A stretch of DNA of 45,136 nt from Bacteroidota bacterium (GTDB lineage Bacteria > Bacteroidota > Bacteroidia > AKYH767-A > JAHEYN01), in contig JAHEYN010000021.1 in NCBI GenBank assembly GCA_023251555.1, positions 1 through 45,136 of the forward strand. Reading direction: 5' to 3'. Under the pieces are notes generated by a model. That model searched no databases. It was not told the DNA's origin and saw nothing but the letters and a program-made list of their open reading frames with translations. The number at the start of each line of letters is the position of its first letter. The stretch's first letter is position 1. Shown here piece by piece: positions 1 through 45,136 of the stretch. The position numbers and the translations under genes are program-made.

Positions 1-2
1 GC

Positions 3-1301
3 TGCTGCTCTTTTTTTTTGCGGAAGATAAAGGCCGGTCATGCAGCGGCTTTTGTGCTTACACTCATCTTTGCAGTACATCCTGTTGTAACCCAGGCCGT
101 GGCCTGGATTCCCGGCAGAAACGATATGCTGCTTGCTATTTTTATGTTCAGCAGTTTTATTTTTTTTATGGAGTACCTTGAAACAAAAAGGCGGCGGCCT
201 CTCATGCTGCATCTTATCTTCTTTGCTTTTGCCCTTTTCTCTAAGGAGAATGGCGTTATGTTTCCCGTACTGTGTTTTTTTTACATGCAGTTTATACACA
301 GGGAGAAACTTTTATCCCGGTCAGGGATGTTGCTGTCGGCAGGATACATCTTGTTTATTGTTCCATGGATTTTCCTGAGGCAGCATGCTCTTGAGGGTTC
401 CAGCGTTGAAAATTCCTTTCATTCGGCAATTGCCAACATCATCAAAAACGCTCCGTTTCTTTTACAATATGTCGGAAAGGCTGTGTTGCCGTTTAATCTT
501 TCAGTGATGTTTACCATCGAAGATGCCAATTACATATTTCCCCTGCTTGCGCTCGGGCTAATCATTTTGGGGATTGTATTGTCGGCTGCAAAGAGATGGA
601 GTTATATGATTTTCGGACTCTCCTGGTTCCTGCTTTTTCTCGTGCCCTCCTTTTCAGCCCGCCTTGTCGAGGGTCTTGAACACCGCCTGTATGTGCCTGT
701 GGCAGGCTTCTTTATTCTTGCATCCGAAACCGACTGGATGAAAGCATTATCTTCCGCGAAAGCAAAGCTTTTCACAGTACCCGTTTTGACGTTTGCTGTT
801 TTCCTCTTTATTACCGGCAGCCGGATTGACATATTCAGGAACAGGTTCAGTTTCTATCTCAGTGCAATTGAAACATCTGAGCATGCTATTGTTCCGTGTA
901 TCAACCTCGCAGCGGATTATGAGCAGATTGGGAAGCCCGAGAAGGCAATGGAAATGTACAGGATAGCTCTCGGGCGCGACTCCACCTACCGTATGCTTCG
1001 CAATAATATAGGAGGGATGTACCTTCACCGGCAGATGTTCAGGGAAGCTGAGCATGAGTTTCTTGCCGAACTCCGGCACCATCCTGAGAATGTCTATGCC
1101 AATTACAACCTTGGACTGGTATACCTGAACACCGGGAGGGTTGATGAGGCCGCGGTGATGTGGAAGAAAGTTCTGGCTTTGCAGTCTGATTTTGTCAACG
1201 CATATCAGCGGCTGATGCAGTATTATCAGGGCAGGGGCGATACCATTTCATACAATCATTACGCTGAAGCATACCGCAGGTTTGCGAAATCCTCTCAATG
1301 A
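3..1301 (+). CDS. GT-C-type integral membrane protein with C-terminal TPR repeats (5' partial)
   Basis: The reading frame is open to the left edge with no stop before residue 1, so the true start lies outside the window; the TTG at 18 is not a convincing start. The visible part has an HPVVTQAVAWIPGRNDML stretch, which resembles the loop conserved in TMTC/DUF1736-type membrane glycosyltransferases. Some eight hydrophobic segments follow, then from about residue 290 a soluble tail of three to four TPR units with the usual G-Y-A-P spacing. Known members of this GT-C group move sugars from lipid-linked donors on the outer face of the membrane; that role here is inference. The next gene starts 19 bases after the stop. 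Confidence 0.75.
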   Translation, partial: CCSFFLRKIKAGHAAAFVLTLIFAVHPVVTQAVAWIPGRNDMLLAIFMFSSFIFFMEYLETKRRRPLMLHLIFFAFALFSKENGVMFPVLCFFYMQFIHREKLLSRSGMLLSAGYILFIVPWIFLRQHALEGSSVENSFHSAIANIIKNAPFLLQYVGKAVLPFNLSVMFTIEDANYIFPLLALGLIILGIVLSAAKRWSYMIFGLSWFLLFLVPSFSARLVEGLEHRLYVPVAGFFILASETDWMKALSSAKAKLFTVPVLTFAVFLFITGSRIDIFRNRFSFYLSAIETSEHAIVPCINLAADYEQIGKPEKAMEMYRIALGRDSTYRMLRNNIGGMYLHRQMFREAEHEFLAELRHHPENVYANYNLGLVYLNTGRVDEAAVMWKKVLALQSDFVNAYQRLMQYYQGRGDTISYNHYAEAYRRFAKSSQ

Positions 1302-1320
1302 AAAAGCTTATTTTTGCATC

Positions 1321-1737
1321 ATGATCAGGAAAATGTTTCTCCTGGCGGTGGTGGTTTTCCCTCCGGCAGTTTTTGCTCAAACCACTGCTGACAGTGCTTC
1401 TTCAGAAAAAATATTCTCTTCCGTGGAGCAGATGCCTGTTTTCCCGGGAGGGGAGGACAGCCTCTGGAATTTTTTGCGTGAAAACATCCAATATCCCGAA
1501 ACAGCACTCCGTGCGATGACGGAGGGTACTGTTTATATCTCTTTTGTAGTGGACAGGACAGGGCTTCCCGGGAAGGTGAAAGTGATAAGGGGAGTGGGAA
1601 AAGACCTTGATGCCGAGGCCGTCAGGGTGGTGAGGCTTATGCCCCGCTGGAAACCCGGCCGTCAGGGCGCAATCCCGGTGAATGTATATTATACGCTTCC
1701 TATAAAATTTACGCTTGACAGGGGAGAGAAGAAGTGA
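1321..1737 (+). CDS. TonB C-terminal domain periplasmic protein
   Basis: This 138-residue protein begins with a signal-like hydrophobic segment (residues 1-20, ending near a VFA-Q junction). Almost all the rest is a single TonB C-terminal domain: VEQMPVFPGGEDSLWNFL, then YPETA, a GTVYISFVVD strand and RLMPRWKPGRQG. The family domain contacts outer-membrane receptors, but this protein has no proline-rich spacer or long N-terminal anchor, so it is a short stand-alone domain rather than a full energy transducer. I prefer the ATG at 1321 over the in-frame TTG at 1282 because it gives a clean signal peptide and does not overlap the upstream gene. Its stop overlaps the next start by four bases (GTGA). 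Confidence 0.85.
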   Translation: MIRKMFLLAVVVFPPAVFAQTTADSASSEKIFSSVEQMPVFPGGEDSLWNFLRENIQYPETALRAMTEGTVYISFVVDRTGLPGKVKVIRGVGKDLDAEAVRVVRLMPRWKPGRQGAIPVNVYYTLPIKFTLDRGEKK

Positions 1738-2255
1738 ATATTTCCGCCCTTCCGCACCTCGCAGCGAAGGCGGCTGCTTCCAATAAAAAGCTTTTTCAGC
1801 GGCTTAAGAGGATCAACAGGAAACACCTGAATGAGGTTGCAGGCGGCTTGCATGAGCAGGTTTTTTCAGGTATCAATTGCCTTGACTGCGCTAACTGCTG
1901 CAAAACGATTAGCCCCGTGTTTAAGGAAAAAGATATTGAAAGAATTTCACGGCATCTCCGCCTCAGGCCAGGTGCATTCGCTGAAAAATATCTTTTAACC
2001 GATGAGGACGGGGATTACGTGGTAAAGTCTCTTCCCTGTCCGTTTCTCGGGCCGGAAAACCGCTGCGGCATATATGAGCAAAGGCCTTTGTCATGCAGGG
2101 ATTACCCGCACACGGGAACAGGCAGGTTTGAAAAGCATTTCAGGATTACCATGGAAAATACTTTTGTGTGTCCTGCTGTGTATGAAATCGTGGAAAAGCT
2201 TAAGGCAGTGTTTTCTAATTCAGGGAAGGATCTTCAGGGAAGTTTGAAAGAATAG
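1734..2255 (+). CDS. YkgJ family cysteine-cluster protein
   Basis: A 173-residue cytoplasmic protein starting at GTG, whose first bases overlap the stop of the TonB-domain gene, so it is translationally coupled. Cysteines at 49, 52, 55 and 56 (CLDCANCC), 102, 111 and 121 (SCRDYP) form the pattern of the YkgJ/UPF0153 family, thought to bind zinc or an Fe-S cluster. No reaction is known for most members. The last 41 bases overlap the 3' end of the opposite-strand yqgE gene. The family call is firm; the function is unknown. Confidence 0.88.
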   Translation: MNISALPHLAAKAAASNKKLFQRLKRINRKHLNEVAGGLHEQVFSGINCLDCANCCKTISPVFKEKDIERISRHLRLRPGAFAEKYLLTDEDGDYVVKSLPCPFLGPENRCGIYEQRPLSCRDYPHTGTGRFEKHFRITMENTFVCPAVYEIVEKLKAVFSNSGKDLQGSLKE

Positions 2256-2778
2256 AATATTCTTTTCCCATACTTTTCAGTACATCTCTCCATAGTGATT
2301 TATAATTGCCTGAGAAGGTAAATTGTTTATTTCCCGGGGCGAGTATCCAGGATTGCTCCTTAATCTCTTTTGCCAGCTGGGCGGATCCCCATCCTGAATA
2401 TCCCACGTAAAAGCGGATGTCGGAAGGTTTAACCTGTCCGGCTTCTATCATCAGTTTCAGAATATCGAAGTCTCCTCCCCAGTATATTCCGTTCATTATT
2501 TTTTTACTCTCCGGCAGTTTTTCCCCGATTACATGGATATAATGCAGCGTATCTGTCTGTACAGGTCCGCCGAAGTAAATGTTTGAGTCGAAAGGAGGGA
2601 AATCAGTTATGGCATCGTTGATCATGGCATCCACGGGTTTGTTCAGAATAAAACCTACCGTTCCTTCGTCGTTGTGTTCACTGAGGAGTATAACGGATCT
2701 TTTAAAGTTAGGGTCTTCGAGGAATGGTTCGGATACCAGGAACTTCCCCTTCGCGGGTTTCTTGTTAAAACGTACCAT
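2215..2778 (-). CDS. yqgE: YqgE/AlgH family protein
   Basis: A 187-residue protein of the YqgE/AlgH (DUF179) family. It shows the N-terminal FLVSEPFLEDPNFKRSVILL and GTVGFILNKP motifs, the central YFGGPVQ loop, and RFYVGYSGWGSAQLAKEI in the second half. It is full length. The family is widespread and was linked to alginate regulation in Pseudomonas, but its biochemical role is unresolved. The ATG at 2778 gives the standard N-terminus. The gene diverges from pdxH across a 128-base gap and converges on the ykgJ-like gene with a 41-base overlap. Confidence 0.92.
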   Translation of the reverse strand: MVRFNKKPAKGKFLVSEPFLEDPNFKRSVILLSEHNDEGTVGFILNKPVDAMINDAITDFPPFDSNIYFGGPVQTDTLHYIHVIGEKLPESKKIMNGIYWGGDFDILKLMIEAGQVKPSDIRFYVGYSGWGSAQLAKEIKEQSWILAPGNKQFTFSGNYKSLWRDVLKSMGKEYSILSNFPEDPSLN

Positions 2779-2814
2779 TGAAATTGTAAGAGGTGCAAAT
2801 CATTGATTTGTTCC

Positions 2815-2835
2815 GGTAAAATTCTTTATTTTACC
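2815..2835. promoter_or_regulatory. Inverted repeat in the yqgE-pdxH divergent promoter region
   Basis: GGTAAAA and TTTTACC form a perfect 7-base inverted repeat around a 7-base spacer. It sits between two divergent starts, so a terminator is unlikely; an operator or promoter-associated site is possible. No regulator can be named. Confidence 0.25.
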
Positions 2836-2906
2836 ATGCAAATTAAAGCTAAATTATAGTCTTTCAAAATCCCGGGTTAAGTAAAAAAACATTAATTAGA
2901 AAAGTC

Positions 2907-3560
2907 ATGACAGATATACAGCAAAAAATATTTTCCATCCGGAGCGACTATGCGGGCAAGCCTCTGGATGAGGGTGAGGTTGACCGTGATCCCATGAAGC
3001 AGTTTGAATGCTGGATGAAGGAGGCGGTGGATTCGAATCTGCAGGATCCCAATGCCATGGTACTGTCTACTGCGACACCGGGCGGGAAGCCTTCGGCCAG
3101 GGTGGTTTTGCTGAGAGGATTTTCGGAGAAAGGTTTTGCTTTTTATACCAACTACAACAGCCGGAAGGGTATGGAACTCCTGGAGAATCCTCATGCATGC
3201 CTGAGTTTTTTCTGGCCGGAGATTGCGAGGCAGGTAAAAATAGAGGGACTTGTTACAAAGCTTGCTTCGGAAGAGTCGGAAGCTTATTTCAGGAGTCGCC
3301 CGAAGGATCACCAGCTGGGAGCATGGGCATCAATGCAAAGCAAGGTTATAGGGGGAAGGGACGAAATCGAGCGCCAGATGAGTGAGTTGGAAATAAAATA
3401 CAAAGACCAGGAAGTACCCCGCCCGCACTATTGGGGCGGCTTTTCTCTTTTACCGGAGCTGTTTGAGTTCTGGCAGGGCCGGATGAGCCGCCTGCATGAC
3501 CGCATTCAATATTCCGGCTATAAAAACGGGGAATGGCTTATTGAACGGCTTTCTCCCTGA
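2907..3560 (+). CDS. pdxH: Pyridoxamine 5'-phosphate oxidase
   Basis: This 217-residue protein matches PdxH, the FMN-dependent cytoplasmic enzyme that oxidises pyridoxamine or pyridoxine 5'-phosphate to pyridoxal 5'-phosphate. Seen are the N-terminal DPMKQFECWM substrate segment, ARVVLLRGFSEKGFAFYTNY (FMN-binding strand), SRKGMELLENP, the ARQVKIEG strand, a central SRPKDHQLGAWAS segment and the C-terminal EFWQGRMSRLHDRI signature. The length is typical. The ATG at 2907 has no Shine-Dalgarno, normal for this phylum. It stands alone, divergent from yqgE and convergent with the Thx-like gene four bases downstream. Confidence 0.96.
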   Translation: MTDIQQKIFSIRSDYAGKPLDEGEVDRDPMKQFECWMKEAVDSNLQDPNAMVLSTATPGGKPSARVVLLRGFSEKGFAFYTNYNSRKGMELLENPHACLSFFWPEIARQVKIEGLVTKLASEESEAYFRSRPKDHQLGAWASMQSKVIGGRDEIERQMSELEIKYKDQEVPRPHYWGGFSLLPELFEFWQGRMSRLHDRIQYSGYKNGEWLIERLSP

Positions 3561-3564
3561 GTTC

Positions 3565-3831
3565 TTATTCTGATTTCTTCTTTGGAGATTTTGCCGGGGC
3601 AGGAGAGGCCTTTTTGGTTGTTTTTGCTGCAGCGGGACGCCTTTTGACTTTTGGTGCAGCCTTTGCTGTTTCTCCCTGCTGGGGAACCGCAGGGGCTGCA
3701 GGAACAACCTGCTGCTTTACGGGCTTGGCAGCAGGTATAAATTTATTCTTTTTATTTTTTCTGGGCCTGCTGATGCCGTAGCTGCCTAAAAAACGTTTCC
3801 CCTTTTTTGATTTTCTGTCGCCTTTTCCCAT
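3565..3831 (-). CDS. 30S ribosomal protein Thx-like, with Ala/Lys/Pro-rich tail
   Basis: This 88-residue, very basic protein begins MGKGDRKSKKGKRFLGSYG and continues SRPRKNKK, the signature of the small ribosomal protein Thx, which sits at the top of the 30S head in Thermus. Thx itself is only about 25-70 residues; here some 55 further residues of Ala, Lys and Pro follow, similar in composition to histone H1-like tails. The N-terminal match makes a ribosomal role likely. The tail may be a lineage-specific RNA-binding extension. A near-consensus -7 box lies about 32 bases upstream. Confidence 0.8.
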   Translation of the reverse strand: MGKGDRKSKKGKRFLGSYGISRPRKNKKNKFIPAAKPVKQQVVPAAPAVPQQGETAKAAPKVKRRPAAAKTTKKASPAPAKSPKKKSE

Positions 3832-3862
3832 AGGATGTTGAGTGTTTTTTTGTTTGAGGCTG

Positions 3863-3870
3863 CTAAAGTA
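3863..3870 (-). promoter_or_regulatory. Probable -7 box upstream of the Thx-like gene
   Basis: Read on the minus strand this is TACTTTAG, one mismatch from the Bacteroidetes -7 consensus TAnnTTTG, followed by CAGCC. It lies 31 bases before the ATG. No clear TTG -33 element is visible. Confidence 0.35.
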
Positions 3871-3969
3871 AGAAGTTTTTTCGGATGCTGTTAAAGCGAT
3901 AGGTTAAAATACACAGTAAAGGGGAAAAGTGAAAAATACCATGTGCCGGATTCATTGTCTCCAAAGTGT

Positions 3970-3977
3970 TACTTTTG
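3970..3977 (+). promoter_or_regulatory. Bacteroidetes -7 promoter box for the Gfo/Idh/MocA operon
   Basis: TACTTTTG matches TAnnTTTG exactly and ends 7 bases before the ATG at 3985, so the transcript would have almost no leader. A TTG lies at 3955-3957, but the 12-base spacing is shorter than the usual 18-20. Confidence 0.45.
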
Positions 3978-3984
3978 CGGAGAA

Positions 3985-4977
3985 ATGAAAAATGAGGTGT
4001 TAAGAATAGGGGTAATGGGAGCTGGCCACCTGGGGAGAATACATCTTGGAATCCTGCAGCAGGCAAGATATTTTTCACTTGCAGGTTTTTATGATCCTGA
4101 TGTTTCAGTGATGAAAAAAGCGCAGGAGGAACTAGGTATAAAACCATTTGCCTCGGAGGACGATCTCATTGAGTCGGTGGATGTTGTGGATATTGTAACA
4201 CCCACCATCACTCACTTTCAATGCGCTGTAAAGGCATTGAAAAAGTCGAGGCATCTTTTCATTGAAAAGCCTGTGGCAGCTACGGTTGAGGAGGCCAAGG
4301 AGCTGATATCCCTTGCCGGGGAGGCCGGGGTGAAAGTGCAGGTGGGGCACGTGGAGCGTTTCAACCCTGCCTTTACTGCAGCACGGCCTTATATTGTACA
4401 GCCTATGTTTATAGAGGCGCATCGCCTGGCCCAGTTCAACCCCAGGGGCACTGATGTGCCTGTGGTTCTTGACCTGATGATTCATGATATAGATATTGTT
4501 CTCAGCGTGGTGAATTCGGGAGTGAAACGTATCAGCGCCAGCGGAGTGGCAGTACTCAGCGATACACCTGACATTGCCAACGCGAGGATCGAATTTTCCA
4601 ATGGCTGTGTTGCCAACCTTACTGCCAGCCGTATCTCTCTCAAGAGGATGCGTAAAACCAGGTTCTTCCAGAAGGATGCATACATCTCTGTGGATTTTCT
4701 GGAGAAGACCGCTGAAGTGATACGCCTCAGCGGGCTGGAAGGGGAACCTGGTCCCCTTGATGTTACCATTGATATGGGAGAAAAAGGCAGGAAGCTCATC
4801 AGCTTTGAAAAGCCTGCCGTTATGCCTGTCAATGCCATAGAAGAAGAGCTGAAATACTTTGCTGCTTCTGTCCGGGAAAATACTTTGCCACCGGTTACCC
4901 TTGAAGATGGTTATGAAGCGCTTACCGTTGCATACCAGGTCATGGAGAAAATTTCTGCCGGGCTGAAAAAAAACTAA
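3985..4977 (+). CDS. Gfo/Idh/MocA family NAD(P)-dependent dehydrogenase
   Basis: A 330-residue oxidoreductase. The N-terminal Rossmann fold carries GAGHLG (12-17), the EKP motif is at 94-96, GHVERFNPAF at 121-130, and the catalytic-region DLMIHDID at 163-170. The family oxidises or reduces sugar hydroxyl groups, mostly on nucleotide sugars. The GHVERFNPA subgroup resembles UDP-GlcNAc 3-dehydrogenases of the GnnA type, but I cannot confirm the substrate. I prefer the ATG at 3985 over the in-frame GTG at 3943, which would precede the -7 box. It is the first gene of a probable operon with the lipoprotein (one-base gap) and the sugar-phosphate transferase, which suits a surface-polysaccharide role. 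Confidence 0.9.
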   Translation: MKNEVLRIGVMGAGHLGRIHLGILQQARYFSLAGFYDPDVSVMKKAQEELGIKPFASEDDLIESVDVVDIVTPTITHFQCAVKALKKSRHLFIEKPVAATVEEAKELISLAGEAGVKVQVGHVERFNPAFTAARPYIVQPMFIEAHRLAQFNPRGTDVPVVLDLMIHDIDIVLSVVNSGVKRISASGVAVLSDTPDIANARIEFSNGCVANLTASRISLKRMRKTRFFQKDAYISVDFLEKTAEVIRLSGLEGEPGPLDVTIDMGEKGRKLISFEKPAVMPVNAIEEELKYFAASVRENTLPPVTLEDGYEALTVAYQVMEKISAGLKKN

Positions 4978-4978
4978 A

Positions 4979-5854
4979 GTGAAAAAAGTATATGCCATCT
5001 GTGCCGTTGCTGCTGTATTCTTTTGTCTTCCGGTCTTTTTCTTATCGTGTGAGTTGCTGGATCCGGAGCTGAAAATTCCAGCCTACATACACATCGACAG
5101 CATCCCCCTTGCTGCCGATTACGGGACCCAGGGATCCTCATCTGCCCGGATTGCCGATGCATGGGTGTACAGCGATGAAAAACTGGTGGGAGTGTTTGAA
5201 CTGCCGTGTACCCTTCCCTTGCTTGCCTCCGGGAATCATGATCTTCTTATAAAAGCAGGGATCATCATGGACGGGATGGCAGCGACCCGCGGACCTTACC
5301 CGTTTTATACTATTTACGGGCAGCCTGTTGCACTTACGGCGGGCAGCGTGATTAATATCAACCCTTTAGTTGCATACTATCCTGCCACTGTTTTCGAATG
5401 GATCGAAGACTTTGACAAGCCGGGGATCACGATAAAGAGTACTGCTAAAAGCGATACAAGCGTGCTGATACAGAAAGTTCATGGCGACTCGGCTTTTGAG
5501 GGAGGCACATCCGCATATGTTTCCATGAACCGGAACAATGTGATATTTGAATGTGAAAACACCTCCTGCATTTCCCTGCCGAAAGGAGGAGCATCCGTAT
5601 ACCTGGAGTTAAACTACAAGACCAACTGGCAGGTTGTTACAGGCCTCATAACGTTTGACCTGGCAGGGTCAATCCAGGAACCGGTTGTAATACTGAATCC
5701 CACGGCTACCTGGAAGAAAATATACATAAGCCTTACAGATATGGTCAGTTCCCACCCTGATGCCCTTTGCTACCGGGTATTTTTTGGACTCTCAAATACT
5801 GCTTCGGCAGAAAAAATAGAATTATATTTGGATAATATTAAACTTGTCCACTAA
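4979..5854 (+). CDS. Predicted lipoprotein of unknown function
   Basis: A 291-residue protein starting at GTG one base after the upstream stop. A hydrophobic leader ends at FFLSC, with Cys24 as the likely lipidation site. The mature part has no family I recognise. It is beta-rich, with a middle segment (VFEWIEDFDKPGITIKS, then YVSMN and VYLELNYKTNW) and a C-terminal SAEKIELYLDNIKLVH typical of a jelly-roll or carbohydrate-binding-like fold. It is sandwiched between a sugar dehydrogenase and a polyprenyl-phosphate glycosyltransferase, so an envelope or polysaccharide role is plausible but only inferred. Confidence 0.75.
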   Translation: MKKVYAICAVAAVFFCLPVFFLSCELLDPELKIPAYIHIDSIPLAADYGTQGSSSARIADAWVYSDEKLVGVFELPCTLPLLASGNHDLLIKAGIIMDGMAATRGPYPFYTIYGQPVALTAGSVININPLVAYYPATVFEWIEDFDKPGITIKSTAKSDTSVLIQKVHGDSAFEGGTSAYVSMNRNNVIFECENTSCISLPKGGASVYLELNYKTNWQVVTGLITFDLAGSIQEPVVILNPTATWKKIYISLTDMVSSHPDALCYRVFFGLSNTASAEKIELYLDNIKLVH

Positions 5855-5857
5855 CAG

Positions 5858-7273
5858 ATGAACAAACGCAGGCAGGCATTGAAATATATCGCTGCAGATC
5901 TTCTTTCTGCTCTCCTTGCATGGGCTGCTTTTTATTCTTTCAGGAAGATTTACGTGGAGCCGGTTAAGTTCGGCTATACAGTCCCTCTGGGGTTCAGCGA
6001 GAAATTTTACTACGGAATACTACTGGTGCCTTGTTTCTGGATACTCCTCTATGCCATGAGCGGAACATATACGAATATCTACCGGAAATCAAGATTAAAG
6101 GAACTCGGGCAGACATTGTTCATTAGTGTCATCGGTGTAATGATCCTGTTTTTTGCCCTGGTTCTGGATGATGAGATACGTTCTTACCGGACATACTACC
6201 TTCTCATCACTGCACTTTTCTGTTTTCATTTTTTCCCCACTTTTATTTTGAGGTTTCTCATCACTACAGCCGCTGCAAGGAAGATACAGCACAGGGTAAT
6301 AGGTTTTAACACCATCCTTGTGGGAAGCGACCAGAATGCGTTAAAACTATACGGGGAGATGGGTGCACAGAAAATATCACAGGGAAACAGGTTTGTAGGT
6401 TTCGTTCATGTGGATTCCGGGAACGGGCACCTGCTGGGCGGGCATCTCAGACATCTTGGCGGATACGGGGATCTGAAAAAAATTATCGCTGAGAACAGTG
6501 CAGAAGAAGTTATTATTGCCATTGAGTCCAAAGAACATGAGAATATAGGCAACATTATCAATATTCTTCAGGGCACAGGCGTGATTATCAAGATCATTCC
6601 TGATATGTATGATATTCTTTCCGGGTCGGTGAAGATGAGCGCCATTTTCGGTGCACCCCTGATAGAAATATCTCCCGACCTGATGCCTGCATGGCAGCAG
6701 CCGGTGAAGAGAATGATTGATATCGCAGTTTCTCTTTTTGTCCTGACCTTTTTGTCTCCTCTCCTGCTGGTTATTGCAGTTGGCGTAAAGCTTTTTTCAC
6801 GGGGTTCCGTGCTCTACTCCCATGAACGCATAGGACTGCACGGGAAGCCTTTCAGGATTTATAAGTTCAGGTCCATGGTCGTGGATGCCGAGAAAAACGG
6901 CCCGGCACTTTCGAGCGAAAAAGACAGCAGGATTACTCCTTTCGGAAAATTCCTGAGACGATCGAGGCTGGATGAGCTGCCCCAGTTTTACAATGTCCTT
7001 ATTGGAGAGATGTCGCTCGTGGGCCCCCGGCCGGAGCGGCAGTTTTTTATAGACCAGATTGTGAAACACGCTCCTCATTACCGCCACCTCCATAAAGTCA
7101 GGCCGGGGATCACGTCCTGGGGGCAGGTGAAATACGGTTATGCCGAAAATATTGAGCAGATGATAGCGCGCCTGCAATACGATCTTATATACATTGAAAA
7201 TATTTCTCTTGCGCTGGACATCAAGATACTTATATACACCATACTGATTGTTCTGCAGGGCAGAGGAAAATAA
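5858..7273 (+). CDS. Undecaprenyl-phosphate sugar-1-phosphate transferase (WcaJ/WbaP-type)
   Basis: A 471-residue polyprenyl glycosylphosphotransferase. It has four N-terminal membrane segments, a central nucleotide-binding-like domain (GFNTILVGSDQNALKLY onward), one further membrane helix and the C-terminal catalytic domain from about residue 283 (KRMIDIAVSL). Conserved catalytic-domain motifs are KFRSMVVDAE near 336, RLDELPQFYNVLIGEMSLVG near 371-390 and the following PRPE. These enzymes start O-antigen or exopolysaccharide synthesis by moving a sugar phosphate from a UDP-sugar to undecaprenyl phosphate at the inner membrane. The exact sugar cannot be read from sequence. It lies three bases after the lipoprotein gene and 14 before the hydroxyacyl-CoA dehydrogenase. 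Confidence 0.93.
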   Translation: MNKRRQALKYIAADLLSALLAWAAFYSFRKIYVEPVKFGYTVPLGFSEKFYYGILLVPCFWILLYAMSGTYTNIYRKSRLKELGQTLFISVIGVMILFFALVLDDEIRSYRTYYLLITALFCFHFFPTFILRFLITTAAARKIQHRVIGFNTILVGSDQNALKLYGEMGAQKISQGNRFVGFVHVDSGNGHLLGGHLRHLGGYGDLKKIIAENSAEEVIIAIESKEHENIGNIINILQGTGVIIKIIPDMYDILSGSVKMSAIFGAPLIEISPDLMPAWQQPVKRMIDIAVSLFVLTFLSPLLLVIAVGVKLFSRGSVLYSHERIGLHGKPFRIYKFRSMVVDAEKNGPALSSEKDSRITPFGKFLRRSRLDELPQFYNVLIGEMSLVGPRPERQFFIDQIVKHAPHYRHLHKVRPGITSWGQVKYGYAENIEQMIARLQYDLIYIENISLALDIKILIYTILIVLQGRGK

Positions 7274-7287
7274 AACAACAATACGCC

Positions 7288-8178
7288 ATGAAAAATATCA
7301 CTGTAATAGGAGCGGGTACCATGGGAAACGGCATTGCCCATGTATTTGCGCAAAAAGGGTTCAGCGTGAACCTCGCTGATGTGTCGAAAGATGCACTCGC
7401 TAAGGCAATTGCGATCATAGAGAAAAATCTTGACAGGATGATTGCCAAACAGAAAGCTACCGGGGACGAGAAAAGAAGCACGCTGGCAAATATTATAACC
7501 TTCACTTCTGTTTCCGAAGGGGTTAAGAACGCCGACCTTGTCGTGGAAGCGGCCACGGAGAACGAAGCCGTCAAGCTGAATATTTTCAGGGAGATGGATA
7601 AGTCGGCTCCTCCGCATGCCATTCTTGCATCCAACACATCTTCCATCTCCATAACAAAGATTGCCGCTGTTACCGCCCGTCCTGAAAAAGTGATAGGAAT
7701 GCATTTTATGAATCCCGTTCCCGTAATGAAGCTCGTCGAAGTTATCAGGGGATATGCGACTTCCGCTGATACGGCGCTTGCTGTAATAACCCTTTCGAAG
7801 GCGCTTGATAAAATACCCACAGAGGTGAACGATTATCCCGGTTTTATTTCCAACCGCATACTCATGCCTATGATAAACGAGGCCGCATACTCTCTTTTCG
7901 AGGGCGTCGCCGGAGTGGAAGCCATTGACACCGTGATGAGGCTTGGAATGGCGCATCCCATGGGACCTCTTCAGCTGGCAGATTTTATCGGGCTGGATGT
8001 GTGCCTCTCTATTCTCCGGGTTTTACACGAAGGTTTCGGCAACCCTAAGTACGCCCCCTGTCCGCTGCTTGTAAATATGGTGGCTGCGGGACATCTCGGG
8101 GTCAAGTCAGGGGAGGGCTTTTATTCCTACCGGGCTGATTCCAGAACGCCTGTTCCATCCGCAAGGTTCAGGACATAA
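7288..8178 (+). CDS. hbd: 3-hydroxybutyryl-CoA dehydrogenase
   Basis: A 296-residue member of the 3-hydroxyacyl-CoA dehydrogenase family, close to Hbd/PaaH. The Rossmann motif GAGTMGNGIAHVFA is at residues 6-19, followed by SNTSSISIT, the catalytic-region HFMNPVPVMKLVEVI, NDYPGFISNRI at the domain junction, and PMGPLQLADFIGLD in the C-terminal helical domain. It reduces acetoacetyl-CoA to 3-hydroxybutyryl-CoA or runs the reverse reaction. It follows the sugar-phosphate transferase by 14 bases, so it is probably co-transcribed with genes of unrelated pathway. Repeat copies begin 18 bases after its stop. Confidence 0.93.
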   Translation: MKNITVIGAGTMGNGIAHVFAQKGFSVNLADVSKDALAKAIAIIEKNLDRMIAKQKATGDEKRSTLANIITFTSVSEGVKNADLVVEAATENEAVKLNIFREMDKSAPPHAILASNTSSISITKIAAVTARPEKVIGMHFMNPVPVMKLVEVIRGYATSADTALAVITLSKALDKIPTEVNDYPGFISNRILMPMINEAAYSLFEGVAGVEAIDTVMRLGMAHPMGPLQLADFIGLDVCLSILRVLHEGFGNPKYAPCPLLVNMVAAGHLGVKSGEGFYSYRADSRTPVPSARFRT

Positions 8179-8195
8179 AAAAGCTCCTGTAATTT

Positions 8196-8267
8196 TTAAT
8201 CCGCCTTCGCGTTCCGCTACGGCGGACGAGAAGGCCTGGTCCAATTCCCCGCAGCTTGCTGCGGAAT
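8196..8267 (+). repeat. Palindromic dispersed repeat, copy A
   Basis: Starts TTAATCCGCCTTCGCG, forms a TCCGCC...GGCGGA stem, continues CGAGAAGG-CTGGT-CAATTCC and ends with the hairpin CCGCAGC-TT-GCTGCGG. Near-identical openings recur at 8317 and 30125 on this strand and at 18606 and 18676 on the other. It lies directly after hbd. Confidence 0.85.
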
Positions 8268-8288
8268 GATGATCAAATTTTCTTAAGA

Positions 8289-8312
8289 TACCTCGCTGCT
8301 TGCGGCGAGGTA
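8289..8312. repeat. Short hairpin between repeat copies A and B
   Basis: TACCTCGC and GCGAGGTA pair around TGCTTGCG, giving a perfect 8-base stem extendable inwards. It has no T-run, so it is a structured repeat element rather than a classical terminator. The whole 8179-8555 gap between hbd and the porin contains only this hairpin, repeat copies A and B, and a decayed partial copy near 8420-8446 (TTCCGCCTTCGC). I see no gene in it. Confidence 0.6.
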
Positions 8313-8316
8313 GTTC

Positions 8317-8388
8317 ATTTCGCCTTCGCGTTTCGCTACGGCGGACAAGAAGGTTGGGTTCAATTCCCCGCAGCTTGCTGAGGAATTT
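8317..8388 (+). repeat. Palindromic dispersed repeat, copy B
   Basis: Follows the same plan as copy A, with CGCCTTCGCGTTTCGCTACG, GGCGGACAAGAAGG, TCAATTCCCCGCAGCTTGCTG and a shorter, partly decayed terminal hairpin. Same orientation as copy A. Confidence 0.8.
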
Positions 8389-8535
8389 ATAGTCCGGGGC
8401 TTGCCGGGGGGGATACAATTTATTCCGCCTTCGCTATGTCTGGCAAGGGGGCTCATGGTTTCCCTGTAGGTCATACCATTTGAATTGATTTTTTATACAA
8501 CTAATTATAAATTTAGACATATCTAAAATTTATTT

Positions 8536-8543
8536 TAGATTTG
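8536..8543 (+). promoter_or_regulatory. -7 promoter box for the carbohydrate porin
   Basis: TAGATTTG is a perfect TAnnTTTG box 12 bases before the ATG at 8556. A TTAG at 8513-8516, 19 bases upstream, could be a degenerate -33 element. Confidence 0.5.
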
Positions 8544-8555
8544 CATAAAAAAAAT

Positions 8556-9881
8556 ATGAAAATTCTATCTATTTCCCACCCGGCACCTGCACTCTTTTTA
8601 CTTTTTATTTCTATTTTTCCCTGCGGAGGATACTGCCAGCCCGCCGACAGTATTTTCTCGTTTCATGCCCAGACAACAATTATCAGGCAGTTCAAACCCG
8701 CGTTTACGGCAAAATACACGGGTGCAAACAGTTTACGAACCGGGGAAGAGGGTAAAAGCTCTCTCACCTCAACATTATATTCCGCAATGCGCCTGTGGAA
8801 AGGGGCAACTATATGTTTGAATCCTGAAATAGCGGGAGGTTCAGGTCTCAGCGGGGCGCTTGGGGTGGCTGCCTCATCCAACGGGGAGACGTTCCGGGTG
8901 GGCGACCCTGCGCCTGCAATTTATCTTGCACGGCTTTTTCTTTCACAGGAATTTGCGCTCTCCGGTGAATTTGAATACAGGCATGATGACTTCAACCAGC
9001 CTGCCGGCAAGTATCCCCTCAGTTACATAGGAATACATGCTGGGAAAATCAGCGTAGCAGATTTTTTTGATGACAACACATACAGCCACGATCCCCGTAC
9101 CCGCTTTATGAGTTGGGGACTGATGGGAAACGGTGCATGGGATTATCCCGCCAACACAAGAGGTTACACACCGGGGATAATATTCGAATATGTGAGCCCT
9201 TTACGGGAGGTCTGTTATGCGGCAGCCCTTCTGCCTGAGGATGCCAACGGCAGCGATATGAATACATCCATAGGCAAATCCTCCGCCCATTCCCTCGAAT
9301 ACACCATGAATATCACGCATGGCAGTAAAGCCGGTGTTTTGCGCCTGCTCTTCTTTCTGAATACGGCCGGCCTCGGCAGCTACAGGGAAAGCATTGGGGA
9401 GAAGCCTGTTTTTCCGGATATTACATCAACAAGGAAATACGGACGTACCAAGTACGGCTTTACCCTCAATACCGAACAGGAAATAAATGATTTTATGGGT
9501 TGTTTTCTCAGGGCGGGATGGAATGACGGGCAGAACGAAACCTGGACGTATACCGAAATAGACAGGACACTCAGCATGGGAATCTCTGCCCGCGGCGGCA
9601 GGTGGAACAGAACCGGGGACCATGCCGGTGCCGGTTTTGTTGTTTCCGGGCTTTCAAAACCTCACAGGGACTATCTCAGGGCAGGAGGAAAGGGGTTTAT
9701 TCTCGGCGATGGCTATCTTAGTTATGCATACGAGAACCTGGCTGAAGTTTATTACTCATCTGAACTTGTTAAGAACAACATCTTTCTTTCTGCCGCATAC
9801 CAATTTCTCCTCCACCCCGGCTATAACAGTGACAGGGGGCCGGTAAATATTTTTTCCGTGAGACTTCATGCAAGGATATGA
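8556..9881 (+). CDS. Carbohydrate porin (OprB-like outer-membrane protein)
   Basis: A 441-residue outer-membrane beta-barrel. A signal peptide ends near GGYCQ, and the mature N-terminus FSFHAQTTIIRQFKP, then KSSLTSTLYSAMRLWKGA, NPEIAGGSGLSGALG and FRVGDPAPAIYLARLFLSQE are the hallmark segments of the OprB-like carbohydrate-selective porin family found in Bacteroidota and Proteobacteria. The C-terminus NIFSVRLHARI has the alternating aromatic/hydrophobic end of a barrel strand. The expected role is passive sugar uptake; selectivity cannot be read. I use the ATG at 8556 because the TTG at 8541 lies inside the -7 box. Confidence 0.88.
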   Translation: MKILSISHPAPALFLLFISIFPCGGYCQPADSIFSFHAQTTIIRQFKPAFTAKYTGANSLRTGEEGKSSLTSTLYSAMRLWKGATICLNPEIAGGSGLSGALGVAASSNGETFRVGDPAPAIYLARLFLSQEFALSGEFEYRHDDFNQPAGKYPLSYIGIHAGKISVADFFDDNTYSHDPRTRFMSWGLMGNGAWDYPANTRGYTPGIIFEYVSPLREVCYAAALLPEDANGSDMNTSIGKSSAHSLEYTMNITHGSKAGVLRLLFFLNTAGLGSYRESIGEKPVFPDITSTRKYGRTKYGFTLNTEQEINDFMGCFLRAGWNDGQNETWTYTEIDRTLSMGISARGGRWNRTGDHAGAGFVVSGLSKPHRDYLRAGGKGFILGDGYLSYAYENLAEVYYSSELVKNNIFLSAAYQFLLHPGYNSDRGPVNIFSVRLHARI

Positions 9882-9991
9882 TGAGGATATACCTGCGGAG
9901 CGGAATAAAATCCTTTATACGGAGGTGATTAGCCGTCATCCTGAAAAGCAGGCAACTGCTGCATTTTTTCAGCAGCAAGGGAGAATCTATT

Positions 9992-11164
9992 TTATATTGT
10001 ACTTTCAACACGCACCCCTGCCGTAATTTTTCTGGCTTTCTCCACGAGTGCTTTAATATCAGCACCCTTATCTCCATAGGTGAGGGCAACACCCATTCTT
10101 CTGTACGGGCGGGTGGATGGTTTTCCGAAGATTCTCAGGTCGGATGCAGGGTAATTCATGGCTGATTCAAGTCCGTGGTATTGAGGACTGGTCCCGTCTG
10201 AAGATGCAAGGATTACTGCACTTGCGCCGGCGCGTTCCAGATTGAGCTCAGGTATTGGTAAGCCGAGTACAGCTCTTGCGTGCAGCTCAAACTCTGAAAA
10301 AGTCTGTGTCCCCGCAAGTGTTACCATTCCGGTATCATGAGGGCGGGGGGAGAGTTCGGAGAAGTAAACCCCTTCCGGAGCGAGAAAAAACTCCACTCCC
10401 CAGATGCCTTCACCCGTGAGTGCCCGGGTGATTTTGCCTGCCATTTCCATAGCTTCTCTGAGATGTTCCTCTTTCATGGGGTGGGGTTGCCAGCTTTCCC
10501 TGTAATCGCCTCTCTCCTGACGGTGTCCTATAGGGGGGCAGAAGAGTACCTGCCCGTTTTTTTGCGTAACGGTTAAGAGCGTTATCTCGGAATCAAATTT
10601 TACAAAAGCTTCCGCTATCACTTCGGTGTGGTCGCCACGCTTACCTTTCTGGGCATACTCCCATGCTTTGGAAATATCTTCCTTTGCCTTGATTACAGAC
10701 TGTCCTTTCCCGGATGATGACATTAAGGGCTTGACCACGCAGGGAAGGCCGAGAAGTTCCACGACGCTCTTTAATTCAGCTTCATTCTTTGCATACATGT
10801 ACCGGGCTGTCCTTATCCCCAGTTCTTTTGAAGCCAGGTCACGGATTGCTTTCCTGTTCATGGTGAAATTAGCTGCGCGGGCACTTGGTATTACGCGGAT
10901 GCCGCTTTTTTCATAATCATAGAAGCGTTCGGTTCGTATGGCTTCTATCTCAGGCACAATGATACCCGGCCTGTGTTTATTCACAATGCGGTCAAGCTCA
11001 TGCCCGTCGAGCATATTGATGACTTCGTTCTCGTCGGAGACCTGCATTGCAGGGGCTCCGGAGTAGGAGTCCACGGCAATTACATACTGTCCCAGGCGTT
11101 TTAAGGCTATGACAAACTCTTTTCCCAGTTCGCCTGAGCCAAGCAGCATAATTTTTTTTATCAT
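9992..11164 (-). CDS. purT: Formate-dependent phosphoribosylglycinamide formyltransferase
   Basis: A 390-residue ATP-grasp enzyme of the PurT type, which uses formate and ATP to formylate glycinamide ribonucleotide in purine synthesis, bypassing formyl-tetrahydrofolate. Visible are [12 protein letters not shown] at the N-terminus, [11 protein letters not shown], the ATP-grasp block [37 protein letters not shown] with the metal ligands, and [20 protein letters not shown]. The length matches the family. It is the last gene of a minus-strand run beginning at coaX, 40 bases after the small membrane protein, so it may be in that operon. The porin gene converges on it across 110 bases. Confidence 0.96.
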
Positions 11165-11204
11165 TGAAGAGGGGGTGTAAAGTGAAAAAGATAAATCAGT
11201 CCGG

Positions 11205-11402
11205 TTATTTTTCTTTTCCTTCCCGGCTCAGTTTGATTCTCTGCTTTCTTCTTACTGCATACATTACCGAAGCCACAACAGTCATTCCTGTCATCCACAT
11301 GGCATCATAAGCAAACCCTTTTGCGACAGTATTGTATATCGCCAGGGATGCGCAGGTAAGTGCAATAAGCAGCCAGGCGGTTTCAAGGATTCTGAGGAGC
11401 AT
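11205..11402 (-). CDS. Small two-helix membrane protein
   Basis: A 65-residue protein with two hydrophobic helices (about 5-27 and 34-48) and a strongly basic end ([15 protein letters not shown]), so both termini probably face the cytoplasm. Its ATG overlaps the 3' end of lptC by 20 bases, which supports translation as part of that operon. No named family is recognised. Confidence 0.65.
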
Positions 11403-11985
11403 TCTGCTGGTCTTTCAGGCTGATGGTGCCTTTGATGTTGAATATCTTATACCTGGTGAATTCCTGGTTTGACTCAAAGCCGTCTCCGTAAATAATTTCA
11501 TCTGCAGTGGTTATCCGGACAAACTCCTGCGAATAAATCATTTGTTTCTGTTCATCCCAGATCAGTTGTTCGGTGTTAAGTTTCTCTCCCTTTTCATTCA
11601 CTACTATCACATTTCTTTTAGCCTCCATCGTTCTTTCATTTTCACGCCTGATGGCGTAATTGGATGTCAGCCATGAACGGATTTTTTTGTCTTCCCCGAA
11701 GAAAAGTATTTTAACCCCTTTAGGCATCTCTATATAAGGATCTTTCCCGGTATACCGATCCATAATGGGGCTGTTCACCTGCATCTGTAAATTCCCGGAG
11801 TCGCTGTAAAGGATATTAATGTTTTTTGCAGATTCCGAAGGCAGGTTATCTCTCTGCGTGATGATTTTTATTTTTTCAATATCATTTTCGCAGGCGGCTA
11901 TGAAAGCGAAGAGAAGAAAGGCTGTTGCGAGGAAAAAATAATTTCTTCCTGCGGGCATCAGTTGAATTTTTTTGAATCGAACCAT
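11383..11985 (-). CDS. lptC: LPS export protein LptC
   Basis: A 200-residue protein whose order and motifs fit LptC, the inner-membrane-anchored periplasmic bridge that takes LPS from LptBFG to LptA. The hydrophobic leader ends at FIAAC (Cys32 from the first ATG), so here it is probably lipid-anchored, as often in Bacteroidota, rather than held by a membrane helix. The beta-jellyroll follows: SDSGNLQMQVNSPIMDRY, MPKGVKILFF, AIRRENERTMEAKRNVIVV, LNTEQLIWDEQ, ITTADEIIYGDGFESNQE. A second ATG at 11958 overlaps the upstream stop as TGATG and also leaves a good leader; the two starts cannot be separated by sequence. Confidence 0.88.
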   Translation of the reverse strand: MVRFKKIQLMPAGRNYFFLATAFLLFAFIAACENDIEKIKIITQRDNLPSESAKNINILYSDSGNLQMQVNSPIMDRYTGKDPYIEMPKGVKILFFGEDKKIRSWLTSNYAIRRENERTMEAKRNVIVVNEKGEKLNTEQLIWDEQKQMIYSQEFVRITTADEIIYGDGFESNQEFTRYKIFNIKGTISLKDQQNAPQNP

Positions 11986-13304
11986 TTGTCGTTAAAAGTA
12001 AAGCCTGCAACCACCCTGGTATATCGTTCCATTATAAGCCCGCTGCCGAGCGTTCCCCTTCTTCCTGTTTCAACCGCAATATTTATTACGGCACCTATTT
12101 TCCTGAGTGGGATACCTGCTCCCAGTGAAAAGCCGTAGTCATTAAGCCGGAGACCTTTGAGCTGCAGGTATGTTTTCTCATAATGGAATCCTGCCCGGTA
12201 ATGGATTGTGTTCAGCAGTTTTTTATCATCGGGCCCCCCCGGAGTGAATTGGCATCCAGTGCTGAGGTGCATACTGTTGGAGAGATCATCATGCTGCCCG
12301 AAGAAACTGAATGAAGACCAGTTTTGCGTTACGGCATCTGCGCCGAACACCCACCGCATCCCTTTCCTGAATACAATGCCGGCCCCTGTGTATTGCGGCA
12401 TGGTCATGCTTCCTGAATTATTTCCCGGAACGAGTTCGGGGATTGTGTCTTTTATTACCCCGATAACATTTCCCGCGCTCCCTGTTTTGTTCATGTATCT
12501 TTCTGTTAATGTATCGCTGCTGCAGCTTATTTTCCCGGGGAGGGAAGCCACGATTCCCGTGGTGATACTCCATTCTCCTGCGAGGGGGATGGTGTATTGC
12601 ACTCCTGCATTGAATAATAGTCCTCCCGCGGAGATGCGGTTAGTGATGCGGGTGTTGAATATATTTGCGGAGTCCGGAATTTCTACGGATCGTCTTTTCA
12701 TGATTTCGCCAAAAACATAAGACATATTGAACCCTGCCGAGAAGCCGCTGAGCATTTTCCAGGCTGCTCCTGCATAAAGAGTATTAAGCCCGCCGGCCCC
12801 TTCATAGAGGTATTTGGTCTTACCGATGTTGTCAGTCACCTCTTCGCTGGAAACCCTGTATCCCACACTGCTCACGGGGAGCAGTCCTATGCTGGTTCCC
12901 CACCCGGGCGAAACCGGGAAAGCAAAGGCGAGTGATGTAAGAGAGGTGTTGTTCCTGAGAACCGAGGTGTCGGAAGTGCTCATGGTGGTAAAATTGCTGC
13001 TCACTCCGGTAGAGAAGGTGGTAATATCAACGGAGGAGTAGGAGGCAGGGTTAAGGGTGTTGATGCTTCGTGTGCTTCCGGAGGCGAGGCCTAATCCGCC
13101 CATCCCGGTGTTTTCTGCAAATCCGCCGTAACGAAGGTCGCCTATCCCGTAACGGGAATAAGGAGAAACGGATCCTGTGGTTTGTGCAAGGGGTTGCTGA
13201 GATACGGAAAGGAGGATGAGTGTAAGCACGGTAAGGGAAAGGAGGGAAGTCCGGATTGACACAGAGAAACCATGCATAAAGGAAGACTTATTTTTTATTC
13301 TCAT
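11958..13304 (-). CDS. Outer-membrane beta-barrel protein ('SPYSRYGIGDL' family)
   Basis: A 448-residue protein with a long signal peptide ending near QPLAQ and the N-terminal SPYSRYGIGDLRYGGFAENTG block, followed by GGLGLASGSTRSINTLNPAS, a pattern common in Bacteroidota outer-membrane proteins distantly like FadL/PorV. The remainder alternates beta strands and ends in GFTFNDKWF plus a short tail. Its function is unknown. It overlaps coaX by 17 bases and lptC by up to 28, so it is co-translated with an LPS export protein; an envelope role is likely, the precise one is not. Confidence 0.82.
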   Translation of the reverse strand: MRIKNKSSFMHGFSVSIRTSLLSLTVLTLILLSVSQQPLAQTTGSVSPYSRYGIGDLRYGGFAENTGMGGLGLASGSTRSINTLNPASYSSVDITTFSTGVSSNFTTMSTSDTSVLRNNTSLTSLAFAFPVSPGWGTSIGLLPVSSVGYRVSSEEVTDNIGKTKYLYEGAGGLNTLYAGAAWKMLSGFSAGFNMSYVFGEIMKRRSVEIPDSANIFNTRITNRISAGGLLFNAGVQYTIPLAGEWSITTGIVASLPGKISCSSDTLTERYMNKTGSAGNVIGVIKDTIPELVPGNNSGSMTMPQYTGAGIVFRKGMRWVFGADAVTQNWSSFSFFGQHDDLSNSMHLSTGCQFTPGGPDDKKLLNTIHYRAGFHYEKTYLQLKGLRLNDYGFSLGAGIPLRKIGAVINIAVETGRRGTLGSGLIMERYTRVVAGFTFNDKWFDSKKFN

Positions 13305-14028
13305 GTATGATGTTCAGTTTAAGTAAAAAAATCAGGCCGTTCATGAGGAGATGCGGGACAACAAAAGTGCTACTTTTTAAGTTAGCTGCCAAAAAGCTGC
13401 TGTCGCCTCCCGTGAGGAGTACCTTGGTGCCGGGATAAAGCTTTTTGTACTGCGAGATAAGCCCGTCAACTTCGGCAAGTGTTCCGTTCACTACGCCCGA
13501 CAGTATCGATTCCCTGGTTGAGGTTCCCCGGATTTTTGTTTTCTCCGGAGAAGAGATGAGCGGGAGCCTTTCCGTATAATTATGAAGCGCTTTGAATCTC
13601 ATTTGTATTCCCGGTGAAATGCTTCCTCCAAGGTATTCTTTACTCCTGCTGATGAAGTCAAAGGTGACACACGTTCCTGCGTCAATCACAAGGATTTCTT
13701 TCCCGGGAAACATTTTGCATGCACCGGATACGAGAGCGATGCGATCTTTTCCGAGTGTGGAAGGGGTTTTATACATATTCCGGAATGGGATCAGTGCCTT
13801 GTTCCCGAATTCAAACAGAAAGAAATTCTTCCGAAGCATGCGTTTTAAAGAAGCGGAGACCTTCCCGCTTTCGCACAAAATTACGCTGCTGACAGGCGCA
13901 TTTGCCTTAGTGATCTTAAGAATATCTGCAGCCGACAGCTTCCTGAAAGTACGGACCAAAAGCATCTGATCTCCTTTGAATACAGCCACTTTACTCCTGG
14001 TGTTCCCTATGTCAACAGCCATTTCCAT
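13288..14028 (-). CDS. coaX: Type III pantothenate kinase
   Basis: A 246-residue CoaX, the first enzyme of coenzyme A synthesis (pantothenate plus ATP to 4'-phosphopantothenate). The ASKHA-fold motifs are MEMAVDIGNTRSK at the N-terminus, GKDRIALVSGA, VIDAGTCVTFDFI, YLGGSISPGIQMRFKALHNY, and VLLTGGDS near the end. An open frame runs further to 14097, but the family begins right before the DIGNT motif, so I take the ATG at 14028 (the ATG at 14022 is also possible). It is the first gene of the run coaX-OMP-lptC-small membrane protein-purT, overlapping the next gene by 17 bases. Confidence 0.93.
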   Translation of the reverse strand: MEMAVDIGNTRSKVAVFKGDQMLLVRTFRKLSAADILKITKANAPVSSVILCESGKVSASLKRMLRKNFFLFEFGNKALIPFRNMYKTPSTLGKDRIALVSGACKMFPGKEILVIDAGTCVTFDFISRSKEYLGGSISPGIQMRFKALHNYTERLPLISSPEKTKIRGTSTRESILSGVVNGTLAEVDGLISQYKKLYPGTKVLLTGGDSSFLAANLKSSTFVVPHLLMNGLIFLLKLNIIHENKK

Positions 14029-14164
14029 ATGACGGTAAAGATAAAGAGAAATACTGAGGCCGGAGAGGTAAAAAACAGTGAGAGCAGTGCGGGCCATGCA
14101 GAAGATTCAGGTTTCTGTATACATTATCAGTTTTTTTTCATCGGTTCATTCTGAAAAAAATATA

Positions 14165-14172
14165 TACTTTTG
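14165..14172 (+). promoter_or_regulatory. -7 promoter box of the tRNA-Phe gene
   Basis: TACTTTTG is an exact TAnnTTTG match ending 9 bases before the mature tRNA 5' end, followed by CAGCC. No clear -33 TTG is visible at the expected distance. Confidence 0.55.
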
Positions 14173-14181
14173 CAGCCTTCC

Positions 14182-14254
14182 GGTGACATAGCTCAGTTGG
14201 TAGAGCAAAGGACTGAAAATCCTTGTGTCGGTGGTTCGATTCCACCTGTCACCA
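14182..14254 (+). tRNA. tRNA-Phe (GAA)
   Basis: A full cloverleaf can be drawn. Acceptor GGTGACA pairs with TGTCACC; the D arm is GCTC-AGTTGGTA-GAGC; the anticodon stem AAGGA/TCCTT encloses the loop CTGAAAA, giving anticodon GAA; the T arm is GGTGG-TTCGATT-CCACC. The discriminator base is A and the 3' CCA is not encoded (CTT follows). It is a single tRNA with its own promoter box and terminator. Confidence 0.97.
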
Positions 14255-14258
14255 CTTC

Positions 14259-14303
14259 ATGGGAAGGGTTGTTAAAAATAACGTCCTTCCCATTTTTGTT
14301 TCC
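14259..14303 (+). terminator. Rho-independent terminator after tRNA-Phe
   Basis: ATGGGAAGG pairs perfectly with CCTTCCCAT around a partly self-paired GTTGTTAAAAATAACGT loop, followed by TTTTGTTT. It lies five bases after the tRNA. Confidence 0.8.
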
Positions 14304-14380
14304 TTCAAAACCTGCCCCAAACCTACAAATAAGGCTTATCACATTAAAACCTGAAAATGAGGCAGCAAGAAATGTAATTT

Positions 14381-14794
14381 TTATTTATTCACAGATTCTA
14401 GTAAATCCATAGTGGTTTTCAAAGCATTGGGATTTGTCATGAGGTCAATTAAAATGAGAGATTTTTCGCAATTATTTTTTTCTAAAATCTGTCTTTCGCT
14501 TTCCAAAACAAAATCATCTATCCAAAGAAAGTTGCTTTTAAAATTTATAGCCTCTGTCTTCAGCGTATTCCAGTCCGTTGCATTTATTTTCTCGACACAG
14601 TGGATTAAGGATTCTGAATAATAACTTTTTAAATATCTTAAAGGATCGGCTTTGTCGCCTTTGCAGTGGGTTGTTAGCCAGTAACAATCAAAATTTATAG
14701 AAATAAAAGAAACAAATTTTTCTGCGTGATGGGGGAGAGTTTGATTCTTTGTAAGAAGTACGCCATCAATGTCTATATATAAGACAGGCTTCAT
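14381..14794 (-). CDS. HAD-superfamily-like small protein
   Basis: A 137-residue protein beginning MKPVLYIDIDGVLLTKN, the DxDGV motif I of HAD phosphatase-like proteins, with WLTTHC near residue 39 as motif II and FLWIDDFV near 90 as the acidic motif IV. It has no obvious cap domain, so it is a minimal HAD fold; substrate unknown. Its ATG overlaps the stop of the Bro-N gene (ATGA, 14791-14794), so the two are co-translated. The region is visibly richer in A+T than its flanks. Confidence 0.75.
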   Translation of the reverse strand: MKPVLYIDIDGVLLTKNQTLPHHAEKFVSFISINFDCYWLTTHCKGDKADPLRYLKSYYSESLIHCVEKINATDWNTLKTEAINFKSNFLWIDDFVLESERQILEKNNCEKSLILIDLMTNPNALKTTMDLLESVNK

Positions 14795-15630
14795 TTTCTC
14801 AAAGATTTTCTTTTATTGGATTCGGTCAATATTTTATAATTTTCTTTGCTCACAATTTTTTTACCTGATTTTTTTTCCAAATCCTTGCGGGCTTTTCCGG
14901 CTACACTTCCACCTTCTCTTGCAGCCTGTTTGTTTTGTTTAAAACCATTTGCATTTTTATTCCGGGCAATTTCGGTGGTGGATGCTTCTCCCAGCATGGT
15001 AAAAATGAGCTCAAGATCAGTCATGTGATCCCGGAGGTTTTCATTGGGCTTAGCCAGCCCTTTTAGATTTTTATACGCCGATGGCGTTAATCCGAAAGTT
15101 GCCCTGCTAATCTCTGCGGTTAAAATGCTGTATTCTTTCCCTTCTTTTACACCTCTCTTCTGCCATTCGTTTGTGAGTTCGTCCCGTACAACAATGCCAC
15201 GTATGCGTTTTTCGATCCATTCATCACTGTATCCTTTGGCTTTGTATGTTTCTCTTATACGCTGCTGCGCCAACTCAGGATTTTCAATTTCTTCCATGCG
15301 CTGATAACCAACTTGTGCCAGCCATTGTTTAAAGGGTTCTGCTTTGGGTGAGGGTATGGATTGGATCAATCGAAGCAATTGTTCTGTATTACCCACGTCC
15401 GTATGATAAAACTTGCCATCGGCAGACTGCATTTTCAGTTGACTACAATTTGTAGCCAACTGACTTCCTTCCTGTTTAAGCCTTGTTTTCAGCACACTCC
15501 AATATTTTCGTGGATTAGGGCTTTCCGTTAATACTTCAATAACATCTACAATGCTGAAATACCACTTTTGTTTCTGCTCATTCCAGGCGGAACGTATTTT
15601 TTTGCTTTCAAATAATTTTATGTTGCTCAT
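14791..15630 (-). CDS. Bro-N domain protein (phage antirepressor/DinD-like)
   Basis: A 279-residue protein. The N-terminal segment KLFESKKIRSAWNEQKQKWY, then FSIVDVIEVLTESPNPRKYW, matches the Bro-N domain of phage antirepressors. The middle has EPFKQWLAQVGYQRMEE and an ISRATFGLTPSAYKNLKGL block seen in chromosomal Bro-N/DinD-like proteins. The C-terminus is lysine-rich (GKARKDLEKKSGKKI), probably nucleic-acid binding. Such proteins occur in prophage and mobile regions and as chromosomal orphans. No phage structural or integration genes are nearby. It is coupled to the HAD-like gene downstream by an ATGA overlap. Confidence 0.85.
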   Translation of the reverse strand: MSNIKLFESKKIRSAWNEQKQKWYFSIVDVIEVLTESPNPRKYWSVLKTRLKQEGSQLATNCSQLKMQSADGKFYHTDVGNTEQLLRLIQSIPSPKAEPFKQWLAQVGYQRMEEIENPELAQQRIRETYKAKGYSDEWIEKRIRGIVVRDELTNEWQKRGVKEGKEYSILTAEISRATFGLTPSAYKNLKGLAKPNENLRDHMTDLELIFTMLGEASTTEIARNKNANGFKQNKQAAREGGSVAGKARKDLEKKSGKKIVSKENYKILTESNKRKSLRK

Positions 15631-15643
15631 TTTTTTTTAAAAA

Positions 15644-15762
15644 TTATTTCCATTTAGGAAGTAAAGGTCTTAATGTGGCTACTGCTCCACCGAGCATTTT
15701 AATGTTAGGGACAATTTTACCTGCCTGTTTCGCTTAATTTCCTCAAGTGTTTGCTTCACCAT
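15644..15762 (-). pseudogene. Small frameshifted coding remnant upstream of the Bro-N gene
   Basis: Read on the minus strand, an ATG at 15762 opens MVKQTLEEIKRNRQ. A one-base shift at GGTAAAATTG then continues in frame as GKIVPNIKMLGGAVATLRPL to a TAA at 15644. Both halves look protein-like, but no single frame covers them. No family is recognised. It may belong to the same decayed patch as the DUF2461 remnant. Confidence 0.3.
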
Positions 15763-15799
15763 TCCAAAGCGGCGTACTTTTATTCCCCCTCTTGTGTTT

Positions 15800-15893
15800 T
15801 TACCACTGGTTAGTATTAAACCAATCGCGGTGGTTATTTTTTGATGTCCTTCAGAAACTGTATGGTTTTCTTCTTAATAGCAGCGGCACTCAT
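15800..15893 (-). pseudogene. DUF2461-like gene remnant (frameshifted N-terminus only)
   Basis: On the minus strand the ATG at 15893 gives MSAAAIKKKTIQFLKDIKK and a premature TAA. Shifting one base in the run of As continues as NNHRDWFNTNQW. The joined sequence matches the N-terminus of DUF2461 (TIGR02453) proteins, which typically read FLKxLKKNNNRDWFxxNK. Nothing of the remaining ~200 residues follows. The 15631-16076 gap thus holds two decayed gene fragments and no intact gene. Confidence 0.6.
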
Positions 15894-15911
15894 TTTTTAT
15901 GGTTTTGCTAT

Positions 15912-15919
15912 CAAATATA
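15912..15919 (-). promoter_or_regulatory. -7 promoter box upstream of the DUF2461 remnant
   Basis: On the minus strand this is TATATTTG, an exact TAnnTTTG match 18 bases before the remnant's ATG. It may still drive transcription of the Bro-N/HAD pair downstream. Confidence 0.4.
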
Positions 15920-16076
15920 CACTTTACTTTAGAAGCCATCTCGAATTTACGGCTCTACTGTTTCAATGTGCAGAGCTGCATCATTAATTAAAGATCTCAA
16001 CTATGAAATAAGGAATTACTATATTCGCTTTTAGTAATAGCAAAAAATGTTATCTTTTTGTCAAATAAACAGAGGT

Positions 16077-17171
16077 ATGTCGCCAAAAAATGCGGTAATA
16101 ATTTCTTTTATATTACTGAACATTTTACCGGCTGCGAAAATTTTTGCTCAAAGTGATTCTGCTTCCAAAGTGGCATTCAGCGGCTATGTTGACGGCTATT
16201 ATGCTTATTATACCGACAGCGTTGGCGATGGTAATTATCAGAAGTTTCCCTCTGTTTGTCCGCGCAACGGTTTTGGATTAAATACGGCAATGATAAATGC
16301 CCAATACGATGCCGGGAAAGTCCGGGGAATTGTTTCTCTGCACTTTGGTGATATTGCCCGCAGTGCATGGTCGCCAACATTCAATAATGTAATGGAAGCA
16401 CATGCAGGAGTCCGCCTTTTAAAAAAATTATGGCTTGATGCCGGTTTTTTCAGAACACATTTCGGTACAGAAGGGCTTTTGCCTAAAGAGAATATCGCAA
16501 GTTCTGTCTCCCTTTGTACCTGGTTCGAGCCCTATTTCGAGAGTGGTTTCCGTTTGAATTATAATCCGAACGATAAACTTGCTATTAACATTTTCCTCCT
16601 GAACGGATACAATATATATGAAGACAACAACAGAAAAAAATCTTTTGGTACGCTGATTACTTATGCTTTAAGCGACAAAGGAAATTTAGGTTATAGTAAT
16701 TACATTGGCGACGATACGCCAACGGCAGGTGACAGCATTGCTCATTTACGGATACACAATAATTTGTTTTTAAATTACCAAATCAATAAACTTAAAATTC
16801 AGATTGGAGGGGATTACTGCATGCAGCAAAACAGTGATACCCTTAATAAAAAGGACGTATCTATGTATTCAGGAGTGCTTGGTCTGAAATACCAGTTAAA
16901 AGAATCGTTTGCTTTTTATACAAGGGAAGAAATTTTTAATGACCCCCATGGTTTTATGTCGGGTATAGTCATTGATAAACAAAACAAACAAACAGGCTTA
17001 GAACTTTGGGGAGCTACGGTCGGAATGGAATACAAGCCAACGGAGAATTCTTATATAAGGCTGGAGACCAGGCAAATTCAAATGAACAAGGATCAGGAAA
17101 TTTTCCGTTTTAACCATAATAATCAAAGCAGCAGAATAGAAAGTCTGTTTCACATGGGAATTTCGTTTTAA
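16077..17171 (+). CDS. OmpL-like beta-barrel porin (BBP2 family)
   Basis: A 364-residue outer-membrane protein with a signal peptide ending near KIFAQ. The mature start FSGYVDGYYAYYTDS, then RNGFGLNTAMINAQYD and VRGIVSLHFGD, an LDAGFFRTHFGTEGLLPKEN segment, FEPYFESGFRLNYNP and a C-terminal SLFHMGISF strand fit the putative beta-barrel porin-2 family. The ammonium transporter starts 24 bases later, so the two are probably one operon and the porin may let ammonium or small amines into the periplasm; that link is inferred. I take the ATG at 16077 for the cleaner signal peptide; the in-frame ATG at 16047 adds ten residues. Confidence 0.85.
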   Translation: MSPKNAVIISFILLNILPAAKIFAQSDSASKVAFSGYVDGYYAYYTDSVGDGNYQKFPSVCPRNGFGLNTAMINAQYDAGKVRGIVSLHFGDIARSAWSPTFNNVMEAHAGVRLLKKLWLDAGFFRTHFGTEGLLPKENIASSVSLCTWFEPYFESGFRLNYNPNDKLAINIFLLNGYNIYEDNNRKKSFGTLITYALSDKGNLGYSNYIGDDTPTAGDSIAHLRIHNNLFLNYQINKLKIQIGGDYCMQQNSDTLNKKDVSMYSGVLGLKYQLKESFAFYTREEIFNDPHGFMSGIVIDKQNKQTGLELWGATVGMEYKPTENSYIRLETRQIQMNKDQEIFRFNHNNQSSRIESLFHMGISF

Positions 17172-17195
17172 AAATAACCAATAAATCCAAAAACA

Positions 17196-18419
17196 ATGTT
17201 TGATACTGGAACAACCGGCTTTATGCTTCTCGCTACAAGCCTTGTAATGTTAATGACTCCCGGACTGGCATTCTTTTACGGAGGCCTTGCCGGAAAACGA
17301 AACATTCTCGGAATTATGATGCAGAGTTTTGTTTCGATGGGAATAACCACCATTCTGTGGTTTATATGCGGTTATTCTTTATGCTTCAGCGGAGATGCAA
17401 TGGGAGGCCTGATTGGCAACCTTGACAAAGCATTTATGCATGGCGTTAACCTTAACTCTCCTTTCCCGGGAAATACGAAGCTGCCTGAATTTGTTTTTAT
17501 GGCCTACCAGATGATGTTCGCTATCATCACTCCGGCTTTAATTACAGGAGCTTTTGTAAACCGCGTAACATTTAAGTCGTACCTCATATTTTTAGTGTTA
17601 TGGCAATTACTTGTTTATTATCCTTTTGCCCACATGGTTTGGGGAGGCGGACTTTTAGCTCAATACGGAGTGCTTGATTTTGCCGGAGGTATAGTGGTTC
17701 ATGCAACCGCAGGATTTGCCGCGTTGGCATCGGTAATATACGTGGGTAAGCGCAGGGACAAAGAATCTCCGCCCAACAGCATCCCGCTGATTGCAATTGG
17801 AACCGGACTGCTTTGGTTTGGCTGGTATGGATTTAACGCCGGAAGTGCACTTGACGTAAATGCAGTTACGGGACTTGCGTTTCTGAATACAGATGTTGCC
17901 GCTTCTTTTGCGGCCATCACCTGGCTGGTAATTGAATGGAGTTTTCAGAGAAAGCCCAAATTCGTGGGTCTTCTTACAGGCGCTGTTGCCGGGCTTGCAA
18001 CCATCACTCCCGCTGCCGGTTTTGTTTCACTTAATGCTGCAGTTGCAATCGGAATTGCTTCCGGACTTGTATGCTACCTTGCAGTTCACATGAAAAACAA
18101 AATGGGTTGGGATGACGCTCTCGATGTATGGGGCGTGCATGGAATAGGCGGATGCCTTGGTACTATTTTACTTGGGGTTTTTGCTTCAAAAGCAATGAAC
18201 GGATCAGGTGCTGATGGTTTGATTCATGGAGGAACAACTTTCTTTTTGCGGCAGGTAATTGCAGTTTTAGGAGCTTGTATATATGCATTTTTGTTTACCT
18301 ATATTATGCTGCTTCTGATAAACAAAATCACAAAGGTGAGGGTTTCAGAAACCGATGAAGATAAAGGATTGGACGAATCTTTGCATGGCGAAAAAGCATA
18401 CGATGAGGGAGTCTTGTGA
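17196..18419 (+). CDS. amtB: Ammonium transporter
   Basis: A 407-residue Amt/Mep/Rh channel with eleven predicted membrane helices. It starts without an obvious cleaved signal (TGFMLLATSLVMLMTPGLAFFYGGL), with the AFFYGG segment, FAGGIVVHATAGFAALASV carrying the first pore histidine, GTGLLWFGWYGFNAGSAL, and the second pore region WGVHGIGGCLGTILLG. It imports ammonium across the inner membrane. It follows the porin gene by 24 bases. The usual partner, a PII regulator (glnK), is not adjacent. A strong terminator follows. Confidence 0.96.
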   Translation: MFDTGTTGFMLLATSLVMLMTPGLAFFYGGLAGKRNILGIMMQSFVSMGITTILWFICGYSLCFSGDAMGGLIGNLDKAFMHGVNLNSPFPGNTKLPEFVFMAYQMMFAIITPALITGAFVNRVTFKSYLIFLVLWQLLVYYPFAHMVWGGGLLAQYGVLDFAGGIVVHATAGFAALASVIYVGKRRDKESPPNSIPLIAIGTGLLWFGWYGFNAGSALDVNAVTGLAFLNTDVAASFAAITWLVIEWSFQRKPKFVGLLTGAVAGLATITPAAGFVSLNAAVAIGIASGLVCYLAVHMKNKMGWDDALDVWGVHGIGGCLGTILLGVFASKAMNGSGADGLIHGGTTFFLRQVIAVLGACIYAFLFTYIMLLLINKITKVRVSETDEDKGLDESLHGEKAYDEGVL

Positions 18420-18455
18420 TATTAACTGAAGATAACTGTACTCCTGCTTGCTGTA

Positions 18456-18490
18456 AAAAGCCCTTCTTGAAAAAGAAGGGCTTTTGTTTT
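18456..18490 (+). terminator. Rho-independent terminator after amtB
   Basis: AAAAGCCCTTCTT pairs perfectly with AAGAAGGGCTTTT across the loop GAAA, followed by GTTTT. It ends the porin-amtB transcript, 36 bases after the stop. Confidence 0.9.
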
Positions 18491-18491
18491 T

Positions 18492-18606
18492 ATATTAAAT
18501 TGGTATTAATCCCTGAGCAAAATCCAGACTCAGATGTCCGCAGAACTCTGCGGGGAATTAAACCAGACCCTCTCGTCCGCCGTAGCGGAACGCGAAGGCG
18601 GATTAA
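18492..18606 (-). repeat. Palindromic dispersed repeat, copy C
   Basis: On the minus strand this opens TTAATCCGCCTTCGCGTTCC, keeps the GGCGGA stem and TCTGGTTTAATTCCCCG block, has a CCGCAGAGTTCTGCGG hairpin, and ends ATTAATACCAATTTAA. It abuts copy D head to tail. Confidence 0.85.
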
Positions 18607-18676
18607 AATTAGTATTAGCCCCATGAGAAACCCCAGATCCTCTCGTCCGCTGTAGCGAAACGCGAAGGCGGATTAA
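18604..18676 (-). repeat. Palindromic dispersed repeat, copy D
   Basis: On the minus strand this opens TTAATCCGCCTTCGCGTTTC, has the short variant of the middle region (GGATCTGGGGTTTCTCATGG) and ends CTAATACTAATTTTAA, whose last bases start copy C. It is the shortest copy and marks the conserved 3' end of the unit. Confidence 0.8.
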
Positions 18677-18696
18677 GTATCCGGGTCTGTATTTGG

Positions 18697-21678
18697 TTAC
18701 TCTTTCACCAACTTTTTATTATAAACGCTTTCTCCATCGGTAATCCTCAGCATATACAAACCTTCTGACAATTCATTTACCTGGATTAAGGATTGAGGAT
18801 TAAGGATTTGGGATTTAAGAATTACCCGGCCAAAAACATCGTAAATTTCATAACCGGCATTTTTACTCTGGGGCTTAAAATCAATGATGAGATTGTCGCT
18901 GGCGGGGTTGGGGAAAATGCTTATTGAATTAGTGGCAGCGATTTCTTTTATTCCCACATTGTTAATGGTAATTACATTGGAAGTATCAGAAGAACAGGTA
19001 TTGCTATCGGTAATAATAACTGTGTATGATCCATTCTGAACAGCAGTTAAAGTATCATAAACAGCTCCTGTTATAACCGTATTATTATAATACCATTGAT
19101 TGCCGGATGCAGAACTCGAAGTAAGCAATAAGCCATTTTGTGAAATTACCGGAGTAATCGGGTTTGAATTTACTGTTACTGCAGTAGCCGGTGAAGTAGC
19201 AGAACAGCCATTGTTCCCCGTTACAGTAACTGTATAATTTCCTGCACTGGTAACAGTAATGCTTGGGGTGGTAGCACTATTACTCCACGAGTAACTGCTT
19301 GCTGAATTTGCTGTTAATATCACTGAACCTCCCTGGCAGAAAGTTGTTGTTCCGCCTGAAGTTATTGTGGCATTGGGCAAAGAGTTAACAGTTACGGTTG
19401 TCGGGGCAGAAGTGGCAGAGCAGCCGTTGTTATCTGTTACAGTAACTGTATAATTCCCCCCACTGGTAACGGTAATACTTTGAGTAACCGCATTGTTACT
19501 CCATAAATAACTGCTTGCTGAATTTGCTGTTAGCGTTACTGAACCTCCCTGGCAGAATGTTGTTGTTCCGCTGGAGGTTATTGTGGCATTGGGCAAAGAG
19601 TTAACAGTTACGGTTGTCGGGGCAGAAGTGGCAGAGCAGCCGTTGTTATCTGTTACAGTAACCGTATAATTCCCCCCACTGGTAACGGTAATACTTTGAG
19701 TAACCGCATTGTTACTCCATAAATAACTGCTTGCTGAATTTGCTGTTAGCGTTACTGAACCTCCCTGGCAAAAAGTTGTTGTTCCGCCTGAAGTTATTGT
19801 GGCATTGGGCAAAGAGTTAACAGTTACGGCTGTCGTGGCAGAAGTCGCAGAGCATCCATTCGCTGAGTCAATGGTAACAGAATAATTTCCTGTTGAATTT
19901 ACAATGATACTTTGAGCAGTTACCCCATTATTCCATAAATAAGAATTTGCACTACTTGCAGCGAGCGTTACACTTCCTCCCTGGCAGAATGTTGTTGCTC
20001 CGCCCGGAGTTATTATTGGTATGGATGGCGATGCTTTAACCGTTATATAGTTTGTTTTTGTAAGTGTATTGCTGCCGCCTCCATTAGCAGCAATCAGTGT
20101 TACATCATAAGTGCCGGCAACATTATAAGTAACGGTTGGATTTTGTAATGTTGAAGTGTTTGGTGTGCCACCGGAAAAAGACCAACTCCAGCTTGTCGGT
20201 GAATTTGCTGATTGATCCATAAAAGCAACTACATTACCTGCACAGGTTGTTGTGCTGCCACTTACGGAAAATGAACTTACCGGCTTTGCAGGGGGACCCA
20301 TTTTTGCAATAAAAATATCATAGGTGCTCCAGTTTTGATTAATTAATTTGGTGGTATTAAAGACACTGGTATCTCCCGCAAAATAGCCGGTTATATACAT
20401 ATTGCCACTTGTATCAATAGCTATGCCTTCACTGAATTCAGTAGCATTGCCGCCTCCTCCTCCGGATTTTGCCCATACAGCATTGCCTGTGGGACTATAT
20501 TCGACAATAAAAACATCCTTGTACCAAACTCCGTTAGCATTGTTTATAGTAATGTTATCAAAACCGGCAGATGTGCTGACGAACGATCCGGTAACATAAG
20601 TATTGCCGTTGGCATCCACTGCGATGCCATTGCCCTGATCAGTACTGCTTCCTCCCCCGTTTTTAGCCCAGAGCACATTACCTGCCGCATCATACTTTAC
20701 CGTAAAAACATCGTCACCGCCATTACTTGTTAAAGTGGTACTGCCAAAGACCACGGTCTGATAAGCGAAAAACCCTGTTACATAAGCATTGCCGCTTGCA
20801 TCGGTTGTAATGCCCATGCCCCCGTCCTGGTTACTTCCTCCGGCACCCTTCGCCCAGGCCACATTACCTGCTGAATCATATTTTACAATAAAAATATCAT
20901 AAGAACCTGCATTTGTCAGGGTGGTGTTGCCAAAGGTAATAGGGGAATTATAATAATATCCTGTTACATACGCATTGCCGGACATATCGGCTGCAATACC
21001 ATAAGGGATGTCTTCATTGTTGCCTCCGGCGCTTTTTGCCCAAATCGTATTGCCTGATGAATCGTATTTGACAACAAAAATATCCGATACCGTACCTGCA
21101 TTTGTCAATGTTGAAGTACCGATAGTAATAGACGGACTCTTAAACCATCCTGCCATATATACATTGCCGTTTGGATCAGTGCTGACACTATTAGCGCCAT
21201 CATCCGTGCTGCCTCCTTCTCTTTTAGCCCAAAGCACATTGCCTGCCGAATCGTATTTTGCAATAAAAAGATCCCTGAAAAAACTTGCATTCGTTAATGT
21301 AGTGCTGCCGAATGTAATGGTGCTTCCGGCGAACTGGCCTGCGATATATACATTGTCATTTGAATCTGTAGCAATGCTGTTACTCAGGTTCATTCCGGCT
21401 CCGCCCTGTCGCTTTGCCCACAGAACATTCCCATTGGGATCATATTTGACTATAAATATGCTTGAAGAACCAAAACCTGTTAAAGTAACAGACCCGAATA
21501 CAATAGTGGAACTGGAATAATACCCTGTTACATACACATTGCCATGCTTATCCGTTGCAATGCTTTCACCATAATCATTATTTGTTCCACCGGCAGCTTT
21601 CTTGGCCCAATCCCAGGTTTGTGCACCCACACTTAAGCAGATAAAGGCGAGCGCGGTAATTAAAGTGATTTTTTTCAT
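18697..21678 (-). CDS. T9SS-sorted surface protein with SBBP beta-propeller, PKD and Ig-like repeats
   Basis: A 993-residue secreted protein. Residues 1-20 are a signal peptide. Seven SBBP-type repeats of about 56 residues follow (GNVLWAKxxGGS...GIAxDxxGNxYVTGYF...FIVKYD), forming a beta-propeller to about 465. A PKD domain (SWSWSFSGGTPNTSTLQNPT) comes next, then four 72-residue Ig-like repeats with TTFCQGGSVTLTANS and GCSAT, and from about 915 a T9SS type A sorting domain (ISIFPNPASDNLIIDF, GLYMLRITDGESVYNKKLVKE). Such proteins cross the outer membrane by T9SS and stay on the surface or are released; the ligand is unknown. It follows the related gene upstream by 24 bases, probably one transcript. 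Confidence 0.9.
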   Translation of the reverse strand: MKKITLITALAFICLSVGAQTWDWAKKAAGGTNNDYGESIATDKHGNVYVTGYYSSSTIVFGSVTLTGFGSSSIFIVKYDPNGNVLWAKRQGGAGMNLSNSIATDSNDNVYIAGQFAGSTITFGSTTLTNASFFRDLFIAKYDSAGNVLWAKREGGSTDDGANSVSTDPNGNVYMAGWFKSPSITIGTSTLTNAGTVSDIFVVKYDSSGNTIWAKSAGGNNEDIPYGIAADMSGNAYVTGYYYNSPITFGNTTLTNAGSYDIFIVKYDSAGNVAWAKGAGGSNQDGGMGITTDASGNAYVTGFFAYQTVVFGSTTLTSNGGDDVFTVKYDAAGNVLWAKNGGGSSTDQGNGIAVDANGNTYVTGSFVSTSAGFDNITINNANGVWYKDVFIVEYSPTGNAVWAKSGGGGGNATEFSEGIAIDTSGNMYITGYFAGDTSVFNTTKLINQNWSTYDIFIAKMGPPAKPVSSFSVSGSTTTCAGNVVAFMDQSANSPTSWSWSFSGGTPNTSTLQNPTVTYNVAGTYDVTLIAANGGGSNTLTKTNYITVKASPSIPIITPGGATTFCQGGSVTLAASSANSYLWNNGVTAQSIIVNSTGNYSVTIDSANGCSATSATTAVTVNSLPNATITSGGTTTFCQGGSVTLTANSASSYLWSNNAVTQSITVTSGGNYTVTVTDNNGCSATSAPTTVTVNSLPNATITSSGTTTFCQGGSVTLTANSASSYLWSNNAVTQSITVTSGGNYTVTVTDNNGCSATSAPTTVTVNSLPNATITSGGTTTFCQGGSVILTANSASSYSWSNSATTPSITVTSAGNYTVTVTGNNGCSATSPATAVTVNSNPITPVISQNGLLLTSSSASGNQWYYNNTVITGAVYDTLTAVQNGSYTVIITDSNTCSSDTSNVITINNVGIKEIAATNSISIFPNPASDNLIIDFKPQSKNAGYEIYDVFGRVILKSQILNPQSLIQVNELSEGLYMLRITDGESVYNKKLVKE
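19165..20037 (-). repeat. Tandem 216-bp repeat array within the T9SS gene
   Basis: Four consecutive in-frame units of 72 codons. The landmark GGGCAAAGAG recurs at 19375, 19591 and 19807, exactly 216 bases apart. The two inner units are nearly identical at DNA level; the outer two are diverged. Each unit is one Ig-like domain. Confidence 0.85.
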
Positions 21679-21702
21679 GATCTTATTTGATTAGGTATTA
21701 CT

Positions 21703-23949
21703 TTACTCTTTCACAAACTTTTTATTATAAACGCTTTCTCCATCTGTAATCCTCAGCATATACAAACCTTCTGACAATTCGCTTACCTGGATTAAAGATT
21801 GAGGATTAAGAATTTGGGATTTAAGAGTTACCCGGCCAAAAACATCGTAAATTTCATAACCGGCATTTTTATTCTGTGGCTTAAAATCAATGATGAGATT
21901 GTCATTGACGGGGTTGGGGAAAATGCTTATTGAATTATCCGTTTCAACTTGTTCCGTAACTCCTGTCGGTGGTAAAATCACACTTACAGATGCAGCGGTC
22001 GCTTGCTTGTAAATATAAGTTGAAGAATCGCAGTAAGTGCTTGCGCAACCTGCGGAATCGGTAACTGTAAGACAAATCTGAAAATATCCTGCTAAAGAAT
22101 AAGTATGAGAAGGAGTAGCCCCGCCGGATGTATCCCCGTCTCCCCAACTCCAGTAATAGGTAAGGGGAGGGGTACCGCTTGCAGTATTTAAAACAAACCA
22201 ATGATGCAATACAGCTGTGTCCGGATAAACAGTATAGGCTGCTGTTGGCAAAGGGGTTGCGGTTACTGTTGTTGCAGAGGATACTGCACAACCACCGGTG
22301 GTTGCGCTAACAGTGTAGGTGCCTGAAGAATCTACGGTAATACTTTGAGTCGTGTCTCCATTTGACCAGAGATAACTGTTGCCGCCACTTGCAGTTAAGG
22401 TTACACTATCGCCCTGGCAAAAGGTTGTTGAACCGCTTGCCGTTATTGCAGCTGTAACGGTGGAAGAAGGAATAAGAGACGTACTGACTTTTAAATAATA
22501 AACCGAATTTATGCCGTCAGGGTCAGCATTTAAAGCTGCTGTTCCCGGCTCTCCGTCTTGCTGATATACGATATGCAGATAATTATCAGCTAATTTGGCT
22601 ACTGAAGCAAAAGCCTCCTCGGATCCGACAGAGTTCGTGAGATTTACAGGAGGTCCCCAGCTTACACCATTGTTGCATGACTTCACCGCCCAGATATCTC
22701 TGTAACTTTGTCCGTCTGCAGTACTGTCTCCGTCTGCAGGCATTGAAAATATAATATAAATGTTTCCGGACGTATCCATCGCCATGCTTGGTTTGGATAA
22801 TAAACTGCCATTGTTATACCTGGCAGCGGGCCCAAAGCTTCCATTTAATGCATAGGTATTTTGACCGACATCAAAATAGCCGTTTCCGTTTTTATCAATA
22901 CTTGCATCAAGTATGCCATTGGTGTCAGCATCAAGAATCGGGATATTGACTAATGTCTGATTTATTTCATCAGCATAAATTAATCCTAGAGTAATAGGAA
23001 AGAAGCCGCTGTTGCTGCCTCCGAATATCCTTGATAACCCATAAGCAACTCTTGCTTTTCCGTTGTTGTCCAACAGCACTGTCAGCGAGCCGTCATTGCA
23101 CCATGCGGTATCCAGAGAAGAATAATTTCTGATATCAGGTGCAAAAGGAAATGAGTCAACATACATTTTTGTGAAGTTAGAGCCGTTGTCCGTAGACTTC
23201 CAAAGTGTAACATCTTTTCCTAATCCTCCCATTACAATAGCGACATTGTTGCCAGAAGCATCAATTGCATAACATTCAACATCTCCGTATAAAGTCCTCG
23301 TACTGTCATAACCCGGCAATGTAACATTTACCTTATCCCATGTGGCGCCTCCGTCAAGAGAGCGGGCGTATACAACAGGTGATTTAACTCCCATCAGTAT
23401 ATCAGTGCTGTCTTTGAAAGTGGACACAACATGAATTGTGGAATCACCCGGACCTCCTATAGCAACTCTTGGATATATTGAACTGCGTCCTGAGCCTCCG
23501 GCTAAGGGAACCGATGCACCGCTTGTGGTAAAAGTAAATGAGGCTGATCCTTTAGCGGTATTCTTACCAAGTTGCGTATTAAAATTAGTACCGTCATGCG
23601 GCATAATGACTTCTCGTGTTCCTCCAAATAATTTATTGCCTAAAGAGGGGAGTCCTGTCTTGAAAGATTCCAGGCGGGTAGTTACCAGAGGCATCCATGA
23701 AGTACCGTCAAAATAATTGTACCCTGTACCGCGGGTGGAATAAGGAGAGAAATCATTGGCAATACACCATATTGCTGATAATGTCCCATCGCCGTAATTT
23801 ACAATTCTGCGATCTACCGCAGAATTGCTTTGAAGATCAAATTTTGTTTCACCTATTTTGGTCTGCTGGGCATTTACACCCTCAAGAAGCAGTCCTGAGT
23901 ACAAACCAATAAAGGCAAGTATAATAATGAAGTAAAGTTTCTTTTTCAT
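21703..23949 (-). CDS. T9SS-sorted protein with BNR/Asp-box propeller and PKD domain
   Basis: A 748-residue secreted protein. The signal peptide ends near GVNAQQ. The N-terminal 480 residues carry Asp-box-like motifs (SLDGGATWDKV, KSTDNGSNFTKM, SCNNGVSWGPPV), indicating a sialidase-like beta-propeller, though no sialidase catalytic residues can be confirmed. One Ig-like unit (TTFCQGDSVTLTASG) follows, then a PKD domain (YYWSWGDGDTSGG) and a C-terminal T9SS type A sorting domain (SISIFPNPVNDNLIIDF, YNKKFVKE). It precedes the 993-residue gene by 24 bases. The two sorting domains are almost identical at DNA level. Confidence 0.88.
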   Translation of the reverse strand: MKKKLYFIIILAFIGLYSGLLLEGVNAQQTKIGETKFDLQSNSAVDRRIVNYGDGTLSAIWCIANDFSPYSTRGTGYNYFDGTSWMPLVTTRLESFKTGLPSLGNKLFGGTREVIMPHDGTNFNTQLGKNTAKGSASFTFTTSGASVPLAGGSGRSSIYPRVAIGGPGDSTIHVVSTFKDSTDILMGVKSPVVYARSLDGGATWDKVNVTLPGYDSTRTLYGDVECYAIDASGNNVAIVMGGLGKDVTLWKSTDNGSNFTKMYVDSFPFAPDIRNYSSLDTAWCNDGSLTVLLDNNGKARVAYGLSRIFGGSNSGFFPITLGLIYADEINQTLVNIPILDADTNGILDASIDKNGNGYFDVGQNTYALNGSFGPAARYNNGSLLSKPSMAMDTSGNIYIIFSMPADGDSTADGQSYRDIWAVKSCNNGVSWGPPVNLTNSVGSEEAFASVAKLADNYLHIVYQQDGEPGTAALNADPDGINSVYYLKVSTSLIPSSTVTAAITASGSTTFCQGDSVTLTASGGNSYLWSNGDTTQSITVDSSGTYTVSATTGGCAVSSATTVTATPLPTAAYTVYPDTAVLHHWFVLNTASGTPPLTYYWSWGDGDTSGGATPSHTYSLAGYFQICLTVTDSAGCASTYCDSSTYIYKQATAASVSVILPPTGVTEQVETDNSISIFPNPVNDNLIIDFKPQNKNAGYEIYDVFGRVTLKSQILNPQSLIQVSELSEGLYMLRITDGESVYNKKFVKE

Positions 23950-24131
23950 GGTAATATTTTTCAGGACATAGTTAGTTCTGTAAACTCTCCCAAAACTCCT
24001 GCAGTTTAAAAGTAGGCAAAAAAAGTATAACTATTTCAGTTCTGAGTTTAACGCTACTGTTTATCTTCCTGTTTTACATTTCAATCACGTTCTGATTCCC
24101 CGGCCAGCCAGGATTAGCGTTTTTATCATTT

Positions 24132-24139
24132 TAAATTTG
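24132..24139 (+). promoter_or_regulatory. -7 promoter box for the FKBP gene
   Basis: TAAATTTG is an exact TAnnTTTG match 42 bases before the ATG at 24182, with a second near match (TACTTTCG) immediately after. The rest of the 23950-24181 gap between the divergent genes shows no gene. Confidence 0.45.
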
Positions 24140-24181
24140 TACTTTCGGCACCGGATAATTAAAAATAATTTTAAACGGTTT

Positions 24182-24880
24182 ATGAAACAACTCATCGCAA
24201 AAAATATTCTTCTGCTCGCTTTCAGCGGGCTGTTTGTTCAGTCCTGCCAGCTTCTCCAGAAAAAAGGAGAAAGCATAACACTTACCACAAAGCTGGATTC
24301 CTTAAGCTACAGCATGGGCGTGAGCATTGCATCGGATGTAAAGAAGCAGGGAATCGACTCTATGAATGTGGCAGCCCTTACTAAAGGAATCCAGGATGTA
24401 TATTCGAACGGGAAGCCCCTTCTTACGGAAGCGGATGCAGGCAGGTTAATCACTGAATATTTTCAATCCATACAATCCAAAAAGTCAGAAAAGGCCAGAT
24501 CGGAAGGAGATAAGTTCCTTGCTGAAAACAAATCCAGGGCTGGTGTAGTTACGCTCCCGAGCGGTCTCCAGTATACTGTTGTTAAAGAAGGGTCCGGCCC
24601 CAAGCCTGCGCTGAACAGCAAGGTAAAAGTACATTACCGCGGCACTTTCATTGATGGCAAGGTTTTCGACAGCTCTATTGACCGGGGCGAACCTGCGGTA
24701 TTCCCCGTGGGAGGGGTGATAAAAGGATGGACTGAAGCACTCCAGCTGATGAATGTAGGTTCGAAGTGGAAACTTTTTATTCCTTCCGATCTTGCATACG
24801 GTGAGAGAGGCGCAGGCAATGTGATACCTCCCCATGCAGCGCTCCTCTTTGATGTGGAGCTGCTGGGTATTGAGCAGTAA
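24182..24880 (+). CDS. FKBP-type peptidyl-prolyl isomerase lipoprotein (Mip/FkpA-like)
   Basis: A 232-residue protein. The leader ends at FVQSC, making it a likely lipoprotein. An N-terminal helical dimerisation domain follows (LDSLSYSMGVSIASDVKKQG, LLTEADAGRLITEYFQ). From about residue 125 the FKBP domain reads LPSGLQYTVVKEGSGPKP, VKVHYRGTFIDGKVFDSS, PVGGVIKGWTEALQLMNVGS, YGERGAGNVIPPHAALLFDV, with the usual active-site aromatics and the VIPPH loop. It helps fold envelope proteins in the periplasm. I take the ATG at 24182. A cyclophilin gene follows 46 bases later, so two unrelated isomerase types sit side by side. Confidence 0.93.
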   Translation: MKQLIAKNILLLAFSGLFVQSCQLLQKKGESITLTTKLDSLSYSMGVSIASDVKKQGIDSMNVAALTKGIQDVYSNGKPLLTEADAGRLITEYFQSIQSKKSEKARSEGDKFLAENKSRAGVVTLPSGLQYTVVKEGSGPKPALNSKVKVHYRGTFIDGKVFDSSIDRGEPAVFPVGGVIKGWTEALQLMNVGSKWKLFIPSDLAYGERGAGNVIPPHAALLFDVELLGIEQ

Positions 24881-24926
24881 TAGAATTTTGCTGAGATAAT
24901 GAGATAAATGAAGAAAATATAAAAAC

Positions 24927-25367
24927 ATGAAAAAAGCAGAGATACATACGGATAAAGGAGTAATGAAGATTGATTTTTTTGATAAAGACGCCCCCAACAC
25001 CGTGGCGAACTTCATTAAGCTCAGTCAGAGCGGGTTTTACAATGGTCTGAGCTTTCACCGGGTGATACCTGATTTCGTGATACAGGGTGGCTGCCCCCGC
25101 GGGGACGGGACCGGCGGACCGGGCTACAAGATTGACTGCGAGCTTACGGGGAAGAACCAGTACCACGACCGCGGCGTGCTCAGCATGGCGCATGCAGGGA
25201 GAAATACGGGCGGGTCGCAATTTTTTATCTGCCACAACCGCCTCAACACACAGCACCTTGATCATAACCATACCTGCTTCGGCAAGGTAACCGAAGGCCT
25301 TGAAGTCATTGATTCAATAAGGCCGGGAGATAAGATAAATAAGATTGTTATTACAGAAACCGCATGA
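24927..25367 (+). CDS. Cyclophilin-type peptidyl-prolyl isomerase
   Basis: A 146-residue single-domain cyclophilin with no signal peptide, so probably cytoplasmic. Motifs are [40 protein letters not shown] (catalytic Arg in FHRVI), [32 protein letters not shown] and [20 protein letters not shown]. The length is that of the short bacterial form. Its stop overlaps the start of the CHU_C lipoprotein by ATGA, so they are translated together. Confidence 0.95.
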
Positions 25368-25891
25368 GCAGATTTCATGCCGGGAAGTGCATACTCTTTT
25401 TTTTGATTTCATGCCTGGTGACATTCACCGCATGTAAGAAGAGCACGATTAGAAATAATGCATGCTCCGCATCGTATATTTCCGGGAAAATTGATACTTC
25501 CTATTACGCCCTGCCTAATTTATTTACTCCCAATGGCGACGGGCATAATGACATTCTCTTTCTATTTACGAAAAATATTTCATCTATGAATCTGACTGTT
25601 TATGATGACGGGCTTTTCGGCAAAACCAGGGTCTTTGAAAGCACTGATCCGTCAGACGGTTGGGATGGAACATACAAGGGGAAGCCTGTATCAGAAGGAT
25701 CTTATGATGTAACTGTGAAGGTTACTACCACCAGCGGAGTTCAGTACGTCACTAACTCTTCGGTATGGCTCTTGAAATCCGCTTCATGCCTCGATGTTTT
25801 ACACCCGGAGAACTGCGCATGCGCCAGCCAGTTCGACGGAACGGGCAGTTTCAGCACTTCCCTGCCTGGCGGAGAACATTTCTGCAACTGA
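25364..25891 (+). CDS. Small lipoprotein with a gliding-motility CHU_C domain
   Basis: A 175-residue protein. The leader ends at TFTAC, with Cys24 as the lipid site. Residues 50-138 carry [33 protein letters not shown] and [19 protein letters not shown], the pattern of the CHU_C domain that normally sits at the very C-terminus of huge T9SS cargo as a type B sorting signal. Here it is nearly the whole protein, and a 37-residue tail with four cysteines (141, 151, 153, 174) follows it. It may be a structural adhesin-like domain rather than a sorting signal. Its ATG overlaps the cyclophilin stop. Confidence 0.82.
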
Positions 25892-25958
25892 TTCTCTGCA
25901 GCCGTCTTCCCGTCTCTTTTTCAACGTGCCGGTGTTAATAACAAATTTTATGAAACTC

Positions 25959-25987
25959 TTGCCCAATGCGGAAATAATCTATATTTG
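25959..25987 (+). promoter_or_regulatory. Bacteroidetes promoter of the parE-parC operon
   Basis: TTG at 25959 is followed, 18 bases on, by TATATTTG at 25980-25987, closely matching the TTG-N19-TAnnTTTG consensus. The ATG is 21 bases downstream, leaving a leader of about 15 bases. Confidence 0.7.
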
Positions 25988-26007
25988 CACCTCTTAAAAC
26001 GGTAAAA

Positions 26008-27873
26008 ATGGCTTCGAAAAAAGCAGAAGGAAGCGCAGGCGCCTACACCGAAGAAAGCATCCGATCGCTCGATTGGAAAGAGCATATTCGCCTCCGCCCC
26101 GGGATGTACATCGGTAAGCTGGGCGACGGCTCCTCGAAGGACGATGGCGTATATGTTCTCCTCAAGGAGGCTATAGACAATTGCATTGACGAGTTTACAA
26201 TGGGCTTCGGAAAGACCGTTGAGATTAACATAGAAAACGGAAAGGTTGAGGTGCGTGATTACGGAAGAGGCGTTCCCCTTGGAAAAGTCGTTGATGTGGT
26301 CTCGAAAATCAATACCGGCGCGAAGTACGATTCTACTGTTTTTCAGAAATCCGTGGGACTGAACGGCGTGGGGACAAAAGCAATCAATGCCCTGTCTGAT
26401 TATTTTATGATACAGGCTTTCAGGGATGGGAAAACAAAAATTGCCGAGTTCAGCAAGGGAGAGCTTCGTAAAAACGAAAGGGAAAAAAATACGGACCAGA
26501 AAAACGGCACTCTCATTGCTTTTGTGCCCGATGCGGAAATGTTCGGAAGCTACCATTTTAACTCGGAGTATGTTGAAAATATGCTGTGGAACTATGTTTA
26601 CCTGAACGTAGGGCTGACCATTGTTTTTAACGGCAATAAATATTATTCCGAAAACGGACTGCTCGACCTCCTGAAAAGAAATCTCAGCGACAACCCGCTT
26701 TATCCGGTAATACACCTTAAAGACAAGGATATAGAGATAGCCTTCACACATACCAGCCAGTACGGGGAAGAATATTTTTCTTTTGTCAACGGGCAGCACA
26801 CAACACAGGGGGGCACGCATCTCGCAGCCTTCAGGGAAGCGCTTGTCAAAACAGCAAGAGAGTTTTACAAAAAAGACTTCGATCCCAGCGACATACGTTC
26901 ATCTGTTTTTGCGGCCCTGAGTATCCGCATACAGGAGCCGGTATTTGAGTCCCAGACCAAAACAAAACTCGGCTCACAGGCAGTAACTCCCAACGGCCCT
27001 AATCTCAGGAACTGGATCAATGACTTTGTAAAGACAGAACTTGATAATTATCTCTATAAAAATCCAGCGATTGCCGATGCCTGGCTCCAGAAGATACTTC
27101 AGTCGGAACGCGAGCGAAAAGAAATTGCAGGTATTAAGAAACTTGCCAATGAGCGGGCGAAAAAAGCAAATCTTCACAACAGGAAACTGCGCGACTGCAG
27201 GGTGCATCTTAATTCCAGGGAGGATCAGGCTCTTGAATCCACACTTTTTATCACTGAAGGAGATTCCGCCAGCGGATCGCTTACCATGGCAAGGAGCGTT
27301 GCCACGCAGGCGGTTTTTAGTCTCAAGGGAAAACCGCTTAACTGTTACGGTCTTACAAAAAAAATTGTGTACGAAAACGAAGAGTTTAATCTCCTCATTA
27401 ATGCGGTCGGAATTGAAGAAGGCATGGAAAACCTGCGCTACAACCGCGTGGTTATTTCTACGGATGCGGATGTTGACGGCATGCATATAAGACTTCTCCT
27501 GCTTACCTTTTTTCTCCAGTTTTACCCGGACCTGGTGAGGAACGGCCACCTGTACATTCTTCAGACACCCCTTTTCCGGGTTAGAAATAAAAAAGAAACC
27601 ATTTACTGTTATTCGGATTCTGAGCGTCTCAGGGCAATTGAAAAGCTGGGGCCTAAGCCGGAGATAACACGCTTTAAAGGGCTCGGAGAAATTTCGCCCG
27701 ATGAATTCGGGAATTTCATAGGGAAAAAGATCCGCCTTGAGCCTGTGATTCTTTCACAGGACACCTCACTCCATGAACTCCTTGACTATTACATGGGAAA
27801 GAATACGCAGGAACGCCAGGACTTTATCATTGACCGCCTGCGGGTGGAGAAGGATATTCCGCTGCCTGCCTGA
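26008..27873 (+). CDS. parE: DNA topoisomerase IV subunit B
   Basis: A 621-residue type IIA topoisomerase B subunit, which supplies the ATPase and TOPRIM parts for decatenating replicated chromosomes. Motifs in order: [16 protein letters not shown], the GHKL Bergerat fold [10 protein letters not shown] with VRDYGRGVP and [28 protein letters not shown] in the transducer, [15 protein letters not shown] (TOPRIM Glu) and [15 protein letters not shown] (metal-binding DxD), and [13 protein letters not shown] near the end. The length is of the short ParE form, not the long GyrB. parC follows 14 bases later, which with the parC features supports Topo IV over gyrase. Confidence 0.93.
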
Positions 27874-27887
27874 CCTGAAAAACTGCA

Positions 27888-30128
27888 ATGGCAAAAAAAA
27901 AAATAACTCCTTCAGATAAACTGCTTCCGGTACCGGAAGCGCCTCCTGCTGCCCCTTCCCCCGAAAAAGGAACAGGGCTTTCGCATATCACCCCGGTTAC
28001 CGGCCTTTACGAGAACTGGTTTCTTGATTATGCCTCCTATGTGATACTCGAAAGGGCTGTGCCTTATGTTGACGACGGGCTCAAGCCCGTCCAGCGAAGG
28101 ATTCTTCATGCCATGAAGGAACTCGAAGACGGCCGCTTTAACAAGGTCGCCAATATCATAGGGCAGACCATGAAGTATCACCCCCATGGCGATGCTTCCA
28201 TCGGGGAAGCCATCGTGCAGATCGGACAGAAAAATCTCCTCATAGAAACCCAGGGCAACTGGGGAAATATATATACCGGCGATACCGCGGCTGCTCCCCG
28301 TTATATTGAGGCAAGAATATCAAAATTCGCTCTTGATGTTGTTTTCAACGATAAAACAACTTCCTGGAAGAAATCATATGACGGCAGAAATGATGAACCA
28401 TTAACCCTCCCCGTGAAATTTCCGCTCCTTCTTGCACAGGGAGTGGAAGGCATAGCTGTAGGGCTTGCCTGCAAAATTATGCCGCATAACTTCTGTGAAC
28501 TGATTGAGGCTTCCATCGCTATGCTCAGGAAGAAGCCCGTTAATCTCATGCCAGACTTTCCTACCGGTGGCATCGGCGATTTTTCCCAGTATAATGAAGG
28601 CCTCCGGGGCGGAAGAATCAGAGTGAGGGCCTGTATAGAAAAAAGAGACAGAAAAACACTTGTAATTACCGAGGTGCCGTTCGGCACTACCACCACCACC
28701 CTTATAGATTCCATCATCACCGCGAATGAAAAGGGAAAGATAAAAGTGAAAAAGATAGAAGATAACACCTCCGATAAGGTTGAAATTTTTCTTCATCTTC
28801 ATTCTGACTCATACGAGGATATTGACAAAACAATCAACGCCCTCTATGCTTTTACGGATTGCGAAGTGGGCATCTCTCCCAATTCATGTATTATCCGCGA
28901 TGACAAACCGCATTTTGTAAGCGTAAATGAGATTTTGAAAATATGCACGCAGAATACGGTACAGCTTCTGAAGAGAGAACTTGAAATTCGCCTTGCGGAA
29001 CTTCAGGAAGCCTGGCATTTTTCCTCTCTCGAAAAAATATTTATAGAGAAACGGATTTATCGCGATATTGAAGAATGCGAAACATGGGAAAGCATAATAG
29101 AAACAATTGATAAGGGCCTGAAGCCTTATAAAAAGCGTTTCAGGAGAGAAATTACCGTTGAGGATATTACGAAACTCACCGAAATAAAAATTAAACGCAT
29201 CTCTAGGTTTGATGCTAAAAAAGCGGATGAATATATCCGTTCCCTTGAAGATGAAATGGCTAAGGTAAATCACAACCTTGAGCATCTTACGGCTTATGCC
29301 GTTGATTACTATAAAGGCCTGCTTAAAAAATATGGCAAGGGAAGGGAGCGTAAAACAAAAATATCCGGATTCGGCACTATTAACGCCCGCGAAGTGGTTA
29401 TAGCCAACGAAAAGCTTTATGTAAACAGGGATGAGGGCTTTGCAGGTTTTTCCATGAAGAAGGATGAATTTGTGTGCGAATGCTCGGATATTGATGATAT
29501 CATTGTTTTCAGAGAAGACGGGAGTTTTATTGTTACAAAAGTTGCCGATAAAAAATATGTGGGGAAAAATGTCCTTCATATCGCTATCTTCAAAAAAGAG
29601 GAAGAGAAACAAATATATAACCTTGTATACAGGGATGGCCTGAAAGGAAATGTGATGGTGAAAAGGTTTGAGGTGGGGGGAATTACACGCGATAAAGAAT
29701 ATTCACTCACGAGAGGATCTGCAGGCTCAAAGGTCCTGTACTTCTCCATACAGGAAGGCAGTATGGGAGAGTCCGTGACCATTCACCTGAAACCTAAGCC
29801 CAAGCTGAGAAAGACAACATTTGATTTTAATTTTAACGAGCTGGCGGTCAAAGGAAGATCTTCTGTTGGCAATATTCTGAGCCGAAACCCTGTGCAGAAG
29901 ATTACCAGGATACCTGCATCCAAAGCACCGAAAGGAGTTATTCAGCCCGTTGCGCCTCCCGTTGACAAGGCTGTGCCTGATGCCCCGCCTCCCGTTCCCG
30001 GCTCTCCCGGGAAGGACAGGAAGCCGGCCTCACCGCCTGTTTCTAAAGCTGCAACTCCGCAACCGGCGAAAAAATCCAGACGGGGGAAGTCTAAAAAAAG
30101 TCCTCCCGATCAGATGAAACTTTTTTAA
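27888..30128 (+). CDS. parC: DNA topoisomerase IV subunit A
   Basis: A 746-residue type IIA topoisomerase A subunit. The breakage-reunion domain has YASYVILERAVPYVDDGLKP, QRRILHAMKELEDGRFNKVA, YHPHGDASIGEAIV and AAPRYIEARIS with the catalytic tyrosine at residue 139. The C-terminal beta-pinwheel is short and lacks a recognisable GyrA box, so it is assigned as ParC. After about residue 665 a roughly 80-residue tail rich in Pro, Ala and Lys ends in a lysine-rich stretch and MKLF. The stop TAA is formed by the first bases of repeat copy E, so the repeat touches the end of the gene. Confidence 0.92.
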   Translation: MAKKKITPSDKLLPVPEAPPAAPSPEKGTGLSHITPVTGLYENWFLDYASYVILERAVPYVDDGLKPVQRRILHAMKELEDGRFNKVANIIGQTMKYHPHGDASIGEAIVQIGQKNLLIETQGNWGNIYTGDTAAAPRYIEARISKFALDVVFNDKTTSWKKSYDGRNDEPLTLPVKFPLLLAQGVEGIAVGLACKIMPHNFCELIEASIAMLRKKPVNLMPDFPTGGIGDFSQYNEGLRGGRIRVRACIEKRDRKTLVITEVPFGTTTTTLIDSIITANEKGKIKVKKIEDNTSDKVEIFLHLHSDSYEDIDKTINALYAFTDCEVGISPNSCIIRDDKPHFVSVNEILKICTQNTVQLLKRELEIRLAELQEAWHFSSLEKIFIEKRIYRDIEECETWESIIETIDKGLKPYKKRFRREITVEDITKLTEIKIKRISRFDAKKADEYIRSLEDEMAKVNHNLEHLTAYAVDYYKGLLKKYGKGRERKTKISGFGTINAREVVIANEKLYVNRDEGFAGFSMKKDEFVCECSDIDDIIVFREDGSFIVTKVADKKYVGKNVLHIAIFKKEEEKQIYNLVYRDGLKGNVMVKRFEVGGITRDKEYSLTRGSAGSKVLYFSIQEGSMGESVTIHLKPKPKLRKTTFDFNFNELAVKGRSSVGNILSRNPVQKITRIPASKAPKGVIQPVAPPVDKAVPDAPPPVPGSPGKDRKPASPPVSKAATPQPAKKSRRGKSKKSPPDQMKLF

Positions 30129-30210
30129 TCCGCCTTCGCGTTCCGCTACGGCGGACGAGAAGGTCTGGTTTAATTCCCCGGAGTTTGCTCCTGGGTTAAT
30201 ACCAATTTTA
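30125..30210 (+). repeat. Palindromic dispersed repeat, copy E
   Basis: Opens TTAATCCGCCTTCGCGTTCC, keeps the GGCGGACGAGAAGG and TCTGGTTTAATTCCCCG blocks, has a short hairpin (CGGAG-TTTG-CTCCTG) and ends TTAATACCAATTTTA like copy C. The parC stop lies in its first four bases. Confidence 0.85.
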
Positions 30211-30321
30211 GGGTTTCTTATCTGTACACAAACCCCTGTACCTATAGACGAATTATGATGGTTGTCATAATTTAATTTGACCGATTGCAGTAAAATTGTT
30301 GTCCTTTTTCCAGGGAAGAAC

Positions 30322-31227
30322 ATGAGCCGGCGTAAAGAAGAAAGAACAAACAAAAGTAAAAAACTTGTAATTGCAGGTCCCTGCAGCGTGGAAAGTGAAG
30401 AGCAGATTCACTTTCTGGCCGGTTTGCTTTCAGATATCAAACAGGTGCAGGTTCTCCGCGGGGGAATATGGAAGGCAAGGACCAGGCCGGGAGGCTTTGA
30501 GGGACACGGTAATATTGCGCTGAAGTGGCTTTCGGAGGCAGGTAAGGCGCATAATCTTCTCACTGCAACGGAGGTTGCGACCCCGGCACACGCCGAAGAA
30601 GCGCTTAAGCAGGGGATTGATATTCTCTGGATAGGATCGCGATCCGTGGGCTCCCCTTTTGTTGTAGAAGATCTGGCTGAGTCAATTTCGGGATGCAGGA
30701 ACAGGATCATGATTAAAAATCCGACCAGCCCCGACCTTTCTTTGTGGATAGGGGCTATTGAGCGTTTCTCACTGAAAAACATCCCGAATATTGGTGTGAT
30801 CCACAGAGGCTTTTCCACCAACTGGAAGTCGGAATACCGCAATGAACCCAAATGGGAAATTGCCCTGGAGCTGAAAAAAGTTTTTCCGGATATTCCTGTT
30901 ATCGTTGACCCCAGTCATATAGGGGGGAAAGCACGTCTGGTTGAAGGCATTTCCTCGTACGCCATGAATCTGGGTTTTGACGGGTTAATGGTGGAAGTCC
31001 ACGAGGACCCCGGGAAAGCCCTTACCGATTCACTCCAGCAAATCACCCCTGCAGCCCTCGGAAACATGCTGAAAAAACTACAGGGAAAAGCTTTGCGCAA
31101 GCCGGGAAAAAAACTTCTTGAAACGCTCCGTGTCAGGGAATGGATGAATGACATTGCGCTCACTCACCGCCTACTCACCGAAGCAAAGGCCGGCCTTTCA
31201 GTAAAAACGAAGTCAATAAAAGTTTAA
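30322..31227 (+). CDS. 3-deoxy-7-phosphoheptulonate (DAHP) synthase, without a visible chorismate mutase domain
   Basis: A 301-residue enzyme joining phosphoenolpyruvate and erythrose 4-phosphate, the first step of the shikimate pathway. It has KKLVIAGPCSVESEEQIH at the N-terminus, the RTRPGGFEGHG loop, IGSRSVGSPFVVEDLAES, MIKNPTSPDLSLWIGAIERF, GVIHRGFST and VDPSHIGGKARLV. The common Bacteroidetes form is fused to a C-terminal chorismate mutase of about 90 residues. Here only about 45 basic residues follow the LTPxxL region and no mutase motif is visible. I take the ATG at 30322; a TTG at 30277 is in frame. It lies five bases before an unknown gene and near a chorismatase-like gene. Confidence 0.9.
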   Translation: MSRRKEERTNKSKKLVIAGPCSVESEEQIHFLAGLLSDIKQVQVLRGGIWKARTRPGGFEGHGNIALKWLSEAGKAHNLLTATEVATPAHAEEALKQGIDILWIGSRSVGSPFVVEDLAESISGCRNRIMIKNPTSPDLSLWIGAIERFSLKNIPNIGVIHRGFSTNWKSEYRNEPKWEIALELKKVFPDIPVIVDPSHIGGKARLVEGISSYAMNLGFDGLMVEVHEDPGKALTDSLQQITPAALGNMLKKLQGKALRKPGKKLLETLRVREWMNDIALTHRLLTEAKAGLSVKTKSIKV

Positions 31228-31232
31228 AACTG

Positions 31233-33188
31233 ATGCCCATGTCCTCCGGTAATGAAATCATTTATTCGTTAATCAGGAGGAGCAGGAACAGGGCAGGTCG
31301 CATTCTGGCGGGAGATTTGTCGTCTGTATGGACATACAGGACAGCCAGGCAGTTGCAGGATCGCATGAATCATTTTTCATGTACCTGGGTGGCCATTCTC
31401 GTAGATGAAAACACCTGCTTTGAAAAAATTCCCCGACTGCTTCCGCCGCATGTTAAAATAGCCGGGTACTACAGCTTTTCGCTTGATACAATAGGAACAA
31501 CCGTCAATGGATTTACCGTTCAGCCGGTGATGCAGGGAAAAGTCCCCGTGGAGGTTGACGCATGGCTGCTGTTTGCCCATAATGATTTTGCAGGTTATTC
31601 CCTCAGCAGCTTTCTTCTTGAAACGGGAAAGGCGCAACAGGCGGTATTATGGGGGCTTAATTCCCCGTCAGGAACGACGTACTACTCTTATATTGATTTC
31701 TTTCATAATGAGCAGCAGAAAACCATAGTGCAGATTCATAATTATTTTAAAAGATGTTATGGGATACCTTTTCCGGTCGATATAAAATATACGCTGAGAT
31801 CTTTGTCAGGAGAGATTGCCTCTGCCGGGCAGTTCATCATTCCTCCAAATGGAGTGTACACTGTTTCGGGCAGCGATTTTAAGATTTCTTCATTTGAAGG
31901 TTATCTTGAAATAGAATTTGATATCACTACCCGTGTGATGCCCTTCCTGCATTATTACGCTACTTATATCTCTGAAAATTCTATTGCATGCAACCATCAG
32001 TCGGGGCTGGGTCTGCAGCAGGCAGGGAGTGTCTTTGCAAGAGGCTATATCCCGGCTGATGAGAAAGAAACAATGATGCTCTGTCTTTTCCAGAGGCATT
32101 ATGATCAGCCTGTTGTAACAAAGGGTACACTACGTTATACGGAGGGCTCTTCTGAAAAGATCCTTACAAAAGAACTTCCGGGCGTAAAGAAAAATCATGT
32201 GATTTACACAGACGTTAAAAAACTGTTTCCTGAAATTGACTTCACTAAGATCACTGGTCCTTCCCTGTACGTGAGCTCTCCCGTGCCCCTGCACAGGCCT
32301 AACTTTTTCTATAAGCGCTATGATGCGGAAGGCTTTTATGATGTGACCCATTCGGCTGGAGAACAGGAGGTTGCTGCCGTATATACAAAGGGAGAGTTAA
32401 AAAAGATAGAAGAAATGGGCTATATTCCCCTGCAAACAGGCTGCCTGGTAATGCCGCCGGGAATGGGAATTACCTCCTTAGTGGGTTTATGGCAGAATGC
32501 TAATGATAGGATAAGAAAATTCTGTTTTGAATTTTATGATACCGGGGGGGATCTGAAGTTTTCCAGAGAAGAAGTTTTTGATCCAGCACATGGAACCTAT
32601 CTCAATATTAACAGGTATCTTGAAAAGTACAATGTTGAGCTTTCTGCAGGGACATTTATTATGCGTGCTGCAGAGAGCTCCGGCAATATTCCCAAAGGCT
32701 TTCTTGCCAACGTCGGATACAGATCGGAGAAAAGAGATTACATGTCAAGCACTGCCACCGGCCTTGGCTTTGCTAATTCTTCATTTTATTTTAACGGAGG
32801 TCCGTCAGGCTATATAGGAAAAGGCGTTTTACACACTTCTGATATCTACGGACCCGGGAGGGTTTCGGATGATTTTGACACCTGTTTTCTTCTCGGATGT
32901 CCTTCTTCTGAAAAGGAAGCAAAGAAAAAACAGGTCAGCTATGAAATCAGCATATATAACAGCATGGGAGAGGAGCGTAAGCTTAATAAAAAAATTTTCA
33001 TGCAGGGCTCGGCGTTTCTCAGCTTGTCTGAGCTGGTAAAAGAAAGCAAGCATTATTCTGATGATGGTTCCTATTGTGTATGGTTTTATTCACCCGAAGC
33101 CTTTATTTATGCGTACTGGCTTTTGTACCGTAAGTCTGACGGGGCCATTACCGTTGAACATTGCTACGGCGGAAAATACGGCTTATGA
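31233..33188 (+). CDS. Unrecognised 651-residue protein with four similar beta-rich repeats
   Basis: I recognise no family. There is no signal peptide, so it is probably cytoplasmic. Residues 48-145 look like a small alpha/beta domain (WVAILVDEN, HVKIAGYYSF, VDAWLLFAHNDFAG). After that four segments share one plan, at about 163-258, 281-378, 415-512 and 548-648. Each starts with a strand such as IVQIHNYF, LCLFQRHY, LWQNANDR or ISIYNSMG, continues with a charged-turn strand pair, then a hydrophobic YIEIEF/CVWFYS-like strand and an aromatic (YYATYIS, YAYWLLY) strand. It sits five bases after the DAHP synthase gene, and its stop overlaps the start of the chorismatase-like gene (ATGA), so a shared pathway is likely; a scaffold or ligand-binding role is only a guess. 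Confidence 0.7.
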   Translation: MPMSSGNEIIYSLIRRSRNRAGRILAGDLSSVWTYRTARQLQDRMNHFSCTWVAILVDENTCFEKIPRLLPPHVKIAGYYSFSLDTIGTTVNGFTVQPVMQGKVPVEVDAWLLFAHNDFAGYSLSSFLLETGKAQQAVLWGLNSPSGTTYYSYIDFFHNEQQKTIVQIHNYFKRCYGIPFPVDIKYTLRSLSGEIASAGQFIIPPNGVYTVSGSDFKISSFEGYLEIEFDITTRVMPFLHYYATYISENSIACNHQSGLGLQQAGSVFARGYIPADEKETMMLCLFQRHYDQPVVTKGTLRYTEGSSEKILTKELPGVKKNHVIYTDVKKLFPEIDFTKITGPSLYVSSPVPLHRPNFFYKRYDAEGFYDVTHSAGEQEVAAVYTKGELKKIEEMGYIPLQTGCLVMPPGMGITSLVGLWQNANDRIRKFCFEFYDTGGDLKFSREEVFDPAHGTYLNINRYLEKYNVELSAGTFIMRAAESSGNIPKGFLANVGYRSEKRDYMSSTATGLGFANSSFYFNGGPSGYIGKGVLHTSDIYGPGRVSDDFDTCFLLGCPSSEKEAKKKQVSYEISIYNSMGEERKLNKKIFMQGSAFLSLSELVKESKHYSDDGSYCVWFYSPEAFIYAYWLLYRKSDGAITVEHCYGGKYGL

Positions 33189-34354
33189 TCTCGCATAATA
33201 AAGTCAATTCTAACGTCCGCTGCTCTGTTTATCCGGGGCGGGATGGGTTTACTGAATATTTCTTTGTAATAACATGCCGTGATAAAAAAGACTTTTCATA
33301 TATTCTTAATGATTTGGAGAAATCACTCAGGCATGCGGTATCGGAGTTTGATATTCCGGTTGAAAGCTGCGTATTTTCGAGGTTCTATCTCTCCGACATA
33401 GCTAACCAGGAAAATATTCTGCGGAACTCCACGGTTTATAATTCCCTGAGCTGCTCATCACGTTCTCTTATAGAACAGCCTCCGGTAGATGGTAAAGTAA
33501 CGCTCTTAACATATCACCTTTCTCCCGTGAGTTTATACAGGCCGTTGAAAAAAATCAGGGGCAGTGGAGAGGAGAATCTGTTTCTGAAAACCCAAAACTA
33601 TTCCCTTTTATATACGGTTAACAGCACAGCACCGGCTCCAGGGAAACCCTCGGTACAAACAGAAAAGATATTCAGGAAGTATAAGAAGAATATTTCTTTG
33701 CGAAAGATGACTCTTCTCAGGAATACCATCAGGACATGGATTTATGTACGGGATATTGACAATAATTACATGAAGATGTCTGACAGCCGGAAAAGACTCT
33801 TCAGGCAGGAAGGGCTTAATTTCCGTACTCGCTACATTGCCAGCACGGGAATAGAAGCAAGGATGAATAACCATTCCTCTCTTGTTTCAATGGATGCGAT
33901 ATCCTTATCAGGCATTGACAGGGAGCAGATCGTCAGCATGCATGCTCCCGGTAAGATGGGTTCCACCCACGACTATGGTGTAACATTTGAAAGGGGAACA
34001 AGGGTCAGGTTTGGCGACAGGTCTCATCTGTATATATCCGGTACGGCAAGCATCAACACTGCCGGCAATATCCTCCACCTGTACGATCCGGAGGGGCAGG
34101 CCCGGCGCACAATTAAAAATATCAGGGCGCTTTTATCAGCACAGGGAGCAGGTTTCATGGATGTCGCATACATGATAGTGTACCTTAGAAACACCGGTGA
34201 TGCATCCGTTGTTTCCAAAGTAGTCACGGAATCCGTTCCCGGGAATATTCCTTTGGTTTTTGTGCAGGCTGCAGTATGCAGGCCTGGCTGGTTGGTGGAA
34301 ATAGAATGTGTGGCTGTTAAGCCCGACAAAAACGGATTCAAGCCCTTCGCATGA
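33185..34354 (+). CDS. Chorismatase-family protein (FkbO/Hyg5/XanB2-like)
   Basis: A 389-residue protein with two Rid-fold halves. The N-terminal half has GFTEYFFVITC and CVFSRFYLSDIANQ. The C-terminal half has RTWIYVRDIDNNY (183-195), RYIASTGIEAR (216-226), STHDYGVTFERGTRVRFGDR (260-279), LYISGTASINTAGNIL, IVYLRNTGDA and CRPGWLVEIEC (365-375). These match chorismatases, which split chorismate into pyruvate plus 3- or 4-hydroxybenzoate or a dihydroxycyclohexadiene acid. Glutamates 372 and 374 lie where the family's catalytic Glu is expected. Product type cannot be told. The ATG at 33185 overlaps the upstream stop; the longer TTG start at 33161 is less likely. A DAHP synthase lies two genes upstream. 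Confidence 0.85.
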   Translation: MISHNKVNSNVRCSVYPGRDGFTEYFFVITCRDKKDFSYILNDLEKSLRHAVSEFDIPVESCVFSRFYLSDIANQENILRNSTVYNSLSCSSRSLIEQPPVDGKVTLLTYHLSPVSLYRPLKKIRGSGEENLFLKTQNYSLLYTVNSTAPAPGKPSVQTEKIFRKYKKNISLRKMTLLRNTIRTWIYVRDIDNNYMKMSDSRKRLFRQEGLNFRTRYIASTGIEARMNNHSSLVSMDAISLSGIDREQIVSMHAPGKMGSTHDYGVTFERGTRVRFGDRSHLYISGTASINTAGNILHLYDPEGQARRTIKNIRALLSAQGAGFMDVAYMIVYLRNTGDASVVSKVVTESVPGNIPLVFVQAAVCRPGWLVEIECVAVKPDKNGFKPFA

Positions 34355-34423
34355 CGTTGCTTCAGGAGGCCGCTTTTTTCCTTTACTGCTTTGTATTACA
34401 TTTACAACATGCCCTCCGCCCGG

Positions 34424-35878
34424 ATGAGAAAAAAGATAATAATTCCCCTCGCGTTTATTTTTTTCAATACCCCCTGCGCATTTTCTCTGCAGGCCTATTT
34501 TTCCTATGCTGTATTTCATTCACCGGGGCATGGAAGTTATATAGAAACCTATCTCCTTGTTGACGGCAGGTCCGTTGCATACAACAGGAATCCGGATGGA
34601 AACCTGCAGGGAAAGGTAGCGGTCTCTATCCGTTTTTCGGGAAAGGATTCTGTCGCCTACGATGACAAATATAACCTGCTCAGTCCGGGCATTACAGATA
34701 CCGCAGGAAAAGTCATAGACTTCATTGACCAGCAGAGGATATGGCTGCCGGATGGTACTTATCTTCTTGAACTATCTGTTTCCGATAAAAACAAAAACGA
34801 CGGAATATTCCGTGATACCGTGAAGATAGATATTGCATGCCCGCCCGGCAGTGTTTCGCTTTCGGACATAGAATTTATTTCTGCCTATTCAAAGTCACTG
34901 AAACCAAACATTACCACGAAGAATGGCTTTGATATGCTCCCGCACGTGAGTAACTTTTACCCTTCTTCCGACAGCATCATTGGCTTCTATGCGGAAATCT
35001 ATAATACAGATAAGGCACCCGGCCGCGACACATGCATCGTGTCCTGGTTTATATGCCAGGCGGCAGGTATGAACATTGTTCCGGAATCAGGCGGTTTTGT
35101 AAAAAAAGTTTCAGCGGGAGTGAATCCTCTTCTTGCGGAGATCGCCATAAAAGATCTCCCCTCGGGTAATTATTATCTTATCGTGCAGGTGAAAAGCAGG
35201 AAAAATGAAGTCCTTGCATCAAAAAAGATTTTCTTCCAGCGAAGTAATATTCATGCAGAAAATACAGCCATGGCTTCCGGGAACAGCGTTGAAAACACTT
35301 TTGCTTCAGTCATCACATCAGTGGATACACTTACTGATTATATAGAATCACTGCGCCCTGTCTCCGATACATATGAGGTTTATTATGCGGTGAACCAGCT
35401 GAACCGTTCAGACCTGAAGCTGATGCAGCAGTTCTTTTATGAATTCTGGATAAAACGTAAGAGGGAAAACCCTTTCGGGGCATGGAGTGATTACCTCGCA
35501 GAGGTGAGAAAGGTAAATGCCGCATACGGCAGTGGCATAATTAAAGGATATGCCACCGACCGCGGAAGGATATACCTCCGCTACGGGCCTCCCAATTCAA
35601 TCTCAGGCGATACCCATGACCCCAGTGCATTTCCTTATGAAATATGGCATTATTATCATATTAAAAACAAGACAAACAGGAGGTTTGTTTTTTATAACCC
35701 GGAACTGGCCGGAAACAATTACATACTGCTTCATTCTGATTTCCCGGGTGAGTTGTACGATGCCCAGTGGCAGCTCAAGCTGCATAAGCGCGATACGCAG
35801 ACCAATGACATGGATACCCAGTCATATCCTGAACATTTCGGCGGAAAATCCAATGATCTGTTTAAAAACCCGAGGTAA
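34424..35878 (+). CDS. GWxTD-domain secreted protein
   Basis: A 484-residue protein starting MRKKIIIPLAFIFF, with a signal peptide ending near CAFSLQA. The middle is beta-rich. The C-terminal GWxTD domain is seen as VNAAYGSGIIKGYATDRGRI, then YLRYGPPNSISG, PYEIWHYYHI and NRRFVFYNPELAGNNYILLH, with GYATD standing where GWxTD is usual. The domain is common in Bacteroidota and Acidobacteria; its function is unknown. An in-frame ATG at 34409 and a TTG at 34391 are alternative starts. The glycosyltransferase gene begins 11 bases after its stop. Confidence 0.87.
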   Translation: MRKKIIIPLAFIFFNTPCAFSLQAYFSYAVFHSPGHGSYIETYLLVDGRSVAYNRNPDGNLQGKVAVSIRFSGKDSVAYDDKYNLLSPGITDTAGKVIDFIDQQRIWLPDGTYLLELSVSDKNKNDGIFRDTVKIDIACPPGSVSLSDIEFISAYSKSLKPNITTKNGFDMLPHVSNFYPSSDSIIGFYAEIYNTDKAPGRDTCIVSWFICQAAGMNIVPESGGFVKKVSAGVNPLLAEIAIKDLPSGNYYLIVQVKSRKNEVLASKKIFFQRSNIHAENTAMASGNSVENTFASVITSVDTLTDYIESLRPVSDTYEVYYAVNQLNRSDLKLMQQFFYEFWIKRKRENPFGAWSDYLAEVRKVNAAYGSGIIKGYATDRGRIYLRYGPPNSISGDTHDPSAFPYEIWHYYHIKNKTNRRFVFYNPELAGNNYILLHSDFPGELYDAQWQLKLHKRDTQTNDMDTQSYPEHFGGKSNDLFKNPR

Positions 35879-35889
35879 GAAAAAATACA

Positions 35890-36924
35890 ATGCAGGCAGC
35901 ATCTAAAACAGCGGTGGTTATCCTCAACTGGAACGGGAAAGATTTTCTTGCCCGCTTTCTCCCGGGGCTCATATCGGGCACGCCCTCCGGAACACGGATA
36001 ATTATTGCAGACAATGGTTCTTCGGATGATTCTGTCCGTTTTGTGCAGGAAAATTTTCCAGCAGCAGGGATTATCAGACTCGGTAAAAATTACGGGTTTT
36101 CAGGGGGCTACAATGAGGCGCTCCTGAAAGTGGAAGCCGAATATTTTCTTCTCCTCAATTCTGATGTGGAGGTAACCCCGGGATGGCTTGAACCTCTTGA
36201 GGAGCTGATGGATACAGATAAGAAGATTGCCGCCTGCCAGCCTAAAATCAGGTCGCTCTCGGAACGGGAAAAGTTCGAGTATGCCGGTGCTGCGGGAGGA
36301 TTTATTGACTCATACGGGTACCCGTTTTGCCGCGGGCGGATATTTTCTTCCGTCGAAGAAGACCATGGGCAATATGATGATGAGACAGAAATTTTATGGG
36401 CAAGCGGAGCTTGTATGATGGTCAGGGCGGAATATTTTAAAGCTGCGGGCGGCTTCGACGGAGACTTTTTTGCACACATGGAAGAGATTGACCTGTGCTG
36501 GAGATTCAGGAACATGGGCTATAGAGTGCTTTACTGCCCGCATTCCATGGTTTTTCATTTGGGAGGGGGAACGCTGCCAAGGAAAAATCCCCGCAAAACA
36601 TATCTTAATTTCAGGAACAATCTCGTAATGCTTTTCAAAAATCTGCCCTCATCAAGAATGATTCCTGTGTTTGTTTTACGTTTCATCTTCGATGGCATTG
36701 CAGGGTTAAAGTTTCTCCTTACAGACCACTACCTTGACTGCTTTGCGGTGCTGCGCGCTCATTTTTATTTTTATTTTCACCTTCCCCGCCTGCTGAAAAA
36801 AAGGAGAGCATGCAGAAAATCTTTGCCCCGGCACGGAAAAAACCCGATGTTCGGAGGAAATATTGTGTTGGAGTATTTTGTGATGGGGAAGAAAAGATTC
36901 AGTGATATTGCCCCTGGCAAATAG
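35890..36924 (+). CDS. Family 2 glycosyltransferase (rhamnosyltransferase-like)
   Basis: A 344-residue inverting GT-A enzyme. It begins AVVILNWNGKDFLARFLPGL, then IIIADNGSSDDSV, LGKNYGFSGGYNEALLKV, FLLLNSDVEVTPGWLEPL (DxD-like SDV), GACMMVRAEYFKAAGGFD and HMEEIDLCWRFRNMGYRV with the catalytic-base region. The subfamily includes rhamnosyltransferases and galactofuranosyltransferases building O-antigen. A C-terminal hydrophobic helix near 255-275 suggests membrane association. It runs 11 bases after the GWxTD gene and converges with the aminotransferase 7 bases away. The acceptor is unknown. Confidence 0.92.
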   Translation: MQAASKTAVVILNWNGKDFLARFLPGLISGTPSGTRIIIADNGSSDDSVRFVQENFPAAGIIRLGKNYGFSGGYNEALLKVEAEYFLLLNSDVEVTPGWLEPLEELMDTDKKIAACQPKIRSLSEREKFEYAGAAGGFIDSYGYPFCRGRIFSSVEEDHGQYDDETEILWASGACMMVRAEYFKAAGGFDGDFFAHMEEIDLCWRFRNMGYRVLYCPHSMVFHLGGGTLPRKNPRKTYLNFRNNLVMLFKNLPSSRMIPVFVLRFIFDGIAGLKFLLTDHYLDCFAVLRAHFYFYFHLPRLLKKRRACRKSLPRHGKNPMFGGNIVLEYFVMGKKRFSDIAPGK

Positions 36925-36931
36925 AGTTTCT

Positions 36932-38119
36932 TCAGCGCACAACTGCATCTGCCGCATCCCTGATAATACCGCATGCATTTATGATTTCTTCCCTGCTGAT
37001 GGTAAGAGGTGGGGCTATACGCATGGATTTCTGATCAAACAGAAACCAGTCGGTGAGAACACCTCTTTCCAGGCTCTCTGAAATTATTTTTTTGTTGATT
37101 TCTTCATTTTCAAACTCGACGGCTACCAGCAGGCCTTTGCTTCTGATTTCTTTTACTGCGGGGTGGGCGAGGTGTTCCGCGAGGAGTTTTTCTTTTCCGG
37201 GAACAAGGTCAATGATTTTTTCTTCTTTGAGGATGCTGAGATGTTCAGCAGCAGCTGCACAGGAAAGCGGGTGCCCGCCGAAAGTTGTGATGTGCCCGAG
37301 AGGAGGGTGGTGAGCCAGGGTGTCCATAATTTTTGAGGAAGCGATGAAAGCTCCTATTGGCATACCTGCCCCCATGCTTTTGGCAAGACAAAGGATATCC
37401 GGGATGACATCATAATGTTCAAATGCAAAACAATTTCCCGTTCTCCCGAAGCCTGTCTGTATTTCGTCGAAAATGAGGAGAGCTCCATGGGCTGTACACT
37501 GCTTGCGGAGTTCAGCCAGGAATTCCGGGGAAGCGGCCCTCACGCCGGATTCTCCCTGTACCACCTCAACAATTACACATGCAGTGCTCCCGTTTATTTT
37601 TTTCAGATCTTCAATATTGTTGAACCGGAGGAAGCATACACCGGGGAGCAGGGGACGGTAGGCATTTTTCAGTTCTTCATTTCCGCACACGCTGAGGGCA
37701 CCCTGTGTGCTTCCGTGGTATGCATTATTAAAGGAGATGATGTTTTCCCGGCCGGTAAACCTCTTGGAAAGTTTAAGTGCACCTTCTACTGCTTCGGTCC
37801 CTGAGTTTGTGAAATAACAGGATGAAAGTGTATGGGGAAGACTTTCGGATAGCATCCCTGCAAGCCTGGCTTGCGGTTCCTGGATAAATTCTCCGTACAC
37901 CATGAGATGCAGGTGCCGCTCAGTCTGCGCTCTTATGGCTGAGGCTATCCGGCGGTTCCCGTGCCCGAGGCTGCTCACTGCAATCCCGGAAATCAGGTCG
38001 ATATATTTTCTCCCGTCTTTTCCGTAAAGGTAAACTCCTTCTGCCGAAGTGATCTCCAGCCCGATGGGGAAATGGCTCGTCTGCGCCTGGTGGCTGAAAA
38101 ATAATTCCCGGTTATTCAT
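36932..38119 (-). CDS. Class III PLP-dependent aminotransferase (acetylornithine/ornithine type)
   Basis: A 395-residue fold-type I aminotransferase. It has YLYGKDGRKYIDLISGIAVS, the PLP-phosphate motif FTNSGTEAVEGALKL, FNNAYHGSTQGALS, DEIQTGFGRTG (DEIQ at 218-221) and the Schiff-base lysine K247 in CLAKSMGAGMPIGAF, then TTFGGHPLSCAAAA. The family moves the omega-amino group of ornithine, acetylornithine or 4-aminobutyrate. The substrate cannot be fixed and there are no arginine genes alongside. It is separated from the upstream PKD gene by a strong terminator, so it should have its own promoter. Confidence 0.92.
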   Translation of the reverse strand: MNNRELFFSHQAQTSHFPIGLEITSAEGVYLYGKDGRKYIDLISGIAVSSLGHGNRRIASAIRAQTERHLHLMVYGEFIQEPQARLAGMLSESLPHTLSSCYFTNSGTEAVEGALKLSKRFTGRENIISFNNAYHGSTQGALSVCGNEELKNAYRPLLPGVCFLRFNNIEDLKKINGSTACVIVEVVQGESGVRAASPEFLAELRKQCTAHGALLIFDEIQTGFGRTGNCFAFEHYDVIPDILCLAKSMGAGMPIGAFIASSKIMDTLAHHPPLGHITTFGGHPLSCAAAAEHLSILKEEKIIDLVPGKEKLLAEHLAHPAVKEIRSKGLLVAVEFENEEINKKIISESLERGVLTDWFLFDQKSMRIAPPLTISREEIINACGIIRDAADAVVR

Positions 38120-38136
38120 GATGTGAAATTAGCTAT

Positions 38137-38172
38137 AAAAAAAGAAGAGAGAGGCATTAAGCCTCTCTCTTC
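38137..38172 (-). terminator. Rho-independent terminator after the 1522-residue PKD protein
   Basis: Read on the minus strand, GAAGAGAGAGGC pairs perfectly with GCCTCTCTCTTC around TTAAT and is followed by a run of seven Ts. It lies 20 bases after the stop of the PKD gene and 18 bases before the ATG of the aminotransferase. Confidence 0.9.
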
Positions 38173-38191
38173 CAAGCATTGGGACAAATGA

Positions 38192-41100
38192 TTATTTTAC
38201 CTGGGCAAGGCGTACAGAATAAACTTTCTCATCCGTAACCATCTTCAGGAAATAAATGCCGTCCGAAAGGCCCGGCTCACCGGGATTGAATGTAAAGCCA
38301 TGGCTTCCTTTGGATTGTTTTTCATTTGCGATGGAAACAACCTTTTCTCCCAGCATATTGTAGATCTCAATTCTTACCTGGCTTTCCTTCACAAGGCTGT
38401 AAACGATATTAACAGCATCGCTGTAAGGGTTGGGATATACAGCAAGGCTGGCAAGAGGCGAGTTGTATACTGCAATTCCAATGTTGCTGACAACCATGGG
38501 GTCGGAAGTGGCTGAGCACCCGTTGTTATCGGTAACAGTTACAGTATAACTTCCGTTCGCAACCACCTGGTAGGTCTGGTTAACCTCCCCGTTGATGGGA
38601 GAACTGCTTATATTCCACTGGTTGCCCGTAGCGGCGGATGACGTAAGCGTGTTGCCGGAGAGCGTGATAACAGGCTTGGCAGGCAGACTGTTCACCGTTA
38701 CAGGTCCTGTAACAGTGTCAGCGCATCCGAAGCTGTTGTTTACCACAAGTGTTGCATTGTATGATCCGGCTCCTCCATAGGTGTATGAAGGATTTGCAAG
38801 GGCAGAGGTGCCTGATCCGTCGCCGAAATCCCACATCCATGAAACGATTGAACCGGAAGATGTTGCCGAAGAATCAGAGAAAGAAGTGGCATCCCCGATG
38901 CAGGCAGCAGTGGCACCAAAGGCAGCCTGTGGCAATGGGTTCACCGTTACCAGCACAGAGTCGCTGCTGGTACAGCTTCCGCTGAATACAGTTACCGTAT
39001 AAACGGTAGGTGTAAGGGGTGAAGCAACCGGATTGAACACCGTAGGATCGCTCAAATCTGCTGCAGGGCTCCAGAGGTAGTTTCCGCCCCCGCTGGCATT
39101 CAGCATCACTCCTGCTCCTAAACAGATGTTGGTGTCAATACCTGCATCTGCCGTGAGGGAGTTGGTGATCGTGATGGTGACATCGTCACTGATTGTGCAG
39201 GTGCCAACAGTAACACTTACGGTATAAGTTGTCGTTGCCGAAGGCGTTGCCACAGGGTTGGGAATATTCGGGTCGCTCAGGTCTGTGGCAGGGTTCCACG
39301 TGCATGTGTAGGTACCTGCTCCCAGTGCGCTGAGCTGGACATTTCCTCCCGGGCAGATAAAGACATCCTGGCCTGCATTGATAGTGGCAAAGCACTCCTG
39401 TGGAGAGGTAGCGGTGCAGCCGTTTACATCGGTAACGGTTACAGAATAATTGCCGGAAACCGTTGCGCCATAAACCTGGGAAACAGCCCCGTTAATGGGG
39501 TTGCCTTCAAGGTTCCACTGGTAAGATGTATAGCTGAGGGATGTGTAGAATATATTTCCGTTCAGGCTTATTGAAGGAGTCGGAAGAGGATTCTCTGTAA
39601 CAGACACAGGGGCGGACACGTCCACACATCCTGCGGATGATGTTGCTGTTACAGTAAATGTTCCTGACGCAGAAACTGTGATGCTCTGGGTAGTTTCTCC
39701 GCTGCTCCACACATAAGATGCGCCGCCTGATGCGGTAAGCACTACCGATCCGCCCTGACAGAAAGTGGTAGGCCCGCCGGGCGTTATTGTTACTGCAGGA
39801 AGGGGGTTAACAGTTACTGATTTGCCTGCTGAGGAGGAAGAGCACCCTGCAGCATTGGTAACGGTTACGGAGTATGTCCCCGTATTTTTTACCACTATGC
39901 TTTTGGTTGTTTCTCCGCTGCTCCACACGTAGGAAGTACCGTTATTTGCGGTAAGCGTTACAGAATCTCCCTGGCAGAAGGTGGTTCCGCCGTTAGCAAT
40001 AATGGAAGCGCCAGGGAGCGGGTTAACGGTAACCGTTGTCGCCGCAGAATATGCAGAACATCCGTTGCTGTTCTGTACTGCAACAGTGAAATTGCCGGAC
40101 TCTTTCACCGTAATGGACTGGGTTGTTTCGCCAGTGTTCCACAGGTAGGAGGTTGAAGCAGCTGTTGAAAGCACTACCGAATCACCCTGGCAGAAGCTGA
40201 GCGGTCCGCTTGCTGTAATGGAAGGCGTGGGAGGGGCTGTGTTTACAGTTACCTTAACAGAGTCGATATCAGAGCATGATCCGCTGCTTACAGTCAGGTA
40301 GTATGTTGTAGTGGAAGCAGGGCTTGCTTTGGGATTGGAAACTGTTGTGCTGCTCAATCCTGCTGCAGTGCTCCAGGAGTAATTTCCTCCCCCTGAGCCG
40401 TTCAGCACTACACTGTCACCGGCGCAGATAGTCTTGTCGGTACCCGCATTGGAAGTGAGGGACGGAGCTACGGTTACTTTCACCGAGTCGGTAGCCGTGC
40501 AGGTGCCTTCGGTTACGGTAACGTAATAGGTGGTGGTTGCTGCCGGGGTTGCCGTGGGATTGGAAATTGTTGTACTGCTCAATCCTGCCGAAGGTGTCCA
40601 GCTGTATATGGCGTTGTTGCCGCCGGTGGTGTTTATCACGGCACTGCCGCCCGAGCATACGGAGAGGTCTCCGCCTGCATCAACGGCAGCATAGCATACG
40701 GTATCCTTGGATGAAGTGGAGCATCCGTTGGAGTCAGTGACCGAAAGTGTGTAGAGGCCTGTCTGGGAGGCTACATACCACTGCCCGGTTGCACCTGCTA
40801 TCGCAGTGCCATCGAGATACCACTGGTAGGCTGCCTCAGGACTGGAAATAAGGGTATCGCCGGAGAGCGTTATGTTTGGCTCCGGGATAGGGTTAATGTA
40901 GATACTGCGGACTACGGTAGCCGTGTTTCCGCAGGAGTTGGTGATATCAACGTTCATGATATAATTACCCGGGGCGGAGTATGCATGGCTTGTTCCGCCT
41001 GCATTGGTAATGGCGGAATCGCCATCCCCGAAGTGCCAGTTGTAGAGTGTCCCGCCGACTCCTATAAAGTCGAGGGTTTCGCATGAGAACCAAGTGCCCG

Positions 41101-42760
41101 GTGTAAGGACTCCGATGTCCCCGCTCACAGGCTGGTTGTTCCCGATGGTAACCAGTAAAGAGTCTGTGGCGCTGTTTCCGCAGTTGTTGTAAAAGGTGAA
41201 TTTCAGGTTAAAGCTTCCGAGAGAGGTATACACATGTTTGAAGAGTACGATGGGCATTCCTCCCTGGTTCACCGTTATTTCCTGATCGGGAACAGTAGAT
41301 GTATCTCCGTCACCGAAATCAATGAAATAAGCAGCGCCTTTGACAGAATAGAAGATCATCGTGTCGCCCGGACATGCAGTGCCGTCGCCCGGTGTTCCCC
41401 AGTTGTTGTTATTACCCTGAGCATTGAGGTAAGGAACGAGGGTACTGTCAATAACTATGCTCTTGTATATGGTTGTATCCATGCCGCAGTTGTTTGTCAT
41501 GGTAACGGCAACATTGTAATTACCATAATTACTGAAAGCGTGGAGAGGGGTGGATGCAGTGGATGAGTCACCGTCGCCGAACACCCAGAGGTAGGCTTTT
41601 GCCTGGGGCCAGGTTTCGAAATAAATTTCTTCTCCGGGGCATGCCTTGTCTTTGTTGGACCAGATATTGGGGTTATTGTTCCATGGTGTATTATTACCTA
41701 TGGTAACGGTATTAAAGAGCGTGGTGTCATTGCCGCATCCGTTCTTGAGATAAACAGAAACGGTATACGTGCCTGTGTTTTGATAAATGTGGGTGGGTTG
41801 AATGTCCCAGGAAGAATCACCGTCGCCGAAAGCCCATACCTGTGTCAGTGCCGAGGGATAATACCAAAAGCTGAACATATCGCCCGGGCAGCCCGAACCG
41901 GAGGAGACATTAAGTTTCGCCCAGTTGGGGAAGTAGATATTATTCTTGATATGTATGGTGTCAGTATGTGAATTGGTGTTCCCGCACTGGTTGGTTACGG
42001 TAAGCTTTACAGGATAATCTCCTGTATTTGTATAAGTGTGTACAGGCCTTTCGAGGTTGGAAGAATCACCATCGCCAAAATCCCACTTATAATAAGGCAG
42101 GTTCCAGTCATTGGCATTCACGCTTACAGGATCACCGGGGCAGAACGTCCAGCTGCCGTTTACCCAGTAGGTCGCATTGGGTATGGCGTTGGTGTCAACC
42201 ACTACCACTTTGAAAAGGCTGTCCAGTCCGCAGGGTGTATTCATAACGGCCTTCACAATATATTTCCCTGTGTCCATATATGCATGGGAAGGGTTATAGC
42301 TGATATTCCCGGAAGAAGTTCCGTCCCCGAAGTACCAGGTGGCCGAGTAGGAGGGGTTGGTGTAGAAATAAACATCTTCTCCCACGCAGGCGGAGTCTTT
42401 ATTGCTGTATATCTTGTTCGGCCCTCCCGTCACATTGATATTCATATTGGAACTTCCGAGGAACATTCCGGTATTGGAATCGAAAGCAAAAAGACCTACG
42501 TTGTAATTTCCTGTATAGTAAAATGTATGTGCAGTATCCAGCCCGAAATAATTAGGGCTGCCGTCATTCCAGCTCCATACGTAGGTAACGTTGCCGGACA
42601 TTATACTCGTGTTGGTAAAGGTTACCTTAAGCGGCTTGCATCCCTGGGTTACATCGGCGGTAAAGCTTACCTGGGCGACAGCAGCGTTAATGAGCATACA
42701 GCCAAACAATGCCAGGGTGATTATCCCTGATTTTTTCTGTAAAGAGTAATGGTTCTTCAT
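38192..42760 (-). CDS. Giant T9SS-sorted PKD/Ig-like repeat surface protein
   Basis: A 1522-residue secreted protein. The signal peptide ends near AAVAQ (about residue 29). Seven PKD domains follow up to about residue 640, six with a clear FGDGxS core (FGDGTSSG, FGDGDSSN, FGDGDSSW, FGDGDSST, FGDGDTST, FGDGDSAI). Then comes a mixed array of Ig-like units with TTFCQGDSVTLTA or ICAGDSVVLNGSG and GCSA motifs, an eighth PKD domain (MWDFGDGSGTSAL) and a C-terminal type A sorting domain (LAVYPNPYSDAVNIVYSL, GIYFLKMVTDEKVYSVRLA). No enzyme domain is visible, so an adhesin or surface-structural role is likely. Transcription ends at a strong terminator. Confidence 0.92.
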   Translation of the reverse strand: MKNHYSLQKKSGIITLALFGCMLINAAVAQVSFTADVTQGCKPLKVTFTNTSIMSGNVTYVWSWNDGSPNYFGLDTAHTFYYTGNYNVGLFAFDSNTGMFLGSSNMNINVTGGPNKIYSNKDSACVGEDVYFYTNPSYSATWYFGDGTSSGNISYNPSHAYMDTGKYIVKAVMNTPCGLDSLFKVVVVDTNAIPNATYWVNGSWTFCPGDPVSVNANDWNLPYYKWDFGDGDSSNLERPVHTYTNTGDYPVKLTVTNQCGNTNSHTDTIHIKNNIYFPNWAKLNVSSGSGCPGDMFSFWYYPSALTQVWAFGDGDSSWDIQPTHIYQNTGTYTVSVYLKNGCGNDTTLFNTVTIGNNTPWNNNPNIWSNKDKACPGEEIYFETWPQAKAYLWVFGDGDSSTASTPLHAFSNYGNYNVAVTMTNNCGMDTTIYKSIVIDSTLVPYLNAQGNNNNWGTPGDGTACPGDTMIFYSVKGAAYFIDFGDGDTSTVPDQEITVNQGGMPIVLFKHVYTSLGSFNLKFTFYNNCGNSATDSLLVTIGNNQPVSGDIGVLTPGTWFSCETLDFIGVGGTLYNWHFGDGDSAITNAGGTSHAYSAPGNYIMNVDITNSCGNTATVVRSIYINPIPEPNITLSGDTLISSPEAAYQWYLDGTAIAGATGQWYVASQTGLYTLSVTDSNGCSTSSKDTVCYAAVDAGGDLSVCSGGSAVINTTGGNNAIYSWTPSAGLSSTTISNPTATPAATTTYYVTVTEGTCTATDSVKVTVAPSLTSNAGTDKTICAGDSVVLNGSGGGNYSWSTAAGLSSTTVSNPKASPASTTTYYLTVSSGSCSDIDSVKVTVNTAPPTPSITASGPLSFCQGDSVVLSTAASTSYLWNTGETTQSITVKESGNFTVAVQNSNGCSAYSAATTVTVNPLPGASIIANGGTTFCQGDSVTLTANNGTSYVWSSGETTKSIVVKNTGTYSVTVTNAAGCSSSSAGKSVTVNPLPAVTITPGGPTTFCQGGSVVLTASGGASYVWSSGETTQSITVSASGTFTVTATSSAGCVDVSAPVSVTENPLPTPSISLNGNIFYTSLSYTSYQWNLEGNPINGAVSQVYGATVSGNYSVTVTDVNGCTATSPQECFATINAGQDVFICPGGNVQLSALGAGTYTCTWNPATDLSDPNIPNPVATPSATTTYTVSVTVGTCTISDDVTITITNSLTADAGIDTNICLGAGVMLNASGGGNYLWSPAADLSDPTVFNPVASPLTPTVYTVTVFSGSCTSSDSVLVTVNPLPQAAFGATAACIGDATSFSDSSATSSGSIVSWMWDFGDGSGTSALANPSYTYGGAGSYNATLVVNNSFGCADTVTGPVTVNSLPAKPVITLSGNTLTSSAATGNQWNISSSPINGEVNQTYQVVANGSYTVTVTDNNGCSATSDPMVVSNIGIAVYNSPLASLAVYPNPYSDAVNIVYSLVKESQVRIEIYNMLGEKVVSIANEKQSKGSHGFTFNPGEPGLSDGIYFLKMVTDEKVYSVRLAQVK

Positions 42761-42797
42761 AGCGTGAATGTTTTGATTATAAATTTTTGAGAGGGAG

Positions 42798-42829
42798 TAA
42801 ATATATAGAAAAAAATCTTTGATTTACAA
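42798..42829 (-). promoter_or_regulatory. Probable promoter of the 1522-residue PKD gene
   Basis: On the minus strand, TTG (42829-42827) is followed after 21 bases by TATATTTA (42805-42798), one base off the -7 consensus; an overlapping TATATATTTA gives a 19-base spacing. The ATG is 37 bases downstream. Confidence 0.4.
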
Positions 42830-42854
42830 AAAAAGCAAATTCCTGTTTAAACCC

Positions 42855-43544
42855 TTACCAGGAGAGGTTTGCGATGTTGTAATACACAGCCATAGATGTA
42901 TAACTGGGCCTGAAATCCGGGGATTTATAATCCCGGATTAACCACTGGTCTGAGAATATGCGGAGCCCGACCACGTGCCTTCCGAAATTATTGCTCAGGA
43001 AAGAGATTCCGATACCTGCAGTCAGTCCGCTTTTCATATAGGATGCGTTATAGCTTTTGTCGAGGGAGCTCAGCCCGGTAGGGGCATCCTTAATATAGGT
43101 TGACTGGAAAAGGGACAGGGACGCATACCCTCCTCCTTCAATAAAGAACACGGGGTTCAGTATGCAGGTACTGCATTCGATGGGAAAGCGTTTGACAATT
43201 ATCCCGGGTACACGGAGAAAGGTTTCGTTAAAATATTTTTCATCCTTATCTTTTCCTATAAAGAATTTTCCCTGGTTAAATACTATGTCCAGGCCGGTTC
43301 TCCCGATAAAATGCCTGCCGAAAGTTTTTCCGTAAAGGAAGGTAATATCCAGTCCAGGCTTGTAACGGGTGTTGTTAAAGAAGTTAGGGTCGTACAGGTT
43401 CAGGCGAAAAAGGTTCGGTTGTATACCTATTGACAGGAGGTTGGAGTGTTTTTTCCCGGAAGCTGTGCTGTCCTGCGGTGCTTGTGCAAGAACAGAAGCT
43501 GCCGCTGAGAGCGGGAATAAAATGAATAACAGGATTTTTTTCAT
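42855..43544 (-). CDS. PorT-like outer-membrane beta-barrel protein
   Basis: A 229-residue protein starting MKKILLFILFPLSAAASVLAQ, a good signal peptide. The mature part is a run of amphipathic strands (LLSIGIQPNLFRLNLYD, YKPGLDITFLYGKTFGRHFI, RTGLDIVFNQGKFFIG, FFIEGGGYASLSLFQSTY, GLTAGIGISFLS) ending MAVYYNIANLSW, fitting the small eight-strand PorT/OmpW-like barrels of Bacteroidota. I take the ATG at 43544 rather than the upstream ATG at 43616, which lies within the preceding gene. It follows the Spy-like gene by 25 bases, so it may be transcribed with the sigma factor cluster. Confidence 0.78.
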   Translation of the reverse strand: MKKILLFILFPLSAAASVLAQAPQDSTASGKKHSNLLSIGIQPNLFRLNLYDPNFFNNTRYKPGLDITFLYGKTFGRHFIGRTGLDIVFNQGKFFIGKDKDEKYFNETFLRVPGIIVKRFPIECSTCILNPVFFIEGGGYASLSLFQSTYIKDAPTGLSSLDKSYNASYMKSGLTAGIGISFLSNNFGRHVVGLRIFSDQWLIRDYKSPDFRPSYTSMAVYYNIANLSW

Positions 43545-43569
43545 TGTTACATCGGGTTGGGTTATAAGT

Positions 43570-44013
43570 TTACTGCCCGGATTTAACCTGGCGGAGGAGT
43601 TCTTTCTTGAAGTCATCTTCTGCCTTATAAAGCATCGCGACTTTTTTCACGGGCAGGACCTGCTTGAAGAGTGCATGATATTTTTTAAGGATATCAACCT
43701 CGCCCTGGCGGAAAGCAATTACAGCATCTACCATCCTCTCTATTTCCCTGTCGCTTACGGCCGAGAAATCTTCTCTGGCGGCCTGGCGGTCCCTGCGGTG
43801 GTTTTTTCTCAGGAGCTCAAGTTCATTTTCATATTGGTTATATACAGGCCAAAATGCACGGGCCTCTTCAGGAGTGAGGTTCATCTTTTTGGTGATGAAA
43901 GAAACCTTCATCGCTTCTATTTTTTCTTTTCTTGATTCCACATCGGAACCTTCCTGTGCAAAGGATGAGATGGAGGCCAGCGCCATGCACAGCGGCAATA
44001 AAACTTTTCTCAT
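43570..44013 (-). CDS. Spy/CpxP-like periplasmic helical protein
   Basis: A 147-residue protein with a signal peptide (MRKVLLPLCMALASISSFAQ) and an all-helical, highly charged mature part. MNLTPEEARAFWPVYNQYEN, then ELELLRKNHRRDRQAAREDF, resembles the LTxEQ motif region of Spy/CpxP/Zra-type periplasmic proteins, which act as chaperones or stress sensors. Its start overlaps the stop of the putative anti-sigma gene by ATGA, and it follows the ECF sigma gene, so it may be a target or sensor in that regulatory loop; that is inferred. Confidence 0.78.
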   Translation of the reverse strand: MRKVLLPLCMALASISSFAQEGSDVESRKEKIEAMKVSFITKKMNLTPEEARAFWPVYNQYENELELLRKNHRRDRQAAREDFSAVSDREIERMVDAVIAFRQGEVDILKKYHALFKQVLPVKKVAMLYKAEDDFKKELLRQVKSGQ

Positions 44014-44501
44014 AGGGATGCGGCAATAGTGGAAATGTCCACGTGGTTGGAAATCAGGTACTCCTCAATTTCGTTTTCATTCGTTTTTTTTCCGGAAGAA
44101 ATTCCTGAAGATATCCCGGGGTCCATTATATCATCTTCACCGAGTTCGCTTATTATGCCGGAAGCACAGAGGTCTTCATAAGACAGGGATAAGATGGCTG
44201 ATTCCGGGCTGCTGCCTGCCTGTGCCGGGACATTATCCCTCGTGGAGAGTTTTATTCCCGTTACCATAAGCAAGATGATACAGCAGAGGGCAAAAGCAAG
44301 CCTGGGTTCGGGAATCCATTTCCGGGAAATGATCGTTGTTGATTTCCTGCATTTCTCCCCGATACTCAGGGGAAAGTTTTCAAAATAGTTTTCCGGAACG
44401 GAGAAGGGATTTTTCTTCTCCGTCTTTGCCAGGAAAGGAGAAGCGGCAGATATTTCAGCCCTAACTTCCTCTCTTTCCTTGATATTGACGTTTGTATCCA
44501 T
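44010..44501 (-). CDS. Single-pass membrane protein, putative anti-sigma factor
   Basis: A 163-residue protein with a charged N-terminal part of about 75 residues (KKNPFSVPENYFENFPLSI), one membrane helix near 77-92 (LAFALCCIILLMVTGI) and a periplasmic acidic C-terminus (LSLSYEDLCASGIISELGED, YLISNHVDISTIAASL). The PFxVPENYFExF block is common in Bacteroidota proteins encoded next to ECF sigma factors and places it as a likely anti-sigma partner, though the classic zinc-binding anti-sigma domain is absent. I use the ATG at 44501; another ATG at 44528 would leave only eight bases to the sigma gene stop. Confidence 0.65.
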   Translation of the reverse strand: MDTNVNIKEREEVRAEISAASPFLAKTEKKNPFSVPENYFENFPLSIGEKCRKSTTIISRKWIPEPRLAFALCCIILLMVTGIKLSTRDNVPAQAGSSPESAILSLSYEDLCASGIISELGEDDIMDPGISSGISSGKKTNENEIEEYLISNHVDISTIAASL

Positions 44502-44536
44502 TTGTAAATAATTAGATATAATTAACATTCAAAGGT

Positions 44537-45088
44537 TTAACGGTTATTGTTAAAATAATCTTCTATTTTTTTTACAGCATGGTGAAAGGAGGCTTTAAGC
44601 GCTCCTGCTGAGGTTTTGAGTACTTCCGACATCTCGTCATAGGGCATCTCGTCATAATAACGGAGGTTGAACACTATTCTTTGCTTTTCGGGCAGGGCAA
44701 GAATGGCTTTCTGGAGTTTTTTTTGTATTTCTTCCCCGCTGAAAAAGCTGTCATCGGCCAGTTTATCCGAGAGTTCATGTTCAACATCATGAAGAGGGAG
44801 AAAAAACCTTTTTCTTTTCTGTTGCAGGAAAGACAGGGCTTCATTTGCCGCGATGCGGTATATCCATGTGGAGAGGCGGGAATCTTCCCTGAAGCTGTTC
44901 AGTCCCTTCCATACTTTAACAAAAGTGTTCTGGGTTACGTCATTGGCATCATCATGGTCAATGACCATTCTACGCACCTGCCAGTATATTTTTTGCTGGT
45001 ATTTCCTGACGAGCAGGTTAAAAGCATAATTACTGGTGTTTTCATTCCTGAATATTTCCAGCAATTCGCTGTCGCTGTACTCATTCAT
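44537..45088 (-). CDS. RNA polymerase sigma factor, ECF type
   Basis: A 183-residue sigma-70 family factor with only regions 2 and 4. Region 2 reads YQQKIYWQVRRMVIDHDDAN, then DVTQNTFVKVWKGLNSF and STWIYRIAANEALSFL. Region 4 reads LPEKQRIVFNLRYYDEMPYD and the helix-turn-helix EMSEVLKTSAGALKASFHHA. It leads a minus-strand group of membrane protein, Spy-like protein and PorT-like barrel, the usual order of an ECF sigma gene with its regulators and targets. The signal sensed is unknown. The start is the ATG at 45088. Confidence 0.94.
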   Translation of the reverse strand: MNEYSDSELLEIFRNENTSNYAFNLLVRKYQQKIYWQVRRMVIDHDDANDVTQNTFVKVWKGLNSFREDSRLSTWIYRIAANEALSFLQQKRKRFFLPLHDVEHELSDKLADDSFFSGEEIQKKLQKAILALPEKQRIVFNLRYYDEMPYDEMSEVLKTSAGALKASFHHAVKKIEDYFNNNR

Positions 45089-45099
45089 TCATGATAGGC

Positions 45100-45136
45100 T
45101 TAGGCTGTTTTCCTTTTCAGCACACGCTTTACCGCC
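45100..45136 (-). CDS. Possible 3' end of an upstream gene (right-edge partial)
   Basis: On the minus strand one frame entering from the right edge reads AVKRVLKRKTA followed by TAA at 45102-45100. It could be the basic end of a protein, but eleven residues are too few to judge; a second frame is also open to 45090. Confidence 0.22.
   Translation of the reverse strand, partial: AVKRVLKRKTA

Follow-up and report, generated by a model that had tools for sequence, protein, structure and literature searches.

A tightly packed unit of a mutase-less DAHP synthase, an orphan protein and a chorismatase-like protein in one Bacteroidota genome

The closest described counterparts of the locus presented here are the chorismatases FkbO, Hyg5 and XanB2/ArcB and the fusions of DAHP synthase with chorismate mutase (DAHPS-CM) of Bacteroidota. 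Xanthomonas makes pigment and ubiquinone from the 3- and 4-hydroxybenzoate that XanB2 provides, and 4-hydroxybenzoate, the precursor of the quinone ring, is itself derived from chorismate. In Hyg5, Glu334 is the acid that protonates chorismate, and Gly240 and Cys327 are residues of the 3-hydroxybenzoate type, or type II (PMC7170507). Oxygen-independent ubiquinone synthesis from 4-hydroxybenzoate is the function of UbiTUV (PMC6747719), and the U32 enzymes TrhP and RlhA, related to UbiUV, need prephenate, a need raised as a possibility for UbiUV as well (PMC6599085, PMC10470549).

Overall, we describe a three-gene locus that is real and unusual and that was seen in one genome. The arrangement of its genes suggests a private branch leading to an aromatic compound. 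The broader result, as read from sequence comparison, is a chorismatase-like subfamily that stands apart from the characterised enzymes and has respiratory and quinone-related neighbours.

Layout of the unit and its first two genes

The window, which is the whole 45,136-nucleotide stretch of DNA that was analysed, belongs to a genome of 2.84 Mb (55 contigs, 97% complete). Its three genes of interest (Table 1) were found at the positions given in a preliminary description, and the labels attached to them hold good with the exception of the term "repeat". Gene 1 ends 5 bases before the start of gene 2, genes 2 and 3 overlap by ATGA, and the single transcript that had been proposed is supported by this spacing; the three tightly packed genes are likely an operon. 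Codon usage scored +0.14 to +0.21 per codon in frame for genes 1 to 3, the two remaining forward frames giving -0.28 to -0.50, so the 651-aa open reading frame is not a chance reading frame, and it was coding-like in all five genes when the GWxTD and glycosyltransferase genes were included. No terminator-like site was seen on the + strand in the gap before the GWxTD gene, the GC check for recent acquisition gave no clear step, and the three-gene locus showed no synteny in relatives.

Table 1. Features of the three-gene unit and its flanks (window positions)
Feature	Position	Strand	Size	Evidence or remark
parE-parC	26008-30128			precede the three-gene unit
Gene 1, DAHP synthase, C-terminal chorismate mutase domain lost	30322..31227 (ATG 30322, TAA 31227)	+	301 aa	PF00793 1.2e-32
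Gene 2, orphan protein	31233..33188	+	651 aa	codon usage coding-like; no match in any library
Gene 3, two-domain Rid/chorismatase-like protein	33185..34354	+	389 aa	Ribonuc_L-PSP, profile, active-site map, trees
GWxTD-domain protein, possible fourth gene of the unit	34409..35878	+		TIGR04514 5e-16; 54-base gap
Family 2 glycosyltransferase, possible fifth gene	35890..36924	+		PF00535 2.2e-20; 11-base gap

The middle protein had been described as matching nothing recognisable, and this was borne out: no significant match was obtained in Pfam, NCBIfam, PHROGs, PDB or the genome, plasmid, phage and viral collections, and neither the order's other 41 genomes nor 394 other genomes of the phylum contain its gene. 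Its labelling as a repeat protein was not upheld, the best self-alignment scoring 36 and shuffled sequences 38 +/- 6. No signal peptide was apparent by eye, and single-sequence structure prediction was uninformative (pLDDT 34.8). The sole clue to the role of this protein is its membership of the operon.

Gene 1 certainly encodes a DAHP synthase, as had been recognised, and the enzyme is of type I beta: in addition to the PF00793 match, it carries all of the metal-ligand motifs GPCS, DPSH, VEVH and LTDS, the four ligands (Cys, His, Glu and Asp) being assigned from T. maritima DAHPS. Matches occur in 41 of the order's 42 genomes, and with a support of 100/100 the protein falls within the DAHPS-CM clade of the order, to whose members it is 45–53% identical over the DAHPS domain. 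Clade and ligands are thus shared with the Bacteroidota fusions, whereas gene 1 lacks the mutase half, is located outside the aroB-aroA operon where relatives carry DAHPS-CM, and is an extra copy in addition to a DAHPS of the other type. In the alignment, it stops shortly past the DAHPS domain, with a short tail in place of the mutase (301 aa against 341–406 aa in the aligned DAHPS-CM orthologues) and no C-terminal CM_2 domain. Its branch is very long (2.45, where the median is 0.33), and its mean identity to its kin is 49%, as against 62% among the kin themselves.

Chorismate mutase of the CM_2 type (PF01817) was absent from the host genome and from the sole same-family genome (the pair G000/G001) and present in 11 of 11 further genomes from the order; 7 genomes of the order yielded no PDT. 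The second DAHPS of the host genome (at C55) is an ordinary one of the other type and adjoins a kdsC-like gene, a neighbourhood common to the host and the same-family genome; both family members own this second-type enzyme, the two being 83% identical over the aligned domain. Other genomes of the order carry DAHPS-CM before aroB-aroA, in some cases near a proline-dehydrogenase-like gene (names read from the sequences). No DAHPS separates aroA, aroB and the proline-dehydrogenase-like gene in the same-family genome, where the three are adjacent. As the simplest account, we infer a loss of DAHPS-CM from the aro operon of the family, the host having kept or regained a mutase-less copy elsewhere.

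Relation of gene 3 to chorismatases and Rid proteins

Gene 3 matched Ribonuc_L-PSP at 2.2e-15 and, weakly, the FkbO/Hyg5 chorismatase model TIGR04444 at 5.5e-13, its 48.9 bits falling short of the curated cut-off of 325. Bacteroidota proteins that belong to the chorismatase clade also fail this cut-off, with 127 and 93 bits, so the cut-off is narrow. No match to the AroH family domain (PF07736) was obtained in the Pfam scan of gene 3. A profile built from gene 3 relatives in Bacteroidota genomes ranked Hyg5 (5ag3) at 1.2e-40 and FkbO (4bps) at 5.3e-32, the best single-domain Rid protein reaching 2.9e-16. Both 5ag3 and 5a3k are taken here to be Hyg5, which agrees with the numbering of Cys327 and Glu334.

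As in FkbO, Hyg5 and XanB2/ArcB, two Rid-like domains are present in gene 3, with the equivalents of Glu334, Tyr147, Arg154, Arg220 and Arg328 aligned. Its Gly286, Cys365 and Glu372 align with Gly240, Cys327 and Glu334 of Hyg5, so that the Gly and Cys of the 3-hydroxybenzoate type are in place, with the reservation that the type of product cannot be predicted by alignment (PMC3949708). The pocket-region residues common to Hyg5 and FkbO are retained together with the catalytic glutamate, namely R128, W130, Y147, R154, T172-G173-I174, Y207 and F218, and further R220, S239, T241, A242, Q258, R328 and E334 (Hyg5 numbering); in the numbering of gene 3, the shared set includes Tyr195, Arg202, the TGI motif and Arg270. 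Because Rid proteins conserve Glu334 and Arg328 as well, these two residues do not prove lyase chemistry. Near the C-terminus, gene 3 has the substrate-binding arginine of RidA (Arg366, in VCR), and both this conserved arginine and the glutamate have a role in RidA (PMC4433059). For the C-terminal domain, the match to RutC/RidA is about as good as that to the chorismatase model.

Hyg5 and FkbO, the characterised chorismatases sampled here, formed one clade with five other sequences in trees of the full length (96/96) and of the C-terminal domain (98/98), and the window subfamily lay outside it. In the best tree of the C-terminal domain, gene 3 was placed with the chorismatases at 61/77, and its union with Rid proteins was not rejected (p 0.385). 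Single-sequence structure prediction of gene 3 was uninformative (pLDDT 32.6).

The preliminary description of gene 3 as chorismatase-like is supported, and full membership in the chorismatases is not. The protein keeps the shared active-site residues, including the equivalents of Gly240, Cys327 and Glu334; its identity with Hyg5 and FkbO is 24–25% over some 215 residues, and it sits outside their clade and remains far below the cut-off of the family model. The active-site comparison likewise revealed subfamily-wide changes relative to FkbO and Hyg5, among them the replacement of Asn131 by Ile, Phe or Tyr, of Asn137 by Asp, and of Asp325 by Pro, Ala or Asn.

Distribution and neighbours of the gene 3 subfamily

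Bacteroidales, plasmids of Acidiphilium and Acidithiobacillus and a deltaproteobacterium from a cockroach carry relatives of gene 3 at 32–37% identity; together these proteins form one clade (96/98), of which the window protein is the deepest branch. The order's other 41 genomes contain no full-length chorismatase-like gene, and no relatives turned up when the genome and viral contig collections were scanned for patterns, whether with individual proteins or with the alignment of the subfamily. In a small search of the chorismatase literature, from which many journals were missing, no description of this subfamily was found.

The three genes had been expected to stay together in other genomes. 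Surveys of the order (41 genomes), of the phylum (394) and of 20 loci contradict this: across 20 chorismatase-like neighbourhoods of 14.8–29 kb each, neither a DAHPS nor a relative of the 651-aa protein was present. Since the trio was seen only in the host genome, conserved co-occurrence fails.

On Acidiphilium pACMV3 and the Acidithiobacillus plasmid, the subfamily gene directly follows ubiT-ubiU-ubiV and precedes pdxS-pdxT, the ubiT, ubiU and ubiV genes of pACMV3 scoring above the cut-offs of NCBIfam equivalog models. Genes for anaerobic ribonucleotide reductase lie near this array on both plasmids (L056:11324-16872 and L061:11324-16873). The cluster looks like a plasmid-borne anaerobic ubiquinone module that would have its own source of hydroxybenzoate (or prephenate). 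In Bacteroidales (L057, L060, L072, L073 and L023), the subfamily gene is accompanied by genes for a porin, an imelysin, a di-haem oxidoreductase and a CxxCH lipoprotein, and some of the Bacteroidales loci also carry a CcsA/ResB cytochrome assembly gene. The subfamily gene of another genome (G435) precedes DUF6057 and PD40 lipoprotein genes, a context common to more distant genes (G119 and G080). These neighbours point to quinone synthesis or to respiratory iron and haem systems, and not to antibiotics or pigments.

An aryl-polyene pigment had been suggested as the destination of the product. The host genome contains one ketoacyl synthase and relatives with additional ones contain 4–6, so the aryl-polyene reading is rejected on the strength of the single ketoacyl synthase, and the additional ketoacyl synthases of a flexirubin cluster are equally lacking; with no pigment cluster present, no hydroxybenzoate-using gene was identified either. 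In comparison with the role of XanB2 in Xanthomonas, the ubiquinone context of the relatives on acidophile plasmids is alike, whereas the extra ketoacyl synthases for a pigment are lacking in the host genome.

Several other loci were recorded in the course of the survey. In three Bacteroidota genomes (L021, L022 and L074), chorismatase-like genes adjoin those of DUF6057 membrane proteins and PD40 propeller lipoproteins. In Parabacteroides distasonis (L062:7746-18081), a chorismatase-clade gene lies between the genes of a YncE/di-haem protein and a large protein with a hydrazine synthase alpha middle domain and a formylglycine-enzyme-like domain, followed by CcsA/ResB. A member in G271 (L075:7064 onwards; G271:C2:295096-296164) is split into pieces by an internal TGA and is an apparent pseudogene. 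The homologue of Deltaproteobacteria bacterium Smac51 (L058:12217-15071) overlaps an upstream gene for a 580-aa protein by ATGA, as in the window; kinship of that protein with the 651-aa protein was considered in view of the same layout and rejected, as they have no sequence similarity.

Readings of the locus

A chorismate-directed pathway, as originally proposed, is still the simplest reading of the unit, because an extra DAHPS and a chorismatase-like protein in one tight unit amount to added chorismate supply plus consumption. We give a probability of about 0.4 to a lineage-specific chorismate branch in which the extra DAHPS would supply chorismate and gene 3 would convert it to a hydroxybenzoate-type product. 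Chorismate synthase is present in the host genome, so chorismate is probably available. The truncated DAHPS would add flux to chorismate, and gene 3 could then remove pyruvate to leave a 3- or 4-hydroxybenzoate-type acid, with Glu372 acting as the acid and the Tyr/Arg set as a carboxylate clamp; judged by the residue comparison, hydroxybenzoate and pyruvate would be its most likely products. Use or placement of the hydroxybenzoate-type product may fall to the 651-aa protein, perhaps in concert with the GWxTD protein and the glycosyltransferase. From the observed linkage of the genes we infer this chemistry, and the intact DAHPS ligands, the absent mutase half, the absence of CM_2 from both family members, the second DAHPS elsewhere in the genome, the retained pocket-region residues of gene 3 and the ubiT-ubiU-ubiV context of the acidophile genes all favour it. 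Against it stand the occurrence in one genome only, the conservation of Glu334 and Arg328 in Rid proteins, the placement outside the characterised clade, the unrejected union with Rid proteins, and the lack of an identified hydroxybenzoate-using gene and of DAHPS at other loci.

The unrejected union with Rid proteins also speaks for the possibility that gene 3 encodes a double-domain Rid imine/enamine hydrolase for damage control, not a chorismate enzyme, with the DAHPS an incidental neighbour. Its C-terminal domain fits RutC/RidA about equally well, the Rid arginine and glutamate (Arg366 and Glu372) are present, and pdxST follows the gene on the acidophile plasmids, Rid function being tied to PLP enzymes. 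We regard this as unlikely, yet deserving of some weight; the two-domain build, the Tyr195/Arg202/TGI/Arg270 set, the profile that ranks both chorismatases far above any Rid protein and the tight operon with DAHPS speak against it. Rather unlikely is the view that the unit is a decaying or transplanted remnant, a mutase-less DAHPS beside unrelated genes with no dedicated pathway. The long branch and low identity of gene 1, the relatives without synteny, the plasmid location of subfamily genes and the broken G271 copy agree with decay or transplantation; intact frames throughout, coding-like codon usage, the full set of DAHPS ligands and the tight spacing do not.

It could also be presumed that gene 3 replaces the lost chorismate mutase, turning chorismate into prephenate (or a related compound), so that DAHPS and mutase would persist as two genes and, on the acidophile plasmids, prephenate would serve the U32 hydroxylases UbiU-UbiV. 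The DAHPS without mutase in the same unit, the genome without CM_2 and the prephenate need of TrhP and RlhA, with the possibility raised for UbiUV, are consistent with this, and the Bacillus AroH mutase has the same trimeric Rid-like fold. It is nevertheless improbable: the same-family genome has neither CM_2 nor a homologue of gene 3, so the lineage lives without it, the 7 genomes searched for PDT had none, and the conserved glutamate is that of the pyruvate-removing enzymes.

The lineage-specific chorismate branch remains the preferred reading. A wider proposal, which we hold to be doubtful, is that the subfamily could be a new chorismate-processing enzyme on a double-Rid scaffold, acting either in place of a mutase or as a lyase that yields a new quinone-like or envelope aromatic; acidophiles would employ it in O2-independent quinone synthesis, and here it would be paired with a mutase-less DAHPS and an orphan in a new pathway. 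If the activity is confirmed, bacteria would have a further, UbiC-independent route to hydroxybenzoate (or prephenate), and a mutase-less DAHPS would be linked to a dedicated product.

Elsewhere in the window, two proteins without a Pfam match are encoded, one of 291 aa at 4979-5854 (+), between Gfo/Idh/MocA and sugar transferase genes, and one of 448 aa at 11958-13304 (-), between LptC-like and type III pantothenate kinase genes. A protein with a BRO-N domain, of a kind that is usually mobile or phage-related, is encoded at 14791-15630 (-).
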